Positions 1 to 64,000 of a DNA stretch of 64,000 bases are shown in pieces. Source of the DNA: Nocardia sp. BMG51109 (GTDB lineage Bacteria > Actinomycetota > Actinomycetes > Mycobacteriales > Mycobacteriaceae). The stretch lies in the NCBI RefSeq assembly GCF_000526215.1, contig NZ_JAFQ01000004.1, forward strand, positions 1,798,001 to 1,862,000, written 5' to 3'. The notes under the pieces were generated by a model that saw only the letters and a program-made list of their open reading frames with translations, made no database searches and was not told where the DNA came from. How positions within the stretch are numbered: position 1 is the first letter of the stretch; every line of letters begins with the position of its first letter. A program made the translations under genes and the position numbers.

Positions 1-271
1 CGACGAGCTGCGCAACAAGATCTCCGGGCGAGGTCTGCGATTCATCCACAGCGCGCACGCACACGCCCTGCACGCGCCGTACTGGTGGCTGAAGTGCCTG
101 GTGGGCGTCTCGAAGACGGATAGCAGGGTGGTCGGCGCCTATCACCGACTATTGGTGTGGGACATGATGAAACGCCCCTGGCTGACCCGCGTCGCCGAGT
201 CCGCCCTGGATCCCGTGATCGGCAAGAGCGTCGCGCTGTACTTCACCAAGCCGACGGTGCGCAGTGCCTGA
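1..271 (+). CDS. C-terminal end of a probable SAM-dependent methyltransferase (partial)
   Basis: Only the last 89 residues are in the window; the start lies upstream. The visible tail is rich in Trp, Tyr and basic residues (YWWLKCLVGVSK, LLVWDMMKRPWLT) and holds no SAM-binding motif. The assignment rests on context: in actinobacteria a class I methyltransferase often sits directly before a gene for a terpenoid-cyclase-fold 'prenyltransferase', as here. Its stop codon (269-271) overlaps the GTG of the next gene by 8 bp, so the two are probably translationally coupled. The true substrate is unknown. Confidence 0.5.
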   Translation, partial: DELRNKISGRGLRFIHSAHAHALHAPYWWLKCLVGVSKTDSRVVGAYHRLLVWDMMKRPWLTRVAESALDPVIGKSVALYFTKPTVRSA

Positions 272-1328
272 CCTGCCGGCGGTTCCCGGTATCCTCACCG
301 CGGCACAGTGTCGGCAGACCGCCGAATCCATTGCCGCCGAGCAGGAATCCGACGGCGCACTCCCCTGGTTCGGCGGCGGTCACACCGAGCCGTGGGACCA
401 CGTCGAGAACGCGATGGCGCTGACCGTCACCGGCCTGCTGGACGAGGCGCGCGCGGCCTACGAATGGTCGGCCCGCACCCAGCGGCCGGATGGCTCCTGG
501 CCCTTGCAGTTTCGTGCCGGCATCGTCGAGGACGCCCACGCGGACACCAATTTCTGCGCCTACATCGCCACCGGGGTCTGGCACTACTACCTGGGCACCG
601 GCGATCGATCGTTCGCCGCGACGATGTGGCCGACCGTGCGCGCCGCCATCGACTTCGTCACCGCCATGCAGGGCCCGAACGGCGAGATCTATTGGCTGCG
701 CAGCGCTTCCGCGGTCCTCCCCGAGGCCATGCTGACCGGCAGCTCCAGCATGTTCCACGCCCTCCGCTGCGCGCTCGCACTGGCGGAACTGCTCGCCGAC
801 CCACAACCCGACTGGGAGGTCGCGGCGCTGCGCCTCGGCCACGCCCTGCGCTACCACCCGGAGTCCTTCACCGAGAAGGACCGCTACTCGATGGACTGGT
901 ACTACCCGGTGCTGTGCGGCGCCTACCACGGCCCCGACGGCACCGACCGGATCGCCTCACGCTGGACCGATTTCGTCGTCGGCCAGATCGGCATCCGCTG
1001 CGTCGACGACCGCCCCTGGGTCACCGGCGCGGAAACCTGCGAACTGGCACTGGCCCTGGACACCCTCGGCGACCACCACCGCGCCCACGACCTCCTGGCA
1101 TCCATGCAACACCTGCGCGAGAACGACGGATCCTATTGGACCGGACTGGTGTACGCCGACGGCAAACACTGGCCGGTGGAGCGCACCACCTGGACCGGCG
1201 CTGCCATGATCCTCGCCACCGACGCCCTCTCCCGCACCACCCCCGCCAACGGCATCTTCCGCGACTCCACCCCGTCGATCGACATCACCACCGGATTCGC
1301 CTGCGACTGCGTGGGATCGAGGTCGTAA
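264..1328 (+). CDS. Prenyltransferase / terpenoid-cyclase alpha-toroid fold protein
   Basis: A 354-residue soluble protein that looks like the alpha/alpha-toroid fold of the squalene cyclase and prenyltransferase superfamily. It has repeated W- and G-rich helical hairpins (RTQRPDGSWPLQF, NDGSYWTGLVYADGKHWP), close to the QW-type motif. Actinobacterial proteins of this kind are annotated 'prenyltransferase' and lie in small methyltransferase/glycosyltransferase operons, but no reaction is established. The GTG start at 264 is chosen because it overlaps the preceding stop by 8 bp. A glycan-active enzyme of similar fold cannot be excluded. A strong hairpin follows the stop. Confidence 0.7.
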   Translation: MPDLPAVPGILTAAQCRQTAESIAAEQESDGALPWFGGGHTEPWDHVENAMALTVTGLLDEARAAYEWSARTQRPDGSWPLQFRAGIVEDAHADTNFCAYIATGVWHYYLGTGDRSFAATMWPTVRAAIDFVTAMQGPNGEIYWLRSASAVLPEAMLTGSSSMFHALRCALALAELLADPQPDWEVAALRLGHALRYHPESFTEKDRYSMDWYYPVLCGAYHGPDGTDRIASRWTDFVVGQIGIRCVDDRPWVTGAETCELALALDTLGDHHRAHDLLASMQHLRENDGSYWTGLVYADGKHWPVERTTWTGAAMILATDALSRTTPANGIFRDSTPSIDITTGFACDCVGSRS

Positions 1329-1345
1329 CGACCGGATGCGCCGCA

Positions 1346-1390
1346 CCCGGCGTGATCCTTCGTCCCCCTTCGAAGGAGGATCACACCGGG
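1346..1390. terminator. Bidirectional terminator hairpin
   Basis: Inverted repeat with a 14-bp stem and one mismatch (1346-1359 with 1377-1390) and a 17-nt loop. It lies between the convergent ends of the terpenoid-fold gene (stop 1328) and the small peptide gene (stop 1407). There is no U-tract, as is usual in high-GC actinobacteria. Confidence 0.7.
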
Positions 1391-1406
1391 TCTGAGCGCT
1401 CGCGGG

Positions 1407-1532
1407 CTAGCCGATCAGGTTCCCGAGGACCGCGCTGCCGGTGTTTGCCAGCGCGAGTCCGTTCACCGCGATTCCCATACCGAGTTGGATGCTGACAGCT
1501 ACGAGTTGGATGATTGCGGTGGCAATGCCCAT
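1407..1532 (-). CDS. 41-residue hydrophobic glycine-rich peptide
   Basis: A short reading frame with ATG at 1532 and TAG at 1407. The product is almost all hydrophobic or small (starts MGIATAIIQLVAVSIQLGMG, ends SAVLGNLIG) with no charged residue, so it could form one long amphipathic or membrane-spanning helix. The frame ends just before a strong bidirectional hairpin, which supports it being a real transcription unit. A GGAAAG is found about 10 nt upstream of the ATG. No family is recognised; it could be a membrane-active peptide, a small exported protein or a type I toxin-like product. Confidence 0.5.
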   Translation of the reverse strand: MGIATAIIQLVAVSIQLGMGIAVNGLALANTGSAVLGNLIG

Positions 1533-1857
1533 TGTCGGCTCGACTTTCCGTGATACAGATCTTCGCCGGGCTGCCGCCCGAACGGTCCGGTGGATCCGAA
1601 CACCGGAAACGGTAGGAATCCATCGGTGCCCGGCGCCATCGATTCCGCCTGCGGGACAGGTGAATCCGCTGGTCCGAGCACCGATGAGGTTTTACGGACC
1701 GGAAATACCGAGCGGACGTCAGCCGATCGCGGCCGTCGTGCCCCCGGCCCTGGAACTCTGGACCGGAAAAGCCACAGCAGCGATGTGACCAGGGCGTTCG
1801 GTTCCCGGCAGTGAGCGCTGTGGTGGCGCCGCGCCGACGGCGGTCCTACTGTGACCG
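1533..1857. other. Intergenic region without a recognised gene
   Basis: Separates the small peptide gene from the ABC1 kinase gene. Frames here have no family match and poor codon logic. The only structured part is at its right edge: a possible -10 (TACTGT, about 1847-1852) followed directly by a tandem repeat. Confidence 0.5.
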
Positions 1858-1889
1858 CGATCTCGTACAACAACGATCTCGCACAACAA
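1858..1889 (+). promoter_or_regulatory. Tandem 16-bp operator-like repeat upstream of the ABC1 kinase gene
   Basis: CGATCTCGTACAACAA (1858-1873) is repeated at once as CGATCTCGCACAACAA (1874-1889), differing at one base. It lies between a possible -10 TACTGT and the ribosome binding site GGAGGA (1905-1910), that is, in the 5' leader, where a bound repressor could block transcription. It may instead be a leader RNA element. Confidence 0.5.
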
Positions 1890-1916
1890 CACAGTGCACC
1901 CGACGGAGGAGTCAGG

Positions 1917-3302
1917 ATGAACAAGCCGGTACCGACCTCGCGGATGGCCCGGGGTTCGAAGTTGGGCGTCCTCGTCGCCGGGCAGGCTGTTCACCAACAG
2001 CGCACCAGATTGTCGATGATCGGTCGCTCCGAGGAGGTCCGGGCCAGACTGGCCGACGAGTCGGTCTGGCAGTTGGCCGAGAAGCTGGTCGTGGTGCTCG
2101 GCGAGATGAAGGGCCTGGCGATGAAGCTGGGACAACTTCTGTCGCTGTTCGATCTGGATCTTGTTCCGCCGCAACACCGGGAGAGCTTTCGGCACAGCCT
2201 GGCGGTCTTGTTCGACAGCGCACCCGCCGTGACGTTCGAGACGATGCGCCGGGTAGTCGAGGAGGACCTGGGCGCGCCGCTGGAGACGCTGTTCGCCGAG
2301 TTCGACCCGGAGCCGATCGCCGCCGCCTCGATCGGCCAGGTGTACCGGGCGAGGCTCGCCGACGGCACGGACGTGGCGGTGAAGGTGCAGTATCCGGGAA
2401 TCGACGCGGCGGTTCGCGCGGACCTGCGCAACCTCGCCCTGCTGCGGCCGCTGCTGCAGCACGCGCTGCCCGCCTTCACGCTCGAGGTGCTCGACGAGAT
2501 GCGCGCCAACTTCGAGAACGAGGTCGACTACGTCGCCGAGGCGCGCACCCAGCAGCACGTGGCGAACCTGTACGCCGGCCATCCGTTCATCGCTGTGCCG
2601 CAAGCGTTTCCGGAACGCAGCGGTCGCCACGTCCTGGTGACCGAATACGCGCCGGGGGAAAGCTTCGAGGCGATGCGGGCCCTGCCCGAGGCCGAACGCG
2701 ACCGGATCGGCGAGATCATCTACCGGTTCTATCTGGGTTCGCAGTTCGAGTTCGGCGAATTCTGCGGCGATCCGCATCCGGGCAACGTGCTACTGGGCAC
2801 CGACGGCCGGGTGGTATTCCTCGATTTCGGCCTCTACAAGCGAATGGCCGTGGAGCACATCGCCTTCGAGGCCGCGTGTCTGCGCGCGGCCGCGGAGGAC
2901 CGCGGGCCGGACCTCCACCGGCTCATGGTGGACCACGGTGTCATCGGCGATCAGGCGGGTGTGACCGCGTCCGAGTGCTACGACTACGTGCTGTCGGCTA
3001 TGCAGTGGTGCCTGGCCGACCAGGACGTGCCGATCACCCCGGAGCTGGCCTGCGGTGCGCTGCTCAACGTCGTCGACCCGCGGCTGCCCCAGTTCTCGCG
3101 CATGCGCCGGCAGCACCTGCCGCCGGAACACTTGATCTCCCGTCGCACCGGCTTCTGGACCTGCGCCACCCTCGGACACCTGCGGGCGAGCACGAACTGG
3201 CACCGAATCATGCGCGAGTGGCTCTACGACGACGTGCCGGCCACCGAGTCGGGCCGCCTGCACCGAGCCTGGAAACTGCAACGGACGCCGGACAATCCGT
3301 AG
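1917..3302 (+). CDS. ABC1/UbiB (ADCK)-family atypical kinase
   Basis: A 461-residue protein of the ABC1/ADCK/UbiB atypical kinase family. Visible family marks are the KGLAMKLGQLLS motif that caps the active site (the KxGQ signature), the Ala-rich loop AAASIGQVYRARL that replaces the glycine loop, VAVKVQYPG with the ATP-binding Lys, the catalytic GDPHPGNVLL, and LDFG for metal binding. Known members act on quinone or isoprenoid lipid metabolism in a membrane-linked way; the substrate here is unknown. The ATG at 1917 is chosen because of GGAGGA six bases upstream. It converges on the large NB-ARC/TPR gene with only 17 bp between stops. Confidence 0.85.
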   Translation: MNKPVPTSRMARGSKLGVLVAGQAVHQQRTRLSMIGRSEEVRARLADESVWQLAEKLVVVLGEMKGLAMKLGQLLSLFDLDLVPPQHRESFRHSLAVLFDSAPAVTFETMRRVVEEDLGAPLETLFAEFDPEPIAAASIGQVYRARLADGTDVAVKVQYPGIDAAVRADLRNLALLRPLLQHALPAFTLEVLDEMRANFENEVDYVAEARTQQHVANLYAGHPFIAVPQAFPERSGRHVLVTEYAPGESFEAMRALPEAERDRIGEIIYRFYLGSQFEFGEFCGDPHPGNVLLGTDGRVVFLDFGLYKRMAVEHIAFEAACLRAAAEDRGPDLHRLMVDHGVIGDQAGVTASECYDYVLSAMQWCLADQDVPITPELACGALLNVVDPRLPQFSRMRRQHLPPEHLISRRTGFWTCATLGHLRASTNWHRIMREWLYDDVPATESGRLHRAWKLQRTPDNP

Positions 3303-3319
3303 TCCCGCACGCCCGATCG

Positions 3320-6300
3320 TCAGCGCCGGGTGACCGGCACCGGCCAGTCTCGCCAGACCCGGCGTTTCTTCCAGCGGATCTGGATCTCGCGGATCAGTCG
3401 AAGCGCGTCGGCGTAGGACACCACGGCATCCTGTGGCTTGCTCGACTCCTCCCAGGCCGTCGTGAGCCGCTCGAGCAGCTCGGCTCGCCGGGGGTTCTCG
3501 CCGATCGCGCGGAACAGCGCCAGCCCCTGCTGCGCCATATTGTCGATCCGGTCGTAGTCACCGGCCTTGTAGGACAGCAGACTTGCCCCGACGAAGGCGT
3601 ATGCCTCTCCGATGCGGTCACCGATCTCCCGGAACAACGCCGGCGCCCGCTCGACCATGGCCACGGCGCCGGCGAGGTCGCCGTCCGCGTAGCGCAGCAA
3701 CCCCAGACCGACGAACGCATAGGCGTAACAGACGCGATCGCCGATGTCGTGGAAGACGTCCGCCGCTTCCGTCGCCGGTCCGATCGCGCTCGCGTAGTCT
3801 CCTTCCGCGTACCGCAGCAACGCCAATCCGGCCAGGGCATAGGCGAATCCGAAGCGGTCGCCGATCTCGCGATAGGTCGCCACCGCCCGCGTGACGAGAT
3901 CGACCGCGCCCGCGGTGTCTCCGGTGTCGAAGCCGAGCCTGCCCATGCTGCTGAGGACATAGGCCGCACCGACCGCGTCCCCGATGGCCTCGAATATCTC
4001 GAGCGCCCGGCCCAGCCGGTCGGCCGCGGCGGGATGGTCTCCGGTCGCCAGGGCGAGCCTGCCCAGCCCGGCCAGCACGTACGCCCGGCCCACCCGGTCA
4101 CCGATCTCGTCGAAGATCGTCAGCGCCTGCCGCATCGGCTCGGCCGCGACGACGTATTCGCCGTCCGCGTACCGCACCAGGCCGAGTCCGAGAAGCGTGT
4201 ACGCCTGCCCGACCCGGTCACCGATATCGCTGAACATCGCCAGCGCGCGGCTGATCTCCGCGACGGTTCCGGAGTAGTCGGCATTGGTGTATCGGGCCCA
4301 GCCGAGATCGTTGACCGCATAGGCCTCGCCCACCCGGTCGCCGATCTCGCGGAAGATCTCCAGCGCCCGGTTCATGTCGTCGACCGCCGACGACCAGTCC
4401 GCCGTCGCATAGTGCAGCCGGGCCAGGCCCGTCAGCGCGTAGGCCTCGCCCATCCGGTCGCCGAGATCGCGGCAGATCTCCAGCGCCTGCCACGCGGAAT
4501 CGGCCGCGCCCGGATAATCTCCGGTCGCGAACCGCACCGATGCCAGGTCATTACGGGCGCGCGCCTCGGCGAAACGATCGCCCTGGGCCCGGTAGACGGC
4601 GAGCGCGCGCTCGACCGACTCGGTCGCGCCCGGATAGTCTCCGCTCGCGTACCGGACCTCCCCGAGTTCGTTGAGTGCGTGTGCCTCGCCGAGCGGGTCG
4701 CCGACATCGGCGAACGTCGTCAGCGCCTGCTGTACCCACTGCGCCGCGTCCCGGTAGTCGCCGGTCGCGTATCGCGCCATGCCCATGCCGATGAGGGCGT
4801 ACGCCTCCGCCGAGCGGTCGCCCTCGTCCTGGTAGATCGTCCGCGCCTGCCGCATCAGGTCGGCCGTGCCCGGATAGTCGCCCGTGACGTACGCCAGCGC
4901 GCCGAGCACGCCGAAGACGCGCGCCTGATCGACACGCCGGCCGTCGTCCGAGTAGAGCCGCAACGCCTCCCGCATCGGACCGACCGCGTCCGGATAGTCT
5001 CCGATGGCGTACCGCATCATGCCCAGGTTGTAGTGCGCGTCGGCGGCGCCGAGGCGGTCGCCGACGAGCCGGGCCAGGGCCACGGCGCGTTGATGTAGCT
5101 CGACCGCGACCGGCCAGGGACCGTCCAGGAACAGCAACCCGGCCAGGACGCTCGTCAGTCCGATCGCCTGCCGCGGTCGGTCACAGCGGGCGGCGTAACC
5201 GAGGCAGTCCAGCAGGTTGTCCCGCTCGGCCCGCAGCCACGCCAACGCCCCATCGCGGCCGGGGAAGCTCGGTGCACCCTCGAAATCCCGTTCGCCGGAG
5301 GGCGGCCGTGAGCGGGTTCCGACCGCCAGACGCTTGCCGGCGGAATAGCCGACATGCCAGTAGTAATTCAGCAGCCGTTCCACGGCGGCTCGGCGATCCG
5401 GCTCCGGATCGCCGGCGGCGAGGTCGTGGGCATAGGTGCGCAGCAGGTCGTGCATCCGGTAGCGACCGTGCACATGTTCCTGCAGCAGATGGTCGACGAA
5501 CAGCGCCTCGAGCTCGCGGCGGGCCGCGGCCACGTCGGTTCCGTTCAGCGCCGCGGCGGCGTATCCATCGATGTCGCGGGCGGGGTGCAGTCCGAGGCGA
5601 CGGAACAACTGCTGCCGGGCCGGCGGCATGTCGCGATAGGACATCCCGAACGCGATGTGGACGGCGCGTTCACCGGCCTCGAACTCGCCCAGCGGATCGG
5701 CCGCCGCGGCGAGGTCGTCGGCCAACCCGGCGAGGGTCCACGTCGGGTGATGGGCCATCCTGGCCGCCAGCAACACGATCGCGAGCGGCAGATACCCGCA
5801 CAACCGGACGATCTCGGCCGCCACCGCCCGCTCGCTCTCGGCCGGGGCGCGGCGGGCCAGCGTGCAGAACAACTCGGCCGCCGCGTCCGGCGCCAACGTA
5901 TCCAGGCTGAACGAGTGGGCCCCGTCCAGGGCGACCAGCATCCGGCGACCGGCGATCACCGTCGCACAGTTCGGTCCGTTCGGCAGCAGCGGCTCGACCT
6001 GAGCGGCGTCCCGGGCGTCGTCGAGGACCAGCAGGATGCGTTTCCCGGCCGTCCGGTCCCGCCACACGGCACGGCGATTCTCCAGACCGTCGGGAATAGC
6101 GCGCGAAGCCATCCCCAGCAGGGTGAGCAGCCCGGCCAGGACGTCGGCAGGCTCCGCGGCCGGTCGTCCGCGATCGTGGGCATGCAGGTCGACGAACAGT
6201 CGGCCGTCGGGAAATCCATCCGCCAGGCGATGCGCCACCTTGATCGCGAACGCCGTCTTGCCGACACCCGGCATACCGCTGATCGACACCACCCCGCCGG

Positions 6301-6745
6301 ACTCGACGCCCTTCGCGATGCGCTCCAACTCGTCGTCGCGACCGATCACCGTCGTATCCCGCGGCAGCGTATCGACCACCTGGTGACCCGAAACCGATTC
6401 GGCCCCAGCAGGATTGTCCCGCGCCGCCTGCCACAGCTGCTGCCACTTCCCCATCGTCGTCGAGTCGCCGGCGCCGCGCTCTCTCGCCATGGATCTCAGC
6501 GTCACCAGGATCGGCTCGAGCGATACGAACTTGGCCGGAACATGCTGCCCGGACCGCCACGAGCTGATCACCCCGATCGACGCGACCTTCCGCGTCGTGC
6601 CCGGACGATCCTTCCCGGTCTTCCGCACCACCTGTTCCAGGGTCGGATTCCCCGCCGCGTCGAACAGCTCGTTCAGGCGCCTGGCAAACCTTCTCCTCGC
6701 CGATTCGCCGTCGCCCACACCGTCCCTCGCCCTGCCCACCCGCAC
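3320..6745 (-). CDS. NB-ARC (STAND) ATPase with long tetratricopeptide array
   Basis: An 1141-residue signalling ATPase. Residues 1-110 form a basic helical region that may be a divergent HTH. Residues about 130-420 are an NB-ARC module: P-loop GMPGVGKT (157-164), Walker B ILLVLDDA, the GRR motif and CGYLPLAI (GLPL-like). From about 480 to 1100 there are roughly fifteen 40-residue TPRs that are unusually alike (pattern ALEIFREIGDRVGEAYAL...GLARLRYA.GDY). STAND proteins oligomerise on ligand sensing and serve as regulators or anti-phage sensors; no effector domain other than the N-terminus is visible. The GTG start follows TAGCCT by 0-1 nt, so the start is uncertain. Confidence 0.8.
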   Translation of the reverse strand: MRVGRARDGVGDGESARRRFARRLNELFDAAGNPTLEQVVRKTGKDRPGTTRKVASIGVISSWRSGQHVPAKFVSLEPILVTLRSMARERGAGDSTTMGKWQQLWQAARDNPAGAESVSGHQVVDTLPRDTTVIGRDDELERIAKGVESGGVVSISGMPGVGKTAFAIKVAHRLADGFPDGRLFVDLHAHDRGRPAAEPADVLAGLLTLLGMASRAIPDGLENRRAVWRDRTAGKRILLVLDDARDAAQVEPLLPNGPNCATVIAGRRMLVALDGAHSFSLDTLAPDAAAELFCTLARRAPAESERAVAAEIVRLCGYLPLAIVLLAARMAHHPTWTLAGLADDLAAAADPLGEFEAGERAVHIAFGMSYRDMPPARQQLFRRLGLHPARDIDGYAAAALNGTDVAAARRELEALFVDHLLQEHVHGRYRMHDLLRTYAHDLAAGDPEPDRRAAVERLLNYYWHVGYSAGKRLAVGTRSRPPSGERDFEGAPSFPGRDGALAWLRAERDNLLDCLGYAARCDRPRQAIGLTSVLAGLLFLDGPWPVAVELHQRAVALARLVGDRLGAADAHYNLGMMRYAIGDYPDAVGPMREALRLYSDDGRRVDQARVFGVLGALAYVTGDYPGTADLMRQARTIYQDEGDRSAEAYALIGMGMARYATGDYRDAAQWVQQALTTFADVGDPLGEAHALNELGEVRYASGDYPGATESVERALAVYRAQGDRFAEARARNDLASVRFATGDYPGAADSAWQALEICRDLGDRMGEAYALTGLARLHYATADWSSAVDDMNRALEIFREIGDRVGEAYAVNDLGWARYTNADYSGTVAEISRALAMFSDIGDRVGQAYTLLGLGLVRYADGEYVVAAEPMRQALTIFDEIGDRVGRAYVLAGLGRLALATGDHPAAADRLGRALEIFEAIGDAVGAAYVLSSMGRLGFDTGDTAGAVDLVTRAVATYREIGDRFGFAYALAGLALLRYAEGDYASAIGPATEAADVFHDIGDRVCYAYAFVGLGLLRYADGDLAGAVAMVERAPALFREIGDRIGEAYAFVGASLLSYKAGDYDRIDNMAQQGLALFRAIGENPRRAELLERLTTAWEESSKPQDAVVSYADALRLIREIQIRWKKRRVWRDWPVPVTRR

Positions 6746-6955
6746 AGGCTAATCGGGCCCGACCAACCTCGTCCGGCGTTGGCGCGATCGACGATGCCGA
6801 ACACCTTGTCGGCGACCGGCTTCCCGCGGCGAGCCGGCACCCGGCCACACCGCCGCGCCCGAACTTGCTCCGATGAACTGCGACTCCGGCGCATTTGCCT
6901 GCTGGACAGCCACTTTCGCGGCCTTCCGGCTGCGGGCACGAGACCGGACGACGCG

Positions 6956-8907
<1,952 letters not shown>

Positions 8908-9176
8908 AACGCCGATGATAGGGCGAATTCCGTCGAACCCCCCGGCCGAAGTACGCACCGCGGGCGGCGTCCGCACCCGCGACGGCGATAATCTCTCCGC
9001 ATCGTTCGCACCGTCGCGAAGACCGCGAACTGAAACGAGTTCACAAGATTGACAGCGCCGCCAACGCTCGATCGGACGCCCCGGGAGAAGCCCGAAAGAT
9101 CACCTGCACCACCGACTCGACCGCCGGTGGCGGCCGGGTCCGCGGCCGGAATTCGACCTCGGACCTTCACCAGTAT
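8908..9176. other. Intergenic region without a recognised gene
   Basis: The divergent promoter region between the glutathione peroxidase and GMC oxidoreductase genes. The left edge holds the leaderless peroxidase promoter; the right edge leads into the KstR-like operator. No conserved frame is seen between. Confidence 0.5.
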
Positions 9177-9190
9177 TAGAACTTGTTCTA
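9177..9190 (+). promoter_or_regulatory. KstR-consensus operator
   Basis: TAGAACTTGTTCTA is a perfect 14-bp palindrome that fits the mycobacterial KstR consensus TNNAACNNGTTNNA at every fixed position. KstR is the TetR-type repressor of the cholesterol-degradation regulon. The site lies about 100 bp upstream of the GMC oxidoreductase start. Confidence 0.7.
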
Positions 9191-9194
9191 CAGT

Positions 9195-9248
9195 GATCTC
9201 GGGCACGCTCCCGCGCGCGCCGATCTCGGGCACGCCCCCGCGCGCGCC
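9195..9248 (+). repeat. Two tandem 27-bp units in the GMC gene leader
   Basis: A 27-bp unit beginning GATCTCGGGCACGC and ending CGCGCGCGCC is present at 9195-9221 and 9222-9248 with one mismatch. It lies between the KstR-like operator and the coding start, hence in the 5' leader if transcription begins near the operator. Confidence 0.75.
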
Positions 9249-9287
9249 GACGCCGACGACGACCACTTCGAGGACGAGGTAAGCACT

Positions 9288-10922
9288 ATGACCGAATCTC
9301 CGCGCAACGCGGCAGCCACCGAAGCCGACTACATCGTCGTGGGTGCGGGCAGCGCCGGAGCCATCGTCGCGGCCCGGCTGGCCGAGCACGGCGCCAGCGT
9401 GATCCTGCTGGAGGCCGGCCGCAAGGACAACACCCGGCTGGTCCGGGTTCCGGGCATGATCACGACGGTGCACACGGTGCCCCAGCTGAAGCACCGGGTG
9501 ACCTGGAGCCAGTACTCGGTACCGCAGAAACACGCCAACGAGCGCGAGATCCCGATGACCCGCGGCAAGGTGCTCGGCGGCTCCAGCTCCGTCAACGGCA
9601 TGCTGTTCGTCCGCGGCAACAAGGCCAACTTCGACTCCTGGGCCGCCGAAGGCTGCGACGGCTGGAGCTACCAGGACGTCCTGCCCGCCTACAAACGCCT
9701 CGAGAACTGGGAAGACGGCGCCAACGAGCTCCGCGGCTCCGGCGGCCCCATCCAGGTCACCCGGCAGAAGGAACTGACCCCGATCGCGCAGGAATTCCTC
9801 ACGGCCGCATCGGAAACGCTCGGGGTGCCGCGCATCGCCGACTACAACGGCGAGTCGCAGGAGGGCATCAGCATCTTCCAGCAGAGCGCCCGCAACGGCA
9901 TCCGTTACAGCTCCTCTCGCGGCTTCATCACCGAGCGCCCGAACCCGAATCTCCGCGTGGTGACCGGCGCGCACGTCGCCCGCGTCGTCATCGAGAAGGG
10001 CCGGGCGACCGGCGTCGAGGTGATCGAGAAGTCCGGGCGCCGCATCATCCGCGCCGGCAAGGAGGTCGTGGTCTCCGGCGGCGTGATGGGCTCGCCGCAC
10101 ATCCTGCTGCTGTCGGGCATCGGCCCGGCCGGGCACCTGCGCGACATGGGCGTGGACGTGCACGCGGACCTGCCCGTCGGCCAGAACCTGCACGACCACC
10201 TGTTCGTCCCGATGACCTTCATCTCGAAGAAGGCGATCCACCGCGGCATCCCCTCGCACTTCGCGGCCGGCCTGCTGCGCGAGACCGTGCGCCCGGGCAG
10301 CTCCTGGATGGGCCGGACGGTGTTCGAATGTGTCGGGTTCGTGCGGACCTCGATGGCCAAGGACGTGCCGGACATGCAGATCCACACCCTGCCGTGGAGC
10401 TATCCGGTGCCCAACCAGGACGAGGACAAGCTGCACATGGTGGACCGCAGGCCCGGCCTGACCGTCTTCCCGACGCTGATCTACCCGAAGAGCCGCGGCG
10501 AGCTGCGGCTGGGCTCGAAGGATCCGCTCCAGCAGCCGCTCATCGACCCGGGCTACCTGTCCGACTCCGCCGACACCGACTTCCTGGTCGAGGCCATCGG
10601 CATGATCCGGGAGATCATGGCGTCCAAGACGATCGCGGGCGACGTCACCGAGGAGCTCTCGCCCGGACCGGATTTCACCGACGAGACCGCGCTGCGGCGG
10701 GAACTACCCAACCGCATCCACTCCGTCTACCACCCGGTCGGCACCTGCCGCATGGGCGCCGACGAACGCGCCGTGGTCGACCCGCAACTGCGGGTGCGCG
10801 GCATCGAGGGCCTGCGCGTCGCCGACGCCTCGATCATGCCGAGCATCACCGGCGGCAACACCAACGCACCGTCGTACATGATCGGCGAGAAGTGCGCCGA
10901 ATTCATCACCGCCGGAGCCTGA
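9288..10922 (+). CDS. GMC-family FAD oxidoreductase (choline dehydrogenase-like)
   Basis: A 544-residue flavoprotein. The N-terminal FAD-binding motif is YIVVGAGSAGAIVAARLAE (residues about 15-33), followed by the GMC signature GKVLGGSSSVNGMLFVRG. The C-terminal catalytic region shows HSVYHPVGTCRMG, with the catalytic His, and ITGGNTNAPSYMIGEKCA, where an Asn stands at the second active-site position. The family oxidises primary alcohols, choline, sterols or glycols. The start at ATG 9288 follows GAGG. A KstR-type operator upstream suggests a role in sterol or steroid side-chain metabolism, which is inference. A perfect hairpin follows the stop. Confidence 0.85.
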   Translation: MTESPRNAAATEADYIVVGAGSAGAIVAARLAEHGASVILLEAGRKDNTRLVRVPGMITTVHTVPQLKHRVTWSQYSVPQKHANEREIPMTRGKVLGGSSSVNGMLFVRGNKANFDSWAAEGCDGWSYQDVLPAYKRLENWEDGANELRGSGGPIQVTRQKELTPIAQEFLTAASETLGVPRIADYNGESQEGISIFQQSARNGIRYSSSRGFITERPNPNLRVVTGAHVARVVIEKGRATGVEVIEKSGRRIIRAGKEVVVSGGVMGSPHILLLSGIGPAGHLRDMGVDVHADLPVGQNLHDHLFVPMTFISKKAIHRGIPSHFAAGLLRETVRPGSSWMGRTVFECVGFVRTSMAKDVPDMQIHTLPWSYPVPNQDEDKLHMVDRRPGLTVFPTLIYPKSRGELRLGSKDPLQQPLIDPGYLSDSADTDFLVEAIGMIREIMASKTIAGDVTEELSPGPDFTDETALRRELPNRIHSVYHPVGTCRMGADERAVVDPQLRVRGIEGLRVADASIMPSITGGNTNAPSYMIGEKCAEFITAGA

Positions 10923-10928
10923 TCGCTC

Positions 10929-10960
10929 TGCGCGCCGGGTGATCGGTCACCCGGCGCGCA
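10929..10960 (+). terminator. Perfect 14-bp terminator hairpin
   Basis: TGCGCGCCGGGTGA (10929-10942) pairs without mismatch with 10947-10960 over a TCGG tetraloop, directly after the GMC oxidoreductase stop. It separates that gene from the transporter gene that follows on the same strand. Confidence 0.85.
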
Positions 10961-11008
10961 CCCCGTACCCTGAAGCCGGAGCAACCTCGGGTCTGATAGA
11001 CAGAAGGT

Positions 11009-12172
11009 ATGAATGCGAGGAATCTGGCGCTCGCCACGGTTGCCTTCGCCATCACCTTCTGGGCCTGGAATCTCATCGGCCCGCTGTCCAGCAGCTACAG
11101 CTCCATGCTGAACCTGTCGGCGAGCCAGACCTCGCTGCTCGTCGCCACGCCGGTGATCGTCGGCTCGCTGGGCCGCATTCCCGCCGGCGTCCTCACCGAC
11201 AAGTTCGGCGGCCGCCTCATGTTCGCGATCGTCTGCTTCCTGACGATCGTGCCGGTGCTGTTCGTCGGCTGGTCGAATTCCTATGGGCCGCTGCTGTTCT
11301 GGGCCTTCCTGCTGGGCATCGGCGGCACCTCGTTCGCGGTCGGCGTGCCGTTCGTCAACTCCTGGTACGAACCCGCTCGGCGCGGCTTCGCCACCGGCGT
11401 ATTCGGCGCCGGCATGGGCGGCACGGCGCTGTCGGCGCTGTTCACCCCGCGGCTGGTGGACTGGCTGGGCAGGCCGGCCACCCATGTTCTGCTCGCCGTC
11501 GTACTCGCCGCCATGGGCGTTGTCATGCTGATGTTCAGCAGGAACGCGCCGGAGTGGCGCCCGGCGAACGAACCCGCGCTGCCGCGCATCCGTGACGCGC
11601 TGAAGCTCCGGGCGACCTGGCAGGGCGCCTTCCTCTACGCCGTGGCCTTCGGCGGTTTCGTCGCCTTCTCCACCTACCTGCCGACCGTGCTGCACAACGT
11701 ATACGACTTCGCCCAGTCCGACGCCGGCCTGCGCACCGCCGGTTTCTCCATCGCCGGAGTGCTGGCGCGCCCGCTGGGCGGCACGCTGTCCGACCGGGTC
11801 GGCCCCATCTCGGTGCTGGTCACGTCCTTCGCGGGGACGGCGGTGCTGGCCGTGGTGCTGGCCTTCGACCCGCCCGCCGAGTGGCCCGCCGGGATCAGCT
11901 TCGTGCTCATGGCCTTCTTCGTCGGGCTCGGCACGGGCGGCGTCTTCGCCCTGCTGGCCAAGCTGGTCGAACCCGCCCGCGTCGGCACCGTGACCGGACT
12001 GGTCGGCGCGGCCGGCGGCCTGGGCGGCTACTTCCCACCGCTGGTCATGGGCGTGATGTGGAGCATCTTCGACGATTACACGGTGGGCTACCTGCTGCTG
12101 GCGCTCACCGCAGTCGCGGCCCTGCTGTACACGATGGCGCTGCGCCGCACGGCCCACGCCCAACCCGCCTGA
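11009..12172 (+). CDS. NarK/NNP-type major facilitator transporter
   Basis: A 387-residue membrane protein with about 12 predicted helices. GRIPAGVLTDKFGGR is the MFS loop 2-3 motif. The late segment GLGTGGVFALLAKLVEP...GLVGAAGGLGGYFPPL resembles the nitrate-signature region of the NNP family, where two Gly-rich helices pass the anion. The expected product is a nitrate/nitrite or related anion carrier in the inner membrane. The second signature has Gly where nitrate porters often have Asn, so the substrate may differ. A start a few codons downstream is possible, because AGAAGG is only 1 nt from ATG 11009. Confidence 0.8.
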   Translation: MNARNLALATVAFAITFWAWNLIGPLSSSYSSMLNLSASQTSLLVATPVIVGSLGRIPAGVLTDKFGGRLMFAIVCFLTIVPVLFVGWSNSYGPLLFWAFLLGIGGTSFAVGVPFVNSWYEPARRGFATGVFGAGMGGTALSALFTPRLVDWLGRPATHVLLAVVLAAMGVVMLMFSRNAPEWRPANEPALPRIRDALKLRATWQGAFLYAVAFGGFVAFSTYLPTVLHNVYDFAQSDAGLRTAGFSIAGVLARPLGGTLSDRVGPISVLVTSFAGTAVLAVVLAFDPPAEWPAGISFVLMAFFVGLGTGGVFALLAKLVEPARVGTVTGLVGAAGGLGGYFPPLVMGVMWSIFDDYTVGYLLLALTAVAALLYTMALRRTAHAQPA

Positions 12173-12189
12173 ACCACCGATGATCGCGG

Positions 12190-12218
12190 TGGCGCCGGTA
12201 CGGAATGAACCGGCGCCA
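12190..12218 (+). terminator. Terminator hairpin after the NarK-like gene
   Basis: A perfect 10-bp stem (12190-12199 with 12209-12218) and 9-nt loop, starting 17 bp after the transporter stop. Confidence 0.8.
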
Positions 12219-12459
12219 TTGCGTGTTCCCCTGATGTGCCGCTACCGTAGGCACGTCGTCATCGTGTGGATGAGGTCGACACTCCCGCCCACCGGGCAGC
12301 AGTCCCTCCCACAGGATCTCTTCACCGCTCCGTTCCGCGTTATGTGACGGCGCGCAGCGCCACCCACCGGGCCGGTCCGGAGTTCTTCCCCCGCGGTTCC
12401 CCGCCGCGATCACGGCATTCGCCGCGACTACGACCATCCATCCGCTCAGGAGAAACATC
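12219..12459 (+). promoter_or_regulatory. Long leader region of the second rho gene
   Basis: No gene is seen. TACCGT near 12244 could be a -10, which would give an mRNA leader of about 200 nt before the rho-like gene. Bacterial rho genes are often autoregulated through termination in their leader, so this leader may be a Rho target. That is inference. Confidence 0.35.
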
Positions 12460-13662
12460 ATGGAACAGAACACAATTCACCACAGAGGCGGCGGTGCCGG
12501 CGGTGCTTCCGATGCCGGCGGTGCTTCCAGTGTCGGCGGTGCCGGCGGTGCCACCGAGACGGCGGTGACCGGCATCCTGGACATCGTCGACAACAGGGCC
12601 GCCCTGCACGTCGACGGCTACCTCGCCGGACCGCGCGACGCCCACGTATCCACCCGGCTGATCCGCGAGAACGGCCTGCGCCGCGGCGATACCGTCACCG
12701 GCGCGGTCGGCCCCAAGCGCGACAACGCCAAGTACCCGCCGCTGATCCGGGTCGACACCGTGAACGGGTTGCCGGTCGGGCAGGCGCGATCCCGGCCGCA
12801 CTTCTCCGAATTGATCCCCATCTATCCCCAGGACCGGCTCCGGCTGGAGACCGAACCGCACGAAACGATCACGCGCGTCACCGATCTCGCGATGCCGGTC
12901 GGCAAGGGCCAGCGCGCTCTGATCGTCGCCCCGCCGAAGGCGGGCAAAACCCTTGCGCTGCAATCCATCGCGCACGGCATCGCCAAGAACCACCCCGAAT
13001 GCCACCTGATGATGGTGCTGGTCGGCGAGCGCCCGGAGGAGGTCACCGACCTGACCCGCGCGGTACCCGCCGATATCGCCGCCGCCACCTTCGACCAGCC
13101 GCCCCACGACCACGTGGCGGTCGCGGAACTGGCCGTCGAGCACGCCAAGCGGCTGGTCGAGATGGGCCGGGACGTGGTGGTTCTGCTGGATTCGCTGACC
13201 CGCCTGGCCCGCGCGTACAACCTGGCCTCGTCCGCCTCCGGCCGCATCCTCTCCGGCGGTGTGGACGCCGCCGCGCTCGCGCCGCCGAAGAAGTTCCTCG
13301 GGGCGGCGCGCAACATCGAGGGCGGCGGTTCGCTCACCATCATCGCCACCACGCTGGTGGAAACCGGTTCGGTAGCCGATACCGTGATCTTCGAGGAGTA
13401 CAAGGGCACCGGCAACGCCGAACTGAAGCTCGACCGCCGAGCCGCCGAGCGCCGCCTGTTTCCCGCGGTCGACATCGCCCAATCGAGCACGCGCAAGGAC
13501 GATCTCCTGCTCCACCCCGACGAACTGGCCGCCGTGCAGTCGCTGCGGAACACCCTGTCCGGCCGCGAACCGCAGCAGGCCCTCGAGCTGCTGCTGACCG
13601 GCCTGCGCCAGACCGACACGAACGCCGAGTTCCTCGCGGGTATCCGCGCCGCCCGCAGCTGA
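12460..13662 (+). CDS. Compact Rho transcription-termination factor paralogue
   Basis: A 400-residue Rho protein. After a low-complexity Gly/Ala/Ser N-terminus (residues 10-31) comes the cold-shock RNA-binding fold (TGILDIVDNRAALHVDGYLA, from about 37). Then follows the hexameric ATPase: P-loop APPKAGKT (157-164), Walker B VVVLLDSLTRLARAYN, the Q-loop segment with PPKKFLGAARN, and the R-loop region EEYKGTGNAELKLDR. It lacks the long N-terminal extension of about 200 residues usual for the housekeeping Rho of Nocardia and Mycobacterium, so it is probably a second copy. A clear AGGAGA precedes ATG 12460. Confidence 0.85.
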   Translation: MEQNTIHHRGGGAGGASDAGGASSVGGAGGATETAVTGILDIVDNRAALHVDGYLAGPRDAHVSTRLIRENGLRRGDTVTGAVGPKRDNAKYPPLIRVDTVNGLPVGQARSRPHFSELIPIYPQDRLRLETEPHETITRVTDLAMPVGKGQRALIVAPPKAGKTLALQSIAHGIAKNHPECHLMMVLVGERPEEVTDLTRAVPADIAAATFDQPPHDHVAVAELAVEHAKRLVEMGRDVVVLLDSLTRLARAYNLASSASGRILSGGVDAAALAPPKKFLGAARNIEGGGSLTIIATTLVETGSVADTVIFEEYKGTGNAELKLDRRAAERRLFPAVDIAQSSTRKDDLLLHPDELAAVQSLRNTLSGREPQQALELLLTGLRQTDTNAEFLAGIRAARS

Positions 13663-14026
13663 CCTGCGACGTCGCGGCGCAACCCCGAAAATTCGGGCCT
13701 ACATTGTGGTGTCAGCCGGACACCTCTCGGGGGTAGCCTGTTCGACAAGATCAGCCGTGCTCACCCGCCGCCCGGCGGGCGCACAGCACCACCGCACAGC
13801 TCGTCCCGCATTCGGACTCCGGTGCCGATCGAATCGCCGGCGCCGGCCATGGAAGGGGCCGCCCATGCGCACGGCACCGTTCGCCGCCCGTGTCGGCGAT
13901 GCCCCGTATCCCGGCACCCGCTACCGCGCAGACACCGCCGGGCGCGGCCGCCGCGCGCCGGGCGGCCCGCACGACCTCGCCGGCTCCACGCCCCTGCCCC
14001 GGCGCGAGAGGTCCCCGGCGGCAGCG
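13663..14026. other. Degenerate sequence upstream of the lutB remnant
   Basis: No frame in this stretch matches a known protein. It precedes a clear lutB fragment and is probably the eroded N-terminal part of lutB, or of a lutA-lutB operon. It shows no recognisable ribosome binding site or hairpin. Confidence 0.4.
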
Positions 14027-14221
14027 ATCGAAATCGGTACGAACTTCCTGGTCGCCGAGGCCGACACGAGGGCCACGGTGGAGTCCGAGGGCAACAACCC
14101 TCTGCGCCGGACGCGGCCCGATACCCTGATCTCGGTGGTGCGCGTCGAGAAGATCGTGCCGACCCGGCGCGACCTGGAGGTGTCCTTGCAACTGCTGGCT
14201 CGCAGCGCGACCGGGTGGACC
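14027..14221 (+). pseudogene. lutB remnant (iron-sulfur lactate utilisation protein, decayed)
   Basis: About 65 residues in one frame match the centre of LutB: IGTNFLVAEADTRATVESEG corresponds to the usual TGANF.VAETG...VTNEGN segment, and VEKIVPTRRDLEVSLQLLAR with SATG to the following (E/K)VVPTL.DL...LRLLPRSATG. The flanking frames are unrelated, and the C-terminal ferredoxin-type cysteine clusters of LutB are missing. The remnant lies directly before an intact lutC, in the order of the lutABC operon. The intact protein would be part of the lactate-oxidising iron-sulfur complex. Confidence 0.7.
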
Positions 14222-14406
14222 GACAGCCGGCGGGCGCCCACGATCCCGGAGGAGTCGTTCCGTCGTCGGTGGCAGCGCCCCCGCGGCGCGTATGAGGGCA
14301 ACGGGCATACAGGCACCGGGCACGGCGGCGATACGGGCCGACATCGCGCCCTCGGCACCGGCCACCCGCCCGGCGGCGCCGGATCGACCCCGGACGGGAG
14401 GACGCG

Positions 14407-15060
14407 GTGACCTCGCGCGAGGAGATCCTGCGCCGCGTGCGCGACGGACTGAAGGCACTGCCCGACGACGAACGGACCGTGACGGTGCCGCGCAATTATC
14501 GGCGGCACGCGCCGGACGTCTCCCCGGACGACCGCACGGCGATCGTCGAGCTGTTCGTCGAGCGACTGAGGCTATATGGCGCCCAAGTCAACCGGACCAC
14601 CGAATCCGAGATCCCGGACATGGTGCGCACCGTCCTGCGGACCCACGACGCCACGTCGGTGGTGGCGCCCGACGGACTGCCGGAGGACTGGCTGCGGCCC
14701 TGGGCGGAGACGGACGAACACCGCGTGATCGATGACCATCCCCAGCTGTCCACCGACGACCTGGACGGGGTGGACGCGGTGGTCACCGCCTGCGCCGGCG
14801 CGGTCGCCGACTCCGGCACGGTCGTCCTCGACGGCGGGCCCGGGCAGGGCCGCCGCGGGCCGACCCTGGTGCTCGACTGCCACGTCTGCGTCGTGCGCGC
14901 CGATCAGATCGTGTCCGCCCTGCCGGAGATCCTCGACCGGCTCGATCCGCGCCGCCCGATCACGTTCTTCAGCGGCCCGGCCGCGACGGTCGACATCGAG
15001 ATGGTCCACGTCGAGGGCGTGCACGGCCCGCGGCAGCTGGAAGTCGTCGTCGTCGAATAA
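14407..15060 (+). CDS. lutC: LutC/YkgG-family lactate utilisation protein (LUD domain)
   Basis: A 217-residue LUD-domain protein. The N-terminus TSREEILRRVRDGL is typical of LutC. The core shows ACAGAVADSGTVVLDGGPGQGRR, matching the family's 'GxAETGTVVL...GRR' region, and a C-terminal FFSGPAATVDIEMVHVEGVHGPR, close to the conserved TGPSRTADIE...GVHGP. In L-lactate oxidation LutC works with LutA and LutB. Here lutB is a remnant and lutA is absent nearby, so the gene is an orphan. GTG 14407 follows GGAGGA with good spacing. Confidence 0.85.
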   Translation: MTSREEILRRVRDGLKALPDDERTVTVPRNYRRHAPDVSPDDRTAIVELFVERLRLYGAQVNRTTESEIPDMVRTVLRTHDATSVVAPDGLPEDWLRPWAETDEHRVIDDHPQLSTDDLDGVDAVVTACAGAVADSGTVVLDGGPGQGRRGPTLVLDCHVCVVRADQIVSALPEILDRLDPRRPITFFSGPAATVDIEMVHVEGVHGPRQLEVVVVE

Positions 15061-15138
15061 CCCTCACCGCAAGCGCTCCTTAAGACCCCGGCAAGCCCGG
15101 GGCGGCATCGTCTGTGTCACCACCGGATAACACCGGTG

Positions 15139-15156
15139 CCCCACCACCGCGTGGGG
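15139..15156 (+). terminator. Small hairpin downstream of lutC
   Basis: CCCCAC (15139-15144) pairs with GTGGGG (15151-15156) over a 6-nt loop. A second, weaker CCCCGG/CCGGGG hairpin lies at 15085-15101. Either could contribute to ending lutC transcription. Confidence 0.4.
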
Positions 15157-15210
15157 ACAAGCGGAGGTGACCCGTCGACGAGGGGTGTCGGGTCTCATCC
15201 GACCGCCGGC

Positions 15211-15244
15211 GTGCTCCTGCTGCTCGAGGGGACAGCAGGATCAC
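15211..15244 (+). terminator. Hairpin overlapping attL
   Basis: GTGCTCCTGCTG (15211-15222) pairs with CAGCAGGATCAC (15233-15244) with one mismatch and a 10-nt loop. It lies downstream of lutC and may be its original terminator; the attachment core covers its loop and right arm. Confidence 0.6.
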
Positions 15245-15254
15245 GTCCGGTGCG
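15225..15254 (+). other. attL (30-bp core)
   Basis: The 30-bp sequence starting CGAGGGGACAGCAGGATCAC is identical to 24727-24756, and the similarity stops abruptly on both sides. On the left it forms the loop and right arm of a hairpin whose left arm (15211-15222) is host DNA. Confidence 0.85.
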
Positions 15255-15337
15255 ATTCGAGGGAGTCCAACGGTGTCCGTGAGCAGGGGTTTTGCACTTC
15301 CGCGAACACTGGCGGACGTACCAATACGACGCGAATT

Positions 15338-15355
15338 GTGACACGCAGGTGACAC
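15338..15355 (+). promoter_or_regulatory. Paired GTGACAC sites near attL
   Basis: GTGACAC at 15338-15344 and again at 15349-15355. The same heptamer, inverted, is paired upstream of the neighbouring XRE gene at 16396-16414, so it is probably a binding site of that regulator. Confidence 0.45.
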
Positions 15356-15360
15356 AGAAA

Positions 15361-15392
15361 GGCCCGCGCTCCATCGTCGGGCAGCGCGGGCC
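15361..15392. terminator. Terminator hairpin of the leftmost element gene
   Basis: A perfect 10-bp stem (15361-15370 with 15383-15392) and 12-nt loop, 22 bp past the stop of the XRE gene on the minus strand. It isolates the element from the lutC side. Confidence 0.75.
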
Positions 15393-15413
15393 GTCTCTGT
15401 TCTTGATCTGCCG

Positions 15414-16376
15414 CTACGGCTTCCACCCGGGCTCTACAAGATCCAACATCGGCGTCAGCCATCCGGCGGACCGGTGAGCGGCAGGCATCGCCGCGACCCC
15501 TTGTGCGGCTTCCCGCTTGCCATCGCAGCGGCGGCCGAGGGTCGACAGCACGACACCGCGGTGAAGGCCCCAGAATCCGGCGGTATACCAGTAGCCCCAG
15601 GACGGTAGCTCGATACCGTCGGTCACGTCCGCCGCGTGCTCGGCGCCTGCCAGGGCCTTGGCCGACCGGCGGTTGTCGCCGCGCACAGCCAGGATCTCGG
15701 CATGCTGATGGCGCGCGTACACGCCGAGGATCGGGTGCGCGCCGTCCACCTCGGCCGCCGCTTCGGTGAGGTGTATCGCCCGTTCGGTGTCGCCCTGGCA
15801 GCGAGCCGTGTAGGCGCGGAAGCTCAGCGCGTGGGCGAGCTGGGACCGGTCGCCAGCAGTGTCGGCGAGCTGTGCGGCATCCTCGAATGCTTTGTTCGAG
15901 ATGTGTGCCCGGCCGGTGTCGTGTTCGAGCCACCCTCGATATCCAGCTACTTCGGCCGCCAATCCTGCGGCCGTCGAGCCGCCGCCTACATTCTCCGCGG
16001 TCAATGCTCGTGCCAGACTGTCGATGCCTCGGACCACGGGCAAAACGAGGGCCGCCCCGGCGGTGTCCTCGAGGTGGCGTGTGCGTTCGAGGATCGCACT
16101 TATGTCCTCGAGGCTCGAGGCGCCGGCCTTCGCCGGATCGGCGACGGTCGCGCCGAGACGTTCCACGTCGACGCCGGTGAGGCCGAGTGTCGGATCACCG
16201 AGGGCCTTCCGGTAGGCCTTCACCACTGCGTCCGTCACCGGCTTCCGCCCGGTCTCGATCTCGGATAGGTAGCTCGCCGCGAATGTGGTGCGTGCGGCCA
16301 TAGTGCGCAATCCGATGTCGGCGACCGTGCGCAGTTCGCGCAGCAGATTTCCGGTCACGGCTGATTCTGCGAACAC
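15414..16376 (-). CDS. XRE-family regulator with TPR-like C-terminal domain
   Basis: A 320-residue protein. Residues about 8-60 form an XRE HTH (LRTMAARTTFAASYLSEIETGRKPV, with the usual SYLSxIExG recognition helix). The remainder is all helical and TPR-like (HALSFRAYTARCQGDTERAI, AEILAVRGDNRRSAKALAGA). This is a common actinobacterial regulator layout in which the helical part may sense a small ligand or partner. The GTG start at 16376 lacks a clear ribosome binding site; 16358 is an alternative. Paired GTGTCAC sites lie just upstream. It is the first element gene next to attL. Confidence 0.8.
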   Translation of the reverse strand: MFAESAVTGNLLRELRTVADIGLRTMAARTTFAASYLSEIETGRKPVTDAVVKAYRKALGDPTLGLTGVDVERLGATVADPAKAGASSLEDISAILERTRHLEDTAGAALVLPVVRGIDSLARALTAENVGGGSTAAGLAAEVAGYRGWLEHDTGRAHISNKAFEDAAQLADTAGDRSQLAHALSFRAYTARCQGDTERAIHLTEAAAEVDGAHPILGVYARHQHAEILAVRGDNRRSAKALAGAEHAADVTDGIELPSWGYWYTAGFWGLHRGVVLSTLGRRCDGKREAAQGVAAMPAAHRSAGWLTPMLDLVEPGWKP

Positions 16377-16395
16377 CTGCGAACACTAACGCGCT

Positions 16396-16414
16396 CGTGT
16401 CACCACCGTGTCAC
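16396..16414. promoter_or_regulatory. Paired CGTGTCAC sites upstream of the XRE gene
   Basis: CGTGTCAC at 16396-16403 and 16407-16414, in direct orientation, 20 bp from the XRE start. A 10-bp tandem TGCGAACAC(C/T) at 16368-16387 covers the start itself. Together they look like an autoregulatory operator. Confidence 0.5.
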
Positions 16415-16558
16415 GACGAAGGTTATTCGTGGCCCCGCCGCCGAGTCGAGTCGATGCCCGGCCCCTGGTCTGACGACTGATCCAACCTCGAACCCCGGTC
16501 GTCGGACCCGCTCCCCGGCGGCGGGTGCCTTCCACGAGGCGCGACCGAGGGAGAAGCG

Positions 16559-16909
16559 ATGCGGGACAACGCAGTTGGGCTCATCCGATCGGACCTGAGC
16601 GAGGATGTGGCCGCCGACGAGAAAGCGATCCGCGAACTGGCCGAATGGTCGGATCTGGAATTCGCCGAGGGCCTGGTGTTCGACGCTGCCACCGACATGC
16701 CGACGTTACGGCTCATCGAAGCCGTGCACCGCGCCAAGGCGCAGGTCGTGATCGTCCCGACGGCCGCGCACCTGGGTGGCGGTCGCCGCGCGCTCGAGGA
16801 ACTGGACGTGTCGGTGCTGTGCTCGAAGCTCGCCCGCCCGGTCACCACCGGCGACGCGGGGGCCTCGGCGGGACGGCCGCCGACCGGCGACGGACCCGAT
16901 GCGGCGTGA
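16559..16909 (+). CDS. Small element protein, possibly resolvase-domain-like
   Basis: A 116-residue acidic protein with good codon use and a strong GAGGGAGAA ribosome binding site before ATG 16559. The middle (DMPTLRLIEAVHRAKAQVVIVPTAAHLGG) has the pattern of the serine-recombinase N-terminal fold, in which a helix leads to a strand with 'VIVP...HLG'. The catalytic Ser and Arg of resolvases are not visible, so it would be a non-catalytic relative at best. The C-terminus is disordered (Gly/Ala/Pro-rich). The next gene overlaps by 4 bp. Function unknown. Confidence 0.6.
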   Translation: MRDNAVGLIRSDLSEDVAADEKAIRELAEWSDLEFAEGLVFDAATDMPTLRLIEAVHRAKAQVVIVPTAAHLGGGRRALEELDVSVLCSKLARPVTTGDAGASAGRPPTGDGPDAA

Positions 16910-17202
16910 GCGAGATAACGGCCTGGTGGATGCTGGCAGGGCTGCTGGTCATCGCCGGGGGCGTGGTGTGGCTTCTGCTGCGCTCGGGCCGCGACTACGA
17001 GCGGAAGGCACCGACACAGCCCCTGTGGACGATCGGCTGGACGCACGAGGCGCCGCCGTACGAGCCGGGGGTCGCGGGCGCCCACAAGATCATGCAGCAG
17101 CACCGAGCCTGCGACCGGGAAGACTGCCCGCGCAAGCGAGTGGCGTGGCAGGTGCTCGTCGAGGCCGGGCACATCCGGCCGGACTCGACGCGCGAGTACT
17201 GA
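16906..17202 (+). CDS. Small single-pass membrane protein
   Basis: A 98-residue protein. Residues about 5-26 (AWWMLAGLLVIAGGVVWLLL) form one transmembrane helix; the rest is a basic cytosolic domain with two cysteines in HRACDREDCPRKR. GTG 16906 overlaps the preceding stop as GTGA, so the two are co-translated. No family is recognised. Small membrane proteins in temperate elements can act in superinfection exclusion or lysis control, but nothing here shows either. Confidence 0.6.
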   Translation: MSEITAWWMLAGLLVIAGGVVWLLLRSGRDYERKAPTQPLWTIGWTHEAPPYEPGVAGAHKIMQQHRACDREDCPRKRVAWQVLVEAGHIRPDSTREY

Positions 17203-17212
17203 GGGCCACCGG

Positions 17213-17464
17213 GATGAGCAGGCCGGGCAGCGGCAGCAACAGATCCTGCAAACACTCGCCGATGGGGCGCCCCGCGACTGCGGCGCCATCGGAGAGGACA
17301 TCCGGCTCAGTCCGGACCGGGTGCACACGACGATCGGCACCATGCATGAACGCGGCTGGGTGAGCCAGGTCGGGAGGGCGCGGCATTGGCAGGCGCAGGT
17401 GTGGCGGATCACCGCGGCGGGGCGGAAGCAGATCCCGCCGCAGTGCAGCAGACGCAGGGAGTGA
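17213..17464 (+). pseudogene. Winged-helix DNA-binding protein without a usable start
   Basis: The frame from 17213 to TGA 17462-17464 encodes a clear winged helix: QILQTLADGAPRDCGAIGEDIRLSPDRVHTTIGTMHERGWV, followed by the wing WQAQVWRITAAGRKQI. No ATG, GTG or TTG in this frame lies at or upstream of the domain before unrelated sequence. An ATG at 17214 is one base out of frame. A small insertion or deletion near the start is the simplest explanation; use of a rare start codon is possible. Confidence 0.55.
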
Positions 17465-17480
17465 CAATCTGTCACTCCCT
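17456..17480 (+). terminator. Terminator overlapping the winged-helix stop codon
   Basis: AGGGAGTGACA (17456-17466) pairs perfectly with 17470-17480 over a 3-nt loop. It includes the TGA of the winged-helix frame and ends the three-gene rightward unit that starts at 16559. Confidence 0.8.
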
Positions 17481-17785
17481 CCTGCTGCACGGTATCGAGA
17501 GAGGTTCACCGCGAACCGCTGTCGCGGTCTCCAGCACGACCAAAACTGCACTGAAGATTTGGTTACGGAGAGTCCCGCAAAGACGCTGGTCAGCGAGCGG
17601 AGTTTGCCGACCAAACTCTCCTCGGCGCGGACTCTTCGCAGGTCAGATACTCCGCATCCGGTCGCGCCTGAGATTCGGCCCCGCACAAAAAATTCCATGA
17701 CTACCGGCGGAGTCATGCGGGTGGGGGTCAGAATATTTTCCGGGGGTGGGGGTGCGGCAGACGCACACCCCCGTCGACCGGACGA
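17481..17785. other. Non-coding stretch between convergent element arms
   Basis: About 300 bp with lower GC than its surroundings. No frame has a ribosome binding site or a recognisable product. It may be the decayed end of the capsid side of the element. Confidence 0.4.
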
Positions 17786-17815
17786 ACGGGGGTACTCATA
17801 GGCGAGTACCCCCGT
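17786..17815. terminator. Terminator after the capsid gene
   Basis: A perfect 12-bp stem (17786-17797 with 17804-17815) and 6-nt loop, 21 bp beyond the capsid stop on the minus strand. Confidence 0.85.
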
Positions 17816-17835
17816 CCCACCTGGCGGACGCCCTT

Positions 17836-19269
17836 CTACGCGGTCGTGGGCACCGACAACAGCCGGAATGCCTGGGGCACGACGACATCGGATCCTGTTC
17901 GGAACCAGAGCAATGCGCCCCGCTCGCCGCTCGGCCGGCGGTTGGCGCCCATCAGGTGAGGCACGAGTTCGAGCGTCGAGCCGAGGCGATCCACGATCAC
18001 GAACTGCCCGAAGTCGCCGTAGAGCAGCGGGTAGTTGGCCTCGGTCGCGCCGGGGTTCAGCGTGCCGTCCATGTTGCTGTTCTCGTACATGGTGCGGCCG
18101 AGCAGTGACGGCGGATTACCTTGCAGCCCAGGGAATTTCAGCGCACCGGCCGCCGTCTCGAACTGGCGCAACGTGTTCAGAACGGCCAGGTTGGCGTTCC
18201 ACGAGGCGTTCGGCTGCCACCGCGGCGGTAGCGCGTTCTGGACCGTGAACGGGTCGCTGGCCGCGATCGTCTCGGGTGTCGTCGGCGAGACCAGCGGCAC
18301 GGTACCGGCAGCGGCGACCAGGGCCGTGATGATGCCCTTGGGCTGGCCGGTGCCCGAACCGGTGGTGTAGGCGGTCGCGGAGAGCTGGTCGGCGCCGTCC
18401 TGGAGCAGCCGCCCGAGTTCGGTCATGAATCCGACCGCGTCGCCTTCGATCTCGAAGGAGAACGGCACGAACGCATCACCCTTGTGCACGGGGATCGCTG
18501 GTTTGGCCAGGGTCGGCGAAGCGTCGGCCACCTCGGCGGCCTCGGCGGTCCACTCCGCGGTCACACCGGCCGAGGTGATGCCGTTCCACGAATCGGTAGC
18601 GGTCTGCACGACCCGCGAGATAGCACGCAGCGGGTTCGTGCTGCCGTTGCTCGTGAGCATGACGGCCGGATCGAGGGTCAACGGCACCATGTAGCCGCCC
18701 GCGGTGTCGGTCAGCGACATGGAGCGCTGCTCGACACGCAGCGCGTCGACCGCGCGGTACGCCTCGGCTTCGGCCGCCGTCCATGTCAGGTGACCGTGCG
18801 TCGGGTTGCCGACCAGCTTCGCGAACGCGCGCTCGTAGTCCTCGGCCCCGGCGGCCACGGCGTAACGCGCCGTCCACGACCGGGACAGCGCCGGGCCGTG
18901 GTCGACCAGCGTCTCCACCAGCTCCGCACCGCGGGCGGTCAGGCGATCGGTTCGCACCGCGGCATCGAGGCTGTACAGCGCCCGGTCCCGCTCGGAGAAC
19001 CCGTCGCTACCGGCACCGTCGGTCCGGGGTCGGTCCACGATGCCCAGGCCGGCACCGCCTCCGCGCGCACCGCGGATCTCGGCGAGCGTCGCGTCGTGCT
19101 CAAGGTCGAGCCGCTGGCGGTGAACCTCGCGGAACTCGGCAAGCAGCTGCTCGCACTGCCGCACCTCGGCCGCTGCCTTGCCCGGCTTGGTCTTCAGGTG
19201 TTCGAGCTCGTCCTGAATGTTCTTCTCGCGGTCGAGGCACCGCTGGTAGACCGCGCTGTTGACGCGCAT
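17836..19269 (-). CDS. HK97-type phage major capsid protein
   Basis: A 477-residue capsid protein. Residues about 10-65 form the charged coiled-coil delta domain that guides assembly. The HK97 fold follows, with family marks TAGGYMVPLTLDPAVML, EWTAEAAEVADASPTL, the E-loop/P-domain region VPFSFEIEGDAVGFMTELGR, TGQPKGIITAL and the late YGDFGQFVIVDRLGSTLELV. No prohead protease is fused to it or encoded nearby. The ATG at 19269 has GAGGAG upstream. It is the only virion gene in the element. Confidence 0.9.
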   Translation of the reverse strand: MRVNSAVYQRCLDREKNIQDELEHLKTKPGKAAAEVRQCEQLLAEFREVHRQRLDLEHDATLAEIRGARGGGAGLGIVDRPRTDGAGSDGFSERDRALYSLDAAVRTDRLTARGAELVETLVDHGPALSRSWTARYAVAAGAEDYERAFAKLVGNPTHGHLTWTAAEAEAYRAVDALRVEQRSMSLTDTAGGYMVPLTLDPAVMLTSNGSTNPLRAISRVVQTATDSWNGITSAGVTAEWTAEAAEVADASPTLAKPAIPVHKGDAFVPFSFEIEGDAVGFMTELGRLLQDGADQLSATAYTTGSGTGQPKGIITALVAAAGTVPLVSPTTPETIAASDPFTVQNALPPRWQPNASWNANLAVLNTLRQFETAAGALKFPGLQGNPPSLLGRTMYENSNMDGTLNPGATEANYPLLYGDFGQFVIVDRLGSTLELVPHLMGANRRPSGERGALLWFRTGSDVVVPQAFRLLSVPTTA

Positions 19270-19561
19270 GTGCGTACTCCTCTGCACAGGGGGGAATCGA
19301 GGGAATCGACGGGTGCTCTCCGGCCTCGATCGGGTGGAGTTCGCGGCGCGTCGCCTTCCGGCCGACAGTGCACCGGCGGCGGCCGAGAAGGCGGTGCCGG
19401 TGCGGCTGTCCAGGAGCCGGTGAAGGCACCTGCGATCTTATCGCGCCGGGCCGACGCTCCCGCCGACCGTGACCCGAAATCTCGGGAGAGAGAAAGGGCG
19501 ACTGACCGGCGGGTCGCCCCCGACCTGCGCTTTCTCGCGGCAACCCCCTCCCCCCGGGGGT
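19270..19561. other. Gap upstream of the capsid gene
   Basis: About 290 bp between the 70-residue gene and the capsid gene. A low-quality Arg/Ala/Pro-rich frame runs through on the minus strand, but it has no family features and overlaps the capsid start. The position is where a scaffold or protease gene would be expected. Confidence 0.4.
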
Positions 19562-19774
19562 TCACTCGCCGTCGGCGCGGCGCGACTGCGCGACACCGGC
19601 CACCATCCCGGACAACCGGGCACCGAGCAGCCCGGCCACGAGCACCAGCTCGTCACGACTCAGATCCGCAGTCTGCACGCGCACCGCCTCATCGAAGGCG
19701 CTGCCGCTGACCCAGTACCGCGCCGCGGTCTCGATCGCCCACGCCGCAGTGATATGCCTCGGGTTATCGGTCAA
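19562..19774 (-). CDS. Small element protein of unknown function
   Basis: A 70-residue helical protein (AWAIETAARYWVSGSAFDEA, LVLVAGLLGARLSGM). TTG 19774 is chosen because it overlaps the WhiB-like stop as TTGA with AAGGA just upstream, which indicates translational coupling; an ATG at 19813 would overlap by 43 bp. No family is recognised. Confidence 0.55.
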   Translation of the reverse strand: MTDNPRHITAAWAIETAARYWVSGSAFDEAVRVQTADLSRDELVLVAGLLGARLSGMVAGVAQSRRADGE

Positions 19775-20043
19775 CGTCCTTGCCCTTTCTCGCCGCACAT
19801 CCGCCCGGCCCACACCCCGACCGCTTCCCGGCCGAGTTCGGCCGCCACCGCGTCACACGCGGCCCGCACCGGGCACGCCGAGCACAACCGCTCGGCCACG
19901 GTCACACGATCGATCCGCGCCTCGCTGCTCTCGCCGGGCACCACCTCATCGAAGAACGGCGCACACCCCACGCACACCGCACCCGACAGCCGCGCGTCCG
20001 CCAGCTCGGCCACGAGCGCCCGCGCGCCCCGATACCCGCCCAT
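19771..20043 (-). CDS. WhiB-like iron-sulfur regulator
   Basis: A 90-residue protein with the four-cysteine WhiB arrangement: Cys in AVCVGC near residue 25, then CSACPVRAAC (CxxCxxxxxC), followed by the turn motif GVWAG, a variant of the GVWGG that contacts sigma factor. WhiB proteins bind a [4Fe-4S] cluster and act on the SigA region 4 in actinobacteria; phage copies (as in TM4) can repress host whiB genes. It overlaps both neighbours by a few bases and lies between the replication gene and the capsid arm. Confidence 0.8.
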   Translation of the reverse strand: MGGYRGARALVAELADARLSGAVCVGCAPFFDEVVPGESSEARIDRVTVAERLCSACPVRAACDAVAAELGREAVGVWAGRMCGEKGQGR

Positions 20044-21431
20044 CAGTCGCTACCGTCCTGCTCGCGCCATGCCTTCAGTGCCCGGTTCGCGCGGTCGCTG
20101 CCCCAACCCATCCGATCCTGCACATCGCGCCGAGACTTCGGCAGCGGGTCGAGCGCGGCCAGCACAGCCACGTCATCGCTGACCTTCTCCGCGTCGGCGG
20201 CGCTGATAGCGAAGCTCGTCGGTGGACGGTCGCCGTCCTTGGGCGCGCGGATGACAGCCTCGAGGATGCCCTCGCCGAGCGGACTCGGGTCGAGGCGGAA
20301 AAGGCCGGCGGATGGTTCGCGGCCGCCGGTCGGGCAGTGCTGGCGCAGGCCGCCGTGCCGGTCCTTGTTGACCGTCAGCCACGCCGAGCCGCCCTGGCCC
20401 GGCGTGAACGCCTCGTTCAGCGTCACCCGCAGCGAGACGCCGCCGATGGTGCGGCGCTTGGCGGCCGTACCGCCGGGGCCGAGTGTCCGGGATTCGCTGC
20501 CCTTGGCGAGATGGTCGATCACCAGTACCGCGGCGCCGGTTTTCGCGAGCGGCTTGAGCGCGGTCCGGTGCGCGTCGGTGTACTCGTCGGCCGAGTTCGA
20601 CGAGGACCCGAACAGCGGCAGCAGCTCGCCGAGGCTGTCGAGCACCACGATGCCCGGTCGCCAGACCTTCATGTCGGCGACCACACCGAGCAGGTGGCTA
20701 CGGTCTTCGGGTTCGACGTACAGGAACCGCTCGCGGTCGGCAAGCGCGGCCTTGTCCGCACCGAGCGCCAGCAGGCGCGACACCATCGCGGCCGCGCCGT
20801 TGTGGTCGAGGTCGATCACTACGGCGCGACCGTCACCGTGCGCGCCCAGCAACTCTCGGGCAGCGACCAGCGCGAGCCACGTTTTGCCGGACTCCGGATC
20901 GCCGAACACGAGGTTCACCTCACCGGCGTAGAACAGCGCGTGCGCGTCGTCGCGCACACCGTAGGCAGGCGCGGGCGGGTCGGGCAGGGTGCCGTCGAGC
21001 AGTCCGGCCACGTCGAAATAGCGGCCGTAGTCCACCTCCGGCGAGTGGTCCTGAGAGTGGTCCTGAGTGGTCCCGGACCACTCCGAATCATGGTCCTGGG
21101 AGTGGTCCTGCCCGGAATCGTCCAGGACCACTCCATTCGATCGTTTCCGCTGGTTGCGGACGTTTCGGCGCGAGTGGTCCTGGTCCTGACCCCCTAGGGT
21201 CGAGGACCGAGGACCACCCGGGGGTGAGTGGTCCTGAGAGTGGTCCTGGGTCGTCGCCTCGCGAAGGCTCTGCCGGAGCATCTCTTGCTGCTCCTCGGCG
21301 AACGCCTTGCACGAGAAGCACACCTTGTCGTACACCGCGTGTGCCCGGCAATGCCAGGTCGGTTCGGGCAGATCCTCCGCCCCGGAGGGCGCCGCAACCG
21401 AAGCCGCGACGCCCTGGGTCCTCTTACTCAA
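20043..21431 (-). CDS. RepA-like AAA/RecA-fold ATPase with embedded iterons
   Basis: A 462-residue replication-type ATPase. Residues about 20-50 hold a Cys/His cluster (WHCRAHAVYDKVCFSCK) that could bind zinc. Residues about 60-135 are a low-complexity linker with repeated QDHS. The RecA-fold core follows: Walker A NLVFGDPESGKTWLAL, VVIDLDHNGAAAM, Walker B GIVVLDSLGELLP and VLVIDHLAKG. A C-terminal winged-helix-like end is DVQDRMGWGSDRANRAL. This layout matches AAA_25/RepA helicases of small actinobacterial prophages. TTG 21431 is chosen because GGAGGA lies upstream and it overlaps the previous stop. Confidence 0.8.
   Translation of the reverse strand: MSKRTQGVAASVAAPSGAEDLPEPTWHCRAHAVYDKVCFSCKAFAEEQQEMLRQSLREATTQDHSQDHSPPGGPRSSTLGGQDQDHSRRNVRNQRKRSNGVVLDDSGQDHSQDHDSEWSGTTQDHSQDHSPEVDYGRYFDVAGLLDGTLPDPPAPAYGVRDDAHALFYAGEVNLVFGDPESGKTWLALVAARELLGAHGDGRAVVIDLDHNGAAAMVSRLLALGADKAALADRERFLYVEPEDRSHLLGVVADMKVWRPGIVVLDSLGELLPLFGSSSNSADEYTDAHRTALKPLAKTGAAVLVIDHLAKGSESRTLGPGGTAAKRRTIGGVSLRVTLNEAFTPGQGGSAWLTVNKDRHGGLRQHCPTGGREPSAGLFRLDPSPLGEGILEAVIRAPKDGDRPPTSFAISAADAEKVSDDVAVLAALDPLPKSRRDVQDRMGWGSDRANRALKAWREQDGSD
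21043..21248. repeat. Iteron cluster GAGTGGTCCTG (candidate replication origin)
   Basis: GAGTGGTCCTG occurs exactly at 21043, 21055, 21100, 21172, 21226 and 21238 on the plus strand, and inverted at 21123-21133. GAGTGGTCC also forms a perfect inverted pair about one base at 21065-21083. Partial copies lie at 21091 and 21181. Spacing between close pairs is 12 bp, about one helical turn. The cluster lies inside the RepA-like gene, where it encodes the QDHS repeats. Confidence 0.7.
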
Positions 21432-21762
21432 ATTGCAACGCCTCCTCCGTGCAAAGCCGCTCCAGCAACTCGTGCTCAGCGGCCCGTGCCTGGCGGTGCA
21501 GCAGCTCCACCAACTCGCGATCGGCACCGCCCCGCTTCCACAGCTGGCGGGCGACCTCGCGTGGAACGACCGGCGTGCAGCCTGACTGCCAAATATCCTG
21601 TGCCGCAGCGCTCCACGCGGACAGCTGGCGCGCGGTCGGCACCTGGTCGTCGTCGTGCAGCCCCTCAAGCCACGGATCACCGCCGGGCAGCCGCTCGGCA
21701 CACCGCGCCCGGCGGCGCAGCTGCACCGGCACCGGCTCGGCGTCGGCGACCGAGTTGCTCAC
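21424..21762 (-). CDS. Element protein of unknown function
   Basis: A 112-residue, mostly helical charged protein (PREVARQLWKRGGADRELVE, LLHRQARAAEHELLERLC). GTG 21762 is chosen because it overlaps the preceding stop as GTGA and has GGAAGG upstream; its own stop overlaps the RepA-like start by 8 bp. It is part of the tightly packed leftward operon. No family recognised; position suggests an accessory replication role. Confidence 0.6.
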   Translation of the reverse strand: MSNSVADAEPVPVQLRRRARCAERLPGGDPWLEGLHDDDQVPTARQLSAWSAAAQDIWQSGCTPVVPREVARQLWKRGGADRELVELLHRQARAAEHELLERLCTEEALQFE

Positions 21763-22268
21763 CGGCCCGCCACCTTCCGGCACGACCGGCACACCACCGG
21801 CACCGGCGGCGCGGGCGGCGTGCACCGGCCGCACTCGCGCCCGCACCTCGAGCAGTGCAAGGCGATGGTGACCTGTGCCCGGCCCACCCCATCCGGAACG
21901 GCGTCACGGGCGAACAACGTCGACGCCTCGAAGCCCAGCACGAGCGAGAGCAACACCACCTCGGCCACGAACAACGGGCGGCGCTCGTGCAACGTGGCCT
22001 CCAGCTCAGCCGGGCTGATACCCGCCGCAACCGCGATCTCGTCGCGAGGCCGGCCGTCCGCCTCGATCGCCTCGCCGAGACGGGCGAGCACCACGCGAGC
22101 CTTGGCGACGGCGTCGCCGTCGGGGATGTCATCGGCACAGCCGTCCGCGGGCACGAACTCGTGATCCGCGACCAGCTGATCGTGAACGTCGCGACTGTGG
22201 TCGCACCGGCCACACAACCCCGGGCGGTCGTCAGCGTTCGCGCTGGTCGGGTATGTAGTCTTGGACAT
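21759..22268 (-). CDS. Element protein with two possible zinc ribbons
   Basis: A 169-residue protein. The N-terminal part has LCGRCDHSRDVHDQLVADHEF, a Cys/His cluster. The middle AVAAGISPAELEATLHERRP looks like an HTH, followed by LFVAEVVLLSLVLGFEAS. The end has LHCSRCGRECGRC and VVCRSCRK, a second set of Cys pairs. This pattern suggests a DNA-binding zinc protein. ATG 22268 with AGAAGAGA upstream is preferred; ATG 22361, which overlaps the excisionase stop, would add 31 residues of poor quality. Confidence 0.6.
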   Translation of the reverse strand: MSKTTYPTSANADDRPGLCGRCDHSRDVHDQLVADHEFVPADGCADDIPDGDAVAKARVVLARLGEAIEADGRPRDEIAVAAGISPAELEATLHERRPLFVAEVVLLSLVLGFEASTLFARDAVPDGVGRAQVTIALHCSRCGRECGRCTPPAPPVPVVCRSCRKVAGR

Positions 22269-22360
22269 AGAAATCTCTTCTCGTGAGGCGTTGGGGTTTC
22301 TGTTGGCCCGGCGAGCGGTTGCACCCGCTCCCGGGCCGCTTTCGTCGATGAGCGCCGACA

Positions 22361-22570
22361 TCAGGCCGCGCCCTGATCTGCCGAATTAGCATCCGATGCA
22401 CTCGACAGACCGTCGATGAACTCGACGATGGCAGCCTCGGGGATCAGGCGGCGGCTGCCGACCTTCACCGAGCGCAGGACGCCGGAATTCATCAGCTCGT
22501 ACAAAGTCGAACGTCCGATGTCGAGCCGCTCGAGAGCGGCCGGAATGCTGTGAAGCTGAGCGGTGCTCAC
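22361..22570 (-). CDS. Excisionase-like MerR/AlpA HTH protein
   Basis: A 69-residue protein with a winged HTH of the MerR/AlpA excisionase type: SIPAALERLDIGRSTLYELMNSGVLRSVKVGSRRLIPEAAIVEFID has the typical 'GRSTLYxLxxxGxLxxxKxGxRxxI' pattern. Such proteins bend attachment DNA to direct excision and can also activate the lytic-like operon. GTG 22570 follows GAGGAG. It is the first gene of the leftward operon and divergent from the repressor. Confidence 0.85.
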   Translation of the reverse strand: MSTAQLHSIPAALERLDIGRSTLYELMNSGVLRSVKVGSRRLIPEAAIVEFIDGLSSASDANSADQGAA

Positions 22571-22690
22571 ATTGAACTCCTCGTTACGGTAACGACATTT
22601 CTATCGTTCGTTGGTATCCATACGAGTTCTACGCTCTTCGTGTGGACACCGCAAGCAGGCTGTAATGTCGTATCCATGACGACAAATTGG
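22571..22690. promoter_or_regulatory. Divergent switch region of the element
   Basis: The 105-bp gap between the excisionase-like and repressor genes, plus the repressor start. It holds GTTACGGTAAC (22583-22593, palindromic), inverted AACGA/TCGTT (22591-22608), a direct repeat GTATCCAT (22612 and 22670), and TGTCGT/ACGACA (22666-22684) covering the repressor ATG. TAATGT (22662-22667) is well placed as -10 for a leaderless repressor mRNA. Confidence 0.6.
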
Positions 22691-23299
22691 GATGCCGAGA
22701 CGGCCTTGAGGGTCGGCCGGGCGGTGAAACAGCTCCGCGAATCCGAACGGCCGAAGCTGTCCGCCGCGAAGCTCGCCCAGCGGACAACCGAATGCGGCTA
22801 CGCGCTATCGAAGGCGCAGATCAGCGATCTCGAACTGGGACGCAAGAAGACCATCACCGTGCCCGAGTTGCTCATCCTTGCTACGGCACTGGGCGTATGG
22901 CCCGCATGGCTGCTCTACCCGGATTTGCCGCACGGTCGGGCGGAAGTTGTCCCAGGGAGGGACCTCCGCAGCATCGACGCCGTGGACTGGCTGGGCGGGC
23001 GGTACTGGTTCCAACCGGAATGGACTGGCCCCGACCACATCGCGCAAGAGAAGTTCGACCTTCCGAAAGCCTCACGGAAGCTGCGCGATCTGGACGAAGA
23101 CCTGAAAACCCTTCGTAACAAAGCGATTTGGAGTATCCGCCGCGACCCCAAGAGCGCCGAGGAGGCAACGCGGGCGTATCAGGCCGCGGTCGAGGACATC
23201 ATCAGCCAGCGGACCGAGCTTGCCGCCGCTATCCGGTCCCACGGCGGGACCGTAGACGACTTGCGAACAGAGCTGCCGACAGACCGTATGGAGAGCTGA
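22676..23299 (+). CDS. XRE-family repressor-like regulator
   Basis: A 207-residue protein with an N-terminal HTH: LRESERPKLSAAKLAQRTTECG, then YALSKAQISDLELGRKKTIT with the recognition helix, and ELLILATALGVWPAWLLYP. The C-terminal half is charged and coiled-coil-like (KLRDLDEDLKTLRNKA), with no LexA/CI-type protease motif, so it would not be cleaved by RecA. ATG 22676 is within an inverted repeat, which suggests autoregulation. It is divergent from the excisionase-like gene and 6 bp upstream of the integrase gene, the position of a maintenance repressor. Confidence 0.8.
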   Translation: MTTNWDAETALRVGRAVKQLRESERPKLSAAKLAQRTTECGYALSKAQISDLELGRKKTITVPELLILATALGVWPAWLLYPDLPHGRAEVVPGRDLRSIDAVDWLGGRYWFQPEWTGPDHIAQEKFDLPKASRKLRDLDEDLKTLRNKAIWSIRRDPKSAEEATRAYQAAVEDIISQRTELAAAIRSHGGTVDDLRTELPTDRMES

Positions 23300-23305
23300 A
23301 ATCCC

Positions 23306-24703
23306 ATGGCCCGCAAGAAGAAACTACCGAGCAGCATCACGTACAAGCCTCCCGGTCCGCGGTCGCCCGAACGGTGGGTGTTCCGCGGTCGCGCTGGCAC
23401 CGACCCGACGACCGGCAAACCTCGCTGGCACGTGGTCACGTGCTACGACGAGGCCGAGGCGATCGAGTACGACGCGCAGCACAGCGTGAAATCGGCTCGA
23501 GGATCGCTGTCAGGCCGACCGCCTCGGCTCACGGTCTCCCAGGCCATCGAGGAATGGGCAGACGGGCTGGGCGTCGACCCGAACACCCGAGCCGATTACG
23601 TCGATTGGCTCCTGCAACCGCTGGTCGCTGCGCACGGCACGATGCCTGTGCGGCAACTACATCGGACTCAGCTGACCCGACTGCGGGACCAGCTTCGTGC
23701 CGGCACTTGCCCGCATCCCACCGCGGGCGGGCGCAAGCGGGTGCCGTGGAGCGCGGACCGGGTGAACCGGTTTCTCGACAAGATCGAGAACATGCTGGGC
23801 GGCCTTCGCGACGAGGGGTTTTTGGACGTCAATTCGGCGGCGCTCGTGCCCCGTTTGCGCGAGCGCCGCGGCACGGTCGCTCAGGCACCGAAGCGCGGGG
23901 TGTTCATCGAGAATGAGACGAAGACGGAGGTATCGACCATCCTCCAGACGGCCGCCGAACGCGGCATTCAGCTGTTCATCGTGTGCCTGCTCGCGTTCGC
24001 GGGTCTGCGGAAGAGCGAGATAGCCGGATTGCGTTGGGATGCTGTCGATTTCGAAGCTGGGCGCATGTCGATATGGGAGCAGCGCAAGCGGAATCGGCGC
24101 AAGAAGGCGGACCGCGACGAGGGAGAAGGCACGGCGCTGGTCACCGATACCAAGACCGAGGAGTCACACCGCGAGTTGCCGCTACCACCGACGCTCGCGG
24201 CAGCGTTGAAGATGGTGCGCCGCTGGCAGCGCGAGATGCATCTCGCCTCCGGCCGCCGGTTCGGAGTGAAGGGCGAGCCACCGACGCATGTGGTGGTGAA
24301 CCCGTCCGGCGGCGCGGTGCACCCGGAGACGGTCTACGAGCGATGGGCCGACTTTGTGCGCACGCTCGGCGCCGCCCCGGAGGGAAGCGCTCGAACGGAG
24401 AGCGCGAAGACCCGTGCTGATGACGAACGGCCGCCCGTGATCTACCTGCACCTGCACGCCGCGCGGGACACCTGCGCGACCCTGTTGGCGCTGCGAGGCG
24501 TGCTGCCGCACCTCATCGGGGCATGGCTGGGCCACCAGCCCAAGGGCATGATCGCGTCGCCGGTCACCGGTGAGTACATCCACGGTGATTGGGAGTTCCG
24601 GGTGATGGTGGCCGAGCAGTGGGAGCTGATTTTCGGACCGATTGTGACATCTTGTGACATGGACAAGGCCATGAAGAGTGGAAAGTACCAGCTCAGTGCA
24701 TGA
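23306..24703 (+). CDS. Tyrosine-recombinase integrase
   Basis: A 465-residue phage-type integrase. It has an N-terminal arm-binding/SAM-like region (RLTVSQAIEEWADGL) and a C-terminal catalytic domain with the full set of active-site residues: Arg235 in AGLRKSE, His384 and Arg387 in HAARD, His410 in WLGH, and nucleophile Tyr424 in TGEYIHGDW. A charged insertion (about 256-280) lies in the catalytic domain. The gene follows the repressor after 6 bp and ends 23 bp before attR, as expected for the enzyme that inserted this element. Confidence 0.95.
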   Translation: MARKKKLPSSITYKPPGPRSPERWVFRGRAGTDPTTGKPRWHVVTCYDEAEAIEYDAQHSVKSARGSLSGRPPRLTVSQAIEEWADGLGVDPNTRADYVDWLLQPLVAAHGTMPVRQLHRTQLTRLRDQLRAGTCPHPTAGGRKRVPWSADRVNRFLDKIENMLGGLRDEGFLDVNSAALVPRLRERRGTVAQAPKRGVFIENETKTEVSTILQTAAERGIQLFIVCLLAFAGLRKSEIAGLRWDAVDFEAGRMSIWEQRKRNRRKKADRDEGEGTALVTDTKTEESHRELPLPPTLAAALKMVRRWQREMHLASGRRFGVKGEPPTHVVVNPSGGAVHPETVYERWADFVRTLGAAPEGSARTESAKTRADDERPPVIYLHLHAARDTCATLLALRGVLPHLIGAWLGHQPKGMIASPVTGEYIHGDWEFRVMVAEQWELIFGPIVTSCDMDKAMKSGKYQLSA

Positions 24704-24726
24704 TCAACAGGCCGGAACCTGCCTAC

Positions 24727-24756
24727 CGAGGGGACAGCAGGATCACGTCCGGTGCG
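24727..24756 (+). other. attR (30-bp core)
   Basis: Identical over 30 bp to 15225-15254. The integrase stop codon lies 23 bp to the left. Host sequence resumes at 24757. Confidence 0.85.
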
Positions 24757-24880
24757 GATATCCGGGGGGCGGCCCACCGGCCGGACACGCATCCGTTGCG
24801 GCGTTGTGATCTTGGTGAACGGCGCGTCTCGCCGACTCGAGGAATGATGGTGGTACGCGTGCCGAAGGTTGGGAGCGACG

Positions 24881-24940
24881 ATGGAAACCGCGGTCGTCTT
24901 CGTACTGGCCTGCCTGGTCTATTGGTGGGGGCTGCTGTAG
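24881..24940 (+). CDS. 19-residue hydrophobic peptide
   Basis: ATG 24881 with GGGAG five bases upstream encodes METAVVFVLACLVYWWGLL and stops at TAG 24938. It is a single hydrophobic helix, long enough to span or insert in a membrane. It lies in host DNA between attR and the katA terminator. No family is recognised, and a frame this short could be chance; the good ribosome binding site and strictly hydrophobic composition argue for a real gene. Confidence 0.4.
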   Translation: METAVVFVLACLVYWWGLL

Positions 24941-24998
24941 CAGCCGAGATTGCCGTCGCCCGGCGGGCGTACGCCCCGCGGCGGCATCACGACGACAG

Positions 24999-25028
24999 AA
25001 GGCCCGCACCGGAACCGGTGCGGGCCTT
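24999..25028. terminator. Perfect 14-bp terminator of katA
   Basis: AAGGCCCGCACCGG (24999-25012) pairs fully with 25015-25028. It lies 45 bp beyond the katA stop and can end transcription from both sides. Confidence 0.85.
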
Positions 25029-25072
25029 CGCATCTCACGCATTCGCGGCGGTCGGCCGCTGCCGATGGGTGA

Positions 25073-26539
25073 TCAGCCGTTGCCGTTGAGGCCGGCGCGC
25101 ACGCCCTCCTCGATGCGCTTGCCGATCTCCGTGTCGACGTTCTTCCAGTACTCGAACACCCGGCTCAGCACCGGTTCCTGCACGCCGCCCAGGACATGGC
25201 CGACGACGTTGCTCACCAGGCGGTCGCGCTCCGCGTCGCTGAACACCTCGCGGACCAGCGTGCCCGGCTGGGTGAAATCGCCGTCCTCCGCGTGCTGGAT
25301 GTAGCCCGCCCGGACCTGCTCCGGCTCGAAGGCCCAGGCGGCCTCCTCCGGCGCCAGGGACTCGTCGGCGTGCGGGCCGCCGTACGAATTCGGCGCGTAC
25401 ACCGGGACTTCCGGCGCGTTGAACTCGTACCGCATCGGGCCCTCCTTGGAGTAGGAGTTCACCTCGGCGGCCCGGGCCCGGTTCGGCGGCAGCTGCGCGT
25501 AGTTGGTGCCGATCCGGTAGCGGTGTGCGTCGGCGTACGAGAACACGCGGCCCAGCAGCATCTTGTCCGGCGAGTAGCCGATGCCCGGCACGATGTTCGA
25601 CGGCTCGAACGCGGCCTGCTCGATCTCGACGAAGTAGTTGCGCGGGTTGCGGTTCAGCGTCCAGCGCCCGACCTCGATCAGCGGGTAGTCCTTCTTCGAC
25701 CACACCTTGGTCAGATCGAACGGGTTGAAGCGGTAGCCGTCCGCCTCGGCGACCGGCATGACCTGGACGTACACCGTCCAGCTCGGGTAGTCGCCGCGCT
25801 CGATGGCATCCCACAGGTCCTGCCGGTGGTAATCCGCGTTCTCGCCGGCCAGCCGGTCGGCCTCCGCCTGGGTCAGGAAGTCGTGACCCTGGTCGGTCCG
25901 GAAGTGGTACTTCACCCAGAACCGCTCGCCCTCGGCATTGATCCACTGGTAGGTGTGCGAGCCGTAGCCGTTCATGTGCCGGTAGGTCTTCGGCACACCG
26001 CGGTCGCCCATCAGCCAGGTGACCTGGTGGGCGGACTCCGGCCGCAGCGTCCAGAAGTCCCACTGCATGTTGTGATCGCGCAATCCGTTGCCCGGCAACC
26101 GCTTCTGCGAGCGGATGAAGTCGGGGAACTTGATCGGATCCTTGATGAAGAAGACCGGCGTGTTGTTGCCGACGAGGTCGTAGTTGCCGTCCTCGGTGTA
26201 GAACTTCATCGCGAAGCCGCGCGGGTCGCGCCAGGTGTCGGGGCTGCCCTGCTCACCGGCGACCGTGGAGAAACGCACCAGCGACTCGGTGCGCGCACCC
26301 GGCTGGAACAGCTTGGCCTTGGTGAACCGGCTGACGTCGCCGGTCACGACCAGCTCCCCGTAGGCGCCCGCGCCCTTGGCGTGCACGATCCGCTCGGGCA
26401 CCCGTTCCCGGTTGAACTGGGCGAGCTTCTCGATCAGATAGTGGTCGTGCAGCAGGATCGGGCCCTGGGTACCCGAGGTGAGGGACTCGTTGTCGCTCGC
26501 TACCGGCGTCCCGCTGTTGGTGGTGGTCGGCTTGGTCAT
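25073..26539 (-). CDS. katA: Monofunctional haem catalase
   Basis: A 488-residue small-subunit (clade 3) catalase that splits hydrogen peroxide. The distal His lies in [12 protein letters not shown], the distal Asn in [11 protein letters not shown], and the proximal Tyr haem ligand in [23 protein letters not shown] and the GYSPDKML substrate-channel segment are also typical. ATG 26539 has AAGGAGG upstream. The furA gene lies 48 bp upstream on the same strand, so both are probably one transcription unit under peroxide/iron control. Confidence 0.95.
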
Positions 26540-26587
26540 TCGACGCCTCCTTGACTGGTGAGCAACACCGGAGAGGGGCTGCCCGGG

Positions 26588-27031
26588 TTATCGGGATGGG
26601 GTGTCGGCCGTCCGACGGCAGTCTGGGCACTGCCCCCAGTACACGACCTCCGCCTCGTCGATCGAGAAGCCGTGTGTGTCGGACGGGTCTAGACAAGGGG
26701 CACTGCCCACGGCACAGTCCACGTCCACGACCGTGCCGCATGTTCTGCACACCAGGTGGTGGTGGTTGTCGCCGGTCCGCGCCTCGTACAGCGCCGCGGA
26801 TCCGGCCGGTTCGATGCGCCTCAGCAGTCCGGCGTTCACACAGGCGCGCAACACGTCGTAGACGGCCTGTGTGGATACCGAGCCGATCCGTTCCCGAACC
26901 GTGACGGCCACCCGATCGGCATCCGAATGCGGTAGGGCTGTCACCACATCCAGTACCGCGACCCGCGGGGCGGTGACCCGCAAGCCGGCCGCGCGCAACC
27001 GCTCGCGCGGATCGAAGCCATCGGTGTGCAT
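26588..27031 (-). CDS. furA: Fur-family peroxide-sensing repressor
   Basis: A 147-residue Fur protein. The N-terminal winged helix includes GLRVTAPRVAVLDVV and VSTQAVYDVLRACVNAGLLRRIE. Metal-binding residues follow: His in GDNHHHLVCRTCGTVVDVDC, and a second Cys pair near the C-terminus (WGQCPDC), which would form the structural zinc site. FurA in mycobacteria represses its own gene and the adjacent catalase. The ATG is placed for a leaderless mRNA, with the -10 about 6 nt before it. Confidence 0.92.
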   Translation of the reverse strand: MHTDGFDPRERLRAAGLRVTAPRVAVLDVVTALPHSDADRVAVTVRERIGSVSTQAVYDVLRACVNAGLLRRIEPAGSAALYEARTGDNHHHLVCRTCGTVVDVDCAVGSAPCLDPSDTHGFSIDEAEVVYWGQCPDCRRTADTPSR

Positions 27032-27037
27032 ATCCCC

Positions 27038-27084
27038 AGTCTGCCCGTTTTCTGGAATAAGTCAATAAAAGACTCGATAGTCTT
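27038..27084 (-). promoter_or_regulatory. furA-katA promoter and AT-rich FurA-box region
   Basis: Read on the minus strand, TTGACT (27065-27060) and CAGACT (27043-27038) are 16 bp apart, with the furA ATG about 6 nt further, so the mRNA is probably leaderless. The AT-rich stretch TTGACTTATTCCAGAAAA closely resembles the operator of mycobacterial furA-katG. A perfect inverted repeat AAGACT/AGTCTT (27069-27084) lies just upstream of the -35. Confidence 0.7.
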
Positions 27085-27398
27085 CCTATGGCCGGCTTCC
27101 TCCGACCGGGGCGGAATAGATCCGGATACCCGCCCGTTGACCACCACTGCCGGCGTCGGGACAGCCCCGGGCCGCACCCTCAGTCGCTACGAGCGACCAC
27201 TCGCCGCGAGGCGCATGTCGGGCGTCGGCACTCGAGCCGCGGATCCAGGCGTGGCATCCGCGCCGCTCGGCGTGACGGCGCCGCCAGGTACTCCCCCCGA
27301 ACCTGGCGGCGTTCACGGTCGGCGCCGACGGTTGCAAATCGGATATGAGCCGTCCGGAGTTCCCGCACCGGCCGCGAGCGGCGGGATAATCTGACGCC
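27085..27398. other. Intergenic region between furA and the serine hydrolase gene
   Basis: Divergent promoter region; no recognised gene. GATAAT (27385-27390) ends 8 nt before the ATG of the downstream hydrolase, which suggests a leaderless promoter for it. Confidence 0.5.
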
Positions 27399-28748
27399 AT
27401 GGGGCGCCTTCTCGGCCGGCTGGCGGGTGTGACTGTCTTCCTGGTGGCGATCGGCATCGTCAGCGCGCCGCCGGTCTCGGCGGCTCCCGACGAGTTCGCG
27501 CACTGCCGCGTGCATTCCGGCCGCGAGTTCGAGCGGGCGGAACCCGAGCAGGAAGGACTGAACACCGACCGGCTGGCGGCCGCGCTGGATTTCGCCGCCG
27601 GGCGAAATCGGTTGAATGTCCAGGTATTCCGGAACAATTGCCTGATCGGTACCGGACCGGCGAACGACGAGACGGGACGTATCCCCTGGAACGTCTGGAG
27701 CGCCACCAAGAGCGTGGTGTCGCTGATCGCCGGAATCGCCTGGGACCAAGGGAAGCTCGATATCGCCGCACCGATCGGCGGCTACCTGCCGCCCGGCCTC
27801 GGCGACGAGGCGCACCGGGCGATCACCGTCGAGAATCTGCTCACCGAAACCTCCGGGCTGCGCATCGGGCTGCTGAACGAGGGCGCCACCGCCGTCGTCC
27901 CGATCGATCCGAACAGCGCCGTCCAGGCGCTCGGCCTACCGCTGGATACGCCGCCGGGAAGCACGTTCTCCTACAGCCAGCGCAACGTGGATCTGCTCGC
28001 CTACGTGCTCGAGCAGGCAGTCGGCGAGCCGTTGCAGCAGTTCGCGCAGCGAGAGCTGTTCGATCCGCTGGGCATCGAGCGCGGCGACTACTACTGGGCC
28101 CGTGACCGTTCCGCGCACACCTACGGTTACGCCCATCTGCTGATCCCGCCCGACGATCTGGCCAAGCTGGGACTGCTGGTGAGCAACGACGGCCGCTGGG
28201 GCGCGGCGCAGGTGGTCTCCGACGAGTATCTGCGGCAGGCGCGGCAGCCCTCGCCCACCAACCCGTGCTACGGCTACCTGTTCTGGCTCGGCGCGGGCTG
28301 CGTGGAGATGCCGGAGTTCCTGCCGCCGGACACCTACGAGATGTCGGGGCTCGGGCTGCAGAACGTCTTCATCATCCCCAGTCTGGACCTGACCGTGATG
28401 TGGACCGGTTTCTACGGCAACCACAGCGAGCGCGGGGCGCTCGGCACGCTGCAGAATTCGGCCGAGCTGACGCACGAGTTCTTCCGCCGGCTGTTCGCCG
28501 CGTTCGACGAGCCGCCCGCGCCGGATCCGGGGCCGTACGTGGAACCGCCCCCGGAGGTGAATCCCGGCGACTACCTCGACCCGAACGTCACGCTGGCGGT
28601 GTTCGGCATCGGCCCGTACGCCTACCCCGGCTGTACTGTGCTGTCCTGTTTGAACACTCCCCTCGCCCCACCCTTCGCCGACAGCCCGCCCGGCTGTCTG
28701 ATCCTCGCCTGCCTCGGGCCGGACCCGCGGACGCCGGGCATCCGCTGA
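27399..28748 (+). CDS. Secreted serine hydrolase (class C beta-lactamase family)
   Basis: A 449-residue exported protein. Residues 1-29 are a Sec signal peptide (LAGVTVFLVAIGIVSAPPVSA, cleavage near AAP). The beta-lactamase/DD-peptidase-like fold has the active-site SxxK as SATK in WNVWSATKSVVS and the YxN-like YSQ in STFSYSQRNVDLL. The third box is not a clean KTG. The Pro-rich C-terminus has paired cysteines (YPGCTVLSCL, GCLILACLGP), likely disulfides. Related proteins are 6-aminohexanoate hydrolases, esterases or peptidoglycan enzymes; the substrate is unknown. Confidence 0.8.
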   Translation: MGRLLGRLAGVTVFLVAIGIVSAPPVSAAPDEFAHCRVHSGREFERAEPEQEGLNTDRLAAALDFAAGRNRLNVQVFRNNCLIGTGPANDETGRIPWNVWSATKSVVSLIAGIAWDQGKLDIAAPIGGYLPPGLGDEAHRAITVENLLTETSGLRIGLLNEGATAVVPIDPNSAVQALGLPLDTPPGSTFSYSQRNVDLLAYVLEQAVGEPLQQFAQRELFDPLGIERGDYYWARDRSAHTYGYAHLLIPPDDLAKLGLLVSNDGRWGAAQVVSDEYLRQARQPSPTNPCYGYLFWLGAGCVEMPEFLPPDTYEMSGLGLQNVFIIPSLDLTVMWTGFYGNHSERGALGTLQNSAELTHEFFRRLFAAFDEPPAPDPGPYVEPPPEVNPGDYLDPNVTLAVFGIGPYAYPGCTVLSCLNTPLAPPFADSPPGCLILACLGPDPRTPGIR

Positions 28749-28797
28749 CCGAGCACGGCCGTGGTCTCGGCTCAGCCGCGTCCGGAACATCCGCTCG

Positions 28798-28840
28798 CCC
28801 GGCGCACGCGGTCTCCGCGGCGAAATGCGTGCGCGCCGGG
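28798..28840. terminator. Convergent terminator
   Basis: CCCGGCGCACGC (28798-28809) pairs with the region 28827-28840 with a two-base bulge. It lies between the convergent stops of the hydrolase (28748) and the SUKH-like gene (28857). Confidence 0.55.
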
Positions 28841-28856
28841 AGCCGGAGGCGTCCGG

Positions 28857-29435
28857 TCAGGCACAACCGACCGGCGGGGTGATGAGATGCGCGCGCAGTT
28901 CGGCGTTGATCCGTGCGGCCGCGTGGTTCAGCCAGCTCTGGTAGTAGTCGAGAAAGGCCGGGCCGAGCGACCATTCGCCGCGGCGGTACCCCAGGTAGAC
29001 GACTCGGCCCCGAGAGGGCCCGGCCGCGACCACGCCGATGAAGTCGCCGTATCCGACATCGCTGATCACCAGGACGCCGTGATCCGCCGGTTCGGGGCCG
29101 CGCGCGATCGACCCCTGCTCACCGTTCGGAAACGTTCGGGCACAAGCGTTGCGGGCCGAACGCACGAGACGTTCCCAGCTGATTCCGCAGTAGGGACCCG
29201 CGCCGACGCCGACATGCGCGAGAAAGGCCCGGAACTCCGGCTCCAGGACCCCGCCCATCGCGATCTCCAACCCGGACAGTTCGCTCGCCCGCACCGGCCA
29301 GGTGAGATAGGAGTGCAGGTGCCTCCCCGAGGGAACCTCGTCGCCGAAACCTCTCGGCAGCAAGGCATCCCGCTCGCGCAACCACTCGAGGCGGCCCCGA
29401 ATCCAATGCAGCCGAGCCCGTAGTTCGTCCTCCAT
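28857..29435 (-). CDS. SMI1/KNR4 (SUKH)-like protein
   Basis: A 192-residue protein with features of the SMI1/KNR4 superfamily: LSGLEIAMGGVLEPEFRAFL followed by AHVGVGAGPYCGI at the N-terminal half, and ADHGVLVISDVGYGDFIGVV with 'WSLGPAFLDYYQSWL' at the end. SUKH proteins are often immunity proteins of polymorphic toxins but also stand-alone regulators. No toxin gene is nearby. ATG 29435 is taken as the start; a TTG three bases upstream is also possible. Confidence 0.65.
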   Translation of the reverse strand: MEDELRARLHWIRGRLEWLRERDALLPRGFGDEVPSGRHLHSYLTWPVRASELSGLEIAMGGVLEPEFRAFLAHVGVGAGPYCGISWERLVRSARNACARTFPNGEQGSIARGPEPADHGVLVISDVGYGDFIGVVAAGPSRGRVVYLGYRRGEWSLGPAFLDYYQSWLNHAAARINAELRAHLITPPVGCA

Positions 29436-29580
29436 CAATTGATCATGACGACCGAACGCACCTGCGCGCCAACGTCATTCGACGCGGCGAAACCACATAA
29501 CACCAGGTCGGAGCCGAAGTTACACAGCTTTCACCAACATGGAACATCGCCGCAAAGGCTCACGGCCGGACCGGCACCCC

Positions 29581-30651
<1,071 letters not shown>

Positions 30652-30690
30652 TTACGCTCCGCTGCCGCCTCCGCGCTCGACCCGATCACG

Positions 30691-31956
30691 TCAGATCCCC
30701 GATCCCGCGTGCACGACCGCGACCTCGTCGCCGCCCAGGTCGAAAGCCTTGTGCAGCACCTGCACGGCCTTGTCCAGTTCAGTGTCCTTGACCAGCACCG
30801 AGATCCGGATCTCCGAGGTGGAGATCAGGTCGATGTTGACCCCGTTCTGTGCCAGCGCCTCACAGAAGGTGGCGGTGACGCCCGGATGGCTCTTCATGCC
30901 CGCGCCGACCAGCGACACCTTGCCGATGTGATCGTCGAACAGGACCTGCGAGAAGCCGATCTCGCTCTGCCGCTTGGTCAGGAACTCCACCGCCTTGGGA
31001 CCGTCGGTCTTGGGCAGGGTGAAGGTGATATCGGTCTTCCCCGTCTCCACCTTGGAGATGTTCTGCAGCACCATGTCGATGTTGATCTCCGCATCGGCGA
31101 TGGCCCGGAACACCTTGGCGGCGTAGCCCGGCTCGTCTGGCAGGCCCACCACGGTCACCTTGGCTTCGCTGCGATCGTGCGCGACGCCGGTGAGGATTGC
31201 TTTCTCCAAGGGGATGTCCTCCATCCATCCGTAGACGTAGGTGCCCTTTTTGTCGGTGTACGAGGAACGCACGTGCACGGGCACGTTGAAGCTTCGCGCG
31301 TACTCCACACAGCGCAGCATGAGCACCTTGGACCCGCAGGCCGCCATCTCCAGCATCTCCTCGAAGGAGATCTGGTCCAGCCGCTGCGCGTCGGGAACGA
31401 TCCGCGGGTCGGCGGTGAAGATGCCGTCCACGTCGGTGTAGATCTCGCAGACGTCCGCCTCCAGGGCCGCCGCCAGCGCCACGGCCGTGGTGTCGGAGCC
31501 GCCACGGCCGAGCGTGGTGATGTTCTTGCTGTCCTGCGAGACGCCCTGGAAGCCGGCGACCAGCACGATCATGCCGTCGTCCAGCGCCTGGCGGACCCGC
31601 GACGGCGTCACGTCGATGATGCGCGCGTTGCCGTGCGCGCTGGTGGTGATCACACCGGCCTGCGAACCGGTGAACGAGCACGCCTCCGCGCCCAGCGAGT
31701 GTATGGCCATCGCCACCAGCGCGTTCGAGATGCGCTCGCCCGAGGTCAGCAGCATGTCCAGCTCGCGGGCCGGGGGCGACGGGGCCACCTGCTGGGCCAG
31801 GTCCAGCAGTTCGTCGGTGGTGTCACCCATGGCGGAGCAGACGACGACGACTTCGTGGCCCTGCTTCTTCGTCTCCACGATCCGCTCAGCAACGCGCCGG
31901 ATTCGCTCGGCAGATTCGAGCGAGGATCCTCCGTACTTCTGAACGACGAGAGCCAC
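30691..31956 (-). CDS. lysC: Aspartate kinase
   Basis: A 421-residue aspartokinase, the first step of the aspartate family pathway. The N-terminal kinase domain begins [14 protein letters not shown] and includes [16 protein letters not shown]. Two C-terminal ACT domains (from about 265) bind lysine/threonine for feedback control. GTG 31956 is chosen because GGAGGA lies 8 bases upstream and the length equals that of mycobacterial Ask; a start at 31971 would add five residues. As in corynebacteria, an internal start may yield a separate beta subunit of the ACT region. Confidence 0.96.
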
Positions 31957-32080
31957 GAGGGGGTCCTCCAAGATCGACTAGCTGCGCTTACCAGGAACCC
32001 AGAGTACCGGCCGCTGTCCAGCGCATATCGATGCGCCTCCGAGCGGGGGCAATGGCGATCGGGCCCCGTGCAGGTGGACG

Positions 32081-32509
32081 ATGGGACCCATGGAGAGCAG
32101 AGAGATCGAGGTCACCACGGGCCGCTCCGAGGTCGTCCACGACCTCACCCCGCAGTGCGCGGCCTTCCTGCGCGAGGCCGCCGGCGGCCGGGACGGCCTG
32201 CTGCACGTGTTCGTCCCGCACGCCACCGCGGGCGTGGCGCTCATCGAGCTCGGCGCCGGTAGCGACGACGATCTGCTGGCCGCGCTGCGCGACCTGCTCC
32301 CCGCCGACGATCGGTGGCGGCACGCGCACGGCTCGCGCGGGCACGGCCGCTCGCACGTCATGCCCGCGCTGATCGCGCCCTACGCCACCGTTCCGGTGCT
32401 GCGCGGCGAGATGGCCCTGGGCACCTGGCAGTCGGTCGCCTTCGTCGACCTCAATGTCGACAACCCGAGCCGCCGGGTGCGTCTGTCCTTCCTCGCCGAC
32501 CGCGAGTAG
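32081..32509 (+). CDS. YjbQ/UPF0047-family protein
   Basis: A 142-residue protein of the YjbQ family (secondary thiamine-phosphate synthase enzyme family). Conserved blocks are LHVFVPHATAGVALIE, the HGRSHVMPALIAP metal-site region, and LGTWQSVAFVDLN. E. coli YjbQ has weak thiamine-phosphate synthase activity, and the fold binds a metal ion; the cellular role is unclear. Divergent from lysC. ATG 32090 is an alternative start. Confidence 0.88.
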   Translation: MGPMESREIEVTTGRSEVVHDLTPQCAAFLREAAGGRDGLLHVFVPHATAGVALIELGAGSDDDLLAALRDLLPADDRWRHAHGSRGHGRSHVMPALIAPYATVPVLRGEMALGTWQSVAFVDLNVDNPSRRVRLSFLADRE

Positions 32510-32586
32510 CCGGGCCCGGTCGAACCAGGCGACCTGCGCACCCCCTACCCGTCCCGGCCGGCGGCGGATCCCGACGCTCCACCGCC

Positions 32587-32616
32587 TTGTGATGCTTATC
32601 ACTCTCGTCCCATAAT
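32587..32616 (+). promoter_or_regulatory. Leaderless promoter with inverted repeat before the DUF1918 gene
   Basis: TTGTGA (32587-32592) and CATAAT (32611-32616) are 18 bp apart, and CATAAT ends 7 nt before ATG 32624. GTGAT/ATCAC forms an inverted repeat around a GCTT centre beside the -35. Confidence 0.6.
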
Positions 32617-32623
32617 GCGGGGC

Positions 32624-32809
32624 ATGCGAGCGAATGTCGGCGACCAACTCCTGATGCACAGCCGCGCGGTGGGCATGCCCGTGCGCACCGGCGAGATCGT
32701 CGAGGTGCGCGGCGACGACGGTAACCCGCCGTTCGTGGTCCGATTCGACGACGGACACGAAAGCCTGATGTATCCGGGCCCCGAATGCGAGGTCCGTCCA
32801 CACTCCTGA
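32624..32809 (+). CDS. DUF1918 small protein
   Basis: A 61-residue protein of the actinobacterial DUF1918 family, an SH3-like small beta barrel. The pattern GDQLLMHSRAVG...GEIVEV...PPFVVRFDDGHESLMYPGPEC is typical. Function unknown. ATG 32624 is preferred over 32615 because the -10 CATAAT overlaps the earlier codon and the mRNA would be leaderless. Confidence 0.85.
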   Translation: MRANVGDQLLMHSRAVGMPVRTGEIVEVRGDDGNPPFVVRFDDGHESLMYPGPECEVRPHS

Positions 32810-32976
32810 TCCGGTTCGATGCGACCGGTGCGCCGCCGAGCCGACCGCTCCGGCGAAAGCTTTTGCGGCCCCGAAAATTAGTGGTTTAGCGGGCCGCCCG
32901 ATGGTGAATCAGTTGACGTGCGCTGTCGCCCCGGAGACAATCGGGCGCGAAGCATTTGGGGGGTGGAGGGCATGAC

Positions 32977-33432
32977 ATGCGCACGAAGACCGACCATCGA
33001 TTTGTTATCGACATCGATCCCGAACAGGTCATGGAGGCGTTGCTCGCGATCGAGCGGATCCCGGAATGGTCACCGTCGCACAGAGACGTGCGCGTAGCCA
33101 CCTACGACGACTACGGCCGCCCGAAGCGGGTGTACGCCACGGCCACCCCGCTGGGTAACTCCGATCGCCAGGTGCTGGAGTACGACTGCACCGACGATCG
33201 CATCGCCTGGGAGGTGGTCGAGAGCGGCGCCGGCGGCGGCGGCCGGGGCTGGTTCGAACTCGACGTGACCGACGAGGGCACCGAGGTCTGGTACCACGCC
33301 GAGCTCCAGCTGCCCATCCCCGTGCCGGGAATCCTGATGAAACGCAGCATCTCCCGCGTCAACGAGGAAGCGGTGCAGAATCTGATCGAGTTCATCGAGA
33401 AGTTCCGGTTCGAGAACTACGAGGTGGGCTGA
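32977..33432 (+). CDS. SRPBCC-family (START/polyketide cyclase-like) protein
   Basis: A 151-residue lipid-binding-fold protein (VIDIDPEQVMEALLAIERIPEWSPSHRDVRV at the start, RVNEEAVQNLIEFIEKF at the C-terminal helix). The SRPBCC cavity binds hydrophobic ligands; mycobacterial relatives are uncharacterised. ATG 32977 follows GGAGGG. The LtrA gene follows 40 bp later on the same strand. Confidence 0.82.
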   Translation: MRTKTDHRFVIDIDPEQVMEALLAIERIPEWSPSHRDVRVATYDDYGRPKRVYATATPLGNSDRQVLEYDCTDDRIAWEVVESGAGGGGRGWFELDVTDEGTEVWYHAELQLPIPVPGILMKRSISRVNEEAVQNLIEFIEKFRFENYEVG

Positions 33433-33472
33433 CCGTACCGCCGTCACCCCGGGGACCTGGCACGATATCCCC

Positions 33473-34681
33473 ATGACGGGTGTGACACGACGGATTCGGG
33501 TCGTCTCCGAGAACGCCTCGGTGACGCAGCTGGAGCTGTTCTTCGATCTGGTGCTGGTGTTCGCGTTCACCCAGGTGACCGACCTGGCCGCGCACGAGGT
33601 GACCGCGCTGAACATGCTGCGCGCGCTGCTGATCCTGGCGGTCATGTGGTGGGTGTGGATCGCCTACGCCTGGCTGGGCAATGTGATCCAGGCCGACGAG
33701 GGCGTCGCCCGGGTCGCGATGTTCGCGGCGATGGGCGCGGCGCTGATCGTCGCGGAGGTGATTCCCGAGACCTTCCACGACATGCCCGGCGGCTGGTACG
33801 CGCCACTGGTCTTCGCCATCGGCTACCTGGTGATCCGGGTGGTGCACCTGGTGATGTTCTGGCTGGCCAGCAACGAGGACGCGCAGCTGCGCGGGCAGGT
33901 GACGCGCTGGGCGGTCGGCTCGATCACGATCGGCACCACCCTGCTGATCATCGCCGCGCTCAACGAAGGGGCCGCACAGATCTGGCTGTGGGCCGCCGCC
34001 ATCGCCGGTGACATGCTGTGGACGCTGTTCGCCGGCAACCAGTGGCGGGTGAACTCGGCGAGCCACTTCGCCGAGCGGCACGGGCTGATCGTGATCGTGG
34101 CGCTCGGCGAGTCCATCGTCGCCATCGGCGTCGGCATGTCCGGGCTGCCCATCTCCTGGCCGATCGCGCTCGGATCGCTGCTGGCGCTGACGGTTTCGGC
34201 GCTGCTGTGGTGGGCGTACTTCGACGTCGCGGCGCGGGTGGTCGAGCACGAGATGATGCATGCCCGCGGTGAGCGGCGCATTCAGATCGCGCGAAATTGC
34301 TACACCTACTGGCATTTTCCGATGATCGCCGGAATCATCGCGCTCTCACTCGGATTGAAGAAGGTTCTCAATTACGTCGGTGGCGCAGAAGGGCATTCGT
34401 TACACGACAAGTTGTACGGAATTCCCCTGTTCGCACTTTACGGCGGGGTGATGCTGTATGTGATCGGGCTGGTCGGATTCAAGCAGTACGCCACCCGGCA
34501 GGTGTCCTGGGCACGGGTGGTCACGGTGGTGCTGCTGGGCGCGCTGATTCCGGTCGCGGCGCACCTGCCGGCGATCGTGACACTGGGGCTGCTGTGCGCG
34601 GTGCTGGCCGGACTGACCGGATGGGAGCTGGTGCGCTACGCGCAGCCCCGTGACGAGATCCGGCACAGCGAGGCGCACTGA
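33473..34681 (+). CDS. Low temperature requirement protein A (LtrA) family membrane protein
   Basis: A 402-residue inner-membrane protein with about ten helices. The LtrA marks are the N-terminal SVTQLELFFDLVLVFAFTQV, the central FAERHGLIVIVALGESIVAIG, and the ERRIQIARNCYTYWHFPMI segment. LtrA was found in Listeria as needed for growth in the cold; the molecular role is unknown. A short repeat (GCCGTCGGCGGGGC at 34683 and 34708) follows the stop. Confidence 0.9.
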   Translation: MTGVTRRIRVVSENASVTQLELFFDLVLVFAFTQVTDLAAHEVTALNMLRALLILAVMWWVWIAYAWLGNVIQADEGVARVAMFAAMGAALIVAEVIPETFHDMPGGWYAPLVFAIGYLVIRVVHLVMFWLASNEDAQLRGQVTRWAVGSITIGTTLLIIAALNEGAAQIWLWAAAIAGDMLWTLFAGNQWRVNSASHFAERHGLIVIVALGESIVAIGVGMSGLPISWPIALGSLLALTVSALLWWAYFDVAARVVEHEMMHARGERRIQIARNCYTYWHFPMIAGIIALSLGLKKVLNYVGGAEGHSLHDKLYGIPLFALYGGVMLYVIGLVGFKQYATRQVSWARVVTVVLLGALIPVAAHLPAIVTLGLLCAVLAGLTGWELVRYAQPRDEIRHSEAH

Positions 34682-34731
34682 GCCGTCGGCGGGGCATGTG
34701 ACGGGCCGTCGGCGGGGCCGTGTGGCGAAGA

Positions 34732-35580
34732 TCAGCGCCAGCGGTCGGGCGCCCGAGACGGCTTGTGGTCGACGGTGTCTTCCACCTCCACCCCGTCGCG
34801 CATCGCCACCCGCATCTGATCGACGTTCTCGCGCAACACATCTCCGATCAGCTCGTCCGTGCGCGGATCGGACAGCGCCTCGAAGACGATGCGGAAGCTG
34901 ATGTCGGCGATGGTCCGGATGATCTCCTCGTGGAACGGCAGGTAGCGCACCCGCCCGATCTGCGGATCGTTGCGGATCAGCTCCACGATCATGGCGTCGA
35001 GCTCGCCGCGGTTCTCCTCCAGCGCGGCGGCGATGTTGCGGGTGTAGTGGCCGGTGCGCAGCACCTTCGCGACCTCCTCCAGCACCGCCACGGTCACCGG
35101 GCGCTTGATCGTCTCGACGATCGTGCCGACCGAGCGGTTCACCACGGCCGCCGTCACCCGGTCGCCGAAGACGCGGTCGGCGACCCGGGCCAGCCGGACC
35201 AGGATCACCACGATGCGCAACAGGCGGAAGCCGCGGAAGAACGGGCTGGTCACCGGGATCATGCCCAGCACCTCGTACCAGTACACGAACGGGAACGTCC
35301 AGGACCAGCCCGACCGGCGCCAGCGCCAGAGGAATTCGGCGGCGAAGACCCCGCAAATGGAGTAGTCGACGATCACGAACGCCCGGTAGGCGCCCGGCGA
35401 GACCGGGAAGAAGGTCACCCAGACGACCAGCACCACCGAGACGACGGCCAGTGCCAGCATGACGAAATCCGTCCACAGCGCCGGTGGTTTGCGCGGAAAC
35501 TCCTCGGGGTCGCCCGCCCCTGCGTCGCCGGGGTCACCCGCCCGGTTCCGCGCGCCCGCTCCGGTGCTGTACTGCGACAC
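34732..35580 (-). CDS. Voltage-sensor/ion-channel-like membrane protein
   Basis: A 282-residue protein. After a disordered N-terminus come four membrane helices that look like a voltage-sensor domain: WTDFVMLALAVVSVVLVVWV, RAFVIVDYSICGVFAAEFLW, then WTFPFVYWYEVLGMIPV, and an Arg-rich S4-like helix FRLLRIVVILVRLARVADR. A pore helix with a selectivity motif is not evident; the C-terminal half is cytosolic and helical. It may be a voltage-sensing regulator or a degenerate ion transporter. GTG 35580 is chosen because GGAAGG lies upstream; ATG 35631 is the alternative. Confidence 0.65.
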   Translation of the reverse strand: MSQYSTGAGARNRAGDPGDAGAGDPEEFPRKPPALWTDFVMLALAVVSVVLVVWVTFFPVSPGAYRAFVIVDYSICGVFAAEFLWRWRRSGWSWTFPFVYWYEVLGMIPVTSPFFRGFRLLRIVVILVRLARVADRVFGDRVTAAVVNRSVGTIVETIKRPVTVAVLEEVAKVLRTGHYTRNIAAALEENRGELDAMIVELIRNDPQIGRVRYLPFHEEIIRTIADISFRIVFEALSDPRTDELIGDVLRENVDQMRVAMRDGVEVEDTVDHKPSRAPDRWR

Positions 35581-36011
35581 GACGTTCCCTTCCACATCCA
35601 ACGACTCGCTGAGACTGATAGCTATCGGCAACTATCGAGCAGACCGCGCGGCGCGATCCCGCCCGACGTCGCCTCGGATGATGTCTCCGGTACGCCATCG
35701 GTCGCAATCGAGCCACAGTGGACGGGACGATACCCCGCCCTCGCGGTGGCCCGCCCCGGACGTACCGAATCGATGCCGAAGCACACCGCGCCGTGCACCG
35801 GCGAGCGGAACGCCCTTGGGCAGCGGCACAATTGGAGATCCGATCCCGCCGCAGACGCCCCGGCGCGTCCCGACCGGTGGCGGAGTGTGACGCCACATCC
35901 CTGGCACGGAGAACGATTCGGGCCGAGGCGACGCGTCCGCGAGCCGGTGCGCGGGCGACCTCGGAGTCGTGCCCGCAGGCATGAGCCTGTGACCCCCGTT
36001 TCGGATACGGC
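35581..36011. other. Intergenic region between the ion-channel-like and ChoD-like genes
   Basis: 431 bp with no convincing gene. GATAGCTATC (35619-35628) is a perfect palindrome close to the ion-channel gene promoter. Weak hairpin sequences (GCGGGC...GCCCGC, and AGGC/GCCT) near 35950-35990 could end the upstream gene's transcription. Confidence 0.45.
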
Positions 36012-37634
36012 TCACCGGCCTGCGCGGACGATCGCCTCCAGATTGCGTTCGGCCAGGGCGGTGATGGTCAGCGACGGATTCACGGTGCCCGTGCTGCCCG
36101 GGACCGCGGCGCCGTCCACGACGTACAGGCCCGGATGTCCGTGCACGCGACCGTAGTTGTCGGTGGCGCGGCCGAGCACGGCGCCGCCCAGCGGGTGGGC
36201 GGTGAATACGGCGTTGGCGTCGTAGCCGAGCGGGGTGACGTAATCGAAGACGGCGCCGGAACGTTCGGCGATGCGGTGGTCCACGGCACGGCACGCCTCC
36301 ACCACCTGATCCTGGGCCTGCCGGGGCCAGCTCAGCGCGGCGGCGTTGCGGCCGGGGTCGTAGCCGATGCGCGCGCGGGTCGGATCGAGGACCATGCCGA
36401 GCGAGGCCAGCGCGCCGGTCTCCAGCGGAACTCCGGGGATGAACCAGTTCTCCAGGGTCAGCGGCAGCCCGGAGTCGTCGGCGATGCGGCTGGCGCTCGG
36501 CACCCCCTGACCCGTGCCCGCCAGCGAGTTGTCCACCCGGGCGAGCACCACGTCGCCGTTGGTCCCCCAGCCGTCGCCGATGTGCTCGTTCAGATTCGGC
36601 AGCGCGCCGGTGGCCTGGGCGCGCGCCAGCAGTTCGGAGGTGCCGATCGAGCCGGCACCGAGGAACAGCCGATCGCAGGTGAGGGTGCGGGTGGCCAGCA
36701 CGGTGCCGATCGGGTCCAGCTTGGTCACGGTGACGACGTAGCGGCCGCCGGGGTCCTGGGCGATGGCGTCGACGCGATGGCCCGGAAAGATCGCCGACTT
36801 GCCGGTCTCCTGGGCGTATTTCAGGTAGTTCTGGTTGAGGTCGAACTTCGCGCCGTTGGAGTTGCCCAGGTTGCTGCGCGCGGCCGTGGCGGAAGGTCTT
36901 GTCGCGCCGGACAGTTCGCCGCGCAGGATGTCCCAGTTGAAGATGGAGTCGTTGGCCAGCGGCTGGTAGCCGGCCCGCCGGACCTGCTCGTCCCAGCGCC
37001 GGGTGTGGCTGAACGGCGACGCGGCGTAGAGGTCCGGCGGCAGCGGGTTCAGCCGCAGCTGCTGGCGCACCCGCGGGTAGTACACCCGATCCATCTCGTC
37101 GAAATCGACTGCGCCGCCGAATATCTTGTCGAAGAACCGGCGCTCCGGGGCGATCATCGCGCCGGTGAACACGACCGATCCGCCGCCCACGGCCGCCGCG
37201 CGCCACACGTCGATGCCGGAGAATTCGGTGACGTCGAGAACGCCGCCGAAATCGGCGAACCGCATGGGCACCTTGGTGACGCCGGTGAAGCTGGTTCGAT
37301 GCCAGAAGCCGCGCCCGTCCGGCAGGTCGTCGCCGGTGAAGATCTCCCGCCACGGATCGTTCGGCCATCGAGACCCGCGCTCCAGCACGGTATTCGAAAC
37401 CCCGGCCTCGGCCAGTCGCAGCGCGGCGACGGCGGCGCCGAACCCGGAGCCCACGACGATGGCCGGCGAATGTTCCGGCGGATCCGGAACAGGCGCGAAG
37501 ATCTCCGGCACCCAGGACCGGAACAGGTCGTTCCAGACCGGCTCGGCCGCAGCCGGCCCCGCCCCGTGCGCAACTCCCACCGCACCCAGCAGCGCCGCCG
37601 TCCCGGCGCCCTTCATAAAGGCGCGTCTGCGCAC
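36012..37634 (-). CDS. Cholesterol oxidase-like GMC flavoprotein with Tat signal
   Basis: A 540-residue GMC oxidoreductase. The N-terminus RRRAFMKGAGTAALLG is a twin-arginine signal, with cleavage near AAAEP, so it is exported folded with FAD. The FAD motif is IVVGSGFGAAVAALRLAEAG. Further class I cholesterol oxidase marks are AVGGGSVVFTGAM, the catalytic His in FTAHPLGGAVLG, and Asn in TGTVNPSLTITALAERN. It probably oxidises and isomerises 3-beta-hydroxysterols outside the cell. The promoter holds ATAGC/GCTAT (37728-37742). It stands alone, with no sterol-uptake genes in view. Confidence 0.85.
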   Translation of the reverse strand: MRRRAFMKGAGTAALLGAVGVAHGAGPAAAEPVWNDLFRSWVPEIFAPVPDPPEHSPAIVVGSGFGAAVAALRLAEAGVSNTVLERGSRWPNDPWREIFTGDDLPDGRGFWHRTSFTGVTKVPMRFADFGGVLDVTEFSGIDVWRAAAVGGGSVVFTGAMIAPERRFFDKIFGGAVDFDEMDRVYYPRVRQQLRLNPLPPDLYAASPFSHTRRWDEQVRRAGYQPLANDSIFNWDILRGELSGATRPSATAARSNLGNSNGAKFDLNQNYLKYAQETGKSAIFPGHRVDAIAQDPGGRYVVTVTKLDPIGTVLATRTLTCDRLFLGAGSIGTSELLARAQATGALPNLNEHIGDGWGTNGDVVLARVDNSLAGTGQGVPSASRIADDSGLPLTLENWFIPGVPLETGALASLGMVLDPTRARIGYDPGRNAAALSWPRQAQDQVVEACRAVDHRIAERSGAVFDYVTPLGYDANAVFTAHPLGGAVLGRATDNYGRVHGHPGLYVVDGAAVPGSTGTVNPSLTITALAERNLEAIVRAGR

Positions 37635-37777
37635 CGGCCACCTCCCTCATCACGCACGGCCGCGCGAAGATTACCGCCGGATCCCCACGCGCACAACACA
37701 ATCGAGGCGAACACAACGGTGAATCGAATAGCATTTCGCTATAAACGATGGTCGGCGCCGATCACGCGGCCATCGAG

Positions 37778-38761
<984 letters not shown>

Positions 38762-38900
38762 CGCAGTGTCCTTTGCAGGCATCCTCGGCTCCCTCTGCGG
38801 TGACGCGAACTGCCGCCCCCGGTCGCATCGCTCATGACTGTCTCCACCGCGCGTATCCCCGGCACCCGTGGTGACGAAGGCTGCCACCCACCCGCGTTGC

Positions 38901-40136
38901 TCATCCGCGGGCCTCCAGGTCGCGGTTCAGGTCGCGGAACGCGGTGTAGTTGGCGAGCACCTCGACCCGGCCGGGTGGGCAGGAATCTATGGCGCGCAAC
39001 GGGTTCGGCACCGTGGTGTGGTCGACGCCCGCGTAGGTGAGGCGGACCGCGAGGTCGGTGGCGCGCTCCCCGGCGGCCACCACCTGGGTGCCCTCGAAAT
39101 GTTCGAAGCGGACGTCCCACAGCCACGACAGGTCCTCGCCGTCGGGCACCTGGCCGTTCACCGCGATCACCAGACCCGTTGCGGCCGGGTCGATCATCGA
39201 CAGCGCCTCCTGCCAGCCGGCCGGATTCTTGGCCAGCAGCAGGCGGGCGCTGTGGTCGCCCACCTGCACGCTGCGGTACCGCCCGGCGATCTCGCGCACC
39301 GTGCCCGCCGCCTCGGCCGCCGTCTCCGCCCGCACGCCCAGCGCGACCGACGCGGCCACCGCCTGCGCCGCGTTACCCCGGTTGGCCCGGCCCGGAAGGG
39401 CAAGGTGCAGCGGCAGTTTCACGCCCTCCGGGCCGTACAGATGCTCCTCGTCCACCCACCAGTCCGGCTCCGGGCGATGGAAGTCGGCGCCGGTGCTGCG
39501 CCAGTGCGTGCCCTCCCACACGATCGGCTCGCCGCTGCGCGGGCAGCTGGTGGCGTCCACCGACCAGCCGCTGCCGGCGGCCACCCACACCACGTTCGGG
39601 TGGTCGTAGGCGATGGAGGTGACCAGCACGTCGTCGCAGTTCGCGACCACGACCGTATCCGGGTGCCGGGCCATGCCGGCCCGCAGCTTGCGCTCGATCA
39701 TATTGATCTCGCCGACCCGATCCAGCTGGTCGCGAGACAGATTCAGCAGGACCACCGCGGCCGGGTTCAGCGCGTCGCCGACGTGCGGCAGGTGCAGCTC
39801 GTCCACCTCGATCGCGGCCAGCGTCGCGGACCGGTCCGTATTCAGCGCCGCCACGATGCCCGCATCCATATTGGCGCCGTCGGCCTGGGTCACCACCGGC
39901 CCCAGCGCGCCGAGCGCGGCGGCCGTCATGCGGGTCGTGGTCGACTTGCCGTTCGTGCCCGTCACCAGCACCGTGCGCCGCTCGCGACCCAGCTGGGTCA
40001 TGATCGTCGGGTCGATCAGCAGCGCGATCAGGCCGCCGATCATCGAGCCCTTGCCGCGACCGGCCTTCTGCGAGGCCCACGACGCGGCCGCCGCCGCACG
40101 CAGCGCGAGCCGTCCGCGCACCGAGATGTCTGCCAC
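38901..40136 (-). CDS. murT: Lipid II isoglutaminyl synthase, Mur-ligase-like subunit MurT
   Basis: A 411-residue Mur-ligase-fold protein. The P-loop is VLVTGTNGKSTTTRM; VVLLNLSRDQLDRVGEI and the MurT C-terminal DUF1727 domain (DVRFEHFEGTQVVAAGERATDLAVRL) follow. With GatD it uses ATP to amidate lipid II stem peptides at the inner membrane. The central region where other MurT proteins carry a four-Cys zinc ribbon has only SCPRSGEPIVW here. GTG 40136 follows TAAACT by 6 nt, so the mRNA is probably leaderless. Confidence 0.92.
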   Translation of the reverse strand: MADISVRGRLALRAAAAASWASQKAGRGKGSMIGGLIALLIDPTIMTQLGRERRTVLVTGTNGKSTTTRMTAAALGALGPVVTQADGANMDAGIVAALNTDRSATLAAIEVDELHLPHVGDALNPAAVVLLNLSRDQLDRVGEINMIERKLRAGMARHPDTVVVANCDDVLVTSIAYDHPNVVWVAAGSGWSVDATSCPRSGEPIVWEGTHWRSTGADFHRPEPDWWVDEEHLYGPEGVKLPLHLALPGRANRGNAAQAVAASVALGVRAETAAEAAGTVREIAGRYRSVQVGDHSARLLLAKNPAGWQEALSMIDPAATGLVIAVNGQVPDGEDLSWLWDVRFEHFEGTQVVAAGERATDLAVRLTYAGVDHTTVPNPLRAIDSCPPGRVEVLANYTAFRDLNRDLEARG

Positions 40137-40206
40137 GACGCGAGTTTATTGGGGGTGCGCCGTCCGCGCGCGAGCGGTGCCGGGTGAGCCGTGCCTCGCC
40201 GCGCGC

Positions 40207-40833
40207 CTATCGGATCTCGTAGAGCAACTTCTGGTAGGTCTCCGGGGAGTAGTGCTGCTCCAGCTGCTCGAGCGTCTCGGTGACGTTCGGCTGCACCTCC
40301 TTGGTCAACCGGGCCTGGCCGGGCAGCTCGTCGTGCGGCCAGCCGTCCGGCTGCCACAGACTGCTGCGCATGAACGCCTTGGCGCAGTGGTGGAAGATCT
40401 GGTCGATGGCCACCTCGACGGCCAGCACCGGGCGGTGCCCCTTGACGACCATGTCGTCGAAGTAGGGCGCGTCCCGGACGAGCCGGGCGCGGCCGTTGAT
40501 GCGCAGCGTCTCGTTGCGGCCCGGGATGAGAAAGATCACGCCCACATGCGGATTGGCCAGTATGTTGACGTAGCCGTCGGCGCGGCGATTGCCCGGGCGC
40601 TCCGGGATGGCGATCGTCCGGTCGTCGAGGACCTGCACGAATCCGGCCGGGTCCCCCTTCGGCGAGGCGTCGCAGTTACCGTCGTCGTCGCTGGTCGCCA
40701 GGACGACGAACGGCGAGGTGGCGATCCACTGCCGGTCGCGCGGATGCAGCGTGGCACGGTCCTTGGCGACGGTGCGGGGATGCGGCTCGCCGAGCAGCTC
40801 ACGGAGCTCGGCGAGAGTCGTGATCTCACTCAT
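40207..40833 (-). CDS. FMN-binding PPOX-type flavoprotein
   Basis: A 208-residue member of the pyridoxamine-5'-phosphate-oxidase-like split-barrel group (MSMEG_1061 type). Typical blocks are WIATSPFVVLATSDDDGNCDASPKGDPAGFVQ, DGYVNILANPHVGVIFLIPGRNETLRINGRARL, and the C-terminal FHHCAKAFMRSSLWQPDGW. Relatives bind FMN or F420; the substrate is unknown. ATG 40833 is 3 bp from a GAGG, so the ribosome binding site is tight. Confidence 0.85.
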   Translation of the reverse strand: MSEITTLAELRELLGEPHPRTVAKDRATLHPRDRQWIATSPFVVLATSDDDGNCDASPKGDPAGFVQVLDDRTIAIPERPGNRRADGYVNILANPHVGVIFLIPGRNETLRINGRARLVRDAPYFDDMVVKGHRPVLAVEVAIDQIFHHCAKAFMRSSLWQPDGWPHDELPGQARLTKEVQPNVTETLEQLEQHYSPETYQKLLYEIR

Positions 40834-40883
40834 CCCTCGATTGAACTGCCGATCGCCGTGCCGGCGCCAGGGTTTGTGAACAA

Positions 40884-42653
40884 TCAGACCGGTATATCGA
40901 ACTGGTTGGGCTGCCCGGCCGCGTAGCGCTGGGCGTCCAGCTGCCGCAGCGGCTCCAGTCCGGGCGCCCGGTACAGGGTGTACAACCGACAGCGTTCGGC
41001 ATCGGATCCGGCCACGTCCAGCAGCGCGTTCACCGCCGCGCGGGCGGCCTCGCAGGCGCCCTCCATGGTCGCCAGGTCCACGTCGGTGCGGACGTAATCG
41101 CCCGCCAGGAACAGGTTTTCCAGCGCACCGTGCGGCCGGGGCCGGGCCGACCAGGAACCGACCGTGTTGATCAGCAGCGGATCGGCGTTGTTGTTGCGGC
41201 GACGGGCCGCGTCCCAGGTGATGCCGGCGTCGAGATACCACGAATGCAGGTCCGAGTCGCTCAGTTGGGCGGCGCCCTTCAGATGGTCGCGCAGCTGGGC
41301 CCACACCTCGCGGGCGATCTCGTCGTGCGTGCACTCCGCGGCCGGCTTGCGCACCAGCGTGCCGGGGGTGCTCCAGTCCGAGATGTCCACCGACAGGCAG
41401 TCCTGCACCGTACCGTCGCCATAGCCGGAAAGCTTTGTGCGCGACCAGAATTGGTTCTGTGCGACGGAGGTGAGCGACCAGGGCGAATCGACGTAGGCGA
41501 CGTGGCCGCGCGCGATCTGCGCGGGGCGGCGCAGGTAGAACTGGATACCGGACATCCAGTCGACCACCAGCCGGTCGAGACCGGCCAGTTCCGGCCGCAC
41601 GGCCAGGATCTCGGGCGTCCACAACCCGCGCGCCACCTCGACCGGTACCGCCAGGACGAAATGGTCCGCCGCGACCGAACTTTCGGCCCCCGACCCGTCG
41701 ACGATGCGAGCGCGGCCGATCCGGCCACCCAGCATGTCCAGCCCGCGCACCTCGGCCGTCACGAACCGCACGCCGAGATCGCGCAGCAGGCGCACCCACG
41801 GATCGATCCAGGCCTCGTTGGTCGGACCGTCGAGCACCCGGTCCAGCGGTCCGTCGTTGGTGGTCTCCAGCGGATTGCCGAGGAACTGTTCGCCCATGGT
41901 GCCGATGGTGCGGGTGCTGGCGTACTCGTCCTTGGCCGCGACCAGCAGCGTGGTCAGGGTGCGCGACAGCAGCGCCCGGAACTCCCGCGACCGCGCCCCG
42001 GCGCCGACGAAATCGCGCCACGGCGTGTTCTCCCACTGACCGAATCGGCGGGCATCGCAACTGGTGTCGAACACCAGCATGCGGTTGGCGAAATACAGGG
42101 CGTCGGCCATCGGCATCTTCGCCGAGGTGGCGATCACCGAGCCGACGGTCTGCACGAAGTCGTCCGGGGTCGACCACGGCCGGCCGGCGCGGCCCATCGG
42201 CACGATGGTGTCGTCGCCGTCGCGCCGGGAGAATCGCGCCTCGACCGCCGCGACCAGATTGTCGTGTACGCCGTTCGCGTTGCCGGGGAACGGAATTCGC
42301 CGCATCGTGTCGGGGAGATGGCGATAGAACCCGGGAAAGAAGCGGAAGCCGTGCTCGCCGGGGAGATCGGGGCGGCCGTCGCGGGCGGTGCCGGGCACCG
42401 GCATGCTGCGCGCCTTACCGCCCAGCGCCCGCCGCTCGTAGACGGTCACCCGGAATCCGCGCTCCGCCAGCTCGTGCGCGGCGGTCAGGCCGGCCACGCC
42501 ACCACCGAACACCGCGACCCGACGGCCCTGCTCGTCCGCCGCCGCCCGCGGCGGCACACCGGCCATCGCTCCCGCTACTGCCCCCGCCGCCGCTACCCCG
42601 GCCGCCCCGCGCAGCATCGTCCGCCGCGAGACGGCGCCCTGCCGTTCTGCCAT
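40884..42653 (-). CDS. Tat-exported FAD-dependent amine oxidase-like protein
   Basis: A 589-residue flavoprotein. SRRTMLRGAAGVAAAGAVAG at residues 9-28 is a twin-arginine signal. The FAD motif is VAVFGGGVAGLTAAHELAERGFRVTVYERR, the layout of the amine oxidase/phytoene desaturase family, and the C-terminal FAD-contact is NLFLAGDYVRTDVDLATMEGACEAAR. Close relatives are annotated hydroxysqualene dehydroxylase-like or FAD-dependent oxidoreductases. Its role is unknown; a terpenoid or carotenoid-type substrate is plausible. Confidence 0.8.
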   Translation of the reverse strand: MAERQGAVSRRTMLRGAAGVAAAGAVAGAMAGVPPRAAADEQGRRVAVFGGGVAGLTAAHELAERGFRVTVYERRALGGKARSMPVPGTARDGRPDLPGEHGFRFFPGFYRHLPDTMRRIPFPGNANGVHDNLVAAVEARFSRRDGDDTIVPMGRAGRPWSTPDDFVQTVGSVIATSAKMPMADALYFANRMLVFDTSCDARRFGQWENTPWRDFVGAGARSREFRALLSRTLTTLLVAAKDEYASTRTIGTMGEQFLGNPLETTNDGPLDRVLDGPTNEAWIDPWVRLLRDLGVRFVTAEVRGLDMLGGRIGRARIVDGSGAESSVAADHFVLAVPVEVARGLWTPEILAVRPELAGLDRLVVDWMSGIQFYLRRPAQIARGHVAYVDSPWSLTSVAQNQFWSRTKLSGYGDGTVQDCLSVDISDWSTPGTLVRKPAAECTHDEIAREVWAQLRDHLKGAAQLSDSDLHSWYLDAGITWDAARRRNNNADPLLINTVGSWSARPRPHGALENLFLAGDYVRTDVDLATMEGACEAARAAVNALLDVAGSDAERCRLYTLYRAPGLEPLRQLDAQRYAAGQPNQFDIPV

Positions 42654-42830
42654 CTACCAAACCTCCACGCCGCGATCTACTGTAGGCGCTGGACGTGGAG
42701 ACCGGTAGCGGTGCACACGAAAGCACGGTTATACCAGGAACTTTGGAATATCTGCGCCGCTATCGCATGCCGACCGGCCACATTACATCGACGGTTGGCC
42801 GAAAAACACCGTCGCACAGGCCATTCGAAA

Positions 42831-42860
42831 GAAGCGGCCCCCGAATACGGAGGCCGCTTC
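42831..42860 (-). terminator. Terminator of the EspI-like gene
   Basis: GAAGCGGCC (42831-42839) pairs perfectly with GGCCGCTTC (42852-42860) over a 12-nt loop, 20 bp beyond the stop of the EspI-like gene. Confidence 0.8.
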
Positions 42861-42879
42861 GGACGAGCGGCGGAACGAG

Positions 42880-45054
42880 TCAGTAGCCCTGCGGGCGCGG
42901 GTACTGGTTGTAGCTCGGGTAGGGATCCTGGCCGGGGTAGCCACCCGGCGGCCCGGAGTACTGCGTGTGCGGACCCGGGAACGGCGGCTGCGGGACGTGG
43001 TAACCGAAATCGTCGGCGACCATGGCCGCCAGCTCCAGCAGGGCGGTCTGGGTCGGCTTACCGACCAGCTCCAGATCGATCTCCGCCCCCTCGGCCAGAT
43101 GGTCGTCGAACGGCACCACCTGGACGGCGCGGGTGCGGTCCAGGAACAGCTTGCGCAGCTGATCGAGGTCGACCGTGGAGGCGCCGCGGCGAGAGGCGTT
43201 GACCACCACCACCGTTCGCTCCACCAGCTTGCCGTAGCCGTGATGCTCGAGCCAGTCCAGCGTGGCCGAGGCACTGCGGGCACCGTCGATCGCCGGCGAG
43301 GTCACCAGGATCAGCGAGCTGGCCAGGTCGAGCACGCCCTTCATCGCCGAATGCATCAGACCGGTGCCGCAGTCGGTGAGGATGATGTTGTAGAACTGCT
43401 GCAGGATGCCGATCGCCCGCCGGTAGTCGGCCTCGCTGAACGCCTCCGAGACGGCCGGATCCTGCTCGCTGGCAAGCACTTCCAGCCGGCTCGGCGCCTG
43501 CGAGGTGTGTGCCCGCACGTCCGAGTAACGGCTGATGTGCTGGTCCTCCAGCAGATTTCGCACGGTGGACCTGGTCTGCCGGGGTACCCGGTGGGCGAGC
43601 GTGCCGAGGTCCGGGTTGGCGTCTATCGCGATGACGCGGTCGCCGCGCGACGACGCGAACGTGGAGCCCAGGCCGACCGTGGTCGTGGTCTTCCCGACGC
43701 CGCCCTTCAGCGACAGGATGGCGATCCGGTAGTCGCCGCGCACCGGCTGGTTCACCCGCTCGACGAGTTCGCGTTGCACCAGGTCGGCCGGCGACTCGCC
43801 CGGATTGATCGCACCGCCGGTGACCTTGTGCACGGCCCGGCGCCAACCGCTGCGGGGCGCGCGGCGCGTCCGCTTCAGCAGGTTCAGGTCGTTCACCGCC
43901 TGACCCGCATCGCCCGGCGACGTCAGGTACTGCTGCTGGAAGCCCGGCGGCTGCGCCGACTGCGGCGGCGGACCGCCCTGCCAGTTGTCGGGGCCGGGCT
44001 GCGGCGGCTGATAGGTCGGCTGGGGATAGGCCGGCTGCTGCGGCGGCTGCGGCTGAGGTTGGGGCTGCGGCGGCAGCGGCGGCGGCGCCCAGCTGAACTG
44101 CTCCCCGCCTCCGCTCGACTGGTCCGGGCCCGGCGCCGCCGACGACGGCTCGTCGTCCAGAACCCGCCGGACCATGCCGTCGGCACCGATCTCCTGCCGC
44201 ACCTCGCCGTAGGCCGTCTCCTGCCGCACCTCGCCGTACGACGTGGGCGCCGCATACGAATTCGGCTCTGCCGGACCGCCGGGAGCGGACCCGTACTGCT
44301 CCGGAAAATCCCCGGACGGCGCCATGTACTGGCCCGGAGGCGCGGCCTCGAACTGGCCGTGACCGCCGGGCGGCGGTGCGAACTGGCCGGGCTCGCCCGA
44401 AGGCGCGAACTGGCCGGGCTCGCCGGGAGGCGCGAACTGCCCCGGCTCACCCGGGGGCGGGAACTGGCCGTATTCGCCGGGAGGCGCGAAATGACCCTGC
44501 TCACCAGGGAATCCGAACTGCCCGTAGTCGCCCGGGCCACCCGGCGGCGGGAACTGCCCCGGCCCGCCCGGCGGCGGGAACGCACCGCCCTGATCGGGCG
44601 GCGGGAAACCGCCGGGAGCAAAGCCCTGATTCGGCGGGTACGGGGCACCGGGCGGAGCGAACGACCCCGGTGCGAATCCGGGCGGCCCCGGCGGCGGGAA
44701 ACCGCCGTACTGTTCCTGGCCGAACTGCTGTTCCTGGCCGAACTGCTGTTCCTGGCCGAACTGGTCCTGCCCGAACTGATCCTGCCCGAACTGCGGCTGG
44801 ACGGTTGTCTGCTCGATCGAATCGGGCACCGGTGGGAGGATGCCCGCCGCCTGCTCGGGCTCACCCGACGAATCGGATTCGCCGGCCTCCGTGCCGGGGA
44901 CCGGCAAGTCTCCGGAATCGGCCTGGGCCGCCCCGGCGTCGTCCGCCTGTTCGTCGTGCGCCGGCTTCGAGGTTTGGTCGTCCTTCTCGGCGGCCACGTC
45001 CACTCCGGGATTCTGCAACCAGGGTGGTGAAGTCGAGTTGTCGTTAGGTGTCAC
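42880..45054 (-). CDS. EspI-like MinD/ParA-type ATPase with proline-rich N-terminus
   Basis: A 724-residue protein. Residues 1-430 are disordered and Pro/Gly/Gln-rich, with in-frame repeats: FGQ(D/E)Q units near 92-118, PGEPGQFAPP units near 195-225, and a duplicated YGEVRQE. The C-terminal 290 residues are a MinD/ParA ATPase with the deviant Walker A LKGGVGKTTTT (about 447), IDANPDLGTLA and ILTDCGTGLMHSAM. This layout matches EspI and related ATPases linked to ESX type VII secretion, but no other esx gene is in the window. A 7-bp hairpin with U-rich loop lies in its leader. Confidence 0.82.
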   Translation of the reverse strand: MTPNDNSTSPPWLQNPGVDVAAEKDDQTSKPAHDEQADDAGAAQADSGDLPVPGTEAGESDSSGEPEQAAGILPPVPDSIEQTTVQPQFGQDQFGQDQFGQEQQFGQEQQFGQEQYGGFPPPGPPGFAPGSFAPPGAPYPPNQGFAPGGFPPPDQGGAFPPPGGPGQFPPPGGPGDYGQFGFPGEQGHFAPPGEYGQFPPPGEPGQFAPPGEPGQFAPSGEPGQFAPPPGGHGQFEAAPPGQYMAPSGDFPEQYGSAPGGPAEPNSYAAPTSYGEVRQETAYGEVRQEIGADGMVRRVLDDEPSSAAPGPDQSSGGGEQFSWAPPPLPPQPQPQPQPPQQPAYPQPTYQPPQPGPDNWQGGPPPQSAQPPGFQQQYLTSPGDAGQAVNDLNLLKRTRRAPRSGWRRAVHKVTGGAINPGESPADLVQRELVERVNQPVRGDYRIAILSLKGGVGKTTTTVGLGSTFASSRGDRVIAIDANPDLGTLAHRVPRQTRSTVRNLLEDQHISRYSDVRAHTSQAPSRLEVLASEQDPAVSEAFSEADYRRAIGILQQFYNIILTDCGTGLMHSAMKGVLDLASSLILVTSPAIDGARSASATLDWLEHHGYGKLVERTVVVVNASRRGASTVDLDQLRKLFLDRTRAVQVVPFDDHLAEGAEIDLELVGKPTQTALLELAAMVADDFGYHVPQPPFPGPHTQYSGPPGGYPGQDPYPSYNQYPRPQGY

Positions 45055-45065
45055 GTATCCCCCAT

Positions 45066-45086
45066 CTGCTCGGGTTTTTCGAGCAG
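45066..45086 (-). promoter_or_regulatory. Leader hairpin of the EspI-like gene
   Basis: CTGCTCG (45066-45072) pairs with CGAGCAG (45080-45086). It lies 12 bp upstream of the coding start, close enough to affect ribosome loading if transcribed. Confidence 0.4.
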
Positions 45087-45257
45087 TGAGCTCGGCGCTG
45101 AATGCACTCCAAAGCTAGCACGCTGGCCGGATGCCCGTACCGTCACGGACAGCTCGACACCCCCGTCCACAGCCGGGTTATCCACATGTGGATAACTCGG
45201 CTCGAGCCGGCCCGGTGAACGTCCGGGCGTCCGCGCCGGATCGCCCGGCGCCGGGGA

Positions 45258-45287
45258 GCGCACCGCCCTGGATCAGGGGCGGTGCGC
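45258..45287 (-). terminator. leuA terminator
   Basis: GCGCACCGCCC (45258-45268) pairs fully with 45277-45287 over 8 nt, immediately beyond the leuA stop codon at 45295. Confidence 0.85.
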
Positions 45288-45294
45288 CCGGTGG

Positions 45295-47208
<1,914 letters not shown>

Positions 47209-47224
<16 letters not shown>

Positions 47225-47250
47225 CGGCCGAGGAGGAGTGCCCGCTGCAT
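47209..47250 (-). CDS. leuL: leuA leader peptide
   Basis: A 13-residue frame, MQRALLLGRRDGV, with three consecutive CTC Leu codons, 88 bp upstream of leuA. TAAACT (47266-47261 on the minus strand) is placed as a -10 about 10 nt before the ATG, so the leader is near-leaderless. Leader peptides with Leu runs occur upstream of leuA in many actinobacteria. When leucyl-tRNA is scarce, stalling here would favour leuA transcription. Confidence 0.75.
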
Positions 47251-47460
47251 GATGATCGCGAGTTTACAGGTCCGTGATCCGCCGGCGAAAGATGGTCCCG
47301 CCGCACGACGGCCCGCGGCGCCCGCTCCACCGGACCGGGCAGGTGAGCGACGGTATCGGCGACCGGCAGCGACCCCGATTCGTCCTACCTATAGCGTCGT
47401 CGGTGGCGGATGCGCCGGAGCGGACACCGCTCCGCGAGGGATGTCGACAGGGAACTAGTC

Positions 47461-48225
47461 ATGACTTTGCTGGACCAGCTGGCCGTCTTCGGGGCGGGAA
47501 TCGCGGCCGGCTGCATCAACACGATCGTGGGCTCGGGCACCCTGATCACCTTCCCGGTCCTGCTGGCCCTCGGCTATCCGCCGGTGACCGCGAACGTGTC
47601 CAATACCGTCGGCCTGGTGCCCGGCGGGGTCAGCGGCGTGCTCGGCTACCGCCGCGAACTCGCCGGTCAGCGCGCCCGCCTGGTGCGGCTCGGCAGCGCA
47701 TCCCTGATCGGCGGGACGATCGGCGCGATCCTGCTGCTGACCCTGCCGGCCGACGCGTTCCAGGCCATCGTGCCGGTGCTGATCATCGCGGCGCTGGTGC
47801 TGGTGGTGATCCAGCCGCGGCTGTCGCGCTGGGTGCGACGGCGGCGCGAGACCGACGGCGCGGCGCCCGAACACGGCGGGCCGTGGCTGTGGCCGGCGGT
47901 GCTCGCCACGGGTATCTACGGCGGCTACTTCGGCGCCGCGCAGGGCGTGCTGCTGATCGGGCTGCTCGGCGTGTTCGTGCACGACGAACTGCAGCGCCTC
48001 AACGCGGTGAAGAACCTGCTGGCGCTGCTGGTGAACGCGCTGTCGGCGCTGATCTTCATCGCCGTCGCCGACGTCGCCTGGCAGGTGGTCGCGCTGATCG
48101 CGGTGGGATCCATCATCGGCGGACAGCTGGGTGCGACTGTCGGACGGCGCCTGCCGCCCACCGCCCTGCGCGGGGTGATCGTGGTCGTCGGCATCATCGC
48201 GGTCGTGCGGCTGCTGACCACCTGA
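47461..48225 (+). CDS. TauE/SafE-family sulfite exporter-like permease
   Basis: A 254-residue membrane protein with eight predicted helices in two repeats. Each repeat has the TauE/SafE pattern: GIAAGCINTIVGSGTLITFPVLLALG near the N-terminus and GIYGGYFGAAQGVLLIGLLGV in the second half. Members move sulfite, sulfonates or other organic anions. It stands next to a cysteine desulfhydrase gene (convergent), which fits a sulfur-related role, though that is inference. ATG 47461 has no strong ribosome binding site. Confidence 0.85.
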   Translation: MTLLDQLAVFGAGIAAGCINTIVGSGTLITFPVLLALGYPPVTANVSNTVGLVPGGVSGVLGYRRELAGQRARLVRLGSASLIGGTIGAILLLTLPADAFQAIVPVLIIAALVLVVIQPRLSRWVRRRRETDGAAPEHGGPWLWPAVLATGIYGGYFGAAQGVLLIGLLGVFVHDELQRLNAVKNLLALLVNALSALIFIAVADVAWQVVALIAVGSIIGGQLGATVGRRLPPTALRGVIVVVGIIAVVRLLTT

Positions 48226-48250
48226 TCCGCGCCCTCGCGCTCCGGTCGGC

Positions 48251-49375
48251 TCACAGGCGTCCGGTTTCGAGGAAGGCGTCCAGGCGGGTGCGGAACGGGG
48301 CGATGTCGATGCCCTGGGCGGCGAGCCACTCCGCGGAGTAGTACTTGTCGATGTAGCGGTCGCCCGGATCGCAGATCAGGCCGACGACGCTGCCCTCGCG
48401 GCCCTCGCGCGCCATCTCGGACATGATGTGGAACGCCGCCCACAGCCCGGTGCCGGTGGAGGCGCCCGCCTTGCGGCCGATCAGCTCCTCGAGCACCTGG
48501 ATCGCGGCGATGGCGGCGGCGTCGGGGACGTGGATCATGCGGTCGATCGCCGTCGCGACGAAGCTGGGCTCGACCCGCTGGCGGCCGATTCCCTCGATGC
48601 GCGAACAGGTCTCGGTGGTGACGGCCGGATCGTCGTCGCGCCAGCCGGGGAAGAATGCGGAGTTGTCCGGGTCGGCCACGCAGAGCCCGGTCGCGCGGCT
48701 GGTGTAGCGGATGTAGCGGGCGATCGTCGCCGACGTGCCGCCGGTGCCCGCGGTCGCCACGATCCAGGCCGGGTCGGGATGGCGCTCCTCGGCGAGCTGG
48801 TCGAAGATCGACTCGGCGATGTTGTTGTTGCCGCGCCAGTCGGTGGCGCGCTCGGCGAAGGTGAACTGGTCCATGTAGTGGCCGCCGGTCTCGCGCGCCA
48901 GCCGCGCCGACACCTCGTAGACCTCGTCGGCGCCGTCCACGAAATGACAGCGCCCGCCGTGGAACTCGATCAGCCGCACCTTCTCCCGGCTGGTGCCGCG
49001 GGCCATCACGGCGATGAACGGCACGCCGATCAGGCGGGCGAAGTACGCCTCGGAGACCGCGGTCGAGCCGCTGGACGCCTCGATCACCGGCCGGTCCGGC
49101 CCGATCCAGCCGCTGCACAGCGCGTGCAGGAACAGCGAGCGCGCCAGCCGGTGCTTCAACGATCCGGTCGGATGCGTCGACTCGTCCTTCAGATACAGGT
49201 CCACCCCCGGCACCGCCGGCACCGGCACCCGCAGCAGGTGCGTATCGGACGAGCGGCGCATATCCGCGCGGACCTTCCCGATCGCCTCGGCCTGCCACTG
49301 CCGGTGGCCCGGGTCGTACCGGTTGATGTCGGCCACGGCCGGCTCCGCGCCGGTCGGTATCGCGGCGGCTGTCAT
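48251..49375 (-). CDS. cds1: PLP-dependent cysteine desulfhydrase/cysteine synthase-like protein
   Basis: A 374-residue fold-type II PLP enzyme. The Lys that binds PLP lies in [13 protein letters not shown], the substrate-binding loop is [15 protein letters not shown], and the phosphate-binding loop is [15 protein letters not shown]. This arrangement and the long N-terminus fit Cds1 (Rv3684 type), which releases sulfide and pyruvate from L-cysteine in mycobacteria. ATG 49375 is chosen because GAGGAG lies upstream. A TauE-type exporter gene lies convergent to it. Confidence 0.85.
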
Positions 49376-49572
49376 GCGCACTCCTCGCCTCGAGCTCGTG
49401 GAGGTAGAACTCGATATTTCCACAATTGTCCACACCGGTTGCGGGGTGGTTGCTTGACAACGCCCGGGCACGGGCAATTCCGGACAGGTTCGGGCGACAC
49501 GCTCGTCCGGGCTCTCGGATCGGCTGTGCCGGTGGTAAGACCGTGGGGCGGACGGTCTCACGGGAGGTCTTC

Positions 49573-49791
49573 ATGCACATGCGGGTTTGTTCGTCCTGCG
49601 ATTCCGCGCTCGACCACTGCCACGGCACGCTGATCGTGCACACCGACCGGTCGGTGGAATGCACGGATCCGGACTGCCACGACGCCGACCAATCCCGGCA
49701 CACCTTCGTCGTCGATTGTTTCGACGTGGCGGGCGGCTGCGGCTGCACGCTCACGGAGACATGTACTGGGCCACGTAGCCTGGCCGGGTGA
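49573..49791 (+). CDS. Small cysteine-rich protein
   Basis: A 72-residue protein with ten cysteines: MRVCSSCDSALDHCHGTLIV, TDRSVECTDPDCHDADQSRH, and DVAGGCGCTLTETC. The pairs and neighbouring His residues suggest bound zinc, perhaps two ribbons. It has a GGGAGG ribosome binding site and its stop overlaps the next GTG as GTGA. Conserved small proteins of this type occur in Nocardia; function unknown. Confidence 0.7.
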   Translation: MHMRVCSSCDSALDHCHGTLIVHTDRSVECTDPDCHDADQSRHTFVVDCFDVAGGCGCTLTETCTGPRSLAG

Positions 49792-50432
49792 GCTACCACC
49801 ACGTCCTGCTGCCCTCGGGCGTCGCGACCACCCCCGACGAGGTAGACGCGTACCTGACGGCCCAGCGCGGCCTGCCGGAAACCGCGGCGGTGGCGGAGAT
49901 CGCGGCCGAGCTGAACAAGCGCAACGACGAATTGCGCGCGGCCGACGGCTTTCTCGCGGAGGCGCCTGCGGGAGGCGCGGAAAACGGTGCCGCGCTGTAT
50001 GTTTCGTGCCCATACGATGCCATCGGCACGCTGCGCAAGCTGCTGTTCGAATTCGCCACGCCGCGCGACTACGCGGTCTACGATCCGCAGCTCACCTGGC
50101 TTATCGATCCGGCCGGCCACGTCCCGGTCGCGGTGACGCACGGCGGCGCCGGCGAGTTCCCCTATCTGACCAGGCCGCTGCTCGACGAGTGGATCCCGGA
50201 CCTGGCCGATCCCAACCCGTACCTGATCGTCGAGCGAGAACCGCAGTTCTACATCCAGACCTTCCGCGACGGTGACGGCGCCTACGTCCTCGAATATCGC
50301 GACGGCTCCCCCGAACGCCACGTCGGCACCCGGCTCACCGACGCCCACCGGGTCGCCGACCTCATCTGGGCCTGGACCACCGGCGACCGCGGCCGCCTCG
50401 ACGCCATCGCCTGGCAGCCGGTCGAACTCTGA
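49788..50432 (+). CDS. Conserved protein of unknown function
   Basis: A 214-residue soluble protein with the Rv3714c-type position next to recR. Blocks include SYHHVLLPSGVATTPDEVDAYL, AALYVSCPYDAI and YLIVEREPQFYIQTF. The C-terminal half resembles immunity-like or DUF proteins of the Imm1/SUKH kind but no firm match is claimed. GTG 49788 overlaps the stop of the Cys-rich gene, so the two are translationally coupled. A long hairpin ends the unit. Confidence 0.65.
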   Translation: MSYHHVLLPSGVATTPDEVDAYLTAQRGLPETAAVAEIAAELNKRNDELRAADGFLAEAPAGGAENGAALYVSCPYDAIGTLRKLLFEFATPRDYAVYDPQLTWLIDPAGHVPVAVTHGGAGEFPYLTRPLLDEWIPDLADPNPYLIVEREPQFYIQTFRDGDGAYVLEYRDGSPERHVGTRLTDAHRVADLIWAWTTGDRGRLDAIAWQPVEL

Positions 50433-50523
50433 CCGGCCCCACCGCGAAAACCCCTGCCCCCTACTGGTTTTCGACCGCCAGCCGACCCGCCGCAAACTCG
50501 GGGCTCATCACCGAGACGGTAAT

Positions 50524-50581
50524 CGGGATCGGCACGGCCGCACGCCCCGAATTCCCGGCGGCGCGGCTCGTGCCGATCCCG
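50524..50581. terminator. Convergent terminator with 13-bp stem
   Basis: CGGGATCGGCACG (50524-50536) pairs perfectly with 50569-50581 across a 32-nt GC-rich loop. It lies between the stop at 50432 and the recR stop at 50600. Confidence 0.7.
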
Positions 50582-50599
50582 CGCCCGAGGCGGCTCGCC

Positions 50600-51208
50600 C
50601 TACAGGGCGCGGCGCCCCGACAGGGCCCGCCCCAGCGTCAGCTCGTCGGCGAATTCCAGGTCGCCGCCCATGGGAAGGCCGGAGGCCAGCCGGGTGACCG
50701 AGAGTCCGGGGAAGTCGCGCAGCATGCGCACCAGGTAGGTGGCCGTCGCCTCGCCCTCGGTGTTCGGGTCGGTGGCGATGATCACCTCGGTGACGTCGAC
50801 GCCGTCCTCCTGATTTCCGATGCGGCCCAGCAGTTCCCGGATGCGCAGCTGATCCGGGCCGATCCCGGACAGCGGATCCAGCGCGCCGCCGAGCACGTGG
50901 TAGTGCCCGCGGAACTCGCGGGTGCGCTCGATCGCCTGCACGTCCTTGGGCTCCTCCACCACGCAGATCAGCGTGCGGTCGCGGCGCGGATCGGCACAGA
51001 TGCGGCACAGTTCGCCGTCGGAGACCGTGCCGCACACCGCGCAGAACCGCACGCCGTCGCGCACCTTCTGCAGCGCGGCCTGCAACCGGTCGATCTCCGG
51101 CGGCTCCACCGACAGCAGGTGAAAGGCGATGCGCTGCGCGCTCTTCGGACCGACGCCGGGCAACTTGCCCAGCTCATCGATCAGATCCTGGACCGGACCC
51201 TCGTACAA
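50600..51208 (-). CDS. recR: Recombination mediator protein RecR
   Basis: A 202-residue RecR. The N-terminal HhH is [24 protein letters not shown]; a Cys4 zinc finger follows ([17 protein letters not shown]), then the Toprim domain ([31 protein letters not shown]) and the Walker-like C-terminus. With RecF/RecO it loads RecA on gapped DNA. TTG 51208 is chosen because the family start '[13 protein letters not shown]' follows at once and GGAGA lies upstream. It follows ybaB by 16 bp. Confidence 0.97.
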
Positions 51209-51224
51209 CGCCTGCGTCTCCGGA

Positions 51225-51563
51225 TCAGAACGGCAGGCCGGGCAGCGAGCCGCCGCCCATCCCACCGGCCAGCGGCCCCAGCTTCTCGGCGGCCAGATCC
51301 TGCGCGTTCGACATCGCGCTGTTGATCGCGCCGACGACGAGATCCTGCAGCGTCTCGATGTCCTCGGGGTCGACGATCTTCGGGTCGATCTGCAGCGACC
51401 GGATCTCCCCGGTCGCCTTCACCGTCACCTTGACCAGGCCGCCGCCGGCCTCACCCTCGACTTCGGCCGCGGCGATCTCGGCCTGGGCGGCCATCACGGC
51501 CTCTTGCATCTGCTGGGCTTGGGCAAGCAATGCCTGCATGTCGACCTGTCCACCGGGCTCCAC
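51225..51563 (-). CDS. ybaB: YbaB/EbfC-family nucleoid-associated protein
   Basis: A 112-residue DNA-binding protein. [20 protein letters not shown] forms the long N-terminal helix of the dimer, and [20 protein letters not shown] with [15 protein letters not shown] is typical. GTG 51563 (GAGAGG upstream) is preferred to ATG 51539. The gene order ybaB-recR is widespread; dnaX, usually upstream, is not in this window. Confidence 0.94.
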
Positions 51564-51687
51564 GGGCTGTCCTCTCTGCGGGAAGTGGTTGGCCTCCAGC
51601 GTAGTCACGGTTGGGTGTAGGTCCGGATCGGCCCGGCAATAGCCATTTACCATCACAGGTGGGGCCGAGTCGCTGGTGGAGGCTGTC

Positions 51688-52260
51688 ATGCGCGCGAGAC
51701 ATGGGATTTTCCGAACAGCGGCGGCGCGTTCGGTGACGCCGGTATGTGTGGCCGCGGCGCTCGCCGCGATCACCGCACCCGTCGCGCACGCCGATACCGA
51801 CTACGGCAACGGGTGCGTGCTGTACTCCGACAACCCGGCCGCGACGGTGGCCGCGCTGCACGACAGCTGCTCGGCCGAACAGCAGGACCAGATCTTCCGG
51901 GACGCGCCGCAGGGCAGCGTGCCGATGGGCGTCACCAACGGCTGGGTGACGCGCCCACCGGTCATGGAGGCGGTGGCGCCGCCGTTCTGGATCGGCAAGA
52001 CCTTCTATACCGGCCCCGACGGCGGCCGCCTGATGAACCGCGTCACCGGCGCGGGAATCGAGGGGTTCCCCGCCGACGTCTACACCGCGCCGTCGCGGCT
52101 GGACGGGCAGCCGACCTGGGCCCTGGACTACGCGCCCTCGATCACGCCGCAGGTCTGGGACGAGATCCGCGAGGTCACGCCCGGGGTGTGGTTCGGTTAC
52201 TCCTGGTGGCGCGGGGCCTTCCAGACGACCCTGCTGCTGACCTTCGTGCTCACCTATTGA
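51688..52260 (+). CDS. Secreted protein of unknown function
   Basis: A 190-residue protein with a Sec signal peptide (residues about 14-36, [21 protein letters not shown], cleavage near ADTDY). The mature part begins [23 protein letters not shown], with two Cys that may form a disulfide, and ends with a hydrophobic stretch [11 protein letters not shown]. No enzyme motif is visible. ATG 51688 has GGAGG upstream. Nocardia-type exported protein; function unknown. Confidence 0.7.
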
Positions 52261-52294
52261 CTCTCCACCCGCTGGAGGGTGTTCGCTGGCGGGT

Positions 52295-53131
52295 ATGACA
52301 GCGACGGTTGCCATCGGGGAGTTCTCCCGGCTGACCTATCTCAGCGTCAAGACGCTGCGCTACTACCACGAGGTCGGCCTGCTGGAACCCGCGACGATCG
52401 ATCCGGCCTCCGGGTACCGGCGCTACTCGACCGGCCAGGTCGCGCAGGCTCATCTCATCCGGCGCCTGCGTGAGCTGAACATGCCGCTGCCGGAGATCCG
52501 CGCGATGCTGGCCGCCCCCGACCGGTCCGAGCGGGACGCCGCCCTGCGCGGGCATCTGGAGCGGATGGAGGCCGAACTCACCCGCACCCGCGACGTGGTC
52601 GCGTCGCTGCGCGCGCTGCTGCTGCCGGACGCGCCGATCCAGGTCGAATATCGTTCCGTCCCCGCATTTCCCGCCCTTGCCATCACGAATGTCCTTACCC
52701 GGGAAGACATGCCGGACTGGTTCGGTGCGACCTTCGCCCGGCTCTACGAACTGCTCGCGGCGGCCGGGGCGGCACCGGCCGGGCCGGGTGGGGCCACCTT
52801 CTCGCCCGAGTTCTTCGAGAACGAGATCGGCGAGGCAGCTGCCTTCGTGCCCATCGCCGCCGGCGACACGCTCGCCGCCGCCCGCGACGCGCTCGCCGGC
52901 GCGAAAGACGCCGCGGTGACCGAACTTCCGGCCCGGCGCTTCGCGATCGCCGTGCACACCGGGCCGTTCACCGACTTCGACCGCACCTACGGGGCGCTGG
53001 GCAGCCATGTCGCCGAGCACGACACCGCCCTCGCCGAACCCATCCGGGAGATCTACGTCGTCGGCCCGTCGGACACCGCCGACCCGGCCGCCTTCCGCAC
53101 CGAAGTCTGCTGGCCGGTCGCCCGGCCGTGA
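52295..53131 (+). CDS. MerR-family regulator with GyrI-like effector domain
   Basis: A 278-residue regulator. The N-terminal MerR winged helix is VAIGEFSRLTYLSVKTLRYYHEVGLLEPATIDPASGYRRY, followed by a coiled coil (ERMEAELTRTRDVVASLRALL). The C-terminal 150 residues look like the GyrI/BmrR small-molecule-binding fold. BmrR-type proteins bind lipophilic cations and activate efflux genes. The VOC gene lies 14 bp downstream and may be co-transcribed. Confidence 0.87.
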   Translation: MTATVAIGEFSRLTYLSVKTLRYYHEVGLLEPATIDPASGYRRYSTGQVAQAHLIRRLRELNMPLPEIRAMLAAPDRSERDAALRGHLERMEAELTRTRDVVASLRALLLPDAPIQVEYRSVPAFPALAITNVLTREDMPDWFGATFARLYELLAAAGAAPAGPGGATFSPEFFENEIGEAAAFVPIAAGDTLAAARDALAGAKDAAVTELPARRFAIAVHTGPFTDFDRTYGALGSHVAEHDTALAEPIREIYVVGPSDTADPAAFRTEVCWPVARP

Positions 53132-53145
53132 AGAAAGGAAAACCC

Positions 53146-53493
53146 ATGTCCCTCAGGCTCGCCAATATCGCCGTCGACTGCGCCGACGCCGCCGCACTGG
53201 CGGAGTTCTACGCCGCGCTGTTGCAACGGCCCGTCGATCCGGATGCGAACACCTACTTCGCGACGATCGGCCGCACGACGCCGGAGCCGACGCTGATGTT
53301 CCTGTGTGTGCCGGACAAGAATCCGGGCAAGAACGTCGTCCACCTCGACCTCGTCGCGACCGATCGACGCGCGGAGATCGAGCGGGCGAGCTCCCTGGGC
53401 GCCAAGCACATCGCCGACTTCGACGAGTACGGGACGGTCTGGTCCACGCTCGCCGATCCCGAAGGCAATCTGTTCGACATCGCCCAGGGGTGA
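53146..53493 (+). CDS. VOC-family (glyoxalase/bleomycin resistance-like) protein
   Basis: A 115-residue vicinal oxygen chelate protein with the paired beta-alpha-beta-beta-beta modules: LANIAVDCADAAALAEFYAALLQRPVD, and VHLDLVATDRRAEIERASSLGA with the C-terminal TLADPEGNLFDIAQG. The His of VVHLDL and the Glu of DPEGN are the usual metal ligands. It may bind or inactivate a small toxic molecule. ATG 53146 follows GAAAGGA. Confidence 0.85.
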   Translation: MSLRLANIAVDCADAAALAEFYAALLQRPVDPDANTYFATIGRTTPEPTLMFLCVPDKNPGKNVVHLDLVATDRRAEIERASSLGAKHIADFDEYGTVWSTLADPEGNLFDIAQG

Positions 53494-53500
53494 CACTCGG

Positions 53501-53935
53501 TTACGCGAGTTCGCCCTTCAGCTTCTCCAGCACCTCGGCCTGAATCTTCTTCAGGCCCAGGGGCGCGAAGATGCCCTCGAAGAATCCGGGGACGCCGCCG
53601 GCGCCCTTCCAGCCGGTCCGGATCGTGACCAGCGAACCGGTGCCGGACGGTGTCACCGTCCAGGTCGTCACCAGCGTGGAGTTCGAATCCCGCTCCGTCA
53701 CCATCGAATCCGACACCGAGACGACCGCATGCACGTTGCGCGAGCGCTTCTGGGTGGCCTGCAGCGTCCACTCCGCCACCGTGCCGGCGCCCTTACCGCC
53801 CTCGACGACCTTGTAGTCGCGATAGTGCTCCGAGAGGATGCGGGGGCGAACCGTCTCGTAGTCGGCGATCGCCTCGAGCGCGCGCGTCGGATCGGCCGGA
53901 ACGACGATCGAACTGGAAGCGCTGACCTGTCCCAC
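53501..53935 (-). CDS. SRPBCC-family protein (Rv3718c type)
   Basis: A 144-residue SRPBCC/polyketide-cyclase-like protein (SASSSIVVPADPTRALEAIADYETVRPRIL, VRTGWKGAGGVPGFFEGIFAP in the middle, and the C-terminal helix LGLKKIQAEVLEKLKGEL). Its position near recR, the FAD oxidase and the Cfa-type gene is like that of Rv3718c. The ligand is unknown. GTG 53935 has AAGGAG upstream. Confidence 0.85.
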   Translation of the reverse strand: MGQVSASSSIVVPADPTRALEAIADYETVRPRILSEHYRDYKVVEGGKGAGTVAEWTLQATQKRSRNVHAVVSVSDSMVTERDSNSTLVTTWTVTPSGTGSLVTIRTGWKGAGGVPGFFEGIFAPLGLKKIQAEVLEKLKGELA

Positions 53936-54059
53936 TGTGAACTCCTTGTTTGAGTCGGCTTTGAGTCGGCGATGTGCGCGATGCCTGCCGCCGGGTTATG
54001 GTACGCCGCGATCGGGGGCGGCCGGGTCGCCTATCTTCGCAATCACCTGGAGGGGATCC

Positions 54060-54785
54060 GTGTCGGATACTGCGCTGCGCGTACGTCGTGTCAAGAACAT
54101 CATCACCTACGGTTTCGCGGCGATCGCCGGGATCGGCATGCTGATCGGCGGCATCGTGATGCTGAGCGGCGGCGACAGCGCCGACTGCGGCGGCCGGGAG
54201 ATGCACGCCGGCGACACCTGCACGACGACCAGGAAGGGCAGCTCGACCACCCGCAGCGTCGACGAGCAGAAGTCCAGGAACAAGACGACGGCCTGGCTCC
54301 TGGTCGGGCTCGGCCCGCTGGTGACGGCGGGCGGCGTCTGGGCGGTCAGCAGCGAGGTGCGCAAGTCCGGCGGTTCGGGTACGCGGGGCGCGCCGCAGCC
54401 TGCGGCCGGCCAGGGGCCGCCGAACGGCCACCCGCAGGCCGCCGCGCCGATGCACCGGCCCGATCCCGCTGCGGCGCAACAGCATCCGGCCTACGCGCAG
54501 CCTGCCGTCGCCGGTCACCGCTACCCGCCGCACTATGCCTCGGCCCCAGCGAATCCGCAGTACGCGCCGCCCCAGCCCGCTCCGCAGTTCGGCCCGCCGC
54601 CGGGATACGCACCGCAGCCGGGATACGCACCGCAGCCGTACGGTCAGCCGCAGTACCCGGGTCAGCAGCAGGGGTATCCGCCCCCGCCACCGGGATACCC
54701 GGCACCGGCGCAGGGTTACCCTGCGCCGCAGGGTTATCCACAACCGGGACCGCACCAGCAGGTTCCCGGACAGCAGCGCCCCTGA
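54060..54785 (+). CDS. Two-pass membrane protein with Pro/Gln/Tyr-rich tail
   Basis: A 241-residue protein. Two membrane helices lie at about 15-38 (IITYGFAAIAGIGMLIGGIV) and 79-100 (TTAWLLVGLGPLVTAGGVWA). Between them is a short loop with two Cys (ADCGGREMHAGDTC). From 110 on, the tail is low-complexity, with GYAPQPGYAPQP and GYPPPPPGYPAPAQGYPAP units, a typical actinobacterial cell-envelope or signalling tail. GTG 54060 follows GGAGGGG. No family name can be given. Confidence 0.7.
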   Translation: MSDTALRVRRVKNIITYGFAAIAGIGMLIGGIVMLSGGDSADCGGREMHAGDTCTTTRKGSSTTRSVDEQKSRNKTTAWLLVGLGPLVTAGGVWAVSSEVRKSGGSGTRGAPQPAAGQGPPNGHPQAAAPMHRPDPAAAQQHPAYAQPAVAGHRYPPHYASAPANPQYAPPQPAPQFGPPPGYAPQPGYAPQPYGQPQYPGQQQGYPPPPPGYPAPAQGYPAPQGYPQPGPHQQVPGQQRP

Positions 54786-54802
54786 ACCGGCTCCGCGGCA
54801 CC

Positions 54803-54944
54803 GCAGTGATCCCGCCGCACCGCAGGTCATCCGCCGCACCGCAGTGATCCCGCCGCGCTGCAGTGATCCCGCCGCGCCGCAGTGATCCCGCCGCGCCGCA
54901 GTGATCCCGCCGCGCCGCAGTGATCCCGCCGCGCCGCAGTGATC
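54803..54944. repeat. 19-bp minisatellite, seven copies
   Basis: The unit GCAGTGATCCCGCCGCGCC is repeated at 54803, 54822, 54841, 54860, 54879, 54898 and 54917, with a partial copy at 54936. Copies 4-7 are identical; copies 1-3 have one to several changes. It is intergenic, and the 19-bp period is not a codon multiple. Confidence 0.9.
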
Positions 54945-55367
54945 GGGCGTCATTGCGGCACGGCAGAGCGCGGCGTGCCCGCCCCGAGTCCACCGACACC
55001 CGCCGTCCGGCCGACGCCGCGACCCGGGACCGCGCTCGGCCACAATGCCCGGCCGACAAAACGGACATCGATCGGCGGGCCCTTCCGGCAACCGTCCCGG
55101 AATGCGCCCGATTCGGCGGCCGGTCGGCCGCCCCGGGATTCATCCGGATCGACGTGCCACACGTATTCCGAAATTCACCGCCGAGTCCCGAAAGGTTCCC
55201 GCGCCCGAGACCATTACTACCGCTAATTACCGCGTCGACCAGGGGCTTCGACCCCGGAAGGGCCGCCCGCCGACTACCCCAACGACACGCGACGGGCGTG
55301 TGAAAAATCCGACCGAAAGGCACCCTCGAAGTAGCCTCGCCCTGCGGGTAGCGATAGCGTCAGGGGT
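54945..55367. other. Intergenic region downstream of the minisatellite
   Basis: No gene is seen. The right end holds TAGCGT ending 7 nt before GTG 55368, a probable leaderless promoter for the FAD oxidase. Confidence 0.5.
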
Positions 55368-56909
55368 GTGGCAGTGAGTCTGTTGGGCAAGGCCGGACGC
55401 GCACCGGTCGCACGCGAATCAGGATTTGCCGCGCATCGAGCGGGGGTCGATCGGCTCCTGGCAAGTTATCGCGCGATACCGCGGGACGCGAACGTCCGGC
55501 TGGCCAAGAAGACGTCGAATCTGTTCCGGGCCCGGGCGGCCAATACCGCACCCGGTCTGGACGTCTCCGGCCTGACCCGGGTGATCGCGGTGGACCCGCA
55601 GGCCCGGACGGCCGACGTGGCCGGGATGACCACCTACGAGGACCTCGTCGCGGCGACCCTGCCGTACGGCCTGGCCCCGCTGGTCGTGCCGCAGCTGAAG
55701 ACGATCACGCTCGGCGGCGCGGTCACCGGCCTGGGCATCGAGTCGACCTCGTTCCGCAACGGCCTCCCGCACGAATCGGTGCTGGAGATCGACGTGCTGA
55801 CCGGCGCGGGCGAGATCATCACCGCCACACCGACGGGCGACCATGCCGATCTTTTTCGGGGCTTCCCGAATTCCTACGGCACGCTCGGCTATTCGACCCG
55901 CCTGAAGATCGAGCTGGAACCGGTACAGCCGTATGTGGCCCTGCGCCACGTGCGCTTCCATGATCTGCGCGAGCTGGAAGCGGTGATGGGCCGGATCGTC
56001 ACCGACCGCTCCTACGACGGCGAGCGGGTCGACTACCTGGACGGCGTCGTATTCGGCGGCGACGAGAGCTACCTCATCCTCGGCCGCCAGACCGACGAGC
56101 CCGGCCCGGTCAGCGACTACACCGGGATGGACATCTACTACCGCTCCATCCAGCACGACTCGAAGCAACCCAAGCGCGACCGCCTGACCATCCACGACTA
56201 TCTGTGGCGCTGGGACACCGACTGGTTCTGGTGCTCGCGCGCGTTCGGCACGCAGAACCCGCGGATCCGCCGGTTCTGGCCGCGGAAGTATCGCCGCTCG
56301 AGCTTCTACTGGAAGCTGATCGCGCTGGACCACAAGTACGGCATCGCCGACCGGCTCGAGGCCCGCAAGGGCAATCCGCCGAACGAGCGCGTGGTGCAGG
56401 ACATCGAGGTGCCGATCGAGCGCACCGCGGACTTCATGGAGTGGTTCCTCGCCGAGATCCCCATCGAGCCGGTCTGGCTGTGCCCACTTCGCCTGCGCGA
56501 CAACGGAAAAGCAAGGGATACCCGCGCCGCGCCCGACGCGGAAACCCATGCCGTGCCCAACGGGGACACTCGTGCCGTGCCCAATGGGGATACTCGTGCT
56601 GTGCCCAATGGGGATACTCCGTATCCGTGGCCGATGTACCCGCTGCGGCCCGAGCGCACCTACGTGAACGTCGGCTTCTGGTCCGCGGTCCCGACCGTTC
56701 CCGGGCAGCCGGAGGGCGCGGCCAACCGCGCCATCGAGCGCAAGGTTTCCGAACTGGACGGTCACAAATCCCTGTACTCGGATGCCTACTACGACAAAGA
56801 TGAGTTCGCCGACCTGTACGGCGGTGATACCTATCCCGAACTGAAGAAACACTACGACCCAGATCATCGTTTACTGGATTTGTATTCGAAGGCGGTGCAA
56901 CGCAAGTGA
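55368..56909 (+). CDS. FAD-linked oxidoreductase of the tuberculostearic-acid (TmsA/BfaA-like) type
   Basis: A 513-residue VAO/DprE1-fold flavoprotein. The FAD domain has DVSGLTRVIAVDPQARTADVAGMTTYEDL, VPQLKTITLGGAVTGLGIES and PNSYGTLGYSTRLKIELEP. The C-terminal segment YSDAYYDKDEFADLYGG is family-specific. It is translationally coupled (GTGA) to a Cfa-type methyltransferase, as in Rv3719-Rv3720. In related tms/bfa operons the methyltransferase makes a 10-methylene fatty acid and the FAD enzyme reduces it to a 10-methyl branch. A tandem GDTRAVPN insertion (residues about 392-420) is unusual. Confidence 0.85.
   Translation: MAVSLLGKAGRAPVARESGFAAHRAGVDRLLASYRAIPRDANVRLAKKTSNLFRARAANTAPGLDVSGLTRVIAVDPQARTADVAGMTTYEDLVAATLPYGLAPLVVPQLKTITLGGAVTGLGIESTSFRNGLPHESVLEIDVLTGAGEIITATPTGDHADLFRGFPNSYGTLGYSTRLKIELEPVQPYVALRHVRFHDLRELEAVMGRIVTDRSYDGERVDYLDGVVFGGDESYLILGRQTDEPGPVSDYTGMDIYYRSIQHDSKQPKRDRLTIHDYLWRWDTDWFWCSRAFGTQNPRIRRFWPRKYRRSSFYWKLIALDHKYGIADRLEARKGNPPNERVVQDIEVPIERTADFMEWFLAEIPIEPVWLCPLRLRDNGKARDTRAAPDAETHAVPNGDTRAVPNGDTRAVPNGDTPYPWPMYPLRPERTYVNVGFWSAVPTVPGQPEGAANRAIERKVSELDGHKSLYSDAYYDKDEFADLYGGDTYPELKKHYDPDHRLLDLYSKAVQRK
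56533..56621 (+). repeat. In-frame 24-bp tandem repeat within the FAD oxidase gene
   Basis: The 24-bp unit encoding GDTRAVPN is present about three times, with an older diverged copy (AETHAVPN) before it. It sits between LCPLRLRD and PYPWPMYPL, segments that lie close together in relatives, so it is an expansion of a surface loop. Confidence 0.75.
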
Positions 56910-58222
56910 CCACGTTCAAGGATCGTTCCGACGTTTTCGCGGAACTGGGAACCAGACTCAGCATCGCCGAGATCTTCGAGACGCTGGTGGACGGCCCGGT
57001 GCCGATCCGGTTCACCGCCTACGACGGCTCGAGCTGCGGACCCGCCGATTCGAAGTACCGCCTGGACATCCGCACGCCGCGCGGTATCAACTACATCGCC
57101 ACGGCCCCGGGCGATCTCGGCATGGCGCGCGCCTACATCTCCGGTGACATGGCCGCCGAGGGCATTCACCCCGGCAACCCGTACGAGTTCCTGAAGGCGA
57201 TGAGCGACATGAAGTTCCGGCGCCCGTCGGCGCTGGCGCTGGTCACCATCGCACGCTCGCTGGGCTGGGACGCGCTCAAGCCGATCGCCCCGCCGCCGCA
57301 GGAGACGCTGCCGCGCTGGCGGCGCATCGCGCTGGAGGGCTTCCGGCATTCGAAGGGCCGCGACGCCGAGGCCATACACCATCACTACGACGTGTCGAAC
57401 GAGTTCTACGAACACGTGCTCGGCCCGTCGATGACCTACACCTGCGCGGCCTACGGCGACGAGGACTGGACGCTCGAGCAGGCGCAGGAGAACAAGTACC
57501 GCCTGGTGTTCGACAAGCTGAACCTGAAGCCGGGCGACCGGCTGCTCGACATCGGCTGCGGCTGGGGCGGCATGGTGCGCTACGCGGCCGAGCGCGGAGT
57601 CAAGGCGATCGGCGCGACCCTGTCCAAGGAGCAGGCGGAGTGGGCCCAGAAGAAGATCGCCGAGGAGGGCCTGCAGGACTTCGGCGAGGTGCGCCACTCC
57701 GACTACCGAGATGTTCCCGAGGGCCAGTTCGACGCGGTGTCGTCCATAGGTCTCACCGAACACATAGGCGTGCACAACTACCCGTCGTACTTCCGCTCCA
57801 TCCAGGACAAGCTGCGCGACGGCGGCCTGTTCCTCAACCACTGCATCACCCGGCCCGACAACACCCGCACCACCAGGGCCGGCGACTTCATCGACCGCTA
57901 CGTCTTCCCGGACGGCGAGCTGATCGGCTCCGGCCGCATCGTCTCCGAGATCCAGAACGTCGGTCTCGAGGTCCTGCACGAGGAGAACCTCCGCCCGCAC
58001 TACGCGCTCACCCTGCACGAATGGTGCAAGAACCTGGTCGACAACTGGGACGCCTGCGTCGCCGAGGCCGGCGAGGGCACCGCGAAGGTCTGGGGCCTCT
58101 ACATGGCCGGCAGCGCCCTCGGCTTCGAGCGCAACGTGGTGCAGCTACACCAGGTGCTGGGCATGAAGCTGGGCCCCCAGGAGGAGTGGACGGTCCCGCT
58201 ACGTCCCTGGTGGAACGCCTGA
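56906..58222 (+). CDS. Cyclopropane-fatty-acid-synthase-type methyltransferase (UfaA/TmsB-like)
   Basis: A 438-residue SAM-dependent lipid methyltransferase. The N-terminal part (to about 140) is the SCP2-like accessory region with PRGINYIATAPGDLGMARAYISGDM. The catalytic Cfa domain has HHHYDVSNEFYEHVLGPSMTYTCAAY, the SAM motif LLDIGCGWGGMVRYAAERG, and SSIGLTEHIGVHNYPSYF with the bicarbonate-site Glu-His. It methylates the double bond of phospholipid acyl chains. It starts with GTG overlapping the oxidase stop, so the pair acts together in lipid branching or ring formation. Confidence 0.9.
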   Translation: MTTFKDRSDVFAELGTRLSIAEIFETLVDGPVPIRFTAYDGSSCGPADSKYRLDIRTPRGINYIATAPGDLGMARAYISGDMAAEGIHPGNPYEFLKAMSDMKFRRPSALALVTIARSLGWDALKPIAPPPQETLPRWRRIALEGFRHSKGRDAEAIHHHYDVSNEFYEHVLGPSMTYTCAAYGDEDWTLEQAQENKYRLVFDKLNLKPGDRLLDIGCGWGGMVRYAAERGVKAIGATLSKEQAEWAQKKIAEEGLQDFGEVRHSDYRDVPEGQFDAVSSIGLTEHIGVHNYPSYFRSIQDKLRDGGLFLNHCITRPDNTRTTRAGDFIDRYVFPDGELIGSGRIVSEIQNVGLEVLHEENLRPHYALTLHEWCKNLVDNWDACVAEAGEGTAKVWGLYMAGSALGFERNVVQLHQVLGMKLGPQEEWTVPLRPWWNA

Positions 58223-58243
58223 CGGCCGAAACCGCCGATTTGC

Positions 58244-60115
58244 TCACAGCAGGGAATCGAGGAATTTCCTGGGGATGTCGGGGACTTCGGTGTGTTCGGC
58301 GCCCAGCAGCATGTCGTCGCGCAGGGTGTGCAGGAGCGTGAGCACTCCCGGGCCGGCGTCCAGAAGTGGTCTCGGCCAACCCAATCGGGCGCAGCGGGCG
58401 ACGGCCGGGGTGAGCGTGGCGATCGCCTCACCGGTCGAGCCCGCCGCCGACAGGCATTCGGACAGCAACAGCGCCGTATCCAATTCCGCACGGGGGCGGT
58501 GCTTTTCGGTCACCCGGCCGCGCAGGGCGCGGGCGCGCTTGACCGCGGTGTCGGTGGTGCCCAGCGGGAGCGGATCGTCGCCGAGAACGTCCGCGCCGCC
58601 GCGATAGTGGCGGAACAGCAGGTCGCGGATGCTCGCGATCTCCTCGGCCTCCGCCGCCAGCGCGGCCGTTCCCGTGCTGAGCCGGACCGGCCGGATCGCC
58701 GAATCGGCCACCGCGCCGGTGACCTGGTCGCCCGGTAGCTCGAGCCGCCGGCGTTCGGCGCGGACGTGCGCGGCGAGCCGGGTCAGCTTGCGATCGGCGG
58801 CGATTCGCGCCCCTTCGTCCAGGCGGGCGACGGCGGTCGCCGTATCGCCGAGCACCGCCTTGACCCGCGCGCCCACCACGAAGGTCGTGATCAGGAAGTC
58901 GACCGGGCCCACCCGGGCCACCAGCTGATGGCTCTGATCCAGCAGGCGCTCGGCGGAATCCAGATCGCCGCGCCGATAGGTGACCTCGCCGAGCATGGCC
59001 GCCGCCACCCGCACCGCATGCGACCGCGGACCCCCGCGGTCCCGGGCGGTCTGCCATGCCTGCTCGAAACACCGGGTGGCCGTGTCGATATCGAGCTGCT
59101 CGTAGGCGGCGGCGCCCTTACCCAGCATGCCGAGCACGGCGCCGAGCGGATCCTTGGAGCGGTCGTGGTACGGCGCGGCCCAGTCCTGCATCTCCCGCGC
59201 GCCGTCGAAGTCGAACTCGCACAGCCGCACGAACGACACCAGGTTGGCCGCCGTCGACACCGTCCACGGCGGCAGTTCGCCGGCCAGCCGCAGGCAGTCC
59301 GACACCCGTTCCGGCACACCGTCGATGCGGTCGCGCGCCACCTGATCGGCGGCGCCCAGTACTGCGGCCTCGCACCGCTGCCGCACCGTCTCGGCGTCGT
59401 TCGGCGAACTGCGCGCCAGCATGTTCGACAACCGCCCCAGGGCGGTGCGGGCGGCCCCGGACTGCTGCAGGTTGACATTGGCCCGCGCCAGCGCCATCAG
59501 CAGCTTCGACCGCGAGGCCACCTGCTGCACGGGAAGTTTCGACACGGTACCCAGCAGCGTGGCCAGCCGGGAGGTGTCGATCAGATCCATGCCGCCGTTC
59601 TCCAGCAGGTCCAGCGCCAGCTTCAGATCGGCGGCCGCCAGCGCGTGCTCCACCGACTTGCGCACCAGCTGGTGCTCGGCATACCACCAGGATGCCTTGC
59701 GGTGCAACGACTTCAGCTTGCCGGGATGCATCCGGTCCAGCCGGATGCGCAGCTGCTCGGCGAACAACGGCTGGATCCGGAACAGCTCCGGATCCTGCTC
59801 GACGCGACCGACGAACAGCTCCCGCTGCTGCGCCTGCTCGAGCATCTGCTCGGCATCCGGCTCCCCGCTCAGCGCCGCTGCCAGCGCGCCGCTGACCTTC
59901 TCGGTCACCGAGATCGACATCAGGAACTCGAGCATGCGCTCGTCGAGGGCGTCGAGCACGTTGTCGGACAGATACTCGCGAATCGACTGGTTGCCGCCGG
60001 ACAGATGCGCGATCAACTGCTCCGGATCCACCTCGCGCAACGCCTCGGTATCGGTCTCCGGATCGGCCGGCCGCCGCGCAGCGACAGGCTGACCAGCTGG
60101 ATGGCCGCCGGCCAC
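58244..60115 (-). pseudogene. pknK: C-terminal half of a PknK-like kinase (separated by frameshift)
   Basis: A 623-residue frame that continues the protein started at 62016. The first 14 residues are not native; from ADPETDTEALREVDPEQLIAHLSGGNQSIREYL it is the arm region after a MalT/PknK-type ATPase, with AEQLRIRLDRMHPGKLKSLHRKASWWYAEH. The rest is a long helical TPR-like array to the end. No LuxR HTH is present at the C-terminus, as in PknK. No good ribosome binding site stands before any start here, so it is probably not made alone. Confidence 0.75.
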
Positions 60116-62016
60116 CCGTCCGCGGCGGTGCGGATCTGCTCGACCTGCTCGTCGGTGAGCCGGAAACCGTTGCGCTCCACCAGGATCTGCCGGGTCTCGG
60201 CCGGCGTCAGGCGCAGTTCCTCACACCCGATCTCGACCACCTCGTCGCGCACGCGCAGCCTGCTCAGCGGCAGCCCGGCCGGCTCCCGGGTGGTGACCAC
60301 GAACCGCAGGTGATGACATGCGTTCTCCAGCAACGTATCCATCGCCCGCTGGGCGCCGGCGTCGGTGATCCGGTCCCAGTCGTCGACCACCACCACGACC
60401 GGGCGCCCGGCGGCGTGGATCTCGTCGATCAGCGTCGAGATCGCGTACGGCACCGCCTCGGCGGAACGTTCCTCCAGCACCTGTTCGAGCCCGGCGCCGA
60501 TATCCGGGCACATCCGGCGGATCGCCTGCACGAGGTGCGCGACGAACCAGACCTCGTTGTCGTCGTCGTGGTCGACGCCGATCCAGGCCACCGCCGTTCC
60601 GCCGGAGACGAGCTCGGACCGCCACTGCGCGGCGACGATGCTCTTACCGAATCCGGCCGGGCCGTGGATCACCGCGAGCCGACGGCGGTCGGCCGCGCGC
60701 AGAATGTCCAGCAGCCGCGGCCGCTCGACCGGCGCCCGTGCCGGGGTCGGCGGCCGGAACTTGGTGGCGGCCGTGGGCGGCATGCTCCGGGTGACCGCTC
60801 CCGGCTCGGCAGCAGACGTCGCCGCCCCCGGCTCGGCAGCGGACACCACCCCTTCCGACTCGGCAGCGGATGTCGCCGCTCCGGGCTCGGCAGCGGATGT
60901 CGCCGCTCCAGGCTCGGCAGCCGATGTCGCCGCTCCGGGCTCGGCAGCGGATGTCGCCGCTCCGGGCTCGGCGGGCGGCCTGGACGGCTCCGGTGGCCGC
61001 AGCGTCGTCGAGCCGCGCGGCAGCGGGCGCAGCGACGGATGCGCCGACCACCCCGAATCGCCGGTCTCGTCGGTCTCGGCCCCGGGATCCAGCAGCGCCA
61101 TGTCGTCGGGCAGCTGCCCCCGCTCGCGTTGCTCGAGCCGCAGCAGCTCACCCAGTTCCAGCGCCGAGGCCGGGCGTTCGGCCGGATCGGCCGCCATGGC
61201 ACGTTCGATCGCGTCGGCCACGCCCGGCGGAATGTCCTGCTCACGCAGGTCCGGAATGGGCTGGGTGGTGATCCGCAGAAATTGCGCCACGACCTTCTCG
61301 CCGGACTGCCGCTCGAAGGCCGCATGCCCGGTCAGCAGCGCGAACAGGGTGGCGCCGAGGCCGTAGACGTCCGAGCGCGCGGTCGGTTCGTCGCCCTTGA
61401 GCACCTCGGGCGCGGTGAAGGCGGGCGAGCCGGTGATCATGCTGGTGGAGGTGCGGAATCCGCCCGGTATCCGGGCGATGCCGAAATCGGTCAGCTGCGG
61501 TTCGCCGTAGCGGCTCAGCAGCACGTTCGCCGGTTTTACGTCGCGATGCAGCACGTCGACCCGGTGCGCGCTCTCGATCGCCCCGGCCAGCTTCACCCCG
61601 ACCCGCAACGAATCCGACCAGTTCAGCGGGCCGTAATCGCGGATCAGACGCTCCAGCGACCCGTGCGTGGCGTACGGCATCACGAGGAACGGCAGGCCGC
61701 TGGCGGTCACGTCCACCTGGAGCACATCGACGATGTTCGGATGGCCGGACAGCCGGCCCATCGCATGCTCCTCGCGCAGGAACCGCTCCCGGCTCTCCAC
61801 ATCGATCTCCGACGAGAGCACCTTCACCGCCACGACGCGGTCCAGGGCGCGCTGGGCACAGCGATAGACGATCCCGAAGCCACCGCGGCCGATCTCCTCG
61901 GCGCCGTACAGCCCGAACGCCGCGAGCTCGTCGGCGACACCGATCGCCGGATATCGCTGCGTGTTCGATTCGGCGGGAGGATCGGTGCCGCGGACCTTGC
62001 CCGTATGCGGGTTCAT
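60013..62016 (-). CDS. pknK: PknK-like Ser/Thr kinase with STAND ATPase domain (frameshifted)
   Basis: A 667-residue frame. Residues about 30-290 are a soluble Ser/Thr kinase: EEIGRGGFGIVYR, AVKVL with the ATP Lys, LHRDVKPANVLLSRYG and LTDFGIARIPGG. Residues about 355-420 are a 9-residue AEPGAATSA repeat, seven copies. A MalT/PknK-type ATPase follows: Walker A IHGPAGFGKSIVAAQW and Walker B VVVVDDWDRI. The frame breaks in a CGGCCGGCC run near 60070-60085 after SLSLRGGRP and ends in 17 unrelated residues. No TM helix is present. The start ATG 62016 follows GAGG-type sequence. Confidence 0.85.
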   Translation of the reverse strand: MNPHTGKVRGTDPPAESNTQRYPAIGVADELAAFGLYGAEEIGRGGFGIVYRCAQRALDRVVAVKVLSSEIDVESRERFLREEHAMGRLSGHPNIVDVLQVDVTASGLPFLVMPYATHGSLERLIRDYGPLNWSDSLRVGVKLAGAIESAHRVDVLHRDVKPANVLLSRYGEPQLTDFGIARIPGGFRTSTSMITGSPAFTAPEVLKGDEPTARSDVYGLGATLFALLTGHAAFERQSGEKVVAQFLRITTQPIPDLREQDIPPGVADAIERAMAADPAERPASALELGELLRLEQRERGQLPDDMALLDPGAETDETGDSGWSAHPSLRPLPRGSTTLRPPEPSRPPAEPGAATSAAEPGAATSAAEPGAATSAAEPGAATSAAESEGVVSAAEPGAATSAAEPGAVTRSMPPTAATKFRPPTPARAPVERPRLLDILRAADRRRLAVIHGPAGFGKSIVAAQWRSELVSGGTAVAWIGVDHDDDNEVWFVAHLVQAIRRMCPDIGAGLEQVLEERSAEAVPYAISTLIDEIHAAGRPVVVVVDDWDRITDAGAQRAMDTLLENACHHLRFVVTTREPAGLPLSRLRVRDEVVEIGCEELRLTPAETRQILVERNGFRLTDEQVEQIRTAADGWPAAIQLVSLSLRGGRPIRRPIPRRCARWIRSS

Positions 62017-62134
62017 AGCACCACCTCGAACGTTCCGCGCTCATTCCAACGTAGCGCGGACCACAGTCGTGCGGTGGTAATTCGCCCCGCGCGGCGGGGC
62101 TGACCGGCCCGGACGAAACCCCTTCGGACACAGC

Positions 62135-62170
62135 ACGGCCCGGACCACGAAAACCCGTGATCCGGGCCGT
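62135..62170 (-). terminator. fadB terminator hairpin 2
   Basis: A 15-bp stem with one mismatch (62135-62149 with 62156-62170) and 6-nt A-rich loop, downstream of the fadB stop on the minus strand and following a first hairpin. Confidence 0.75.
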
Positions 62171-62187
62171 ACCTGCGTACGAGGAGC

Positions 62188-62212
62188 GTCCCGGCACCCG
62201 AGGTGCCGGGAC
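62188..62212 (-). terminator. fadB terminator hairpin 1
   Basis: GTCCCGGCACC (62188-62198) pairs perfectly with 62202-62212 over a 3-nt loop, 7 bp beyond the fadB stop. Confidence 0.85.
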
Positions 62213-62219
62213 AACGGGT

Positions 62220-64000
62220 CTACTTGCGCAGCGAGCTCGGCACCTCGAACCGCTTGCCGTACTTGGCGGCCAGCTCGTCGGCGCGGGCCACGAAGGCCTC
62301 CTGTCCACCGGGGTAGCCGACGATGAACTGGTGCACACCACCGGTCCAGGCCGGGTAGCCGATGCCGAAGATCGAACCGATGTTGGCGTCGGCGGTGGTC
62401 TCGAGCACGCCCTCGTCGAAGCACTTCTGGGTCTCGATGGCCTCGATGAACAGCTGCCGGTCGATCAGGTCCTGGAACGGGACCTTGTCTTCGGTGCCGG
62501 TCTCGAAGTGCTCGCGCAGACCGGACCAGATGCCCAGGCGCTTGCCGTTCTCGTCGTACTCGTAGAAGCCGGCCTTCTCCAGCCGGCCCGGACGGCCCTC
62601 ACCGACCATGTAGTCGATGACGTCCTGCGCCGGATGCCGCTCGGTGCCCAGCTTCGTATCGCCGGCCTTCGCGGCCTCCAGCGTCTCGGTGGCGATCTTC
62701 TGCATGAGCTTCATGTTCAGCTCGTCCGACAGCTGCAGCGGCGCCGCCGGGTAGCCGGCCTGCAGACCCGACTGCTCGATGGTCTGCGGGTCGATGCCCT
62801 CCTTCAGCATGGCGATCGCCTCGTTGACGAAGGTGCCGATCACGCGCGAGGTGAAGAAGCCGCGGCTGTCGTTGACCACGATCGGGGTCTTGCGGATCGC
62901 CAGGGTGTAGTCGAACACCCGGGCCAGCGCCTCGTCGGAGGTCTTCTCACCCTTGATGATCTCCACCAGCGGCATCTTGTCGACCGGCGAGAAGAAGTGG
63001 ATGCCGATGAAGTCCTGCTCCCGCTTCACACCGGCCGCGAGACCGGTGATCGGCAGCGTGGAGGTGTTCGAGCCGAGCAGCGCGTCGGGGGTGACGATGT
63101 CCTCGATCTCCTGGAACACCTTGTGCTTGAGCTCGGTGTTCTCGAAGACCGCCTCGATCACGAAGTCGACGCCCTCGAGATCCTTGGCCTCGGCGGTCGG
63201 ATGGATGCGGTCCAGCAGCGCCTTGGACTTCTCCTCGGTGGTCCGGCCCTTGGACAGGGCCTTCTCCTCGATCTTCACCGAGTAGCCCTTGCCGCGCTCG
63301 GCCGCCTCCTGCGAGACGTCCTTCAGCACGACCTCGTACCCGGCCTTGGCCGAGACGTAGGCGATGCCCGCGCCCATCATGCCGGCGCCGAGCACGCCGA
63401 CCTTCTTGATCTCGCGCTTCGGCACGTCCTTCGGCCGCGAACCACCGTTGTTGATGGACTGCAGGTCGAAGAAGAACGCCTGGATCATGTTCTTCGCGAC
63501 CGGGCCGGTGAGCAGGTTGACGAAGTAGCGCGACTCGATCAGCGAGGCGTTGTCGAAGTCGACCTGCGCGCCCTCGATGGCGGCGGACATGATGTTCTTC
63601 GGGGCCGGCATGTTGGCGCCCTTGAGCTGCTTGCGCAGGTTCGCCGGGAAGGCCGGGAGGTTCGCGGCCAGCGACGGGCTGGACGGTGTGCCGCCCGGGA
63701 TCTTGTAGCCCTTGACGTCCCAGGGCTGCACGCCCTTGTCGGGGTTGGCCTTGATCCACGCCTTGGCGGCCGGGACCAGCTCCTCGATCGAGCCGACGAC
63801 CTCGTCGACCAGGCCGATGCCCTTGGCCTTCTCGGCGTCGAACTCCTTGCCCTCCAGCAGGATCTGCAGCAGCGCGCTCTGGATGCCGAACATGCGCACG
63901 GTGCGGGTGACGCCGCCACCGGCCGGCAGCAGGCCCAGCTTCACCTCGGGCAGGCCGATCTTGAGGCCCTTCACGTCGGCGGCGATGCGGTGGTGGGTGG
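62220..64000 (-). CDS. fadB: Fatty-acid oxidation complex alpha subunit FadB (partial)
   Basis: The C-terminal 593 residues of a multifunctional enoyl-CoA hydratase/3-hydroxyacyl-CoA dehydrogenase; the start lies beyond the window. The visible hydratase part has IGLPEVKLGLLPAGGGVTRT with the active-site Glu region. The dehydrogenase NAD motif is VGVLGAGMMGAGIAYVSAKA, the catalytic His lies in DFIGIHFFSPVDKMPLVEII, and the C-terminal domain has NDSRGFFTSRVIGTFVNEA. With a FadA thiolase it carries out the beta-oxidation cycle. It is similar to Rv0860. Two strong hairpins follow the stop. Confidence 0.93.
   Translation of the reverse strand, partial: THHRIAADVKGLKIGLPEVKLGLLPAGGGVTRTVRMFGIQSALLQILLEGKEFDAEKAKGIGLVDEVVGSIEELVPAAKAWIKANPDKGVQPWDVKGYKIPGGTPSSPSLAANLPAFPANLRKQLKGANMPAPKNIMSAAIEGAQVDFDNASLIESRYFVNLLTGPVAKNMIQAFFFDLQSINNGGSRPKDVPKREIKKVGVLGAGMMGAGIAYVSAKAGYEVVLKDVSQEAAERGKGYSVKIEEKALSKGRTTEEKSKALLDRIHPTAEAKDLEGVDFVIEAVFENTELKHKVFQEIEDIVTPDALLGSNTSTLPITGLAAGVKREQDFIGIHFFSPVDKMPLVEIIKGEKTSDEALARVFDYTLAIRKTPIVVNDSRGFFTSRVIGTFVNEAIAMLKEGIDPQTIEQSGLQAGYPAAPLQLSDELNMKLMQKIATETLEAAKAGDTKLGTERHPAQDVIDYMVGEGRPGRLEKAGFYEYDENGKRLGIWSGLREHFETGTEDKVPFQDLIDRQLFIEAIETQKCFDEGVLETTADANIGSIFGIGYPAWTGGVHQFIVGYPGGQEAFVARADELAAKYGKRFEVPSSLRK

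Follow-up and report, generated by a model that had tools for sequence, protein, structure and literature searches.

A 9.5-kb capsid-encoding mobile element of Nocardia with the likely character of a phiRv1/phiRv2-type phage satellite

We describe a 9,502-bp stretch of the Nocardia sp. BMG51109 genome that is a discrete mobile element with its own tyrosine integrase. We consider it quite likely to be a phage satellite of the phiRv1/phiRv2 type, which would build its own shell and borrow the remaining parts from a helper phage. Coordinates refer to the window, that is, the whole 64-kb stretch of DNA that was analysed. The exact 30-bp repeats given in a preliminary description of this DNA are indeed present at 15225 and 24727, and the integrase gene stops at 24703, 23 bp short of the second repeat, as that description had stated. 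Three 15-mers of the repeat occur only at these two sites when both strands of the whole window are searched, and from base composition only ~1e-7 exact 30-bp repeats are expected by chance in 64 kb. The search for empty sites that had been proposed as a check showed that they do exist among relatives: in three Nocardia loci (L183, L184, L185) the flanks of the element are contiguous, leaving an empty attB, and in two more (L186, L187) they are separated by ~430 bp of other sequence. The features of the element are as follows.

15208..15248, plus strand: host attB hairpin, 11 conserved pairs, loop CTCGAGGGGA (fold z, occurrence, covariation)
15225..15254, plus strand: attL core, 30-bp direct repeat at the left end (exact repeat)
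15414..16376, minus strand: XRE/TPR regulator, NsdA-family-like, 320 aa (NF053720 1.5e-24, above cut-off)
16559..16909, plus strand: cargo ORF, 116 aa, without PHROG, NCBIfam or Pfam match
16909..17202, plus strand: cargo ORF with a hydrophobic stretch, start approximate (reading frame; no Pfam match for its longer ORF; similar stretches at other places of the genome)
17225..17464, plus strand: small cargo ORF, winged-helix-like by reading, start approximate (226 bp shared at 89% with another phage-like element of the genome; no Pfam match for the 47-aa ORF)
17836..19269, minus strand: HK97-fold major capsid protein, 477 aa (PF05065, Phage_capsid, 1.5e-37; TIGR01554 4.3e-44; 722 homologues; fold search)
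19562..19813, minus strand: hypothetical 83-aa protein (weak match to phrog_19321, 0.0038)
19771..20043, minus strand: WhiB-like protein, 90 aa (PF02467 8.2e-06, above cut-off)
20043..21431, minus strand: RepA/DnaB-like AAA_25 replication ATPase, 462 aa (PF13481 6.3e-12)
21043..21249, no strand assigned: iteron-like cluster, candidate origin, inside the rep gene (GAGTGGTCC nine times, 7 direct and 2 inverted)
21759..22361, minus strand: hypothetical protein, 200 aa (weak repressor-like match to phrog_2328, 0.0033; no Pfam or NCBIfam match)
22361..22570, minus strand: excisionase, 69 aa (PF12728, HTH_17, 7.8e-10; TIGR01764 1.3e-08)
22676..23299, plus strand: XRE repressor, divergent from xis (likely start; the ORF opens at 22550; phrog_8 1.2e-08)
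23306..24703, plus strand: tyrosine integrase, 465 aa (PF00589, Phage_integrase, 2.3e-11; R, HxxR, H/W and Y stretches present)
24727..24756, plus strand: attR core, second copy of the 30-bp repeat (exact repeat)

For the capsid (P0001) and the ATPase (P0165), the likely starts follow those given for the same proteins in database records, and the capsid, integrase and rep frames are all open. The R, HxxR, H/W and Y stretches matched in the integrase product are what we take to be the tyrosine integrase motif. Profile searches recovered the HK97 capsid gene, the RepA-like ATPase and the WhiB-like protein that had been read from the sequence, as well as the proposed Xis/repressor switch, in which the excisionase carries HTH_17 and the right-hand regulator an XRE-type HTH_31 at 23.4 bits, under the Pfam cut-off of 27. 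The repressor has homologues in 7 related loci, the WhiB-like protein has weak matches in 7 loci besides its own, and one listed relative of the rep protein (P0273) is fused to a Prim-Pol domain. Iteron-like clusters lie by the 3' ends of rep genes in 10 of 30 pieces, the window being one of them, compared with 3 of 102 flank controls; as a background, at least five copies were found in 2 of 21 chunks of the window outside the element.

No virion gene other than that of the capsid was detected, in agreement with the preliminary description. Neither terminase nor portal, protease or tail genes turned up when the genes were scanned against Pfam, PHROGs and NCBIfam (each gene against some of these libraries, not always all three), and profiles built from relatives detected no TerL, portal, protease, TerS or several tail proteins among six-frame ORFs of at least 40 codons. 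With these profiles, the features of a complete temperate phage (terminase, portal, tail module) are not found in the element. The 83-aa gene upstream of the capsid sits in the slot of the protease or TerS in many relatives; its product has no protease or TerS profile match, and no homologue among the related loci. Of 60 mini loci, 32 have a detected protease and 14 a detected TerS. Since the window element has not even these two genes, it could be a degenerate member of the group. A survey of 146 other proteins from 16 elements, with integrase, capsid and protease removed beforehand, returned TerS and HNH as the only packaging families among the best 25 of 32 for Pfam and the best 25 of 85 for PHROGs. 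The contribution of a shell without a protease would, as predicted from the gene content, be a new detail of such elements.

Next, we compared 104 capsids in an unrooted tree of the quick kind: 65 mini/phiRv capsids (from loci without TerL or portal, plus phiRv1/phiRv2-type proteins), 31 phage capsids whose loci or records have TerL and/or portal, and 8 of the tape-measure type. On one side of a branch with 98% SH-aLRT support lie 64 of the 65 mini/phiRv capsids, none of the 31 phage capsids and none of the 8 tape-measure-type capsids; L278, at a contig edge, falls outside the mini/phiRv group. The loci were classed as satellites by having no TerL/portal match, so the absence of these genes from them is partly by definition, and the tree is an independent test. 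It places the window capsid in a group separate from the phage capsids, together with seven rows of the M. tuberculosis-complex type (four M. tuberculosis, one M. canettii and two close copies). Proteins that their source names phiRv1 and phiRv2 sit in this group, which upholds the earlier proposal of a Nocardia relative of that group. Left out of the tree were broken capsids (L118, L164, L176), long branches (L166, L167, L201) and L162, a sound row that had grouped with L092 and L166 in an earlier tree; L118, which sits awkwardly with the split, has capsid fragments, a TerL match 7.4 kb away and no portal match. That earlier tree held 44 rows labelled as satellites and 36 phage rows, and the label needs four changes on it: L178, L180 and L182 lay among the phages, a tape measure being later detected in all three, and the phage side had L109 and L201 at its base.

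The nearest capsid of a sequenced phage is 39% identical to that of the window. In IMG/VR, where 80 of 182 loci were kept, the best capsid reaches 47%, and the database homologues listed, 120 in number, are 53-79% identical. Phages gave no match in a megablast with the whole element, nor did plasmids in a search with the capsid. Relatives with full portal/tail modules, which the preliminary description had named as a sign of a deletion remnant, were looked for: no close capsid was found in such a module, and all 31 phage capsids are across the 98% branch. The capsid group spans many genera, and capsid-bearing elements occur in several actinobacterial families, which implies transfer.

The size of these elements is nearly fixed, a further new detail. 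The mean over 26 elements (25 att spans and one circular contig) is 9,473 bp, with an sd of 508 and a range of 8.07-10.52 kb. From 32 spans with repeats of at least 19 bp, six were dropped to leave these 26. Apart from L094 (see below), these were L169, for which two spans compete, L281, the repeat of which is of low complexity, and the tape-measure-type L180, L182 and L277. Members with a serine integrase gave no usable att repeat and thus no length. The circular contig, L084, is 9,805 bp long with a terminal overlap identical at 141 of 141 positions, which makes a 9,664-bp circle. L094 was rejected as a second circular contig, its overlap agreeing at only 513/1135 positions, and is also out of the length mean. 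The mini count is 61, without L176 and L278, and the tallies for genomes are minimum figures, as the first-look candidates of each genome were scored in part. Two relatives are decayed: the G115 capsid is split over two frames and that of G340 has an in-frame stop. A second class of satellites was met as well, with a capsid and a tape measure in ~15 kb, and is the more surprising one.

The insertion site is a hairpin; ARAGORN found no tRNA in the 64-kb window. The hairpin is whole at attL and lacks its left arm at attR, with fold z values of -4.55 and +0.13, respectively. Of 149 other Nocardia genomes, 17 carry it with 0-1 mismatch, and it shows covariation with few sequences behind it (three others besides the window and G075). 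When 12 longer attB regions were folded together with RNAalifold, 29 pairs resulted, one of them changed on both sides and none such in the hairpin. As a known RNA, the hairpin was rejected: no Rfam family reached the gathering score in the window, and the matches that did appear were weak and unrelated. A tyrosine integrase that targets a conserved, covarying hairpin and not a tRNA would be another new detail, as suggested by these comparisons.

A PF03354 search located TerL at a single place of the host chromosome sequences, a phage-like element at ~1955-1981 kb of contig C4 with TerS, TerL, portal and protease and a partial capsid match. No PF10145 tape measure was found in the genome, so there is no obvious resident tailed helper; with its partial capsid match, the C4 element is not an evident complete helper. 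It has in common with the window element the 226 bp at 89%, to which we give little weight because this cargo stretch has 13 matches in the host genome, itself counted.

The phiRv1 and phiRv2 elements of M. tuberculosis resemble the window element in combining an integrase with an HK97 capsid of the same group in ~10 kb, and their regulator and replication genes are similar. Their sizes, according to PMC3986857, are 9.3 and 10.8 kb, so that the att-bounded 9,502 bp of the window element is of the same order; the similar phiBN42_1 is given there with integrase, excisionase, primase, protease and capsid. This kind of element is already known: mycobacterial relatives are published as candidate PICIs (PMC10654092) because an integrase gene and a major capsid gene share a short element, a combination that the window element also has. 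It differs from phiRv1/phiRv2 and these candidates in its Nocardia host and in having no detected protease, and from phiRv1, which has a serine integrase, in its tyrosine integrase at a non-tRNA hairpin; the three tyrosine-integrase examples drawn in PMC10654092 use tRNA genes. The cf-PICIs likewise encode a major capsid protein with integration genes, but they add protease, portal, connectors, TerL, TerS and HNH (PMC10690885), none of which was detected beside the window capsid with profiles, Pfam and PHROGs. In the same source, the actinobacterial satellites MulchRoom and MiniFlayer, of Streptomyces phages, probably have their own small capsids, and MulchRoom has a tyrosine integrase as here; they carry terminase and portal with no obvious replicase, the reverse of the window element. 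The closest solved capsid is that of Mycobacterium phage Mycofy1 (38-45% identity in Foldseek alignments), a complete 52-kb phage record absent from the tree, whose phage capsids lie opposite the family of the window.

Under the satellite reading, an incoming phage would relieve the XRE repressor, Xis and Int would excise a circle, and the RepA/DnaB-like ATPase would replicate it from the iterons within its own gene. The capsid protein could then build a small shell fitting ~9.5 kb, with portal, terminase, tail and lysis supplied by the helper. As the element has no protease, this too would be expected from the helper, or the shell may mature uncleaved. We infer the use of a helper: this widespread bacterial family probably spreads by taking what it lacks from a real phage.

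As a rival reading, a full prophage reduced by deletion, with integrase, repressor, one replication gene and capsid left by chance, would explain why protease, TerS, portal, terminase and tail genes were not detected, and decayed copies do occur among the relatives. We nonetheless hold it improbable, given a capsid group that stands apart and spans many genera, a length nearly constant in 26 elements, open capsid, integrase and rep frames, and no full phage found with a close capsid; the split at the 98% branch in particular makes a recent prophage remnant unlikely. Equally improbable to us is an integrative plasmid-like element that uses its capsid as a gene-transfer or protective shell and needs no helper phage. 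Its own integrase, excisionase, rep ATPase and iterons would suit such an element, as would the lack of a resident tape-measure gene and the fold match that follows the Mycofy1 head, a GTA capsid, presumably from Rhodobacter. However, no portal, terminase or injection gene was detected that could fill or deliver the shell, and many relatives carry a prohead protease or TerS, both of which act in phage packaging. We give slightly less credence still to a defence-type element whose capsid protein poisons the heads of infecting phages and which spreads only vertically or by chance transduction. The capsid is supplied without partners and other satellites are known to interfere with helper heads, but the conserved size and the circular relative fit packaging better, and the range of host families implies transfer.

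The phiRv1, phiRv2 and related elements are usually listed as prophage-like and some of them as remnants (PMC3986857). Their separate capsid lineage, together with the near-fixed size and the circular relative, argues for a living satellite family. A broader proposal, to which we lean slightly less than halfway, is that the Actinobacteria harbour an old lineage of satellites that extends over the whole phylum, has a capsid line to itself and is tuned to a near-fixed genome of ~9.5 kb, the minimal members of which, like that of the window, give only the shell protein and fit it with a foreign portal, terminase, protease and tail, so that the box is swapped and not shrunk or fully rebuilt. Its tyrosine integrases would target structured RNA genes (tRNA, tmRNA, RNase P), and if those of phiRv-type satellites do home on such genes, the Nocardia hairpin would mark a novel RNA. 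The Nocardia host offers a testing ground for this satellite family beyond the tuberculosis complex, and the supply of the shell protein alone raises the question of how a foreign portal and terminase would recognise the shell.

The element is bounded in the window (C4:1798001-1862000 of the 8.79 Mb host genome) by two copies of one repeat:

15225-15254, attL core, 30 bp, identical to the attR core
24727-24756, attR core, 30 bp, identical to the attL core

Congruently with the preliminary description, which had claimed identical 30-bp repeats at 15225 and 24727, both copies match and are the sole occurrences in the window according to three 15-mer probes. The minus strand of the element encodes an NsdA-like XRE/TPR regulator, the capsid, an 83-aa ORF, a WhiB-like protein, a RepA/DnaB-like ATPase, a 200-aa ORF and an excisionase. 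Its plus strand carries three small cargo ORFs, together with an XRE repressor and a tyrosine integrase. The excisionase, repressor, ATPase, WhiB-like and capsid genes had all been noted there already, as had the 23 bp gap from the integrase end to the right repeat. One small cargo gene (17226-17450) is 89% identical to G000:C4:1959308-1959533, in another element of the same chromosome, and this stretch has 13 matches across the host genome, its own copy counted.

To place the capsid among its relatives, we scored 7,999 candidates from the protein database and obtained 722 homologues at E <= 0.001; the nearest capsid from a phage record was 39% identical and no match was found to plasmids. At E <= 1e-40, capsid-positive genomes, which take in full phages, amounted to at least 10 of the 150 Nocardia genomes, 19 of 401 from the family and 19 of 397 from the order, and at E <= 1e-30 to at least 47 of 396 from Mycobacterium (the genus of genome G381), the last three sets being samples of larger groups. 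After duplicate removal, 71 loci had a capsid with neither a TerL nor a portal match above 25 bits: 61 were mini loci, 8 carried a tape measure, and L176 and L278 were set aside. Among the 60 mini loci of at least 9.5 kb, 28 had a rep match, 32 a protease and 14 TerS; the element in the window has the rep match alone, without protease or TerS. Our final capsid tree, of the 'quick' kind and unrooted, held 104 rows (58 mini, 7 of M. tuberculosis-complex type, 31 phage and 8 of tape-measure type). Of the 65 mini and phiRv rows, its best branch (SH-aLRT 98) gathered 64, with no row of any other kind; the one left outside is L278, whose contig ends beside the capsid. Source-named phiRv1 and phiRv2 proteins and their close copies lie inside this branch, in agreement with the proposed kinship to that group, and none of the 31 phage capsids does; among the capsids in the tree, the close relatives with portal and tail genes expected of a deletion remnant did not appear. 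Two relatives, L164 (genome G115) and L176 (genome G340), are decaying, with the capsid spread over two frames or interrupted by an in-frame stop.

The size of these elements is narrowly distributed. In a span search that could yield a few kb up to roughly 17 kb, 25 att-defined elements plus one circular contig averaged 9,473 bp (sd 508, range 8,072-10,523), and the element in the window measures 9,502 bp. The circular contig, L084, is 9,805 bp long with a 141-bp perfect terminal overlap, which gives a 9,664-bp circle. It comes from a groundwater MAG named Deltaproteobacteria and is probably misbinned, since its capsid is close to a Mycolicibacterium capsid (L083). In 86 of the 120 listed capsid-homologue clusters, those with a non-NCBI source, the longest contig measured 9-10.9 kb in 16, 7-8.9 kb in 7 and 11-12.9 kb in 5, an excess that hints weakly at complete free genomes.

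An empty site with the element's flanks joined, which the preliminary description had proposed to look for, is present in other Nocardia. Among the matches listed for 150 Nocardia genomes, its own included, the joined flanks ran unbroken over the junction in G075 and G136, and direct alignment showed the same in these two and in G135 (L183-L185), with gaps and merely partial identity at the core; in G144 and G146 (L186, L187) the flanks lie ~430 bp apart with other sequence between. The right flank (24881-24940, plus strand) contains a 19-codon ORF, METAVVFVLACLVYWWGLL; many Nocardia matches among those listed share this stretch, at ~78-91% identity in the DNA.

The attB core lies partly within a strong hairpin, whose pattern recurs with 0-1 mismatch in 17 of 149 other Nocardia genomes. 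When up to two mismatches are allowed, it occurs 24 times in 23 of 150 genomes, and the reversed pattern once. In 12 distinct hairpin sequences, all 132 pair cells were standard pairs, both sides had changed in 3 of 11 pairs, the covariation score was matched by 1 of 500 shuffles, and sliding the partners 1-3 columns left 29-69% of cells paired. Because the core holds the loop and 3' arm, the whole hairpin is kept at attL (-25.6 kcal/mol, z -4.55); at attR it is gone (z 0.13). Integration into tRNA genes follows this same logic. ARAGORN found no tRNA in the window; in related loci, a tRNA scan with overlap checked by coordinates placed the att repeat over a tRNA gene in 14 of 24 (L083, L087, L088, L103, L106, L108, L113, L249, L255, L256, L264, L266, L273 and L276), and the repeat lies on tmRNA in L164 and on the RNase P RNA 3' end in L082. 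More conserved sequence lies upstream of the hairpin, itself downstream of a LUD-domain gene, and no Rfam family covers the hairpin. The region 15064-15254, whose hairpin is conserved in the 17 other genomes too, is a candidate unannotated structured RNA.

The ATPase gene carries GAGTGGTCC nine times within 207 bp (7 direct, 2 inverted). Among 30 loci with a rep match above 100 bits, two of them of tape-measure type, 10 including the window had at least four copies of a 9-mer in 300 bp by the rep 3' end, compared with 3 of 102 flank controls (Fisher 1.7e-5); at least five copies occurred in 5 of 30 versus 0 of 102 (4.6e-4). Since 2 of 21 chromosome chunks of the window outside the element also reach five copies, the sequence evidence for iteron-like clusters near rep 3' ends is moderate. 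Elsewhere in the window, at 54803-54944, GC-rich units form a tandem array in which GATCACTGC occurs seven times, both strands counted. One of the 120 ATPase relatives listed, P0273, has a Prim-Pol domain fused to it.

The capsid model (pLDDT 69, pTM 0.53) begins with a long helical hairpin (3-32 and 39-74), followed by a weak linker (75-95), more helices and the HK97 core. Its best PDB match is the head of Mycofy1 (45% identity); a GTA capsid comes second, and the cf-PICI EcCI2 stands at rank 10. The delta-like N-terminal domain and the absence of a protease gene suggest that the modelled capsid may need a helper protease or mature uncleaved. PF03354 TerL occurs at one place in the host genome, within an element without a tape measure; a satellite, if real, would thus wait for an incoming phage. 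That TerL-bearing element, the second phage-like one of the host, lies at G000:C4 ~1955000-1981000 (L210, L211) and has integrase, helicase, TerS, TerL, portal, protease and a partial capsid match.

None of the papers listed in our literature search appeared to deal with a Nocardia satellite or PICI. Mycobacterium regions that pair an integrase with a capsid, phiRv1/phiRv2 among them, have been published as candidate PICIs whose induction and transduction 'remains to be determined' (PMC10654092). In PMC3986857, phiRv1 and phiRv2 are listed by size, along with elements like them, under the heading of prophage-like elements, and some are called remnants. A survey of actinobacterial prophages takes many elements below 15 kb to be possible satellites (PMC10023795); cf-PICI and Streptomyces satellites are covered in PMC10690885 (see also PMC11389934).

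Finally, eight loci (L277, L180, L182, L282, L178, L280, L281 and L284) combine an integrase and an HK97 capsid adjoining a tape measure protein. None has a TerL or portal match, 6 of 8 match a protease, and L281 matches TerS. Terminase, portal and tail-tube families were absent from the full Pfam list of four of them (16 families, 64 proteins), and three att spans measured 14.7, 15.5 and 16.1 kb. Judged by gene content, these loci are a putative second satellite class, for which the papers listed in the literature search look unrelated, and such elements could govern head size plus tail length.
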